Positions 1 to 64,000 of a DNA stretch of 64,000 nucleotides are shown piece after piece. The translations under genes were made by a program, and so were the position numbers. Position 1 is the stretch's first letter. Each line of letters opens with the position of its first letter. The DNA is from Beroe forskalii (Eukaryota > Ctenophora > Nuda > Beroida > Beroidae). Location of the stretch: positions 62,001 through 126,000 of the forward strand of contig WFMF01000319.1 in the NCBI GenBank assembly GCA_011033025.1. Direction: 5' to 3'. The notes under the pieces were generated by a model. It saw only the letters and a list, made by a program, of their open reading frames with translations. It was not told the origin of the DNA and searched no databases.

Positions 1-1320
1 TCACGCTCTCATCTGTTCAAGCAAACGAATTACCTTAACTCATTAGTTTTATAAAATAACCCATATTTATACTAATTTCAAATACCTAGCCGAACTAAAT
101 TGTAACCCCACAGCTCAACGTCAGCAACTTACCACTTTAAGCTATGATGATAACGTCATCACAACCGCCTGTTTATCCCATATCATAATTTCAAGCATCC
201 TAGCCTATATCGAACTTTAGGTTTAAATAATACGCCCATTGAGGGAGCGTTGGGTTAACTGATTATGTTTTGGTTGTTATGTTTTTATGTAATAATGTGT
301 TCGTATCAGTTGTTTGCCTACTGTTGAAATTTGAACTTCAAATTTACTGCTGTTTGCTTGGCTCCTAAGGTTAAATTGAATCAATTTCCACTTCAGCAAA
401 GTAGAAACCAGGCGATTACCACTAACTCAAAACGACCATATAAGCATGTAGAATACAAGCATTTAAAGTGAACGTTTTTAGACTAAACTAGTGTTTAAAC
501 TGTTCAAAACACACATGATACTCACACACAAAGCAAACGAGAAGAGATAGTTTGTACAATGTACAAGAAATGGCTGTGACGTGTATTAAATGTACACTGT
601 AAAATACTGGCCACATGAGCTATGAAATTGAATAGGTGAGGCCTAAGTGAGGTTGGTAAAATGAGCCAACTTTATGAGATAATGCTTTAATGTTGATTTT
701 TAAGTGGTTAAAACCTACTTAAACCTAAGACTAGCGTGTAAGTCTAGTTAGATGAATGCAACTGACTGGTGACTATTTATCTTAATTATTCTGATTAAAA
801 GATAAAACTGGATTAGGTATCTTAATTTCTTATTAAAAACTGGATCTAATTGTTTAATTGCTTAATTCTCAGTGAAGATGGTGGCTTTGTTTTCTAAAAC
901 CAGGCACAAAAACAATGGATTTAAACTCCGTTTATGCAAACAAAACAGAAATCGTTTCAGAATGTGGACCAGTTTAAGCTATGAAAAGAGTGATTTGAAA
1001 TGGTAGAAATTGAATGGAAACCATCTGTTTCAGGAACAATCAACAAATATCGTTTCAAACTACCCGCATTCTTCGTAACAAAATACTTATGTTTCTGGAA
1101 TATTTCTCCGCTCAAGCTCCGTCCGCCAAACTGCACTAAACCACGACAAAATAAAAGAGCAAAATAGTAGAAAGAGATACCTATTATATGTTTATGTAAC
1201 TACATATCATACATATTTTCATTGTTTTTTAAACACAACCATACAAGCATTGTTTGTTTTGACTTCTGTGTGTTATAAGACCACCTGGCACAAATAGGTT
1301 TTACTCATGGAAAAGGCATT

Positions 1321-1381
1321 TGAGTGTGACGTCATTATTATAGTTTACCATGTTGAATTGATGCCAGGAAATCGTCTATTT
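1321..1381. repeat. CRE-like dispersed repeat, copy 1
   Basis: Copy of a ~60-bp motif with the order GACGTCAT, then a few A/T bases, then AATGG-GAATTGATG, then a CCGCC- or CGTC-TATTT end. Related copies lie at 1500, 2366, 3261 and 8290, all in the same orientation. Confidence 0.6.
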
Positions 1382-1499
1382 TTCGAGTGATGTGAATATA
1401 TTCTAAACACTCTGCTTGTGGACAATGCCCTGTCGTTTTATGATGAAACGTTTTCTCGTACCAGTGTGTCCACTTTTCTCTCAAGTAGCAACCTAAAGA

Positions 1500-1560
1500 T
1501 GACGTCAGTATTATGATTCAATATGGGGAATTGATGACGTTCAACCGCCTATTTTTGTCA
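1500..1560. repeat. CRE-like dispersed repeat, copy 2
   Basis: Shows GACGTCA, then GGGGAATTGATGACG and ACCGCCTATTTTTG. It begins only ~180 bp after copy 1, so the two may be an old local duplication. Confidence 0.6.
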
Positions 1561-2365
1561 GGGCAGACTATACCATTGGATGGATGAACAGAGTTGTAAT
1601 GTTTTTTTTTTTCAAAAAATCGTTATTAAAAATCGGTTTAGCATAAATTTAGTTACAAACAACTCCCGAGACAGGATATAAATTTGATGAAGCACTATAA
1701 TAGTTTGGAGCTCTTTTTTTTAATTGTTGCCCAGTTTTAGTCAAAAATTGTTCAACACAATGGTGATCAAAACTGAAAACATCAATAGATTGCACCCCTA
1801 AAAACTAACTAAAACATTCCTATCGAAATGATTAATTTCCGCAAAATGGATTCTCATGACAGATAAGTAAGAAAACTCGGATTGATGAACCGTGTAATAA
1901 AGAGATCATAATATTCGAATATGCACTCACATTCTCGTGACAATGTACAATCTAGCAGCTGTGCAGCCTTCCACATACTACACAATGTCTTTGTGAAACA
2001 TGCTGATGCACTTTATTCTATAAACATTGAGTTTTAATTTTCAAAAATGTCCGCCCCTCTGTCTGCTGATAACTATTTCATTTGGGCAGACTGAAACTAA
2101 TGCATCCGTCGAGTCCACTCGATTTTTCGAACGAAAAAAAGAAAAAAATCTGTAAGTATCTATCCTGGAGTAAAACAACAACATGGAGACGAAACGCAAT
2201 TTGAGACAGTAATGTAAGACACTCTGAAGGCAACGTAAGGCTCTGAACTACTGAATGTACATTTTATATTTGAGAAATTATTGTAAATGAACTCTCGACA
2301 TCATGGAAGGTTGACACTCGTATGTTAAAGACCATTGTTATGAGAATGGGACAAATTAAAGGGGG

Positions 2366-2434
2366 GTGGCGTCATTATCTTGCCTGGAAATGGTGAATTG
2401 GTTACGCCAAATTACCGCCCATTATACAAGGGTC
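2366..2434. repeat. CRE-like dispersed repeat, copy 3 (diverged)
   Basis: Shows GGCGTCATTAT, AATGGTGAATTGGT and TACCGCCCATTA in the same order and spacing as the other copies. The CRE core is mutated. Confidence 0.5.
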
Positions 2435-2667
2435 ATAACTTGTAAATATATTGCAAGAGGTCAAGAATATTACAAGTGGCTGAGATCTACATATGTTTAA
2501 ATGTGTATTGACAAAGTTTTAACAAATGGTGTGATCCCTGGAGAACTAGCTTTATTTGGTGTTTAGACTGGATTATTTCTTATCTCCCATTTCGTTAAAA
2601 CTTGGAAAAATAAAGTCTTGAGCTCATTCACAAAGCTTAGTTTCAAATACATTACGAACCTTTAAAC

Positions 2668-2780
2668 CCCCAGCGGGAAAGGCGAGGGTTTAAACGCCTG
2701 GCGTGTCCATTTTGGGAATCTTCCCCTGGGTGCAGCCCAAGAAAAGTATCCAATCTTATTCTTTAAACCCCCAGCTCTTA
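2668..2780. repeat. Small inverted repeat, TTTAAACCCCCAGC ends
   Basis: The motif TTTAAACCCCCAGC occurs at both ends (2662 and 2762). The core reads GTCCATTTTGGGAATCTTC, and a close relative (GTCCATTTTGGGATACTTC) lies at 5004, so this appears to be a small dispersed repeat. A 64-codon open frame across it has no support as a gene. Confidence 0.35.
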
Positions 2781-3260
2781 ACCATTCTTCATCTACTGCA
2801 ATGTTTTGATATAATCCTAATATTCTGTACCTGTGTATAATTCTGATATTGGTCACATTCTCACATTACTCCTTTCAAACGGCTCTCATTATTCGATACG
2901 GTTCTTTCTTTTGGATGAATAGTATAAGTGACTCGGTCTATTTTGCCCTAGAACGGTTACTTGAATAATTGCATACGTTTTGCGCGAAACATAGGCGGTC
3001 CAAGGGCGCAAAATCCTCATTTCAAACCATTAGCCCTCATATCATTCCAACGCCACCTTTGATTTCTAAGTGACTCAGTGTCCAGCGGTTCTCAAAAGTG
3101 GGTAGACGTCATCAAAGCTTTCTCATCAAAATATCATGGCAGAAATATATATGGAACCCTCTAATCGTTGCAATCGATTGTACGTTTTAAATGGTTGGCA
3201 AGCATTCACTCACGATATGGATTTGAGAGACGCGCGCGCGCCAAAAGACGACGATTGCGA

Positions 3261-3320
3261 GTGACGTCATTGATATGGTTTAGAATGGTGAATTGATATG
3301 ATGCGCGGAGTCACCTATAT
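3261..3320. repeat. CRE-like dispersed repeat, copy 4
   Basis: Shows GTGACGTCATTGATATGG, then AGAATGGTGAATTGATATGA and TCACCTATATT. Same order as the copies at 1321, 1500, 2366 and 8290. Confidence 0.6.
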
Positions 3321-3827
3321 TTATATTGTATGGACTCTGGCGATTTCTATATTTTACGCTCCTTTATGTATCTCATCAAACGTCACTCTTCATTGCTTTT
3401 ACATCGCCTACTTCTCAACTTACATCCCTTTAATTGATCTGGTTTTGGCTTGATATGTAGAGGCTTTTCTCATCGCTATTCGCTATTTTCTTTTGTCTTC
3501 AATTTGAGATATGATATCTTGTTCACGCTATTTCTTAAACCAAATCATGATGATATGTCATGAATATCTGAATATTGTTCACACTGAATCCTTCTATACA
3601 CTTAGCTCATTATGTGACATCACTAAAACCACTTAAAATTCTGAGAGTGGTAAATACTAAACCTCACCTCTCATACACATTTATAACAAGTGTTTATCTC
3701 TTATAACGTGTTGTAACTTAGGCCCCAGACGTTATAGTGTGAGTGTTTCGTTTAGAATAAAAGGTTTTTTCAATGATTCATTATGATTCTTCAATCATCG
3801 GGCAGAATTGCAACTCCAAAGTCAAGT

Positions 3828-4046
3828 GTTGTCAACTATTCATGTACTGGTGTCATGAATAGTTCAGACTAGTGCCATTTACACTTCATACTGGTGTCAG
3901 CTATAAGGCTATAGTTCACATGTTAGCACTGGTGTCAACTATTTACTTCACACTGGTGTCAACTATAGTTCAGACTTATGTTACTTTAACTTCACACTGA
4001 TGTCAACTAAACTTCACACTGGTGTCAACTATACGTCACACTGGTT
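3828..4046. repeat. Minisatellite, CACTGGTGTCAACTAT unit
   Basis: About seven irregular copies of a 25-45-bp unit built round ACTGGTGTCAACTA with linkers such as AGTTCAGACT and AACTTCACACT. The core is the reverse complement of the TTGACACCAGTT core of the array at 15467-15612, so the two arrays belong to one family in opposite orientations. Confidence 0.75.
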
Positions 4047-4449
4047 TCGACATTAGCAACTTTATCAATCTAATAACAACATCACTCCACCATGAGCTCC
4101 CCAATGACTTGAAGCCAGTAGCGTAACCTAATATCTCTCTCCATATTGGTGCTGCACTCATGATGATGTTGTCAACAATTTCTCACTTTATCCCCTGATA
4201 GTGACATCATAAACTCACCACTCTTACCACATGATAGAGACGCTCTCAATTCCTAACTTTATCCCCTGATAATTTCGTCACTTTTAATAACTGAGCTCAT
4301 TATCTCAAAGTCTAGCTCCTATGAGGACTACTACGAGAGTGTAGTCCTTCCTATCACAGTGCTCCTTCATAATTCATGTTAATGACGTTCACCGTATAAT
4401 TAATGTAATTATGTGTGCATGAATGTGCTGTATCGTGTGAGAAAGATTT

Positions 4450-4530
4450 GTCTAGGTTTTTGTTGTCTAGGTTTTTGTTCTCAAGGTTTTGTTGTCAAGG
4501 TTTTGTTGTCTAGGTTTTTGTTGCCTAGCT
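4450..4530. repeat. Short tandem repeat, GTTGTCTAGGTTTTT unit
   Basis: Four to five copies of a 19-20-bp unit (TTGTCTAGGTTTTTG, some copies with TCAAGG). No coding frame. Confidence 0.75.
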
Positions 4531-4995
4531 ACTGAATTTAACATCTCATCTTTAACATTGTTATTAAATTCAGGCATCACTAAATCGAAGTAGGTAGTGA
4601 TCAAGGCATATTTTTGTATTTCACCTTTATTCAATAAATCATCATACTTTCAGAGGTGAAAGGAGGAAGGTGATTACTTTAACGTAATTTGTAAAATGTG
4701 TAATCTTAATTCCATGATTTCTCAGTTTCACGTGGCCATCTGGTCTACAAAAGTACAATACAGTTGCTACTATCTGGTCTACAACAGTACAACACTGTTG
4801 CTACTAAGCACTATGTAAACTACGATTACGGCACGTTGAATCTAGCTGTACACTAGGCTACACGATGAAAATATGTACTCTATACTCTTTAACCACCTGC
4901 TGCTTTGAATCGTGTTTGAGCTGTTTTTATATCGTGCTAATGTGTCACATGTTGACGCTTATGAAATACATACGCGCCTTATGAAATACATACGC

Positions 4996-5094
4996 GCCTA
5001 TCGGGTCCATTTTGGGATACTTCACGAGGGCGTTAGCCCGAGGGATGTATCCAGAAGCCGAGGGCGAGGGTCTAAACCAATATGGACCCGATCA
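4996..5094. repeat. Small inverted repeat, ATCGGGTCCA ends
   Basis: The ends are inverted: ATCGGGTCCATTTTGG at the left and CCAATATGGACCCGAT at the right. The interior has two related GAGGGCG motifs. Relative of the repeat at 2668. An 85-codon open frame across it (4912-5169) is not supported as a gene. Confidence 0.5.
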
Positions 5095-5218
5095 GGCAAG
5101 TGGCTATATATCATAGATCCGCATGAAAACGTCAGAGGGTTCTATAAACCCATATTACTTCTGCTGTAACTACTGTAGGTGGTGTGTCAGTTAATTAACC
5201 ACTGTTCCCATTGAGGTT

Positions 5219-5265
5219 AGCCAATCAGTGTGCGAGTTGACTTTCAACTCGCGCACTGGTTGGCT
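5219..5265. repeat. Isolated 22-bp hairpin
   Basis: AGCCAATCAGTG...GAGTTGA is followed after a few bases by its near-perfect complement TCAACTCGCGCACTGGTTGG. About two mismatches in a 22-bp stem. Confidence 0.8.
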
Positions 5266-5831
5266 GATGTCAAGGGTAAACTGCGCCGTAAGGGTAATAG
5301 TGCCATAAGAGTTCCAGCCTAGAAATTCTAAGAATATTTCCTTGCAAAAACTATATGGTTTAGGCTATTCATTCGAGTCAGGACCCGTCAAGGAATGATT
5401 AGGTTGTAAATACGGGTATTCATTTCCATGGATTCTCATTTTTATAATTCTGTGGGCTCACTATAAATTCATTGTCTATGGTAAATGGAAGGACAAGGTG
5501 TAATTCAATAGGTATCCATAGGTTACCGTTACCTGGCTGAAACATGAGTTCCCTTTGCGCTTTTACCCCTCTTATTAATATTAAGCATATTTTGTTCATC
5601 GTTGGTTAGAGTTACGTCATTCGTTTGTCCAAAAATGTCTAGCATCCAAGAAGATATATATTGTCTGAATTTCTTCCTTTTCGAGTCTGAGTAAATCTCA
5701 AATCACAACCTATAATTCACCCCATTTTCCGTCTCAATTTCACTCAACTCTCTCCGTCTTTTCCTCCAACTTTTCTCACTTAGTATCAAATCTCACCAGA
5801 TGATCTGAGTGTAATAAAGAAGAAAAAGGAG

Positions 5832-5988
5832 ATGACAGAAAAAGAGGAAGTCCTTTGTGCGGGGTGCTGCAAATCCATCGGACTCAAGTGGATTGTGGCC
5901 ATGGACCAGAAGTGGCACAAGTACTGTTTCTGCTGTGACACCTGCAAAAAGCAGATTGACTCCAAGAAATCATTCTTCTTCGAAAAAG
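5832..5988 (+). CDS. LIM gene exon 1: start and first half of LIM1
   Basis: Start ATG follows AAAAAGGAG; the residues begin MTEKEEVLCAGC. The ligands C-A-G-C, H-K-Y-C and C-D-T-C are visible around the LIM hallmark KWHKYCF. It ends at AAAAAG|GTAAGG with one base carried over. An in-frame stretch upstream (after a CACCAG acceptor near 5810) could extend the exon, so the start is not certain. The upper half of this exon also has a CCCCATTTTCC/pyrimidine tract suited to an acceptor. Confidence 0.8.
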
Positions 5989-8900
5989 GTAAGGGGATGA
6001 AATAAACAAATAAAAAGCTGATTTGGTACATTTTTACACGATTTTGACATCAATACTTACATATTTTTGAAAGATGACTGTCAACTGGATCCACATTTGG
6101 TGGCTGAATAAAACATACTTCTGCCATTTTAATAGTATACAAAAAGTTTCTCTCTTATTCAAAAATATAACTTGCTTCCGGAAAAAGCTACTCACTTTCA
6201 AACTCAACGTATTTATACTTCAAAGCAGTCTGTACTAAAACTGTGAAGTACTCAAGATTATGTTCTGTTGAGAAATTTAGAAGTTTTCTGAATTCATGAG
6301 GACAAGCCTGTGTTTACTTGCAATTTCCTAGTTCAATTCTTTTGTAAATAAAAATAGCTGCAATACTCAAAAATTTGCCTGTGCACTTTTTCAAAATTTG
6401 TTACACAACAAAAAATGTCGGTTTATTTAATCTGACACCTGAGCTAAGTATTACGGTCACTGTTTTAATTTTAAAACATTTTAAATTGAAACGCTGTGTC
6501 GTTGTGTGCTTATTAAACACAGCATTGACTTTCGTCATTCTTAGTCAGCGTGGAATAAGTTGGTAGACTCTGATTCTTTCGTTTAGGTTGTCCATATAAA
6601 TCTTTTCCTGATTTATTACATCCCAAATGCCATTGATATATTTATCATTGAATATTTATTATATGTGCTAACCACAATGCCTTTTCCGAGAAATATTTGA
6701 CAATAACTTTTATTCCGAGTTTAATTAAAATAGTCACGTCTCACGATTTTAAGATGACCATATGGTTTTTCTCTTGGAACTTTGCCAAATTTTATCATTT
6801 TTGAATTCTTATTCTCGCTACCGTTACCTTAAATGGATTACGTAACTGGCAGGGCCATCTGTCAGGCTTTGAGGTCATTTAAATGTGAAATTATGAAAGG
6901 CCTCAGCTCGGGTATTATTGTAAATCTCATTTAAACACCTGACGACATTCGTGTAAACGGAATGGCATAAAAACATTCTCCGTTCCTCAGTTGATGTTAG
7001 AATAGCTTGACCCAGTGCCCAAAAGGCAATTTGAGTCGAAAGCGCTTAATATTTAGCTCTAAATAAGACTTTTTGATAGTTCAATCTTAATCTTTCTGAA
7101 TTTTATAACCATTCTGCTTGATTGACCATTATCGACTGATATGATATTTGATTGATTTTATTGATAGGTACCTATCTTAAACTGCCTCGATGGCTACGTC
7201 TGGATAATTGGGTACATTTTCACCTGTTAAGTCACGCCTAATATTCTACAGTTTTGTGTTATGATGACTCACACTAACCCCCCACCCCTACCCCCCACCC
7301 CATGGAGGATAAAAAATATGTAATTCTACAACCAACATGCCAGAATATTACATGTTTTCTTATGATTGCAGATTGTTTGATTAATCTGCCAATGTTGTGT
7401 GTGTGTGAGTGAGCGAAGCAATGACTGAGTGTTGTGTGTATTCATTTCATGTTTGTGCTTCTGACCACCACAGGCTCTTCTCACCTTTGATATATTTCTG
7501 GAGAGCTCTATCCTTGTGTCCTGCTTCCTGATTCCAGTTGTAACGATATTCTTCGGTCTTCATGTAATTATATTCGTTCATAATTCGTATGTATTCATGA
7601 ATTATGATCCCTGGATCTTCCCACATCCATCGTTATATATTAAACATGAATTATGTGAAATATTTCACTGACAATCACATTAAATCAAGATTATACGTGT
7701 ATCTTTAAGAATGTTGTGTTGCATGACTTCTCCTAATTGCAAAGGGAATTTCATTAGACTCTTTGGAAGCTGTTCGGGGTCATGTTTAGGAAGAAGAAAT
7801 GTTTGTTTTGTTTAATAGTTTCTTGAGTTCATTGCTCATTGTTCATCCGTATGATGTTGTATGAAGTTTCATTTCTGGCTGCAAAATGCCGACTCTTAAA
7901 CTTTGCCCGAGCCCCAAGCTTTGCGCTTTTGTGCCAACTTTGTTGCCACTTCGATTCGACATTGTACCGATCGTGCCCATCCTACTATTCTTGCATAATT
8001 GTAGCCGTGGTGTCCCACCTAGTTTACGCAGTGTATCATGATTTCCGGCGGCGATAACTTTAGATTGATTATGCGGTCATACTGAGACATATTTTCCTTA
8101 AAATTTTAGAACTTTCTCGATGACCTTCGCGTGAAAACCAGGATTTAAATGTAGACATTACGTAATATACTTCATGCATGAAATTATAACGTGGTTTTAT
8201 GCTGTAATATGTTATGCGATGTAACATTGCTGTACTTCATGGTGTGTAAGTGTATTAGTTTATCTATGAGCACAGGAATTTGTGGTTGAGAGTGACGTCA
8301 TAATCATAGATTAGAATGGCGAATTGATGACGTAACACCGCCTATTTCTCGTAGAGAGTGTAATGAATCCCAACCAAAGCTCTCCTTGATAATGGATCCC
8401 TATATTGACACACCTTAAATCACTACTGTTTGAGTACTGGTTCGTGGTTGTCGTTTATCTCAAAACTTCATCTTGATATAAACGTCAATATTTTGATCAT
8501 TCTGATGTGTTAAAATTTTACGCGATTTAGACTTGACGAAGAAGTCGTTTATCATTGCGTGAACTTCCTCCCAAAATAGCATTTACATTTCTCCTGAACG
8601 ACATAGTTCACTCCACGCGGTTCCTTGTACCCTCTGTTTTTGCCCTAAAATATATTCTATCGATGAGTTTTTCTGAAGAAAATTGATGGTATGCTGACAG
8701 CTTTTTTGTTTTCCTCGTTACAATTAGGTCCGTGAAAAAATCACACATCATTTCTGGCTTCTCCCGGTCGCTGCATCGAGGGGCTGCAGTTAAACGTCAT
8801 AAATTTGTGATTTTAAACCATGATCATGACGTCACTCCCTATCATCTACCTTTCCTCCCCTCCCTGCAATGTGCGAGTTATTTGCTGTTTGCTCTTGGTG

Positions 8901-11900
8901 GTATGCCACTCTTGGTACATTACAATCCGAGTATTATCATGAAGCGATGTAAAATAGAATGTGGGCAGATTACTTTTGTCAAACGCTCGATGCTTTGATG
9001 AGCATTTTAAAGTTCGTGTTTTTACGTTTTTATTGTTTCCTTCATAGAATTTAAGTATCATTTTATGCAGCATATTAGAGGTTTTTATAGGTTTCTGCGT
9101 CATCCCGAAAGCGCAAAAGTTTTACTTTTCCAATCGTGCCGATACTTATGTTGCATTTTATTGAGCGTGATAATTTACCATTTCCTGCAATAATATTCAT
9201 TTTAGTCGTTGAGTAGGCTAGAAAACGTTTCATACTTGTTATTGGAACTCTGCCAGGCATTAATAATTAATTACTATCGCTCCATTAATTAATTTTGTTT
9301 GTAACTTGCTAAATTTCTAGAGTTTCTATTGCGAATCACGCATGAGAATTATCCAGCTCGCAGTAGCATTGAGTTACAGTCTGCTCTCACCTTGCTAATG
9401 TCTTCTCTGGAATTCTATTTGCTGTATCGGTGGGATGGCCGAGTGGTCTAAGGCGCTACGTTCAGGTCGTAGTCAACAATGTTGGCGCGGGTTCGAATCC
9501 CGCTCCCACCTCGAATAACTTTTGAAATTTTATTGCACTACAATTAGCATTCAGTTAATATGAACTGATAAAAAAGCAGTTTGAATTATTGGAAAAGAAC
9601 AAAATGGGGAATTCTTGAGCATTTTGAATAATGAACTTTTGCCCTTGAATTGGAAAATACGATGCCGTCCTCTTTCATACTTTGACAAAAGACGATGAAA
9701 CAATTAATCATAATTGAATAATCAGCTCTGGCATGCACAGTGAAATGGAGCATTATGCATGGTGGGATGGCCGAGTGGTCTAAGGCGCTACGTTCAGGTC
9801 GTAGTCAACAATGTTGGCGCGGGTTCGAATCCCGCTCCCACCTCGAATAACTTTTGAAGTTTTAATGGACTACAATTAACAGTTAACTGAAGATGAGCTG
9901 ATGAAAAAATAGATAAAACGGAGAAATTTTGGCTTTCCGAATTATAAAATTTTGTCCTTCAGTTGGAAAATACGATGCCATCCTCTTTCTAACTTAGACG
10001 AAAGGTGATGGAACCATCCACCTTGTAATTAATTGAGTAATCAGCTCTGGGATGCACAGTGAAATGGAGCATTATGCATGGTGGGATGGCCGAGTGGTCT
10101 AAGGCGCTACGTTCAGGTCGTAGTCAACAATGTTGGCGCGGGTTCGAATCCCGCTCCCACCTCGGATCTTTTTCGGTGATAAAATCAACCGTCCCCTTCT
10201 CCAAGGCGGAATCATTACAAAAAGGGATGATTTATTTTACTGGTGTTGCTGTTAAGTTACCATGGCTTCAACTTCGAATACCCCTTAATAATGTACTAAT
10301 GTATATTGTATACTTGTATAGTTGCCATGGTATCGACCTGTCCAGCCTGCTTTACCCCTATTGACGATGCTAAGTGGGTGGTATACTCCAACGCCAAATA
10401 CCACAACGCCTGCTTCACCTGCCACACCTGTGAGAGACAGATAGGTTCCGATGAGGTCTTCAGACACAATGGAGGTAGTGATGAGAAATTGGCCATTGGG
10501 CCTTATATACCTGGGCCCTAATGGGAAAATGGGACCTGACTGTACCTCCTTTCCAGAACAGACTTTAGTCAAATACAGACTCGAGTCAAAATTTTTCAGG
10601 CAAATTTATAATTAACTTTAGACTCTTGTTCCATTCCGGTTCATTGAACCCCAGAAAGGCTATAAATGTGCACAATTCTAAAATCACAATACTAAAATCA
10701 CAAAACTATAACGGTGTCAAGTTTTCTCGATAATTTTAGTGTCAAATGTCCTGATCGCATGTTATTTCAGGTTTGAGAACGTGTGTCGACTGTGCTAAGA
10801 AAGAAGATCCCAGCATCGGTGAAGAGAAGTGAGTATCAGCTGATCGATTGTTCGATTTGGCGTCGGGAAGAAGGTTTATTTCTCGGTTCGAGGGTTGACC
10901 GAGGCCTATGCCAAAAAGCGTACCTTCGGTCGATGAATGATCACTGACCATTGACCAACGAAACCTCTTTCAGTGTCATGAATCTCAATTTTTTTTCCAT
11001 GAATTCTTCTTTTTATAGACTAACATTGCCATCTGGAATGGCGGATTAAGCCCATGTTATTTCATTTTACAGGGTTTGCTACGGCTGTGAAACGCCCATT
11101 GATAAGGTTTGGGTGATTGGACTCGATCAAAAGTGGCATTCTGAGTGCTTCAAGTGCTGCGAATGCAGCAGAATCATCGACCCAACGGAGAAATTTTACC
11201 GGGTAAGTTTTGAGTTTACTTAATCTGGGTTTCCGGGAAAAAATCCATTCGAATTTTATTTTTGTACACAAATAATAATCTATCATCAGCTCTATTTGAT
11301 CATTTTGACTCTTTTTATGGCTCAAAGATGAGTCTCCGGGGAATGCGCCTCCAGACCCCCGATGGGATTTCTTTCCGCTCACGGCGCTCGCCCAGCCCCC
11401 CCCCCCCTCTGAGATGTGAATTACGGCCTTGTTCAGGTGTTTCAGGTTTACCGAGTCATGTTTCCGGGGATAAAAATAGCTGCATATATTCCCGCCCTGG
11501 CCAGGGCGGTAACCCCCCGCGGTAAAAAGAAAACTGGCCAGGGGTATAAGTTAGAGATTTGAGTGTCACAGGGTGATAGTATAATAATAAGATTAATATA
11601 TAAGATTAATATCATGATAATTGGGAGCAAATTTGGAAAGCCGAGATCTCAAGAACGGGAAATGGTAGAGCCATGATCGAGGTCAGGTTTTGTTGATCTA
11701 AGATGGGAAAATGTTATAGGCTATAAGAGAAGTTCTGGTGACGTCATTTTCACGTCACTATGACGTCATCAACTTAGCGAAATTTTGTTTCGTTTTTAGC
11801 GAAAATAGGCTAATTTCGAGCGCATTTTTCACCAAGAAGGAAAGGAGATAGCGGTCTGATTTTTCGGAACAATTTTTAGCAAATTTAAAGAGCTTTCAGA

Positions 11901-14900
11901 AAATCATACGGATTATTGGGCTATCTCGATTTTTCATCGAGATATACGCGATTTTCTAAGGTACGGTGAAAAATCGATTTCCAAATTATAGGACAAAAGT
12001 TAAATGAGTGAGGTGTCAAGAACTGCAACTTATCTTGAGATGAGACCGGTCAAAGTATGTTGTACTAAGGTGGAATTGTCTTATAGGCTATATGGGAAGT
12101 TGGTTTGAGTCTATTTGGGTGCTGTGATGACGTCATCAAAATCGCGTAAAACCACTAAAATAGCGTATTTTGCGATAGAACGCTATTTTGCGCTACTTTG
12201 GACATCTCTAACTCAAATAGTTTTCATCGGATTATGTTTTACTTTGATATGCTGCTTTTAAGACCTTAAGATTTAGCTATAAAACGGGTTTCAGGGCGAT
12301 CGGTCGAAGATTGTTGTCGTGGGAGGCTTCTAAAAATTGAACTGCAAATTGATTGAAATTACGTTTATGACGAAAAATTGTACTGTAATCCTATTCTGTG
12401 ATACGATGGTCTACTGATAATGGTTTCTCCATGTCTTGCAGTGAATAGGGATGGGGAAATATACGATGAACTAGTGGAGCACGTGAGTCGACGCGGACGT
12501 TTTGTAGAAATTAGGGATTTAAAGAAATTGATATTTACACGGGATTTTCGACTTGATTACGTTGAAATGAGTTTAAATACGACTAATGCACGTGAAATTA
12601 GATCTAGTTGCCATATTTCAGCACGTGAGTACACACGGACGTTTTGTAGAAATTAGGGGATTTGAAGAAATTTATGTTTACACGGGATTTTCGACTTGAT
12701 TATGTTGAAATGAGTTTAAATACGACTAACGGGGGTCTGAATAACGGGGTCTGAATAACGGGGTCCGAATGACGGGGGGTCCGGAATGACGGGGTCCGAA
12801 TAACGGGGGTCCGAATAACAGGGGTCCGCATTACGGGGCCCGAAGGACGGGAGTCCGAATAACGGGGTCCGAATAACGGGGGTCCGAATAACGGGGTCCG
12901 AATAACGGGGGTCCGAATAACGGTGGTCCGAATAACGGGGTCCGAGTAACATGGGTTTAAACTACATACATCTGTCAAGATATCACCACCAAAACTAAGA
13001 CGGTTGGTCTAGTAACCCCCGCGGGTTTGGATGTGACAACGGAACCTGAAAAGAGACAAAATGGGCTGATCACATCCAAACCAGCGGGGGGTTACTAGAC
13101 CAACCGTCCAACGGTTTTGGTGGTCATACCGAGAAAATATCACACAGAATCTAATTATTTGAAAAATTAAATAAAACAGGTACGGAGTGATAGAAGAATT
13201 TCTGGGAAATCCGATTCATTACAATCAAATATCTCTCTTTGTCTTTTTTCTCGCTTTTTTTCAGAAAAATAAACCCGATAATGGATGTTGTCAGCAGTGG
13301 AAAGTAACTCGATGTTTTGAATTTTCATAATATTTTCCTGTTCATAATTATGAAATATATTCAATAATTCCCTTTGTTCCCCACTCACGTTGAGATAAAT
13401 CACACCCGGGTGGGGATTTTGCTCTCTAAAATTACGCGTCATCAACGCCCCATTGTAACCCCTGATAATGACGTCACTCTTATCCGCCTACTTTTTGAAA
13501 GTGGACTTTATATTTCACACAAAGGTGATGAACGGGTATTGAATCCTCCCAGAGACGACAGTATGCGTATAATTTAATCTCCTAACATTTCGAGTCATTC
13601 TTAACTCGATTTTGTGTAATATTTTTACCCATTAAAGGTGGGTATAAATCTCATTTACCCGTGGGAGGCGGATTTGTTTTCTTTGTGTGAGTTGTCTTTT
13701 CTTTTCTTTCTTTTTGTGTTATTCTCTGTTTCGTAATTCGTTCTGTTTTTTGTTTCGTTTCAGGGAATCGAGAAGATCTCTGAAATTTTAGTTTTGTGTG
13801 AAACTGTAACCTTCTGTTTCATGGCAGGCCGGGACGTTGTAAAAGGCTGCACTCACTGGTTATCTACGGTGAAATTAGGGTGTTTGATGGAATATTTTTG
13901 TCCCTAATATAACCTGAAACCCTTCGTCAGCACAGCTGTTGAACTGGAAAGCTTGTGGATCTATCAAATGGTTTCCCTATAATATTGCTGGAATATTGTT
14001 TTCCCAATCCCATATCGTTGAATAACTAAAAGTAAAACAAACTCAGTTCTGTTTTTACGCAAGTCGGGTGGCCTTCGAAAGTTGGCAGCCCTGTAGAAAT
14101 CTACTAAAAAGACAAACCAGGAACGTAAGGTGAGACTATCCATATTTTGTTCAATTTGGAGGAAGATTTCTTTTCTTTGTCTTGACCTTTTGTTAGTCTC
14201 TGATTTCTGCGTTAGAAGTTTCGTTCTGTTTTATGTTTCAGGATTTAAACAAGGACATCTATGAAATTGCAATTCCAGTTTTCTGAGCTTCTGTTCTCAT
14301 GAGGGGGTGAAACATTGAAGAAACTGAAATTAGTGGTGATATAAGGAGTTAAGAGGGAACTGGAATATCTTAGCCCTAATTAGCCCTTTCGTGACATCCT
14401 CATAGGTTTGAAAGCACTCAACAATCAACATGGAACTCCACAAGAATTATTCTGGAAAGCAAGCGAAATTCATTTTCTCAGATTCTGATTCATCACTTGT
14501 GGAATGGGAGCACAAATTGAAACTCACTACTATACTGAATGAAGCTTCATTGCCAAAATTCGTTTTTACGCAAGTCGGGTGGCCTTCGAAAGTTGGCAGC
14601 CCTGTAGAATTGTACTAAAGAGACAAAACAGGATCGTAAGGTGAGAATATCTGTTTGGTTTAAATTTGGCAATAATCCAACAGTTGCAGTATACTGATAG
14701 CCCAATAAACTAGGACAATTGGCCCTACACTATCACCTTAATCTCACTCCGGCCCAAAATCATTTAATGAAATTTCATGAAATCTACGCCTGAAAAGAAG
14801 TTAGAAGGTTACCATGATCAGTGGTCACCATAGTAACCTTGGCAATTTCCATGACAACCGTGTTTAACATGCTCTCTATTCCCATGTAGGTTGAAGTTGA

Positions 14901-16780
14901 AGGGAAGAAGAACCCGAAGTGTACAGATTGCAGAGTCGTAAAAGGGATGGCTACTCTTGATGTAAAGTAAGTATTTCACGGAACCAATCATTCCTCGAAA
15001 ACAATCATTCCTCCAAAAAATTTCTTTGTGTTTCCAACGATAATCATCTTTTGAATCATTAATCAAATTGAAAAATGGAAAGTTTGATTATTCACTTCAA
15101 TGACATTAAACAGCAATTTAGTAACAACTGATACCGTAAGAAAACAAATAACTTAGAAATAAGATTTGTGTCCTGAATCTAACATTTTATATCAGAGATA
15201 AGTCTGATTAATTTGGCACTATGCCAGGGATAAGACGTGTCCTAACTCTAACATATCTTATCAGAGATAAGACGTGTCCTAAGTCTAACATTTGGCACTT
15301 TGCCAGAGATAAGACGTGTCCGGGGTGCGAGGAGGAGATAACGAGCTCCTGGGTGGTGGCTCTGGATGCTCACTGGCACAAGGCCTGCTTCAAGTGCTCC
15401 CACTGCGATAGGGTCATCGACTCTTCTGAGAAGTTCATGACAAACCTCGGAAATTATAGACACCAATTTACCTTGAAACCAGGTAACATTGACACCAGTT
15501 TACCTTGACACTAGTTCACCTTGACACCAGTTTACCTTGACACCAGTTCACCTTGACACCAGTTTACCTTAACACCACTTCATCTTGACACCATTCAAGC
15601 TTGACACCATGCTATAATACTACATGTTGATACCATCTAAAGCCCCCTATCTCATCAGGAAAGCCGGTGTGCATGGGGTGTAACAACGACCACTTCCGGA
15701 AGAAGTGTGGAGTCTGCGGAACCCCCATCGTCGGAACCAGTCTTATTTACCAGGACAACTCCTTCCACTACGCCTGTGTCAAGTGCTTCAAGTGTGGTAA
15801 GTTGGGAAAACGGTATTTTTTGTCAGACGTTGTCAAATGTCAGTGTCTGACCCCATCATAGATTCGCCAGCGCCCCGACTTTTGATAATATTTATTTGAT
15901 TTGAAATTGAAATATTGGAACAGACAACGTCTGGCAAATAAATTTCAAATGCAGGCAGTTTGATTCAGTTTCAAAGCTGGTGGCTTGAAACATGGTATTA
16001 GTTTCAGATGCGGAAAATTTAAATTTGGTAGCTGGAATTATGGTTAAATTTCAAATGCGGTAAGTTCTTGATTCTAATATTTCTTTTTTAGTCTTTTATT
16101 GTAACATTTTCCACCTTTAGGTTTGTGCAAGTGATAGAGATAAATACTTCTTCAGATTTCCAGAAGAGGACACCATCTAGATTAAATTCTTACTTTCAGA
16201 GAGACGGGTTTTGATTAGTGAATTAACTAATCCTCTTTAGGTGTTTTGCGTTCTACGTAAAACACCCTTCGTGCCCAACATATTGTAGTCATAGTACCCC
16301 CGATCCCCCCTTTTTTGCTTTTTTTTCCTACAATTTACCGTTTCCGTGGTGTCTCGACCTTTTGAGGCGCGGCGTATTACGCCGGCACGCCGCGCTTGGG
16401 TGCTTTTTTAATGCGCGTTATATTGAAAGTACTTTGCGCGCTGTAACGCGCAGCAAAAAAGCACCCATGACCCAGGCGCAGCGTAATACACCGCGCCTCA
16501 AAAGGTCGAGACACCTAGGTTTTTGAACTTCGCATCCTTCCCCTCCCGCGCTCTACAGCCCCCAACAAATACCAGACATTGTCTGACCCTGCGAGTCATC
16601 TGACTCCAAGGGGATCAGACACACCCCCCCCCCATTAGAATTGGCAACTCGCCAAAACTGTGTTATATTTTACTTTTAGACGTTGCATTCGAAGAGGGTG
16701 ATCATGAGAACATCAGGATCGCAAATGGTAAGGATTTCAAGCACGCCGAATGCCCCCCAAAGCCAGACGAGGCCAGTTAG
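5832..16780 (+). CDS. Multi-LIM-domain protein gene (8 exons recognised)
   Basis: Exons: 5832-5988, 10322-10474, 10771-10819, 11073-11202, 14890-14966, 15307-15482, 15659-15796, 16680-16780. Reading phases agree at every junction and the joined frame is 981 nt (326 residues). The protein is almost entirely LIM domains, each a double zinc finger of pattern C-x2-C...H-x2-C-x2-C-x2-C...C-x2-C. LIM2, LIM3 and LIM4 have all eight ligands. LIM1 lacks its closing C-x2-C, so a small exon in the 4.3-kb first intron is probably missed. LIM5 ends without a clear final C-x2-C/D. LIM proteins are protein-protein adaptors, often on actin or in transcription complexes. Linkers of 8-15 residues and no N-terminal half-LIM argue against a plain FHL protein, and no other domain (PET, PDZ, homeobox, LD motif) is seen. 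I do not assign an orthologue. In-frame codons just upstream of the ATG are open, so an earlier coding exon is possible. Confidence 0.85.
5989..9428. other. Large first intron of LIM gene
   Basis: No exon recognised between 5989 and the first tRNA gene. It should hold a small exon giving the closing C-x2-C of LIM1, by analogy with the 49-77-nt second-half exons of LIM2 and LIM3, but I found no acceptor-donor pair enclosing a suitable Cys pair. One CRE-like repeat copy lies at 8290. Open frames such as 8732-8998 show no recognisable product. Confidence 0.5.
8290..8350. repeat. CRE-like dispersed repeat, copy 5
   Basis: Shows AGTGACGTCATAATCATAG, AGAATGGCGAATTGATGACG and ACCGCCTATTTCTC. This is the most complete copy and is close to the consensus inferred from all five. 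Confidence 0.6.
9429..9510 (+). tRNA. tRNA-Leu (anticodon CAG), copy 1
   Basis: 82 nt with a full class II cloverleaf: acceptor GGTGGGA/TCCCACC, A box GGCCGAGTGGTCT, anticodon stem CTACG/CGTAG, loop TTCAGGT with anticodon CAG at 9463-9465, long variable arm TCAACAATGTTGGC, B box GGTTCGAATCC. A TTTT terminator follows within about 10 nt. No intron. It lies on the same strand inside intron 1 of the LIM gene and starts a three-copy tandem. Confidence 0.97.
9761..9842 (+). tRNA. tRNA-Leu (anticodon CAG), copy 2
   Basis: Base-for-base identical to copy 1. The 3' flank (CGAATAACTTTTGAAG...) is a diverged duplicate of the flank of copy 1, and the 5' flank ending GAGCATTATGCAT is shared with copy 3. 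Unit spacing from copy 1 is 332 bp. Confidence 0.97.
10080..10161 (+). tRNA. tRNA-Leu (anticodon CAG), copy 3
   Basis: Identical to copies 1 and 2; spacing from copy 2 is 319 bp. The 5' flank (GAAATGGAGCATTATGCATG) duplicates that of copy 2. The 3' flank is different and carries a TTTTT terminator. It ends only 160 bp before exon 2 of the LIM gene. Confidence 0.97.
10322..10474 (+). CDS. LIM gene exon 2: first half of LIM2
   Basis: Acceptor TTGTATAG, then VSTCPACF; ligands C-P-A-C, H-N-A-C and C-H-T-C within KYHNACFTCHTC. Donor GGAG|GTAGTG. Phases: enters needing two bases, leaves with one, fitting exon 1 and exon 3. Confidence 0.9.
10771..10819 (+). CDS. LIM gene exon 3: second half of LIM2
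   Basis: Acceptor TTATTTCAG, residues GLRTCVDCAKK; the C-V-D-C pair closes LIM2. Two donors are available. GTGAAG at 10820 keeps the frame as written and gives the linker RRSQHR. The stronger GTGAGT at 10830 would give EDPSIGEEK, a more natural LIM linker, but only if the AAAA run at 10798-10803 is one base too long. A homopolymer error is plausible in this assembly. Confidence 0.75.
11073..11202 (+). CDS. LIM gene exon 4: first half of LIM3
   Basis: Acceptor CATTTTACAG, residues VCYGCETPIDKVW; ligands C-Y-G-C, H-S-E-C, C-C-E-C within KWHSECFKCCEC. Donor CGG|GTAAGT, phase 0. Very similar to LIM1 and LIM4 (VIGLDQKWH versus IVAMDQKWH and VVALDAHWH), suggesting internal duplication of the LIM unit. 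Confidence 0.92.
11640..12370. repeat. Two diverged ~365-bp tandem copies in LIM intron
   Basis: Two blocks share TCAAGAAC...TATAGGCTATA-GGAAGTT, a TGACGTCATCA palindrome and a block of GCGAAAATAG/GCGTATTTTGCG motifs. The second starts ~367 bp after the first. Strongly diverged. Confidence 0.45.
12480..12728. repeat. Two tandem copies, 142-bp unit
   Basis: CACGTGAGT at 12480 and 12622 each start a block containing GGACGTTTTGTAGAAATTAG, TTTACACGGGATTTTCGAC and GAGTTTAAATACGACTAA. High similarity. An open frame over the first copy has no recognisable product. The second copy runs directly into the minisatellite at 12729. Confidence 0.85.
12729..12952. repeat. Minisatellite, GGGGTCCGAATAAC unit
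   Basis: About fifteen copies of a 14-16-bp unit (GGGGGTCCGAATAACG, variants GAATGAC and GCATTAC). The long open frames across it on the minus strand are repeat artefacts with no gene-like content. Confidence 0.93.
12983..13124. mobile_element. Hairpin (MITE-like) element, ~142 bp
   Basis: TCACCACCAAAAC...GGTTGGTCTAGTAACCCCC is followed after a ~33-bp loop by its inverted copy GGGGGTTACTAGACCAACC...GTTTTGGTGGT. The arms are ~55 bp with few mismatches. No coding content; it could fold as a single hairpin. Foldback MITE is an inference, and no clear target duplication is seen. Confidence 0.75.
13640..14650. repeat. ~515-bp tandem duplication in LIM intron
   Basis: The block ACGCAAGTCGGGTGGCCTTC...GTTGGCAGCCCTGTAGAA at 14056-14096 recurs at 14571-14611. 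Flanking blocks (TTTCTTTTCTTT..., GTTTCAGG...GA-ATCTCTGAAAT) also recur in the same order with more divergence. The 62-codon open frame 14430-14618 lies in the second copy and is not supported as an exon. Confidence 0.7.
14890..14966 (+). CDS. LIM gene exon 5: second half of LIM3
   Basis: Acceptor CCCATGTAG, residues VEVEGKKNPKCTDC then RVVKGMATLDVK. C-T-D-C closes LIM3 with a 22-residue final finger. Donor TGTAAA|GTAAGT, two bases carried over. Confidence 0.9.
15166..15320 (+). repeat. Repeated acceptor/exon-start segments before exon 6
   Basis: The segment CAGAGATAAGACGTGTCC, which spans the acceptor and the first codons of exon 6, recurs upstream at 15228-15241 and 15263-15280 with linkers of the type TAACTCTAACAT and TTTGGCACT. 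A third, weaker copy begins near 15172. The real exon copy is the one continuing into CGGGGTGCGAG. Confidence 0.85.
15307..15482 (+). CDS. LIM gene exon 6: first half of LIM4 with extended end
   Basis: Acceptor TTTGCCAG, residues DKTCPGCEEEITSSW; ligands C-P-G-C, H-K-A-C, C-S-H-C within HWHKACFKCSHC. The domain should end soon after SSEKF, but the frame runs on through NLGNYRHQFTLKP to the donor CCAG|GTAACA. That tail (GACACCAATTTACCTTGA) is itself a unit of the minisatellite that follows. The spacer to the next ligand Cys is 29 residues against 18 in LIM2 and 22 in LIM3. Confidence 0.88.
15457..15625. repeat. Minisatellite, TTGACACCAGTTTACC unit
   Basis: About nine copies of a 16-18-bp unit (CTTGACACCAGTTTAC, variants CACCTTGACACCAGTT). 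It begins inside exon 6 and fills most of the following 176-bp intron. Same core, opposite orientation, as the array at 3828-4046. Confidence 0.9.
15659..15796 (+). CDS. LIM gene exon 7: end of LIM4, first half of LIM5
   Basis: Acceptor CTCATCAG, residues GKPVCMGCNNDHFRKKCGVC. C-M-G-C closes LIM4; C-G-V-C, H-Y-A-C, C-F-K-C open LIM5, within SFHYACVKCFKC. Donor TGTG|GTAAGT, one base carried over. The GKPVC motif is the usual start of the last LIM finger half. Confidence 0.93.
16348..16515. mobile_element. GC-rich hairpin element A (MITE-like), 168 bp
   Basis: The ends are perfect inverted copies, GGTGTCTCGACCTTTTGAGG and CCTCAAAAGGTCGAGACACC. The complementarity continues inward through GCGCGGCGTATTACGC and GGTGCTTTTTT. 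It is in the last LIM intron. A relative lies at 17326. Probably a non-autonomous foldback DNA element; no clear target duplication. Confidence 0.8.
16680..16780 (+). CDS. LIM gene exon 8: C-terminus
   Basis: Acceptor ACTTTTAG; residues DVAFEEGDHENIRIANGKDF, then KHAECPPKPDEAS and the stop TAG. The phase matches exon 7 (G+AC giving Asp). The final half of LIM5 has only one Cys (HAEC), so the second zinc site of LIM5 looks incomplete unless His or Asp residues serve. No AATAAA was noticed in the next ~500 bp. Confidence 0.8.
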
Positions 16781-17325
16781 ACTTGGAGTTAGACTTAATG
16801 TCTTAGAATTAGACGATGAACCGGTGGTAAAATCATCGGATATTTCATATTTTTGGTTCGCATGGAACTGTGAAAACAAAACTTCGTATTCTATCGTGAG
16901 TTTACTTCATAACGGCTAGAAACATTCAGCGTCAAACAGTCTTTTTTGCGCGTGGTCGTATAGCTTATGAATATTTTTGAATTTATGAAAGCCCGCCCGA
17001 CACTCGACAGTGCTCACCTTTTATTTCTAAGGACATTGAAAATGAAGAAACCATTCGTTCAACTGTTCATAGTCATGAAGTGACATGGTATAATCCGGGA
17101 TATGTCAATAATGACAATTATTTTTGGTAGAGTATTTTGCTTTTTTGTAAAAAAGGTTTTATGAAACAAAATGATTGGGCTGAGGCCTGCGGTGTTGCTA
17201 TTCGAATATCCATTTAAATACTGATAACTATTAGCAACTTCAGTATTAAGTACAGTCAAATGTAATGTTTTTATGAAATTAAATGTTGAGGTGTACAACT
17301 GCAAAGGTACAAGTGCTACCTGTGC
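16781..17325. other. Presumed 3' UTR and intergenic sequence
   Basis: Directly after the stop is a short direct repeat (AGACTTGGAGTTAGACTTAA). Nothing else recognised. The minus-strand open frame 17059-17409 shows no known family. Confidence 0.4.
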
Positions 17326-17519
17326 TGTCTCGACATTTTCAATTTTATGCGCGGCGTTTTTCGACGCGCTTTGGTACTTTTTGCGCCGTATGATGGCGCG
17401 CCGCGGCAAATGTGCTTTAGGTTTACTAGATTTGGAAGTACATTGGCGTGCCGGTTCATACGCCGCATCAGATACCCGAGCGTGCTGTTATGCGCCGCGC
17501 ATAAAAACGGTCGAGATGT
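17326..17519. mobile_element. GC-rich hairpin element B (MITE-like), ~194 bp
   Basis: Left end TGTCTCGACATTTT...TTTTATGCGCGGCG and right end CGCCGCGCATAAAAACGGTC-GAGATG are inverted copies. They share the TGTCTCGAC terminus and GCGCGGCG core with element A at 16348, so both are members of one hairpin family, element B more diverged. Confidence 0.7.
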
Positions 17520-17825
17520 GAGAAATCACAGTACAAGTCAACAATAACAGCCCAGGTTATCTTATGCTTATCAATATCATTGTATATGCACATGGCCCAA
17601 GTATTTCTTTTGTGAATAATCGTGCTTTTTTATAATGTTAAATTGTTTTTTTTGACCGAAAACGAGTATGAAAATGAAATTGAATTATTAAATACTATTT
17701 TACAATATTGCTAGATATAATTATAATTGTTTCATCGAAAAAGTTTTTTGAGTTTTCCATTCTTCGGAGATTCTATGTTTTAACGAATATTCTCTCACTC
17801 TGATCAGTAAAACAATAGTTAAAAC

Positions 17826-18487
17826 TCATGGGAGGTGAAATAGAGGTGTATCTGCTCATAGATTAGGCGCCTGAAACCACTGAACCAATAATATTCGCCA
17901 GTTTTCCTTTGTTTTCCTGTAAAATCCAAAAAACCCTATTTTTACCTCTCAAAACAGTGATCCAGGCGTGTCTTCATTTCTGAGGCAACCAAGATCCGAA
18001 ATCAAAAAGCTTTGGCCGATTGAGCTGAAAATTTGCACGCCATCCATGGACGACCTAAGGAAGAAATACCATACTTCAGAATCCCGAAATCAGCCATTTT
18101 CTGTCTGTTATGGGGTGTTAAAATCGCGTTTTTCGGCTTAAAAACTGCCTTTTTTTCGCCCCTTATTGGGCGTAGATGTCTCATGGTGGTCAAATCAGAA
18201 GTGTATCTGGTCATAAATTATGCGCTTAAAACCACTTGAATCAATGATATTCGCCAGTTTTCCTTTGTTTTCCTGAAAATCCAAAACCCTGCTTTTTGGT
18301 ACCTCTCAAACAGTGATCCAGGACGTTCTTCATTTCTGAGGCACCCAAGATCCGAAATCGAAAAGCTTTGACCGATTGAGTTGAAATTTGCACGCCATCC
18401 TATGACGACCTAAGGAAGATGGCCATGCCATACTTCAGAATCCTGAAATCAGCCATTTTCTGTCTGTTATGGGGGTTAAATGTTTTT
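17826..18487. repeat. Two tandem copies of ~355-bp unit, cut by gap
   Basis: GTGTATCTG at 17846 and 18201 each start blocks with ATATTCGCCAGTTTTCC, GATCCAGG, ATCCGAAATC-AAAAGCTTT and TTTGCACGCCATCC in the same order. The second copy is interrupted by the N run. Copies are highly similar. No coding potential. Confidence 0.85.
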
Positions 18488-18587
18488 NNNNNNNNNNNNN
18501 NNNNNNNNNNNNNNNNNNNNNNNNNNNNNNNNNNNNNNNNNNNNNNNNNNNNNNNNNNNNNNNNNNNNNNNNNNNNNNNNNNNNNNN
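18488..18587. other. Scaffold gap of 100 N
   Basis: Exactly 100 N, a conventional placeholder of unknown true size. It falls inside the second 355-bp repeat copy. Sequence after it (18588-19520) is rich in long A and T runs and reads as lower-quality consensus. Confidence 0.99.
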
Positions 18588-19559
18588 GGGATAGAAACTA
18601 AAAAAAAACAAAAAAAATTATGACTGGCTAACGAAAAAAATTTAGATGTTCGTTTCAATTTTAAAAACCATTGAAATCCACTTGCAGAGTGAGATATACC
18701 TTTAATTTCAGAGGAAATTTCGCAAGGAGATCCCGAAAGAAGAAAAAGAAAAAATGGAGACAAACCCAACCCGCTGATGTTTTTAAAGGTAAGGGGGGTG
18801 AATTTTAAAAAAAATTAAAAAGGAAAACGAATCGAAGCCCCCAAAATTTTTTGGGAATTAAAACCATCGTTTGACGATATCAGTATTTATTTTGGGCGAT
18901 CGACCCCTTTCGCCCTCTATAACTTTTTCCCTTTCGGGAAATTACAAACTGGGCCCAAAGGGTTTCCCCGCCCGAGTTTAAAATCGGGGAGCCCCAAACC
19001 ACTCAATCATGATGTAAGATCATAAACAAGGGTTCATTTTTTTGCCAGTATGTTAAACAAAAAACAAGACTGATTTGGAATTTCTCATCCCCCGATGATC
19101 CATCCTGTACATATGGAGTAGAGGGCAGTAAAAAAAATCAAATTGGAAAAAAAAACGTTGATTTTTCTATGATTGTTTTTTTCCATTGTTTTTTCTAGAT
19201 ATTTTTTTTTAGAGATTGATTCAAAAAAAAATTTTTTATGTACTAAATATTTTATGTTTTTAGTTTTAAACAACATTAACTTAAATTTATTTTAAATGAC
19301 CATGTTTTTTATATTTTTGCATCCCCCATAATTTATAAGTTTATGTTTTAAGGGTGTTAACAAAAAAATTTCTTTCCAAAATTTTTATCGTTTTTATTTT
19401 TAAAAAAAGTTTTTAGATAAAAGTTTTATAAACAATTAATGTTATGAATATTTTTTTCTTTCATTATTCCTTTCATTACCCCGATTTTTTTTTTGTCCCC
19501 AAAACCCCCACAGGAATAAACCCTATCTGCATCAGAAATTTTTTAGGTCATCATTCCTA

Positions 19560-19865
19560 AAAGGCTGGGGGAGGGGAGGGCTGGTAAAACCCTTCCAGGA
19601 TGGACGGTGGGATGGGAGGTTAAACCCGTCCAGGAGGGGTGGTAGGAAGGGGGGGCTGGTCATATTTGGGGAGGGCAGGAGAAAAGGATGGTCATACTTA
19701 TCGGATGGGTGGTAGGAGTAGAGGTTGGTCATCCGTGGAAGGCTTCAGAAGAGGGGGGGCGGTCATCCCCGCCCGGGGCGTGGTAGGAGTAGGAGGGGCT
19801 GGTCATCACTCGTCCAGGATGGCTTGGTAGGAGTAGGAGAGGCTGGTCATCACTCGTCCAGGAAG
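19560..19865. repeat. Minisatellite, GGCTGGTCATCACTCGTCC unit
   Basis: Seven or eight irregular copies of a ~40-bp unit (GTAGGAGTAGGAGGGGCTGG, TCATCACTCGTCCAGGATGG). G-rich on the + strand. The open frames on both strands across it are repeat artefacts. Confidence 0.85.
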
Positions 19866-22139
19866 ACTGCTTAGCATGGTGCAATTGATTTATCGAGTAA
19901 AAAGTCATGTTTTTTGCTGTAAAATTTTCCGGCACTTTTGGCACTCGCCAATGATGTTAACTCAGGCACGCGCGGTGCCTTTTTTCCAGAAATAACCTGT
20001 GGGGTATAAAATGGCGGCAAAATTAGCGCGCGCGTATCTAATTTAGGCTGCGCGCGGAACAGGGATTTAGTCGGCTGCAATGCGCCGTACGTCGAACCCC
20101 CAATTTTCCAGGAAATTTCCATTTGTCACAAAATGTGTACGCACATGCTTCAAAGTAAATATTGACTGCAGCGGTCTCAGACAGCCTTTCTATCGAATGA
20201 AAAGTTCGCTGAATGCACTGCGTAATGTAAAAAGGATGGCTTTCTAAAGGAGAGTGCTTTTCCGTGTCCGTTTTACTTTTTTTTAATTTCCGGACTGCTT
20301 TTGGGCGCAAAACGGACATGTACGTTTTCATCGACTTTTCAATTAACAGACAAAAACAGCAGGAATCTAAAAAATTAATTTACGTTTGCGAATCACAGTA
20401 CACGACTTTGACATAATTCTGAACTTGAAACCGAATAATGCCATTTTGAAGCCACAATTCTGTGGTACAACAGAAATTTATGGACATTATAACATTGAAG
20501 TTCCTCAATGTAGAGCTCAGGAAATATGGCTGAAGTCTCCAAATCAACGAACTCTAGGCTCTATCAATGGACCATTTATCATCAATTCTGAACAATCAAT
20601 CAGTTGATGGTTGTATCTGATTTTCTGTTATTTTCTGAAAGTGCATACGACAACGTTCAGTCCGCTAGGGTGCGCCCTTATTTCAAAGTTTTTCAAAAAA
20701 CGGTGAAAAAACGGACATGTCCGCGTTGTAGAATAAAAAATTGAAAAAGCGGACAAAGAAGACGGTAAAGATTCCTGGGAGAGATAGTGGGAGGTGAGAG
20801 ACTGCAAAAAGGGCACAGCGGCCTTATAGCCGGTGGCATCGAGGTCTGGGGGGAAGTGAGGAGCCCCTTAAAGACGTAGTATTTGACATGAAATCCCCCG
20901 ACACTGAATCCCCCGACATTACACCCCGGTCCCTTACTACAGTACTGCAAATCTATAGAGGAAAGCGGGGATCAAACGTCGCAGTTCTATGATTGCTGTG
21001 ACATATGACCCCCCCCCCGACACTACATTGCCTCATGAATAAATACAAATTAAACACATTGATCAGTGGCTTATTCAAGGTCTGTAAGTGCGACATTTAC
21101 CCCCCCCGACATCACATTGTGAGGACCTTGAACTCCCCAATCCTCACACTTGGAATGTAACAGATGTACCTTGTTTACGGCCAGACGTCAGTGGAGAGTG
21201 ATGGAGATTCAATATTCATATATAATATTCACCTTGGAAACTTGTGCGACCTACAACAGGCTCTGACATAAAATTTAGAATATAACCTAACATACAATCA
21301 ATTGCTTTACAAACATTTCCCTCGTCTCTAATACCTTGTTGTAACTTTAAGTTGCAGTGCAGTCATAGCTGGAGATGACATCAACTGTTCCACACTTGTA
21401 CAGCACTCTCGTGTGTCACAGTATGTCAATTGCCATATCAAGCTGAGATATCTATTTGATGTCACTGCTTTCTGGGATGATCAGCCGCATGTTGTCCTTC
21501 CTCATCGACATCATCCTGGCTAGAGAATTTTACTGGTTAGTTAGTGCATACGATCTGAAATGAGGTATGACAGGATAAAATATGGTAAATCTCGTGCTTC
21601 TGGCTATAAAGCAAATCAATGAGAATTTCTACTTTCAATCGCCAACTTTATTGGAATGATAATTTCCTAACTCAGGTCTTTAAAGAGGTAGATTTAAACT
21701 TATCACTGGACGAAAATGAAATACCAAGGCTATAAAATGTCTAATAATAGAACTATTTGATAAACTGACAAAATTGAAAAGGTCACGAAATAACAAAATA
21801 TTTCAAACAATTTAAAAATACATGAAATTTAAGCAAACAAATTGGCAACTTCAGAACATCTAGAATGCACATGCATGGAGAAGCCTCCAGTCTGCCGAAA
21901 TAAAAAAAAACTTGTTTCAAAACTTCCAGATTGTCTTCTCGAGGAAACATCTTTTACCATTAATCAAGGAAGTCATCATTGAAAACTTGTGTGTACTTAA
22001 ACATTTGCAATCATAGCTTTAAGGAGTCATATCACATGGTAATTCAATTAGATAATTAACTGGGGTCACAACAATCATCAAAATAAGAATAAAAAACAAT
22101 ATTATTTTTATTGAGCTGATAAATCTAGAATAGCCATTA
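19866..22139. other. Intergenic stretch, no gene recognised
   Basis: No gene recognised. Contains two similar AAACGGACATGT motifs (20310 and 20709) and several CCCCCGACA-CA blocks (20887-21110). The + open frame 20386-20607 has no recognisable domain. Confidence 0.45.
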
Positions 22140-24166
22140 TAGTTAGGGAGAGTTAGATCCATCTGGGAAAAAATTATTAACCAAACGATTTCTTCACCAA
22201 AGTACTTCTTTGGGTCCTAGGAAACACCAAAAAAAAGTTCTAAGCCCAACTCCTTGGGGAAAAAAAGTTATGGCCATTTTAAGTTTGGTATCTGGAATCG
22301 CGCCTAGTGTGAACTTTGAAAGCCTGTAACTTTGGTTCCTTTTGGAGTTGAGAGCGGGCCAACCACCTTGAAATGACCGCAGTGGGCACATTGTGTCGGG
22401 CGGATCAAGGTTTCAAAGCCCTCAGACCTTTATTTTTTGAGTTATGGCCCAAAAACCGAATTTTGGTCACCCGCGATTCAATAATTGCTATGAAGACTGT
22501 AACTTTGGTCCCTTTTTGATCTGAAAGCAAACCAACCACTTCAGGTGAACCGCAATCAGCTCATTATAGGGGGTGGATGATGTTTTGAAGGTCAGCGGAC
22601 TTTTCGTTTTCCAGTTATGGCCCGAAAACGGAATTTTACTATGAATATGACTTTGTTTTCAAGTTATTATCAATCAAACTGAAATGATGCCAACCCCCTA
22701 TTTTCCAAACTGGGGTTGTGTTGAGAAACACACTTTGTATATACGTATTCCAAGGTTGATCATGGTGCCACTGCCATTAATATCTTAATGTAGCTAGCAG
22801 ATCTATCAGAGTAGCAGAGTCGAGCCTTCTCCACCTCCCCAGACCCTCCTAAACACCTGTTGGAACTTCTTCGACGATGGCATGAGACTTTCAGACACAG
22901 GAAACACGCAGATTTCTTTCTTCATCAACTCCCTCCCGTGAATCCTGATAGAAAAATCTGCTTTCTTGATATCCTTATTCACCTGAACAAGTCAGCCCCA
23001 GTCTAAACGAAGCTGACACCTGACACATACCAACCTCTATGCCTGACGCCCACTACTATTCTTCTACTAAAAAGACACTGTCATCAGATCCCTGATAAGA
23101 TGAATCCAAAACCTCATCACCATCATGGCAGAAGTGTCACAGAAGTGCAATATCCCCATTCTCCACCTCATACCAATCTTTTGCCTCCTTCAACATGCTG
23201 ATCAGACCCAAACTATCCCTCAAGACATATCTTCCCTCCCTCCATACCTATAAAAAGATCCTGAACCAACACAACATCAAAACAATGAGATTTTCACCAA
23301 GGCAGAATTCAAGAAGTCAAACCCTTCCTTCACCCTAACACCCTGAAACCCAGCACCAGATCTACGACAACGGCAGTCACTACTGCCCTGCCAAGTACAA
23401 TGGAGTAGTGGAGAGACCTATCGCCCCCTTCTGGATAGAATTAAAGAGCACGAGGGATGATACAGACCCAGAAACTCTGTGGAGTGTGGACACGACAGAT
23501 AGAGTGAAATATGCTCTTGCCCTTCACTCCATGTATCGAATGGTCACACAAAAGAATTGTAGACTGGTTGGAGCAGCATTCCATATCCTCAACGCCCTCC
23601 CTTCCAGGTGCCACCCTGACCTGTCAGAACCAAATATCATGAACTAAATTGATGTGTAAGATGTCAGTAGTTGGGTAGAGAGTTACTGAGTCTGTACCTA
23701 CTGAGGTACCTATAGTATTTAAGGAGATCCTAGGGAGGATGGGGTTCCGGAGTGAACTACACCACTTGAGTGATTAGCATTGTCTGTTCTGTTCAAGGGA
23801 GGTATCTTAGCTGAGATGGCTGCTTTACTTGTTCTGTCAGGTCAAGACCTAAGATCCATAGGGGAGCAGTCGATGGATGTGGATGTTGCTCCAGGAAATC
23901 CGCAATGCTATGACCATTACTCCAGTCATTACATGGAATGGGGGGCAGGAACAAATTCCACTTTCTGCCTGTGTCATCACCAGCATTACTGAGTTTTGAT
24001 CATCTCTCGTGCTCTTTGATTCAACCCAGAAGGGAGCAGTATGCCTGTCCCATGTACTTGGTAATACAATCGAGGTAGCTGATCTCGTAGATCTGATGTT
24101 GGGTGTCAGATCAATGTAGTGTAGGTTCAGCATCTTTTTGCTTTTTTGATAAGCTTGGGGAGATAG
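22140..24166 (+). mobile_element. Long-TIR element, copy A (right part replaced)
   Basis: Starts TAGTTAGGGAGAGTTAGATC and matches copy B (46262-48294) almost base for base, differing by scattered substitutions and small indels. Two ~172-bp sub-repeats lie in the left arm (CTGTAACTTTGGT at 22325 and 22497). The right arm present in copy B is missing; at ~24166 the sequence passes into a different segment and then the tandem array at 24290. Open frames of 70-131 codons (for example 23408-23647) are shared with copy B, but no transposase is recognised. Looks like a non-autonomous DNA element. Confidence 0.8.
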
Positions 24167-24289
24167 TAAGGGTCTGACTGTAACCCCCTGTGAACTAAAT
24201 AGTATAGTAGGTTTGAGAACGTTTTTCGGTAGTTCATAGGCCATAGATGCACCAGAAAAAAACTAACCAACTTCTGAGTTGGGCAACCC

Positions 24290-25245
24290 CCTTTTTTGGA
24301 CCCCTTTTCTTTCAAAATGGCAATATCTCAGCTTCTGATTGAGATACGAAGCCAATAAATACACCAAACTATGCAGAATGAGCAGATTATGGGGGTTAGA
24401 GCATAGTTTCAATGTCGTAACCCCTTTAGTTTTCGAGTTATGGACGAAAAACCCCTTTTTAGCCCTACGCATATGACCAAAATTGCCCCTTTTCAATAAA
24501 TGAGAACAGAAGATCGTAGAGACCTCAACAAGTACACTAAGGTATGCAGAATGAGCACATTATGGGGGGTAGAGCATAGTTTTTAAGTCGTAACCCCTTT
24601 CGTTTTCGAGTTATGGACGAAAAACCCCCTTTTAGCCCTACTCGTATGACCAAAATTACCCCGTTTCAATAAATGAGAACAGAAGGTCGTAGAGAACTAA
24701 ACAAGTACTCTACGTTATGCAGAATGGGCAAATTATGGGGGGTAGAGCATAGTTTCAACGTCGTAACCCCTTTAGTTTTCGAGTTATGGATGAAAAAACC
24801 CCTTTAGCCCTACGCTATGACCAAAATTGCCCCCGTTCAATAAATGAGAACAGAAGATCGTAGAGACCTTAACAAGTACACTAGAGTATGCAGAATGAGC
24901 ACATTATGGGAGGTAGAGCATAGTTTTAAGTCGTTACCCCTCGTTTTCGAGTTATAGACGAAAACCCTTTTAGCCCTATGCATATGACCAAAATTGTCCC
25001 TCTTCAATTAATGAGAACATAGTCCTGATTGTAGAGACCTCAACAAGTACGCTGTGTTATGGAATGAGCTCATTATTGGGGGATAGAGCGTAGTCTTATT
25101 AAACTCTAAGGTCGGAAACCTTTCGTTTCGAGTTATGGAAGGAAAACTACATTTTTACCCTATATATGTATGAAAAATGAGAAATGAAGATCGCACAGAA
25201 CCACACGACTATACTATCTATGCAGAAAAATAAGCAAATTATCTC
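24290..25245. repeat. Decaying tandem array, ~172-bp unit
   Basis: Six copies. The landmark TGCAGAATGAGC (or its decayed form) lies at 24372, 24545, 24718, 24889, ~25058 and 25220. Each unit also has CATTATGGGGGGTAGAGCAT, CCCCTTTCGTTTTCGAGTTA and CATATGACCAAAATTGCC. Copies get worse left to right. The unit is clearly related to the sub-repeats in the arms of the adjacent long-TIR element (CTCATTATAGGGGGTGGATG, TTTTCGTTTTCCAGTTATGG). Confidence 0.9.
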
Positions 25246-25744
25246 ATTAATGGGAATGAAGAATGGTTCCAATATAATGTTATTACCCATTTTGTATTTT
25301 CTGAAACTGAAAGCACCTTTTTATCGAATCACGCAGGATGTACAAAGGTAGGTATATACAATATAGTTTGACTATTATTATAGATTAAAATTGAAACTGC
25401 TGAGAAAGATGAACGGCGATTATTGGATCGGTTTAAATATCTTGAACATAACCCTATAAACTCGTAGCTGGGTTAGTGTTTTGGGCACAAGGAAAAGATT
25501 TGTTTACTTAAAACATTTTGATTTGGTTTGACGGCCCAAATCCCACACTTGGTTCTGTGTGAAATCTTTGAACTTTTTGTGAAACTGGGTCCTTTTGGAA
25601 AATGTGGTCGTTAATGTGTGCGCTGTGTAACGTGGGGTCTTTTTAAGTGGGGCCTTTTTGTGCGTCTGTTTTAAGTGGTTCGGGGTTTTAATGTGGGTGT
25701 GTGGGGTTTTCTGTGAACGTTTGGGTTTTGAAAAATGTGTTGTT

Positions 25745-25814
25745 TTGTAATGTGTGTGTGTGTGTGTGTGTGTAACGTGTGTGCGTCTGTGTGTAACGTG
25801 TGTGCTCTGTGTGT

Positions 25815-25845
<31 letters not shown>

Positions 25846-25985
25846 CTGTGTGTGTGTGTCTGTGTGTAACGTGTGTGCGTCTGTGTGTAACGTGTGTGCG
25901 TCTGTGTGTAACGTGTGTGCTCTGTGTGTAACGTGTGTGTGTGTGTGTGTCTGTGTCTGTGTGTAACGTGTGTGCTCTGAGTGAA
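25745..25985. repeat. GT-rich minisatellite, GTGTGTAACGTGTGTGCTCT unit
   Basis: Interleaved (GT)n runs and about eight GTGTGTAACGTGTGTGC units of ~20-22 bp. The long minus-strand open frames (Thr/His rich) are repeat artefacts. Confidence 0.93.
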
Positions 25986-25989
25986 CACA

Positions 25990-28900
25990 GCCATGTGAGT
26001 GTGTGGATCACATTGGGGAATGGCTCCTTGGCAAAAGACTCCAGAAGAGGGCACCAACTTCACGGATTATGACCCAGGAATTTGGCTAATGTGGGAAATA
26101 TTATCGGCTTCCCAGGAGGGGGGATACTTATTATTTGAGGCTATCAAGAGTGGTTCCATTTATTTACACAGCAAACAAGTTTTATTGCGATAATGTTAAG
26201 GAATTCATATTCGCAGCCTTGTTAGTTGTTGGTGAATTGTAACCATTAGCTACAGTATGAGGCGATTGGTAAACTAATATAATTGCATTAACTCTACATC
26301 GTATACGTTGGAAGGCGGCAACAGCCTGAGGGTTGGCTACTGTCTTTCTTCCTACAAACAAGTTGCAACTGTGCTTAGCGCATGCCAAGCCATCTCAGAC
26401 AGACCCTGGTTACTTTGCCACTGGTGTGTCTGTCAGCTGCGCCATGTTTGTTTGTGTCCAGCATACCACTACCTGAGGTTTAATCCCTCGGCCATCACTC
26501 GTTCATTACTCAAATGTTATGAAATAGCATGCATACACGGACATTTGCTGATCAAATCTCTAGCCACTTAATGAATTAGATTTGGCTGGGTCGAAGGTAG
26601 CTCGCACATGGTGGTGATGGGAGAGGTGGCATTTGGCTGTGCAAACCTCGAAAGGTTGAATTACCAATTAGAGAACGGATTGATGAGAGGGAAGCTATGA
26701 GAATTTCTAAATATCGTTCAGAAACACGAGCAGTACTATTTGGAGGAGCAAGTGAAATACAAATACCGGAGTGTACATTGTTGCAGACACCCAGAGCAGT
26801 AACTTTCCACAGTTCTAGGAGCCATGTTAAAACCACAGACCAGCACAAAAGAGCCATTAGGAAATACTAATTTGGAAGGCTACCTGTACAAGAAGTCCAG
26901 TGTCCTGACGAGTAATTAGACTGCCACACACTACTTCTAGCCTACTACAGGAGGGAGAGGTGGGAGGGAGGTAGTTAGGCCAAGACCATTCTCAATGGGG
27001 TTCCATGGAAAGGCACAGTGAAAAGCTACATATTTTATTGAATATATTGAACACTTATTTGCTGAAATGCACTATGAGACCTGACCCCGTACTATTGGTA
27101 GTGAAGAATGGTTAGCATAATGCCATAATGCCATATTAATCAATCATTATGACAATACAATATGAACAGAGATATTCAGCCACCAGCTAATAACCTTACT
27201 GCCACGGTTGTCATCTTAACCACTTCTCAGGAATAAGGACTTTTCAAGACTTTAGAATCCGATATCTCCAAATCTCCAAGTGTCTAAACACAATGTCATG
27301 TCCCCTGTCACATTTTCACCTGACCAGTGACCATACGCTAACTAGGTTATCAAATGAGGAAGCAAGGTGACCATGGAATAATAGAGCTGTACAGAGTACT
27401 AGATAGATAGGAACTTGTGACCTGTGACCTGTGGGATTCCAAATCTTAGCAGAATGCTCCAATGATCAATCACATTAAGACAATATGTCATTGTAATAAT
27501 GTAACTTTCTCGATGTGTGAGGCAAATACTGTACTATGGGTGAAAGATTTTAAAACATGAACTGAACCTCAAACCTAATCAGCAACAATTAAGTCGTTTC
27601 ACTCAATTTTAATGAGGAGCTACCCATTGCAACAACGTCTCGGGGCGAATTCAGTAGGGAATTTAGAAATGGAATTTAGTAGGGAATACATCAAAATTAT
27701 TGACCGTCAGTGGCTTGAGGATGTGACTTGAAATCTTCTATTGCTGTCATTGGTTGACGGCTGTAGAGCTGTTGGAATAGAAGTAAAATAAAAACCTTCA
27801 AATGGTGAGGATTTCTGTGCGCACATCACCATAACTTGGAGAGTGTACTGTAATAGCAGCTATTCTACCTACTCAAACACTACTCAGTACGCAGAGAGTG
27901 TGTTAGTTAGCCTACTTATTATAATGCGAATACTCCACGCATTATTAATACTATTACCTGAACTATGGAAAATCTACCTCTAAGTAATGTAATATACTCA
28001 TCCAAAAATAAAATATTAAACTCGATTTATATTCTGAACAGAGAATATAATAATTTATCTCCAGTAAAGAATATAATTTATTCAGATTTTCAGATTATAT
28101 TACATGTAAACTATATTTAATGACTGGACGGGCTGTCTCATTACTCAGGTTCTCGCAGTATTTTACAGGAGCTACTATAATAACTACTGTGTAAAACAAT
28201 TGACGATTATTGTAGGAATTGCCGCTTTTATCCCATATAAAACATCTGGAAGTAGTAATCAGCTTTTCTAATTGTGAGAGTGTGTGACTCTGTGTGTTGG
28301 TAGGAGGAGGGTAATTACGAGCTTACGACATATTTATCGTGGAATGAAGTTTGAAGAAACGGGTCAATACAACTATGCCAATAAAATTCTTTGCCGGTGG
28401 TCTTTGACAATGGTCATAAGTATTATATTTTCTTCAGAAACTGACCAAAATTCAGTGAATTAGTTTTCGGATCAGTGAGTTTGGGGAGAAAATATCCAAC
28501 CCGCACTGAGCGCACTATCCTGACCAATGTTCACAAATTTCGCACTGAGATCTGATGAGATTAAACTCGAATCATGATTACCACCTCTTTTAATTGCGAC
28601 AGTTTAGAACTATCTAGCTTGAAGAACTTCTTGGCAAAATCGTACAATTATTCACGATCTCTTAAATAATCTGTTATACAAGACATGAATCGTTATTGTG
28701 TATTGAGGCAGTAGAAACATACTTTCTGACTTAATGTTGCTCACAACCAGCATCATGCCATGGAACATGAACTTGATTATTGCTTCCAGGTGAATTCCAG
28801 GTGAATTCCAGGCACCAAGAATGTTGCTCATGTGCATTATGGAGCCATGCATTCGCATGTATCACTTTACAGGGCCTTTAATCTCTGTAGAAACTCCGAA

Positions 28901-29035
28901 ACTTATGATCTTCAAGAGGTCCTTAGAAATAGTGAAACTTAAGAGTACAAAATTTTCATGACATTATATACCACGTTGAGCTCTGGAGGGAAAATCATGT
29001 TGGCCATGTGTATTATACTTACTAGTCGGTTCCCG
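25990..29035. other. Intergenic stretch, no gene recognised
   Basis: No exon with splice sites and recognisable product. Open frames at 25999, 26308 and 26576 are short and unidentified. A repeat tail shared with the SINE at 60.35 kb lies at 27700-27812. 28000-28120 is very AT-rich. Confidence 0.45.
27700..27812 (+). mobile_element. SINE-tail-like repeat fragment
   Basis: Shares TTGACCGT-A-TGGCTTG, GGCTGTA-AGCTGTTGG and AATAGAAGTAAAA...AACCTT in order with 60576-60672. No tRNA-like head upstream here, so if it is the same SINE family it is 5'-truncated. Confidence 0.5.
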
Positions 29036-29099
29036 TCCTACGGACGGCGAATGATGGCAGCCGCATGAGCTAACGGCCACATGTCCCTTTGACAGTGAT

Positions 29100-29665
29100 T
29101 TGACCGTGCGAGTTTGGAGGGAAACTTTAATCGGTCCCCGCCCCCCAACGGTAAAATTTTGCCGACAATATTCTCAAAACTTTTACTCATCATAAGCACC
29201 ATAGCGAAGGAATTTTGAAAAAATTCGAAAATCTTTTTTTGCGAAAAAAGGACGTGGCCTCCCACGCCCCTTTTTTTTTAGGGTGACCCAATAATTCGGA
29301 CAAAATTCTCAAACTTTTATTCATCATAAGCAACTTGATGGCGAAGGAATTTTGAAAAATTCGAAAGTTTAATTTTGTGAAAAAAAAGGCGTGGCCTCTC
29401 AGAGTGACCCAATAATTCGGACAAAATTCTCAAAAATTTTATTCATCATAAGCAACTCAATGGCGAAGGAATTTTGAAAAAATTCGAAAGTTTAATTTTA
29501 AAAAAGGGCATGGCCCCCCACGCCTCAGGGTGACCCAATAATTCGGACAAAATTCTCAAAATTTTTATTATCATGAGCAACTCGATGGCAAAAGGAATTT
29601 TGAAAAATTCGAAAGTTTAATTTTTGCGCTAAAAGGGCGTGGCCCCCCACGCCCCTTGTACAAAA
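29100..29665. repeat. Tandem repeat, ~120-bp unit
   Basis: Four copies. The landmark GTGACCCAATAATTCGGAC lies at 29283, 29402 and 29529; the first copy has a variant left end (GGTAAAATTTTGCCGACA). Each unit contains AAAATTCTCAAA, CATCATAAGCAAC, GGCGAAGGAATTTTGAAAAA and GGGCGTGGCC-CCCACGCCCC. The open frame 29038-29265 is a repeat artefact. Confidence 0.9.
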
Positions 29666-29754
29666 AATTTATTTTTCTGATTTATTATAACTTTCTTGCA
29701 ACGCGATTAAAAAATAATTTTGATGCTATCTCGAAAATGAATCGCCACATATAA

Positions 29755-29790
29755 ATAAATAAATAAATATATATATATATATACATTAAC
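29755..29790. repeat. ATAA/AT microsatellite
   Basis: AATAAATAAATAAATATATATATATATATA. Simple sequence. Confidence 0.9.
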
Positions 29791-30379
29791 AACACGCATT
29801 ATATATAGTAAGATGGTGGGTTTCAGTCGCCAGTCAAACCATTGCTACCTGTGTCTGAATTATGGCTATTTCGGGAATCGGTATAAACCGGGTTATTACA
29901 ATGGTCATCGTTCATCAAACGAACGATTTTTGATTTCGTTAGTGTGGTGTACGCTGGAAGAATTGCCTGTAAAGTTTTAAGACTAGAGTCCCTCTGACTA
30001 TAGATGTATAATAATCTCAGCCTTGAATGCACTCTTGTTATTCATGCAAGTTAGTGCTTGACTAGCAATGGACATCCTGCATTATTACTGAAAGATAGTG
30101 TGTATCCTTTCAGCATGTTATTGCTACTTTTCAATGTACCATTGCATGCAAGGATTACGACAAGGTGTCAAACTCTGCTGTTCTCAGGACATTATTAATA
30201 ACAATAACATGTACAGTTAACAGCACTACAGTACAGCTGTACTGCTATGAAACAACAAACTGTCAGCTCAAAACATCTCAACTGCTATAAAACCTTAATG
30301 AAACATGATTAAATGATTAATATCAAAATCCATGAGTGAACCCTCCAAATTGTAACCCCATGCATGCACCTGTACCCAC

Positions 30380-30657
30380 CTGTCCTCTGCCTCTCTGAGC
30401 TGCTTCATGATGTCCCACTTGTCTGACTCCATGTTGTCGCGTTCCACCACCACAGTATCCCTCTCACTGAGAATCACCTCGTGTTCTGCAGTGAGTCCCT
30501 CGTGCTCCGCCACCAAACACTCGTGATCAGCGAGGATCTTGTCTCGTTCCTCTAGTGCAGCGTCCCGCTCAGCAAGCGCTGTCTCGCACCTGCTCTGTAC
30601 ACCACTCAGCTTCTCGTCACACTCCCCAATGTAGTTGTTGAGCTGGGCGTGAATGAG
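30380..30657 (-). CDS. Coiled-coil gene exon f
   Basis: Acceptor TAAGTGTAG, residues LIHAQLNNYIGECDEKLS; then ETALAERDAALEERDKIL and two AEHE-type repeats, ending KQLREAEDR at GACAG|GTGGGT with two bases carried over. Strong coiled coil; the next exon was not found. Confidence 0.8.
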
Positions 30658-32364
30658 CTACACTTAGCCATATTGTAAGAGCTATGGAATTCGAAATGGC
30701 TAGAATCAATAAAAATGTCAACCAATGCCTTCAGTAACAAACTTGATGCATAAAAGCACTGATAAGAATGGAAAAACACTTCATTGCACAATTTAAAAAC
30801 CAACACAATGCCGTTTCTTGAAGTTCAAACTTAATATACATCAAGTTTTTTACCTGTCGCTGTTTGTCTTCCAGGATTCCATGTATAATCCGTATTTTCT
30901 CGACCAAATCATTCTTATCAGCTATCAGTTCACGCTCCCTGGTTTTGGAGAGAAGCACCTCCCTTTCTAGCAGTGTAATGTATTTCTGAGCCTTGCTATC
31001 TTCTGCCAACTCAATCTGAATAATGTGGCTCACACTTCTACACTTTTATTCATCATAATATGGTATTGTAATTATGGATTGTTAAAAAATATAGTGCTAG
31101 TCCAAATATGTAAACTAGCTGTTGATGAAACATTTTTAGATTTTTGTCCAATTGTAGTATTTAACACTCACATTGTAAAGTGATCTTGTATGAGATATCA
31201 ATGATTCATCTTCAGATGTGAGCTGGTATGTCGTTGAAGTGATCAGGCTAAATGGTTCATTTCCTGCCTCCCTACTCTGATGATTATTCATGAGTTAATA
31301 AACACATAGAAAATTCATAGACTGTATACTTCAAAAATCAAAATATTTCCTCATGTCTTTGGATAGTATTAGATCAATTCTGGACATCTGAATTTCACCA
31401 GGATTATTCAAGTGAACCAAAGATTTGAGATATAATTAATAGCAGCAGTAGACTGTAAGACACTTCTTTGGACATTGAGGTCAATAGTCAAGTGTCTTGA
31501 ACCAATCTGGACAGAAGAAGATCCAGAATAGAAGTTAATCTTTTCATGCATTTAGATATGGAGAATAAGTGAAAGTCTATATAATAAAAAAAAAACCTGA
31601 TTATTATCTGGAAGTCCAATCCCTTCATCATCAGAGAGTCTGTTAGGTTTATTTGTGTCATCTACCTGTATGCAAATGTCCTGCAAATTTCAAATCTTTA
31701 CTTCTTCAATTGGTGATAATGCCATATTATACTTATATTATAGATGCAAATCAACTAAGTGGTACTATTCAAAATTTCATAATTCATCCAATACAATTCA
31801 TGTAATGATAATATGGCACAAACCAAATCTGAGTTTATTGAAGAATCATTTGTGTTTATCGCAGGAAAGTCTGTAGAATTATCATTAGTGTTTGGAGCAG
31901 AGAAGTTTGTACGATCCAATTCCTCACTTATTTGTGCATGTACTTCATTAAGGCAGTCTTCTAGTTCCTGTCACATGATAAGTAGGGACATCAATATCTT
32001 GAGCAATAATAGTAACTTTGAAAGTACATGTTTGAAAGATCATTGATTTATGATAACCATAATATCCACTAAATAAAGAGTGACTTAAAGAATGATTTCT
32101 TTGAGTCATCAATTTTCAAGAAAATAACATATATTTTAGTTTACAAGTAAAATCTAGGTTACCAACCTGTAAGTATCCAGAGCAATCATCATCATCAATA
32201 GTTCCTGCAAATGAATCAAAAGTGATGGATTGGGTTGCATGATCCTTGGTACATTTCAATAACTCCTGTAGCTGTGCAAGGTCACCAACTTTCTTTTGAT
32301 TTTCTTCTTCTTCTAGCAAACCTTCAATGATATCAAGTGCATTGTCCAGATCTTGAGTTGGCAT
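30380..32364 (-). CDS. Unidentified coiled-coil protein gene (partial, 6 exons)
   Basis: Exons 5' to 3' on the minus strand: 32364-32167, 31967-31824, 31680-31597, 31276-31172, 31015-30854, 30657-30380, 323 codons plus two bases. Each has AG and GT borders and the first five are whole-codon exons (66, 48, 28, 35, 54 codons), so the chain is well supported. The first ~180 residues are acidic and low in hydrophobics with Ser/Asn/Asp-rich parts (likely disordered); the last ~145 are a strong Glu/Lys/Arg coiled coil with repeats such as ERDAALEERDKIL and AEHEGLTAEHEVIL. I recognise no catalytic domain and name no family. Centrosomal, cytoskeletal or trafficking adaptor would fit but is speculation. 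The 3' end (below 30380) was not found. The first ATG at 32364 may be the true start or internal, since an acceptor-like TGTAG lies 9 bases upstream. Confidence 0.75.
30854..31015 (-). CDS. Coiled-coil gene exon e
   Basis: Acceptor TTATTCAG, residues IELAEDSKAQKYITLLEREV, ends ILEDKQRQ; donor CGACAG|GTAAAA. 54 codons, continuous heptad-like pattern of a coiled coil. Confidence 0.8.
31172..31276 (-). CDS. Coiled-coil gene exon d
   Basis: Acceptor AATCATCAG, residues SREAGNEPFSLITSTTYQL, then TSEDESLISHTRSLYN; donor ACAAT|GTGAGT. 35 codons, Ser/Thr-rich. Confidence 0.7.
31597..31680 (-). CDS. Coiled-coil gene exon c
   Basis: Acceptor AATTTGCAG, residues DICIQVDDTNKPNRLSDDEG, ends DNNQ at CAG|GTTTTT. 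28 codons. The acidic SDDEGIGL resembles a phosphosite-rich linker. Confidence 0.65.
31824..31967 (-). CDS. Coiled-coil gene exon b
   Basis: Acceptor ATGTGACAG, residues ELEDCLNEVHAQISEELD, then an Asn/Asp/Thr-rich part (NTNDNS, NTNDSS repeated). Donor GATTTG|GTTTGT. 48 codons, phase 0 both ends. Confidence 0.7.
32167..32364 (-). CDS. Coiled-coil gene exon a (possible start)
   Basis: Begins MPTQDLDNALDIIEGLLEEE; then a leucine-rich segment DLAQLQELL and an acidic TIDDDDCSG. Donor ACAG|GTTGGT. Phase 0 at the end. Confidence 0.7.
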
Positions 32365-33510
32365 GTCTATGTTCCTACATCTTCAAAACAGTCATAGGTT
32401 ATTGTCTCGGCCATTGAGGTATACAGCAGAGTAACCTCTATTGAAAGAAATGACCCTAAATTTAATCTCTAATAATCTCTAATGACTGGGCATTGACCAT
32501 CAAAGTTCAGATTTTAACTTTGCAATCTTAATAATTTTATTTTCTCATATGTCACAATAATTCAGTCTGTATGGAATCCCTGTTTCAATCCATTGTAAAA
32601 ATGCAGTACAGCAAGGCCATCCACTGAGTTTGCTGGCTAGGCACATAGCCAAGTACTAACTATGGCTATATTTATAGGTTCAGAATCTTAGAGACATTTG
32701 GACAATTGATGTCAATGCAATACAAATTATCTTTGATATTTTATTCTTTTTTTATTTTTTTCAAAAATCTCTGAAGAGAGTCAAATATTATAAAAATTTA
32801 TAGACCAAGAAAGCACCAAACATTCATAATGGATGTTTTTGGGTGCAATATCCAACAGACCACCACATACCCTTCCAGGGATGGATGGCAACTCTCAATT
32901 GCAGAGAGTTCTACTGGGACCCACCTGGTTGCACTACTAGGCTTGCTAGCAACCTCTTACCTGGTACCAGGTGGTGATACTCTAGGAGTAACAATTGGTC
33001 ATGGGCACCCCTCCGAAGATTGATTACCTTGATCCCTATGGTAAGAAGGAGGAAAAGAAGACTCTCTAACCTTGTGATCTGTGAACATGCCACTGGTTGA
33101 GTTTGTGCAACAGTCTAGTACATAATGAGAGGATGAAGTTTGGACTTATGATGGTCATTTACTTGTATTAGTATCTATGATATGGTACTAACATACTTAT
33201 AAGCTTAGTTTGTATGTAGTTAGATGCTCAGGTTTGTTGGGGAAGTGACATAATTAGCTGTTATCAGAGGGGTAAGTCATAGTAATCAAGGTGAAAGAAA
33301 TGCGTTATGGCAGTTAAAAAGTAAACACAGTCGACTTGATCTTTTGATCTTGACTGGACCTGATGGAACTTTATCTTCCCTACACTGAATTAAGACATTG
33401 ATGAACATAATTTCCTTGATGAACTTGGAGCTTTTGAAACTAACACACTACATCTTGTGGCTGGGGGAGCGTTGGGTGCCTGTCAAATGCATTCAACGGT
33501 CAACCCCACA
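32365..33510. other. Stretch with no recognised gene
   Basis: May hold 5' exons or the promoter of the coiled-coil gene; none could be identified. Open frames near 32829-33093 have no recognisable product. Confidence 0.4.
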
Positions 33511-33517
33511 ACGGGGG

Positions 33518-34257
33518 GAGTTTCAGTGTCCCAATTGTCCCAATTGTCCCTGTCCCAATTTACTTTTTTGAGTTTGGGACTGGTTTTTGGGACAATTGGG
33601 ACATTTGGGACAATTGGGACAAACCAAAAGTTGAAAAAATCAGTCATTTATCTTTTTTTTATTGATTCAAGATTTTCTTTCATTGAAATGAATGTTATAT
33701 TCATACTAGTATACTAAGTACATATTTTGGTTGTGTTTGTTTGCAGTGGTTAAGTGTTCCCACTTCCCTTTCCAAAACCTATGATTGGAAAAAGACAGTG
33801 GCAGTTGCAATGCAGCAAGTGCTGCTACTGTATGTAACAGGCTGTGAGACAAAAAACACTAAACTGCCAACTCAAAAACACAATCATTTGATTCCCAGTT
33901 GTCTCTGTCATTTTTGTCCCAAATGTCCCATTTGTCCCAAATGTCCCATCTTCCCAGTCCGCATTCACTTTTTTGAGTCCCATTTTTTTTCCATTTTCTC
34001 TGTCCCATTTTTCCCAATTGTCCCATTTGTCCCAATTGTCCCATTTGTCCCAAATGTCCCAAATGTCCCAATTGTCCCAGTCCACATTCACTTTTTTGAG
34101 TCCCATTTGTTCCATTTTCTTTGTCCCATTTGTCCCAAATTTCCCAATTGTCCCAGTCCGCATTCACTTTAGTGAGTCCAATTTTTTCTATTTTCTCTGA
34201 CCCATTTGTCCCTGTCCCAATCCACTTTTTCTTGAGTTTGGGACAATTGGGACAGTG
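33518..34257. repeat. Minisatellite, TTGTCCCAA family with inverted ends
   Basis: Rich in TTTGTCCCAAATGTCCC and its inverse TTGGGACAATTGGGACA. Repeated CATTCACTTTTTTGAGTCCC blocks at ~33963, 34086 and 34160. The left end (CCTGTCCCAATTTACTTTTT) and right end (CCTGTCCCAATCCACTTTTT) are alike, and both are followed by TTGAGTTTGGGAC. The long Trp/Asp-rich and Ser/Leu-rich open frames are repeat artefacts. Confidence 0.85.
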
Positions 34258-34839
34258 AATCCCCCCCCCACAACACAGTCGCAAGTCCATGTGCCAGAGT
34301 GTTAGCTTTCATTACACTGTATCATTTTTGGTGTCTCATGCTTTATTTGGATCTGCCTAGCTCTCTGATGAAGGCATTTCCTTCATGGATCCCGTCAAAG
34401 ACTATGGTTGGAGTTGTTGGAGGGTTCTGTGGCTTGACTACAAAGATGAGATGGTCAATTATCAAAGTTGAGTCGGTGAAAACAGTAGTAACTGCAGTTG
34501 TGAAATTAACCGTTAATGTTACAAGGTGTGCAGATTTTGAAGACATGAGTTCCTAGCCAGTGAACAAAACAAAATTATCCAATGTCAGTGTCAGTATGAG
34601 AATCAGTTGTCAGATATAACATCATCTTGCAATCAAAACAGAATGCTGTAACTAAACTCAGATGGATTAGCATGTCTAAGACTAACCAACGAATTCAATC
34701 TATTTTCCACTCTGCTCCTTCATATTTCATATGAATATTTGATTTTTGCACATAACTTTTGACTCTTGATCTAATGGGGGTGGCAAGTTATGGGAGCCCC
34801 TGTATCCGTTTTGGATACACGGACTTCTCCTAAACCTGG

Positions 34840-35866
34840 TATACATCATAACAGAGTTAACCATACCCAGGCTCGCCCTACACTTGGGCTAACCTCTAAT
34901 CACGGGCTCCCCTATACACCGCTCCCCTTAATCTTGGGCTTACCCACTTCCCTTGGTCTCACCCCTAAACAAGGGATCGCCCATATCAGACTCGCCCTTA
35001 TCCTGGGCTATACCGCATATGGCTCCCCCCTACCTTGGGCTTCTGGAATGCCTTGGGCTAACCCCCAAACACGGGATCAACCATACCAGACCAACCCTTA
35101 TCCAGGGCTATACTGCATATGGCTCCACCCTACCTTGGGCTTCTGCAATGCCTTGGGCTAACCCCCAAACACGGGATGCACCATACCAGACCAACTCTTA
35201 TCCTGGGCTATACCGCATATGGCTCCACCCTACCTTGGGCTCCCCCTCGCTTTAAATATGGGCTCCCCTCCGTTATATTGGGCCAGCCCATTCACTCACC
35301 CCATGCCCTCTCCCCCTAGTTTGGGCTCCCCCATGATCAAAACCCGGACTACCCCCGTATCAAATCGGCTCCCTCATGATAACTCGGGCTCCTTCCAGTA
35401 TTAACTCGGGCTCCCTCCAGTATTAACTCCGGCTCCCCCAATATTAACTTGGGCTCCCCTTGATAACTCGGGCTCCCCCCCCCCATTATAACTCGGCCTC
35501 TCCCCCATGTTATCTCGGGCTCCCCCCGTATTAACTTTGGCTCCCCCCACTATTTGGCTCCCCCATACCAACTTTGGCTCCCCCGTACCAACTTGGGCTC
35601 CCCCGTACTAACTTGGGCTCCCCCGTACTAACTTGGGCTCCCCCGTACTATCTGGGCTCCCCCGTACTAACTTGGGCTCCCCCGTGCTATCAGGGCTCCC
35701 CCGTACTATCTGGGCTCCCCCGTACTAACTTGGGCTCCCCCATACTATCTGGGCTCCCCCGTACTAACTTGGGCTCCCCTGCACTATCTGGGCTCCCCCG
35801 CACTATCTGGGCTCCCCCGCACTATGTGGGCTCCCCCATACCAACTTGGGCTCCCCCGTACTAATA
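34840..35866 (+). repeat. Outer left arm: GGGCTCCCCC minisatellite
   Basis: Two parts. 34840-35330 holds three ~113-bp units with CTTGGGCTAACCCCCAAACA and CATATGGCTCCACCCTACC. 35330-35866 holds ~28 copies of an 18-20-bp unit GGGCTCCCCCGTACTAACTT. Open frames (Pro/Leu/Gly-rich) are artefacts of the repeat. Confidence 0.92.
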
Positions 35867-36030
35867 GCTTAATAGGGAAACGTTCAGAAATAACTGCTGT
35901 GAAATTCCAGAAATGATTTTCCAATAATGGCAAATTTAACGAAAATGGCTGCCAATCGTAAAACCTTCACTGTAGGGATATGAAAATCTGATATATATGG
36001 TCAAGGATGATCTATTTATCTCCATCTTAA

Positions 36031-39000
36031 TCAACCCCGATGCGCGAGGTTGCGCTACATGCTAGTACCTTGTGCGCAGTTTTGGGAATCGCACCAATTT
36101 CGCGACAACATCGCACGATTTGAGGGTCTAAACTTAAGAAAAATGAATTTTGAAGGTGACCATTCAATAGAGCTCAGCTGTACGAGTTTATAGGTGAAAA
36201 GATCATTAAGATACGCTATTCCTGCCAGGAGTTATGTTCAATAACAGTTCGCAACAGAAAACACGTTTTCTAATTGCGCCGTCTTCCATGGTTCATTGTG
36301 GAGCTCAGGAGCATGATATCCAAAATCTAAGATCAACTTGAAGTACAAAATTTTATCCTCTAGCGATTCCCGAAGGTTTCAAGTCTCTATCTTCAAAAAT
36401 GTGGATTTCTATAGAACGACACCACGAGTCGATGTAAAATTGGTGTAAATTTATCCCGAATGAGGTTGCGCTACAAAATTGTAGATGAATTTTGCCGAGC
36501 CGCGCTGTAGCGCAACCTCACTCATTTCGATTGATAAATCAACGTCTTGATCCGAGATCGTATCGACAAAAAATTTCGATTTTCCTTGTAAATTTGCATT
36601 AAACAAGACGACAGCAGCATCTTCACAAATCTGCTAATTATTGATTAACTAATTATTTGTCATTTCAGGCGACTCACATAAGCCTAAGGTGAATTAACAG
36701 AATCTGAAATGCTGGGGTACAAGAACCGGAGGAAAATTCTCAACATTTCTACCAACAGATGAGATTAAGAGGTAATTTCAGATGGCACAGATTTTCGTGA
36801 TTAATATTCCATTACAAAATATTTCCTTGTATTTCATTGAGACAACGAAGTACTGAAAATCGATCACATAATCACGGTTTTGGTCGCTAAAACAGTGTAG
36901 CATTTTGGCCTGTAAACATCTGACAAGCAATACCCTATATCTTAAACTCACATGATTCTTTGAAAGTGTCCACCATAAGATTTTAAGCAGCAAAGTGGGG
37001 AACGGACATTTAACCTCGAAATTTTCTACCTACAACACTTTACTGCATGATTTTTCAACTATAGACTAAGATTAAGGTCTTGGTTAGGTTTGTGGTTAGG
37101 GTATGGAATAGGGTCAAGGGTTTGGGAGTTGGGATGGTTGGGGTCAGAGAAGAGAGATAAAGTGCTGTGAGGTAAAATTTCTGAGGTTTCAGGTCGGTTT
37201 CCCAGCTAAGTCTCCATCATGAGGCAAAAACAAGCAAATGAAGGACTTTTGTCAGTTGATTATCAGCAAAACATTGTGGCAATGGGAAGTAGTCAAGCTC
37301 TCGCCTCACGAAATTAAATGCTAAAACTGTTATCCACAGTCCAGCAGCGAACAGAAATATTAAAGTATAAAAAGTACAGACTCTGAAAAAGAAAATATGT
37401 CAAATTTACATCACTTCTCGAATCATATAGCCGAGAGAACAGTGAACTGCAGTGAAAGCAGTGATAGCAGCAGGCCAAATTCTGTGAAAGCAATCATTTC
37501 GAGAGAAAGTTAGTTAAAATCATACACGCAAGAAGAAGTAAAAAAGATACAAAAAATCGAACACGAGAGAATTAAATACAAAATCATGAAATAAAGTTTG
37601 AAATTGCGTTGATCATTTGCATTGCCATGTTGTCATGGTAACACATTCTTCGGAAATAGCAAGCTAGAGTGAGAGCAATACGTCATTATCGTAGTAACAA
37701 TGGTGTATTACTTTTCTCACACACTGAAATGATGTCAAATAAATGCCGCCTAATTACCGCAACAGTCTGATACATTGCAACTGTCCCATGAGAAAAGTAA
37801 GATACTAGACACTTTTAAAGTCATTGACATACCATATTCAACCATAATTACGTCATTCTCATTTGCCTATTGTTGGAGTGCTGCAAAAACTGAGTTTCAC
37901 CAAAAATGTAAAATTTTCTCATTTTAACCGATTTCCTTTCATCGTTTTGTATCTCATTTCAATATGTTTTGTTGTAATTGATGCGTTTCAAAGTGACATG
38001 CTACCAACATTCGTTTGTTTCTATCAATCTGATTATTGTTTGTTTTCTAAGATTACTAGTGTTTTAAATTTCATTAAAAGCATCACACACATTTTTGACT
38101 CAAGCCTTCGATTTCAAAACTTTTGAGGTTTATTTAGCAATACATCCATGCTTTGAGTCCATGCTTTGATTCGTTGCCTTAACAAATTTTTCGCCTTCAA
38201 GCCCTCGGGCTCACAACTTCCACATAGGCTAAGCCAGGATCGTTCACATGTTACTTAATCACCTAAGGGGGTGGGGATTACGAATGACTACGTTACATGT
38301 TATTGTATAAACAAATGTAACTACTGTAAACTTGCTTAGGGAGGGGAAGGGGGGTTAAAAATTGGCCAAAAAATTGATTATAAAATATGCGAATCATCCC
38401 TAATACTCACCAAGCTCTTACCAATTCCAAAGAATATGTTGCCAAGGCAACATGGCAGAGATCAACGCAATTATGCAAATTCCAAACTTAATTTCGTGAT
38501 ATTGTATTCTATCTTTCGCATCTTTCGACTTTTATTTCATTCCTAATCCTATGTTTGTAATTTTTGTATGATTGCAACTTCTCGAAATGATTGCATTACA
38601 GAATTTGAGCTTCCGCTATTCACTCCACTTCACTGCTCTCTAGGCTATTTGATTCGAGGAAAATGTCCACTGCTGATGGAATTGCTGTTAATTTGATTCA
38701 AGTTTTTATTTCCAAAGTCTGTACTTTTATACTCTTATACTTCTGTTAAGCTGCTGAACTATCTAGATATCAGTTTTAACATTTAATTGCTTGAGGCCGA
38801 CTACTTCGCATTGCCACGATGTTTGCTGACAATCAACTTACAAGATTACTTTATTTTGCGTTTGTTTTGCCTCATTATAGAGACTTTGCTGTTTTATTAA
38901 AATCTTATGGTGGACACTTTCAAAGCATCATGTGTGTTTAAAAATAGAGGTATTGCTTGTCGGGTGTTAACAGGCCAAAATGCTACACTGTTTACTTGAC

Positions 39001-39860
39001 CAAACCGTGATTATGTGATCGATTTTCAGTACTTCTGTCTCAATGAAATACAAAGGAAATATTTTGTAATGGAATATTAATCACGAAAATCTGTGCCATC
39101 TGAAATTACCTCTAATCTCATCTGTTGGTAGAAAATGTTGAGAATTTTCCTCCGGTTCTTGTACCTTAGCATCTCAGATTCTGTTAATTCACCTTAGGCT
39201 TATGTGAGTCGCCTGAAATGACAAATAATTGAATTAATCAATAATTAATTTGAAGATGCTGCTGTCGTCTTGTTTGATGCAAATTTACAAGGAAAATCGA
39301 AATTTCTTGTCGATACGATCTCGGATCAAAGGCGTTGATTTATCAATCGAAAATGGCCGGAGTTGCGCTACAGCTGGCTTGCTCGGCAAAATTCATCTAC
39401 AATTTTGTGCGCAACCTCATTCGGGGATAAATTTACACCAATTTTACATCGACTCGTGGTGTCGTTCTATAGAAATCCACATTTTTGAAGATAGAGACTT
39501 GAAACCTTCAAAGGAATCGCTAGAGGATAAAATTTTGTACTTCAAGTTGATCTTAGATTTTTTGGATATCATGCTCCTGAGCTCCACAATGAACCATGGA
39601 AGGCAGCGCAATTAGAAAAAACGTGTTTTCTGTTGCGAACTGTTATTGAACATAACTCTGGCAGGAATAGCGATATCTTAATGATCTTTTTCACCTATAA
39701 ACTCGTACAGCTGGCTCTATTGAATGTGGTCACCTTCAAAAATTCATTTTCTTAAGTTTAGACCCTCAAATTGTGCGATGTTGTCGCGAAATTGGTGCGA
39801 TTCCCAAAACTGCGCACAGGGTACTAGCATGTAGCGCAACCTCGCGCATCGGGGTTGTTA
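36031..39860. mobile_element. Inner 3.8-kb palindrome (long inverted repeat element)
   Basis: Left end TCAACCCCGATGCGCGAGG and right end CCTCGCGCATCGGGGTTG are inverted copies. The arms extend ~1.6 kb each (to about 37700 and from about 38370) with inner landmarks GGCGACTCACATAAGCC at 36669 and its inverse at ~39196, and CATGTTGTCATGGTAACA at ~37626 and its partner near 38446. The central spacer is ~0.7 kb and mostly unique. The motif GAGGTTGCGCTACA occurs several times in each arm. The open frame 39250-39615 lies inside an arm and is not supported as a gene. Confidence 0.85.
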
Positions 39861-40069
39861 ATGTGATAACATGAATTCGACCTATTGTACACATGTACCT
39901 AGGTACACAGTACATTATAATATCTCACTTTACATTTTCATTGTCAGGGCGGTAATTCGCATTTACGAGTTTGGGGAGGGGCTGGGAAAGCGAAGCAAGC
40001 CCAATAATTTGAGGTCCAGGGGTGAAACCCCTGGCAGGCGTGGGGGAGGCCTGCAAATTTTTTAGTATG

Positions 40070-41430
40070 TGTGGGGGAGCCCAAGTTGGTATGGGGGGCC
40101 CAAGTTATCATGAGGGGAGCCCAAGTTGGTATGGGGGAGCCCCTGATAGTACCGGGGAGCCCAAGTTGGTATGGGGGGGCTCAGATGTGGTGGAGCCCAA
40201 GTTGGTATGGGGGAGCCCAAGTTGGTATGGGGGGCCCAGTTAGTGCGGGGGAGCCCAGATAGTGCGTTGGAGCCCAAGTTAGTATGGGGGCCCAGGTTTG
40301 GCCATGGGGCCGGGTTGAGTGAGGGGGGCCCAGATAATGCGAGGGCCCCAAAGTTGTGCAGGGCCCAAGTTGCTGAGGGAGCCCGGTTTGGTGCGGGGGC
40401 CCAGATGAATGGGGGCCCAAGTTGGTGCAGGGGGCCCAAAGTTGGTACGAGGGCCCAAAGTTGATGGGGGCCCAGATAGGGCGGGAAGCCCAAGTTAGTG
40501 CGGGGCCCCAGGAGTGGGGGCCCAGGGTTGAATGGGGCCCAAGTTGGTATGGGGGAGCCCTGATGATGCAGGGGGCCAGTTGGTTTGGGGGCCCCAGATA
40601 GTGAGGGAGACCAGGATTTATGGGGGGGCCCAAGTTGGTGCGGGGGCCCAAGTTGGTATGGGGGAGCCAAATGGTGTGGGGGGCCAAAGTTAATGCGGGG
40701 GGGCCCAAATAACATGGGGGGTAATGGGGGGGCCGGGTTAGTATAGGGGTGGCCCGAGTTAGTATTGGGGTAGCCCGAGTTATCATGAGGAGCCCGAGAT
40801 AATGGGGGGTAGTCCGGGTTTTGATCATGGGGGAGCCCAAACTAGGGGGGGAGAGGGCATGGGGTGAGTGAATGGGCTGGCCCAATATAACGGAGGGAGC
40901 CCATATTTAAAAGCGAGGGAGGCCCAAGGTAGGGTGGGCCATGCCATACGGTATAGCCCAGGATAGGGAGTTGGTCTGGTATGGTGGATCCCGTGTTTGG
41001 GGGTTGTAAAGGCATTCAAGCCCAAGGTAGAGGGTGGAGCCATATGCGGTATAGCCCAGGATAAAGGATTTGGTCTGGTATGGGTGGATCCCGTGTTTGG
41101 GGGTTGGCCCAAGGCATTCCAGAAGCCCAAGGTAGGTGGAGCCATATGCGGTATAGCCCAGGATAAGGGTTTTGGTCTGGTATGGTTGATCCCGTGTTTG
41201 AAATTTAGCCCAAGGCATTGCAGAAGCCCAAGGTGGGGTGGAGCCATATAAACCCAGGATAAGGGCAGAGTCTGGTATGGGCGATCCCTTGTTTAGGGGG
41301 TGAGACCAGGAAGTGGATAAGCCCAAGATTAGTGGTGTATAGGGGGAGCCCGTGTTTAGAGGTTAGCCCAAGTGTAGGGCGAGCCTGGGTATGGTTCTCT
41401 GTTATGATGTATACCAAGATTAAGGGGAGG
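40070..41430 (-). repeat. Outer right arm: inverted GGGCTCCCCC minisatellite
   Basis: Reverse complement of the left outer arm: AAGTTGGTATGGGGGAGCCC units at 40070-40830, then the ~113-bp units with TGGTATGGTTGATCCCGTG to 41300. It is ~330 bp longer than the left arm, mainly in the short-unit part. The 217- and 234-codon minus-strand open frames are repeat artefacts. Confidence 0.92.
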
Positions 41431-41565
41431 CATTTGGCTCCCCCCATTGTCCAAGTATACCAAACTTTGGAATTTTTGATGCAGAAAAAAGTATCCAATC
41501 AATTCGAATGGCAGTGTTTAAATTGTCGTACGATGTATGACCCGCTGACGCCAGCCGGGCCGCGA

Positions 41566-41590
41566 TGAGAATCAGCGGCGCTGATTCTCG
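41566..41590. repeat. Perfect short palindrome
   Basis: GAGAATCAGC-GGC-GCTGATTCTC, a 10-bp stem with a GGC centre in a GC-rich stretch (41540-42110). Function unknown. Confidence 0.85.
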
Positions 41591-42133
41591 AGAGGGTCTG
41601 TCAACGTCAGACAACACTTATACGCCTAGCCTGTTATCGTCGCACGGCGCGTACTTGCCCTAACCAGGGCCCTGGTTACGCGCACGGAGTGCGCGGCGCG
41701 GCAAGCGCTAAACCACCCTGGTTAGGGGAAGGCGCGTACACACACCTATGCAGCCACTTCCCTATTCCCTAAGGAAGCGCGCCGTGCAACGCGAGCTGCG
41801 AACAGGTATATAGTATGAAGTATAGGATTATACCCTCCGCCGCGCGCCATTTTTTCCGAGTGTTGCACTGTTGCGCGCGATAGGAATGAGTGAAATCTAT
41901 CTACGAACTTGTAGGATTTTACCCTACCCTCCACCGCGCACACTTTTTTCCTAGTATGTAACACGACCCTCCAAACTTCCGAGTGTTGCGCGCTAGGGAT
42001 GGGAGAAATCCATCAATCTACGAACAGGTTGCTTTAACCAAAGCCCGGCCCTGTCCCTCTTTACGCGCGCGCCGTCGCGTCGTTTCTGCACTTCGTTCGG
42101 CCGTGCGAAACACGCAAACATCTGGTCATGAGG

Positions 42134-42513
42134 TGAACGCGTATTTTCTTTGTATTTTTGTAAAATACGCTTATTTTGTAAAATTGTTTAAAATACGCAT
42201 ATTTTGTGAAATACGCGTATTTTGTGAAATACGCGTATTTTGTGAAATACGCGTATTTTGTGAAATACGCGTATTTTGTGAAATACGCGTATTTTTGTGA
42301 AATTATACGCGTATTTCACAAAATACGCGTATTTTGTGAAATACGCGTATTTTGTAAAATGCGCGTATTTTGAAATACACGTATTTTGTGAAGTACTTGT
42401 ATTTTGAAATACGCGTAAATTGTGAAATATGCGTATTTTTTAAAATACGCGTATTTTACAAAATATATTTTGTAAAATACTATACGCGTATTTTGTAAAA
42501 TATGCGTATTTTT
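42134..42513. repeat. Palindromic minisatellite, AAATACGCGTATTTTGTG unit
   Basis: About 18 copies of an 18-bp unit whose core AAATACGCGTATTT is its own reverse complement. Orientation of the linker flips near 42303 (TTTCACAAAATACGCG), so the array is also a large inverted repeat. The open frames on both strands (EIRVF-type and TRILQN-type repeats) are artefacts. Confidence 0.95.
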
Positions 42514-44075
42514 CTTCAGCCAGATGTACACTGCAGAAGCTGGCAAACTTGACTATCGATGATCATACAGATACGATAAGATCCTTTGCCCTATATGCTA
42601 GACAGCTATGACGCATACTTCACAGATAGCTTTTTGTCAGCATCAGCGGGTCTGGTATCAACTGTTATTTATCAGTGATACCAAACCCGGTCTACATCGC
42701 GTCTGGACATGGCATGCAATGAATTTTAGACATATTATGGACAGACGTGAACTAGACTCTGAGTCAGTTGCGTGTGTAAATAAAACTTAAATGTGATCAG
42801 AAGAAGAAATACATTGAATAAACTGTTATGTTCAAATTGTACAAATATGATCAAAATTATTACATTTGCAATGTATAAATATAAACTGTCCCCAATTTTC
42901 GTAATTTCTTCCAAATTGCTTCAGCGTGAACACTTGAACAGAATGAAAGGACACAAGGAAAATTAAGTCAGTCACCAGCTCAATTTCAAGACATTTTTGG
43001 ATAATCGCGAATGGGAAGTTTTGTTAAATTTAACATATTAATTCCAACCTACGTTAATTATTAACAGGTATGCCAGAGTAATACAACACAACATTAAGGA
43101 ACATATACTTTGAAGATTGGTGTAGCGGAAGAACGTCCACTGACTGTTCACGACCTTCTAGGCGCGAAAATATTTTAAAAAGACGTACTGAAAAATGAAA
43201 AGGCAGATAGTCGGCCAATAAGCATCAGTAATTGTATGAGTCAAGTGGCAGATATCACAAAAAGGAGACTGGAAAGACCCAAAAAATAAAATGGATTCGT
43301 GATACCAGAGATTCTAAAATTTCCACTTGTGCACCGTTTGCTCGTTACCAGTTTAACAATCATGTACTGGGCGTGTGGAAATTTAAGAATTATTCTCATT
43401 TCTCGTAACATATGTGACAGCCGCCAGATACCAATCAAGAAAAATGACGGACGTGCTTCAAAACACGAGGCTGTATCATGAAAAACAGAATATCACCACA
43501 AAAACAACCCACCGTAACACATGGGGTGTATTGAAAACACACAGACAAACACACACAAACAACTCAATTACATACCAGCCACGTCAATCAGCACATGAAA
43601 TTCAAATATTGTCACATGATCAATTCATATCATCAATATATCGGCATTTTCAAGAGCAAAATAGAAAACCCTTAAATCAGTCAACTACCCTTTAAATCGT
43701 GAAAATATCATTTAAATTATAGCCAGCAAGAAATAAATAAACCATTAAACTCTTTATTTGTACAGAAAAACAGTACCACTTTATTCAATAGAATGATTAT
43801 TGCACATAATAGGACTTTTATTTATAAAAACTCGTAGCTTTACATTTTACGTCAGTTTTTCAAATTAAGAAAAACAAATCTGCAATTTTGAAGTCCTCTG
43901 CATAGCAGCTGCTACTGCTTCTCCCATGGATGCGCCGAACATTGCGCAGTGTACACGTGCAGTGTGCATACATGCAGTGCACAAGCAGTAGCATGCACCT
44001 CTCATTTGACGCTCCTATAAAATATAAAAGAACTTCTTATGATTATTATGGGATGTATTTCTACACTTTTAGAGT
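42514..44075. other. AT-rich stretch, no gene recognised
   Basis: No exon recognised. AATAAA-type signals on the minus strand (for example TTTATT at 43754) could end the gene at 44076. Open frames 43241-43695 have no recognisable product. Confidence 0.4.
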
Positions 44076-44947
44076 CTACACGGCCAGGGGTACTTCCGTT
44101 ATCCTCTGCACACCATTTCGTTGAGCGTGTCGTTCAGCGCCTTCTTCCTCACTGTGAGGCAGGGCCAGTTTCTGAAGGGACGATATACATTATTTATACA
44201 TTTATACTTTCTGGGGACCGGGAGATAAGAATATTTATAATATGTTTAGAGTGTGTACAAAACCTATAATCACAGTCAAAATGTAAGCCATCAGTAAAAA
44301 TCACGCCCGTAAAAGCCCTTCGAATATTCGAAAGGCCAGTCAAAAGTTAGACATTTCTTTCTGCAAGCCCTTTCGTATGCCCTTTATATCAACGAACCTT
44401 GGAACAGGCCTGCTGTGACTGATGAGCACACATACCAGAATGAATAACCATCAGTGAAAATCACTATCAGCTGGTTTGGAATTCTAAAAATCACCTCTTT
44501 AATTTCGTAGAGGTAGATTTTTCCGTACAGTCTCCGATAATGGAGCTCTTTGCCGTTGCAGACCACTGGATCCAGTTCAAAGCTGTCCGTGTGTTTGTCT
44601 GTAACGAAAAACTGGAACCTGAAAGGGCGGTATTTGTGTGTAATATGGAATACCCTAGGAACAAAGGGTGTACTGCTACAGGGGATGGAAGCAGGTGAAA
44701 TTTTTCTGTTCCCAATTGCGTTTTTGTTTACAAAGGCATTGAGAAAAGGTTAGCAGAGATCGTGTTTTGTGGGGGTTGTGTGTATACTACCTTTACGCGT
44801 ACTGTTAAATCTGAAATAGGTGGTGGTTTTTGGTCGTTGGTCGTCGTCGTCGTATGTCACATTTTCGATCAACTGCTCCTTTATAATATCACTCGCGTCA
44901 GAATAGCTTGGTGTAGTGGCATCCTTCGCATTATGGGTTGCAGCTAG
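44076..44947 (-). CDS. Three exons of unidentified protein, ending in stop
   Basis: Exons 44947-44791, 44598-44495, 44171-44076, 119 codons read in consistent phase with good borders: GTTAG acceptor, AAAG|GTAGTA, TTACAG, GAG|GTGATT, CTTCAG, and the stop TAG at 44078-44076. Residues include ENVTYDDDDQRPKTTTYF, HTDSFELDPVVCNGKEL, HYRRLYGKIYLYEIKE and a Glu/Arg-rich end EEEGAERHAQRNG. I recognise no domain. It lies just downstream of dynein exon g on the same strand and its phase (0) fits that exon, so it may be an unusual C-terminus of that gene, or the end of a separate gene. Confidence 0.4.
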
Positions 44948-46076
44948 CTAACTGGGCTACTTTGGTATTCGAGGTTCAATGCTCTGTTCATACTGATGTT
45001 CTTTATCAAAAATCTAACAATTCTTAAAACAATCATAAAATTAAAACTTAATCAATCTTCCACAGAATCCGATCGAATTTAGTTTCAATCACACAGCCAT
45101 TTGAACTTCTTTATTAAGTAGCGGGCAATTCGGACAATTTACAATGGGCGTATTAGTGCCATCAGTTATAAATGATCTAACGAATTGACTAGAGGAAAAT
45201 AAAACACTAAAAACATAAGTGTTTGTCTCGGTTCATGATTGATAACAATGATATATCTGAATCTTTAATCTTGGTCAGTAATTAATAATTATATTGTGAA
45301 TCTCAATCTTGAAATATCAGGCGGGGTACAATATTAGCGATCATTGCAATGGTTTGATATCTGCAACGCAACACAAAGAAAATTTAACGCGTAACGAAAT
45401 GGTGATCATAGTTATGAAACTCTGAACGGCGTACAGGCATCTTCAAGAGTTCTATGAAAATGAGGAACGCGCGCAAACATTTGGCACGTGGAACGGAAAT
45501 CGCCCACATGCGATATTTCGATCTGCGCGTTGTTCTCAATTGTAGTAGAATGAAATATATATATAGCGCCCGCAGCATTGGAATAATTGCCAAAAATCAA
45601 AAATTGATTCAATGATATTTAGTATTGCGATGTCACACTTGATAGAAGAAGCGTTTATCACGGAAAGTTATTTCAGATAAATCTGTCTATTCAATACCAA
45701 CTCTTGGTGTACGCCCGCGATTGTATCTTGATTTGTGAGGTCACTTTTATGCTTTATCGTCAACTCACTATGTCAGTAAATAAGACTGACAACGGTCAAA
45801 TGACAGCGTACGTTCTAATAGTAATACCAGCCCCGGGGAACAGGAAATTAAGCGCCTGCATACGGGAACAATCAACAACGCACAAGAAATGCTCCGGCAC
45901 GCAATTCTTGTTTATAGGGAGAGTAATTCTTGCCGTGTCGTGTCGAACTTCTACGTGCGCCTCACTGGATGTTTATTAATAACAGGCATTGCGCCACGCA
46001 CAATAACGCCGCGCACGTAGGAGTCCCTGTTGTCAGTCAAACAACATGAAATATGAATGAGTACTATTTTTCGAAC
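44948..46076. other. Stretch between dynein exon g and next exons
   Basis: Expected place for the last WD exon of a dynein intermediate chain. I read the minus strand for the usual Asn-Pro-Ala-Leu...Arg-Trp segment and did not find it. Minus-strand open frames at 45384-45612 show no known product. Confidence 0.4.
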
Positions 46077-62466
<16,390 letters not shown>

Positions 62467-63429
62467 CTGACGATTGTGGGGGAATTATAAGCATCATACC
62501 TAACTTGCAGCTTTGCGCTGAATTGCCAAAAGTAAAACAAAATTATGAGCATTATCTACCTTACAGTACTGCTACATTAGCCATCGTTATCCATCGATCC
62601 TTTCAAATTATCATTTGATATCTAAATTTTCAATCTTCCTCAGAAAGTAAGAACTGTACTCCGTTATTTAAAATGGCACCACGTTTTGTTAAATTCCTGA
62701 TACAGTGATTTCCCTTAACAGCACTTTATCATGATATTGAACAATATACACAATGGAATATATCTAGTCCTTTGCAGTTCTTGTACGGAATGAAGAATGA
62801 AGAGTGGACAGTGGTAAGTGAGTACTAAGTAACCTATTGATGCAATTTCTAAATTTATGCCACAAAGTGGCTGTAGGATACATTGTCTATTATAACTCTA
62901 GTGCCATGTAGCGTTTAAGAGGGACAGATGATATAATGGACTTGTGCATTACTAATTACATGGGATTGTTCACTGGACCATGTTTTGTACAACATATGAC
63001 CACTAATTACTTGTAACGCTGCTGGGTATTCACAGAGTTCACATTTCACAACTACTGTGAATGGTGCACTGTTGTATAACACAATGTGGTGGGTGTCAGA
63101 TATAATCTGATTCACGCGTAGCAATGGTTATTGTGAGTTTAATAAGTTGCCGTCACTACCATAGTCTAAAGTGACACACTGGTGAGATTACACTACTCAC
63201 TCCTGGAACAAGACGCACCCTGGAGACACACTGCACACCTAAGTGTCATGGTATATCATTGTGTTAACACTAACACGGTGTATAATATACCTACTATACT
63301 GTTTGAGTGTGGTCACATAATATTAGTAAGCCGTGTATCTAAAGAGTAAACTCCGTGCTCCCTAAACACTTCTACTAATGGCGTGTGTAGCTAGTGAGCA
63401 AATACACAAACAGGTGACCGTCTCTGTTA
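62467..63429. other. Upstream intron of dynein gene
   Basis: No exon recognised on the minus strand; the N-terminal exons of the dynein chain must lie further out. Open frame 62915-63124 has no recognisable product. Confidence 0.45.
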
Positions 63430-63690
63430 CGAGTGTGGGTGGTTGTGTAGCTGTGAGTGGGGGTTGCTGTGTAGCTGTGAGTGTGGGTGGCTGTGTAGCT
63501 GTGAGTGGGGGTGAGTGTGGGTGGCTGTGAGTGGGTGAGTGTGGGTGGCTGTGTAGGAGGGGGGGATGGGTGAGTGTGGGTGGCTGTGTAGCTGTGAGTT
63601 TGGGTGGTTGTGTAGCTGTGTAGAGGGGGGGGGGGGGGGCGGCGGCTGTGTAGGAGGGGGTGGGTGAGTGTGGGTGGCTGTGTAGCTTCA
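63430..63690. repeat. Minisatellite, GGGTGGCTGTGTAGCTGTGA unit
   Basis: About ten copies of a 16-26-bp unit (GTGAGTGTGGGTGGCTGTG, TAGCTGTGAGTG). Includes G runs of up to 15. The Pro/Thr-rich minus-strand open frames are artefacts. Confidence 0.92.
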
Positions 63691-63722
63691 TCCCCCCCCC
63701 CTGAATCAAGGGGGGGATGAAG
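63687..63722. repeat. Short perfect hairpin at minisatellite end
   Basis: CTTCATCCCCCCC, a short loop CTGAATCA, then AGGGGGGGATGAAG. It directly abuts the minisatellite. Confidence 0.85.
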
Positions 63723-63879
63723 ATTTTGGGTCAGATAAGGTATGTGGGGGGTTGCCCTAATTTCAATGATTCTGGGGGGACTTGGACAGAAGGGGGGAGT
63801 GAAAAAATTAAGGGTGGGGATTGGGATCTGGCAGAAGAATTTCAAAATTGGAGATGAAAATCCTATATCCGTGAGAAAT

Positions 63880-63960
63880 ATTTCTTCTCAGACCCTCTGG
63901 CTTTTGGGGGCTGCGCCCCCAGACCCCGCACTCTTTTTTGTAGGTCTGCAGAATCACTAC
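63880..63960. repeat. GGGGGCTGCGCCCCC hairpin motif
   Basis: GGGGGCTGCGCCCCCAGACCCC, a short stem followed by AGACCCC. A related but degraded CGCCTCCAGACCCCCGATGG lies at 11346 in the LIM intron, so this may be part of a dispersed repeat. Confidence 0.45.
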
Positions 63961-64000
63961 CATACTTCAATTCCCTGCCTTTTTCAAGTGATATCAACTT

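Follow-up and report, generated by a model that had tools for sequence, protein, structure and literature searches.

A 6.6-kb palindrome in Beroe forskalii read as one foldback-type DNA transposon inside another

The palindrome at positions 34774..41467 of the window, by which we mean the whole 64,000-nt stretch of DNA that was analysed, almost certainly consists of two non-autonomous DNA transposons of foldback type, one nested in the other and belonging to unrelated families. Each family was found without the other, and the inner one shows empty sites, 5-bp duplications and conserved ends. The structure in the window is real, and the structural kind of both families is already familiar. What was supposed to be a 6.6-kb nested palindrome becomes a clear case of one long-inverted-repeat transposon within another, in a genome with at least two, probably three, families of such transposons. 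Thanks to empty sites and duplications, the inner family can be delimited firmly and the outer one well. The parts are as follows:

34774..41467, no strand assigned: outer transposon, split by the inner one and about 2.9 kb long when that is left out; boundary taken from ten other copies
34774..34775, forward strand: AT at the left boundary, a possible 2-bp target duplication, with A before it
34776..34837, forward strand: type-A end of the outer element, GGGGGTGGCAAGTTATGGGAGCC...
34838..35865, forward strand: left outer arm, with a unique start GGTATACATC..., 100-bp repeats and then a GGGCTCCCCCGTACTAACTT minisatellite with a unit of about 20 bp
35866..36031, forward strand: left half of the outer spacer, with TTAAT at its end
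36027..36031, forward strand: left copy of the 5-bp target duplication TTAAT
36032..39857, forward strand: inner transposon, 3826 bp, with ends CAACCCCGATGCGCGAGG, also given as CAACCCCGATGCGCGAGGTTGCGC
36032..37005, forward strand: left inverted repeat of the inner element, high identity
37202..38892, no strand assigned: core of the inner element, arms about 70-75% identical, unpaired centre at about 37660-38430; similar in other copies
38893..39857, reverse strand: right inverted repeat of the inner element, high identity
39858..39862, forward strand: right copy of the 5-bp target duplication TTAAT
39863..40072, forward strand: right half of the outer spacer
40073..41414, reverse strand: right outer arm, with inverted minisatellite and 100-bp repeats and an excess of private indels
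41415..41467, reverse strand: type-B end of the outer element, unlike the left end

An earlier, sequence-only reading of the window had placed inverted arms here, and these were recovered by comparison of the window with itself and by full alignment of the arms. Self-comparison gave 131 nt at 95% identity (36032-36162/39727-39857), 86 nt at 100% (36372-36457/39424-39509) and 54 nt at 98% (34859-34912/41343-41396). The difference of about 330 bp noted between the outer arms is about right, these being 1025 and 1340 bp long as cut. The inner repeat had further been described as lying exactly between two minisatellite halves; the symmetry holds, but the parts do not abut, and a non-inverted outer spacer of about 380 bp (about 166 and about 210 bp on the two sides) intervenes. 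The repeated unit exceeds the palindrome, extending over approximately 34774-41467 with two ends that differ in sequence, and neither GGTATACATCATAACAG nor TCAACCCCGATGCGCG, offered as element starts for a search, is an exact terminus. The genome search itself, made in the 216-Mb assembly of 1134 contigs, found many separate copies of both families. Their numbers exclude chance: there are 48 inner ends with up to two mismatches and 169 outer ends with up to one, compared with 0 and 1, respectively, for the reversed patterns used as control.

The inner ends were counted with a 24-base pattern (26 forward and 22 reverse). With the inner-end query at least 40 matches were obtained (the best 40 of 290 candidates scored), 30 of which form 15 inverted pairs about 3-6 kb apart; one copy of about 7 kb was met on contig C225 in the end-pattern search. 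All 15 inner elements with both ends readable (that of the window and those at 14 of 20 fetched loci, the remaining six being without a readable end) are flanked by a perfect 5-bp duplication, and its sequence varies between copies. Alignment of the arms and the other copies both show that the inverted repeat makes up most of the element. Identity is high over about 1 kb (to about 37005 and from about 38893), goes down to 86% at the inner side and then to about 70-75%. Pieces of the middle 1.9 kb in other copies match the window at about 83-94%, against mostly 70-75% between the two core arms themselves; the palindromic design of the element therefore probably predates its dispersal. Sibling arms differ by a mean of 5.3 substitutions, versus 7.6 between copies, with indels alike (2.5), and the sibling is the nearest or tied arm for 9 of 30 arms. 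As judged from these alignments, homogenisation of arms within the family may have had a mild effect at most.

The insertion of the inner element into the outer one can be read from the spacer of other outer copies. In two of the ten fetched, L029 and L033, the sequence aligns without gaps through both spacer halves of the window, joined at a single TTAAT, and is an exact empty site. Two more, L030 and L032, are likewise without the inner element, though short insertions (8 and 12 bp) adjoin the site; with these included, copies with a spacer uninterrupted by the inner element number 4/10. Different insertions, of about 2.0 and 2.4 kb, sit in the spacers of L035 and L038, and the spacers of L031, L034, L036 and L037 are in part or wholly lost or replaced. 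The inner query has a short match close to the spacer of L035, a copy in which the inner ends are missing. The outer spacer of the window is broken by the inner element, from which we infer that the outer element came first and the inner one second, and the apparent centring of the palindrome follows from insertion into a short spacer.

The concentric symmetry in the window would suit a single, very large compound foldback element mobile as a unit, close to what the sequence-only reading had put forward. We regard this as highly improbable, since the families occur apart, with the outer arm end at 0/20 inner loci and the inner end in 0/10 outer copies, and since the inner boundary carries both a 5-bp duplication and an empty site. 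The 20 inner loci also lacked the outer spacer and any array match of 200 bp or longer; in this comparison array rows below 200 bp were dropped, as they were for the outer loci together with arm-end rows not beginning at the end. The foldback kind proposed earlier stands, as two independent elements, one inside the other, and not as one. In the two-element reading, a transposon of about 2.9 kb with minisatellite-bearing long inverted arms would have inserted first, probably at an AATT-like site. A 3.8-kb element whose halves are largely inverted copies would then have landed at CATC-TTAAT-GTGA in the spacer, with duplication of TTAAT. Both were presumably moved by cut-and-paste, by transposases encoded elsewhere and acting in trans on the conserved ends.

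Differences between the arms had earlier been taken to exclude a hairpin artefact. This argument fails: it is mainly the right half of the window that holds the surplus of differences, and they have the look of a low-quality consensus. Over its first approximately 175 bp the right outer arm departs from the majority sequence by six substitutions, four deletions and three insertions (seven indel events); in each of the other 21 outer arms there are 0-4 substitutions, and all but one, from L033 and with two deletions, are free of indels. The inner copy of the window, compared with ten loci without large inserts (the remaining loci being left out), has 101 private substitutions, within the range of 19-135 in the others, and 54 private indel events, of which the first 600 bp hold only one; nine of the ten other copies have 9-26, and L027 has 52. 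The excess of private indels sets in within the left half and peaks in the right one, which points to a probably poor consensus at roughly 36.7-41.5 kb.

Such figures would be in line with a hairpin read or an assembly fold, the right half being a noisy copy of the left. The right half, however, bears the other half of the spacer, a sequence which the left lacks but which in other copies directly continues the left spacer; its end is of the other type, and it carries its own copy of the duplicated TTAAT. Fold artefact is excluded by the spacer half and the end type, and the same arrangement of the inner core recurs in other copies; we therefore give an artefact next to no credence, and the conclusion that the structure is real stands on these other grounds.

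The outer family is likewise dispersed with defined ends. Its arms are long and inverted, with internal tandem repeats: arrays of a GGGCTCCCCC-type minisatellite with a unit of about 20 bp occur in both arms, alongside 100-bp repeats, and array lengths vary among the ten other copies. Matches to the arm-end query were found at many places (the best 40 of 369 candidates scored), and the left-spacer query gave at least 41 (the best 40 of 44 candidates scored). Across the genome, 94 sites match the 16-base end perfectly, and 60 of them were assigned by hand, from the match listing, to 30 inverted pairs 2-24 kb apart. In the ten fetched copies the repeat runs past the palindrome and terminates in ATGGGGGTGGCAAGTT, followed by sequence of type A or type B. 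An earlier candidate for the outer ends, GGTATAC, was ruled out, as homology runs about 65 bp further out with the two end types. One end of each type is present in the window and in nine of the ten copies, L035 having two of type A. L033 has lost both of its ends, and L037 and the window copy have each lost the type-B one; in the window the final approximately 11 nt usually seen at the right end could not be recognised, and the poor quality of the right half keeps the right boundary from being read exactly. Eight outer copies have both ends intact; seven of these gave no target duplication of 6 bp or longer, and the remaining one, L030, sits within a tandem array.

The boundaries of the outer family read A-AT/GGGGG...CCCCC/AT-T (slashes mark the boundaries), and A precedes AT at 17 of 18 intact ends (window and L029-L038). 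L030 is inserted within a TTAGGGTGGTAA array, which becomes perfect again on removal of the element provided that one AT is kept, the target being AATT. This excludes AT as part of both outer ends and fits two modes that are indistinguishable here, duplication of AT, or insertion without duplication by an element with TGGGGG...CCCCCA ends. The terminal inverted repeat (TIR) starts with GGGGGTGGCAAGTT if AT counts as target and otherwise with TGGGGG.

These features bear on an affiliation with ISL2EU of the PHIS superfamily, for which PMC4482050 gives an AT duplication, the target A/AT/T and TIRs of 6-259 bp usually starting with GG. The outer boundaries are compatible with all of this except length, as the outer TIR exceeds 1 kb. 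The same paper names DDE, HTH and THAP domains in the autonomous ISL2EU transposases, and a YqaJ exonuclease partner to a THAP+DDE transposase in most, though not all, of these elements (PMC4482050). The genome has no YqaJ match (PF09588), a partner that a non-autonomous element need not carry, and none of its 35 DDE_Tnp_4 or 49 THAP matches lies between the 30 paired outer ends. The duplication-free alternative at L030 is Spy-like, Spy being another member of the PHIS superfamily. According to PMC4482050, Spy prefers AAATTT, whereas the outer family keeps the first A only, and the next base beyond it is A in just 2 of 18 ends, leaving the motif unmatched.

An ISL2EU origin of the outer family is plausible from its boundaries and not established. 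The specific proposal, that it is a non-autonomous ISL2EU which has acquired foldback minisatellite arms, has in our view somewhat less than an even chance. Only tentatively would we read the family as an ISL2EU-type or other PHIS-type transposon with an evolved foldback form, made up of GC-rich minisatellite arms of more than 1 kb and two end types. In the literature collection searched, no paper paired ISL2EU with foldback elements; among the matches listed in a looser search, one paper, on Trichoplax, mentions both ISL2EU and minisatellite. Should the outer family be of ISL2EU type, foldback arms with minisatellites would have evolved in a group other than the Mutator and P lineages.

Target duplications of about 5 bp are made by hAT transposons (5-bp group), Ginger2 and Transib, and the 5-bp duplications in 15/15 inner elements would suit a derivative of any of these. 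We nevertheless think such a derivation less likely than not for the inner family: none of the 23 genome matches to the hAT dimerisation domain (PF05699) shares a contig with any of the 48 inner ends, and these ends do not fit the CACWATG start of Transib. A piggyBac or Kolobok TTAA target, suggested by the TTAAT of the window alone, was rejected on the varied 5-bp duplications of the 15 copies.

For neither family did we find an autonomous copy or a transposase, and the statement of the sequence-only reading that the palindrome has no transposase holds as far as tested, in the copies and in the window frames. Open frames of at least 150 aa, taken from stop to stop and with more than 14 residue types, a criterion by which shorter exons would be missed, were absent from the inner and outer copies of L009-L040 except for tandem-repeat frames. 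The middle parts of two outer copies of 10.9 and 8.5 kb (L039 and L040) gave no qualifying frame either. A Pfam scan of six frames, three from fetched loci and three from the window, returned no transposase and one reverse transcriptase match. Elsewhere in the genome, a THAP match at C370:671762-672040, in a 781-aa frame, lies 3.2 kb beyond the inner end at C370:668561-668584, on the outer side of that end; several THAP frames of comparable length (about 740-783 aa) are also present in the genome and could be transposases. A further long inverted pair (828-bp alignment, 97%) was seen inside an outer-family copy at L040:2066-5082, and elements of this sort may often be nested in this genome.

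In structure, both elements belong to the class of foldback transposons. Drosophila FB and sea urchin TU are of this type, with long inverted arms, internal tandem repeats and a middle without coding capacity. The elements described here resemble these and Tetris in their long inverted arms with tandem repeats, in a middle without coding capacity and in that no autonomous copy was found. For Tetris of D. virilis, PMC4079207 reports long arms with tandem repeats, a non-coding middle domain, no autonomous copy found and duplications of 8-10 bp, unlike the 5 bp of the inner family and the 2 bp (AT) or none of the outer. Galileo, a foldback-like element of the P superfamily, has, according to PMC4168063, long TIRs of variable length, tandem repeats within them and insertions of other elements, all three as in the elements of the window. 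Its duplications of 7-8 bp (PMC4168063) differ in length from those of both families here.

The window contains several other features. A third element is represented twice, 22140-24163 being repeated at 46262-48295 with 96.5% identity (regions 22135-25162 and 46262-49293). Its copy at 46-49 kb has inverted ends of about 510 bp (TAGTTAGGGAGA...) and tandem repeats of about 173 bp in the arm, and is again a long-TIR element with tandem repeats; a clear duplication was looked for and not found. The region 56034-59870 opens with a poly-A tract and continues for about 3.8 kb as stretched homopolymers (A, G and T runs), with few C at 57001 to 59500; it looks like failed base calls incorporated in the assembly. 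A 171-bp satellite occupies 50710-53158 (14.4 copies, 96%), and an array of an 18-bp unit (TAAAATACGCGTATTTTG), every unit of which is nearly palindromic, lies at 42187-42512. A 100-N gap (18488-18587) comes just behind 17825-18480, where about 356 bp are duplicated in tandem. Finally, three tRNA-Leu(CAG) genes stand in tandem at 9429-10163, spaced by about 330 bp and partly within a repeated unit.
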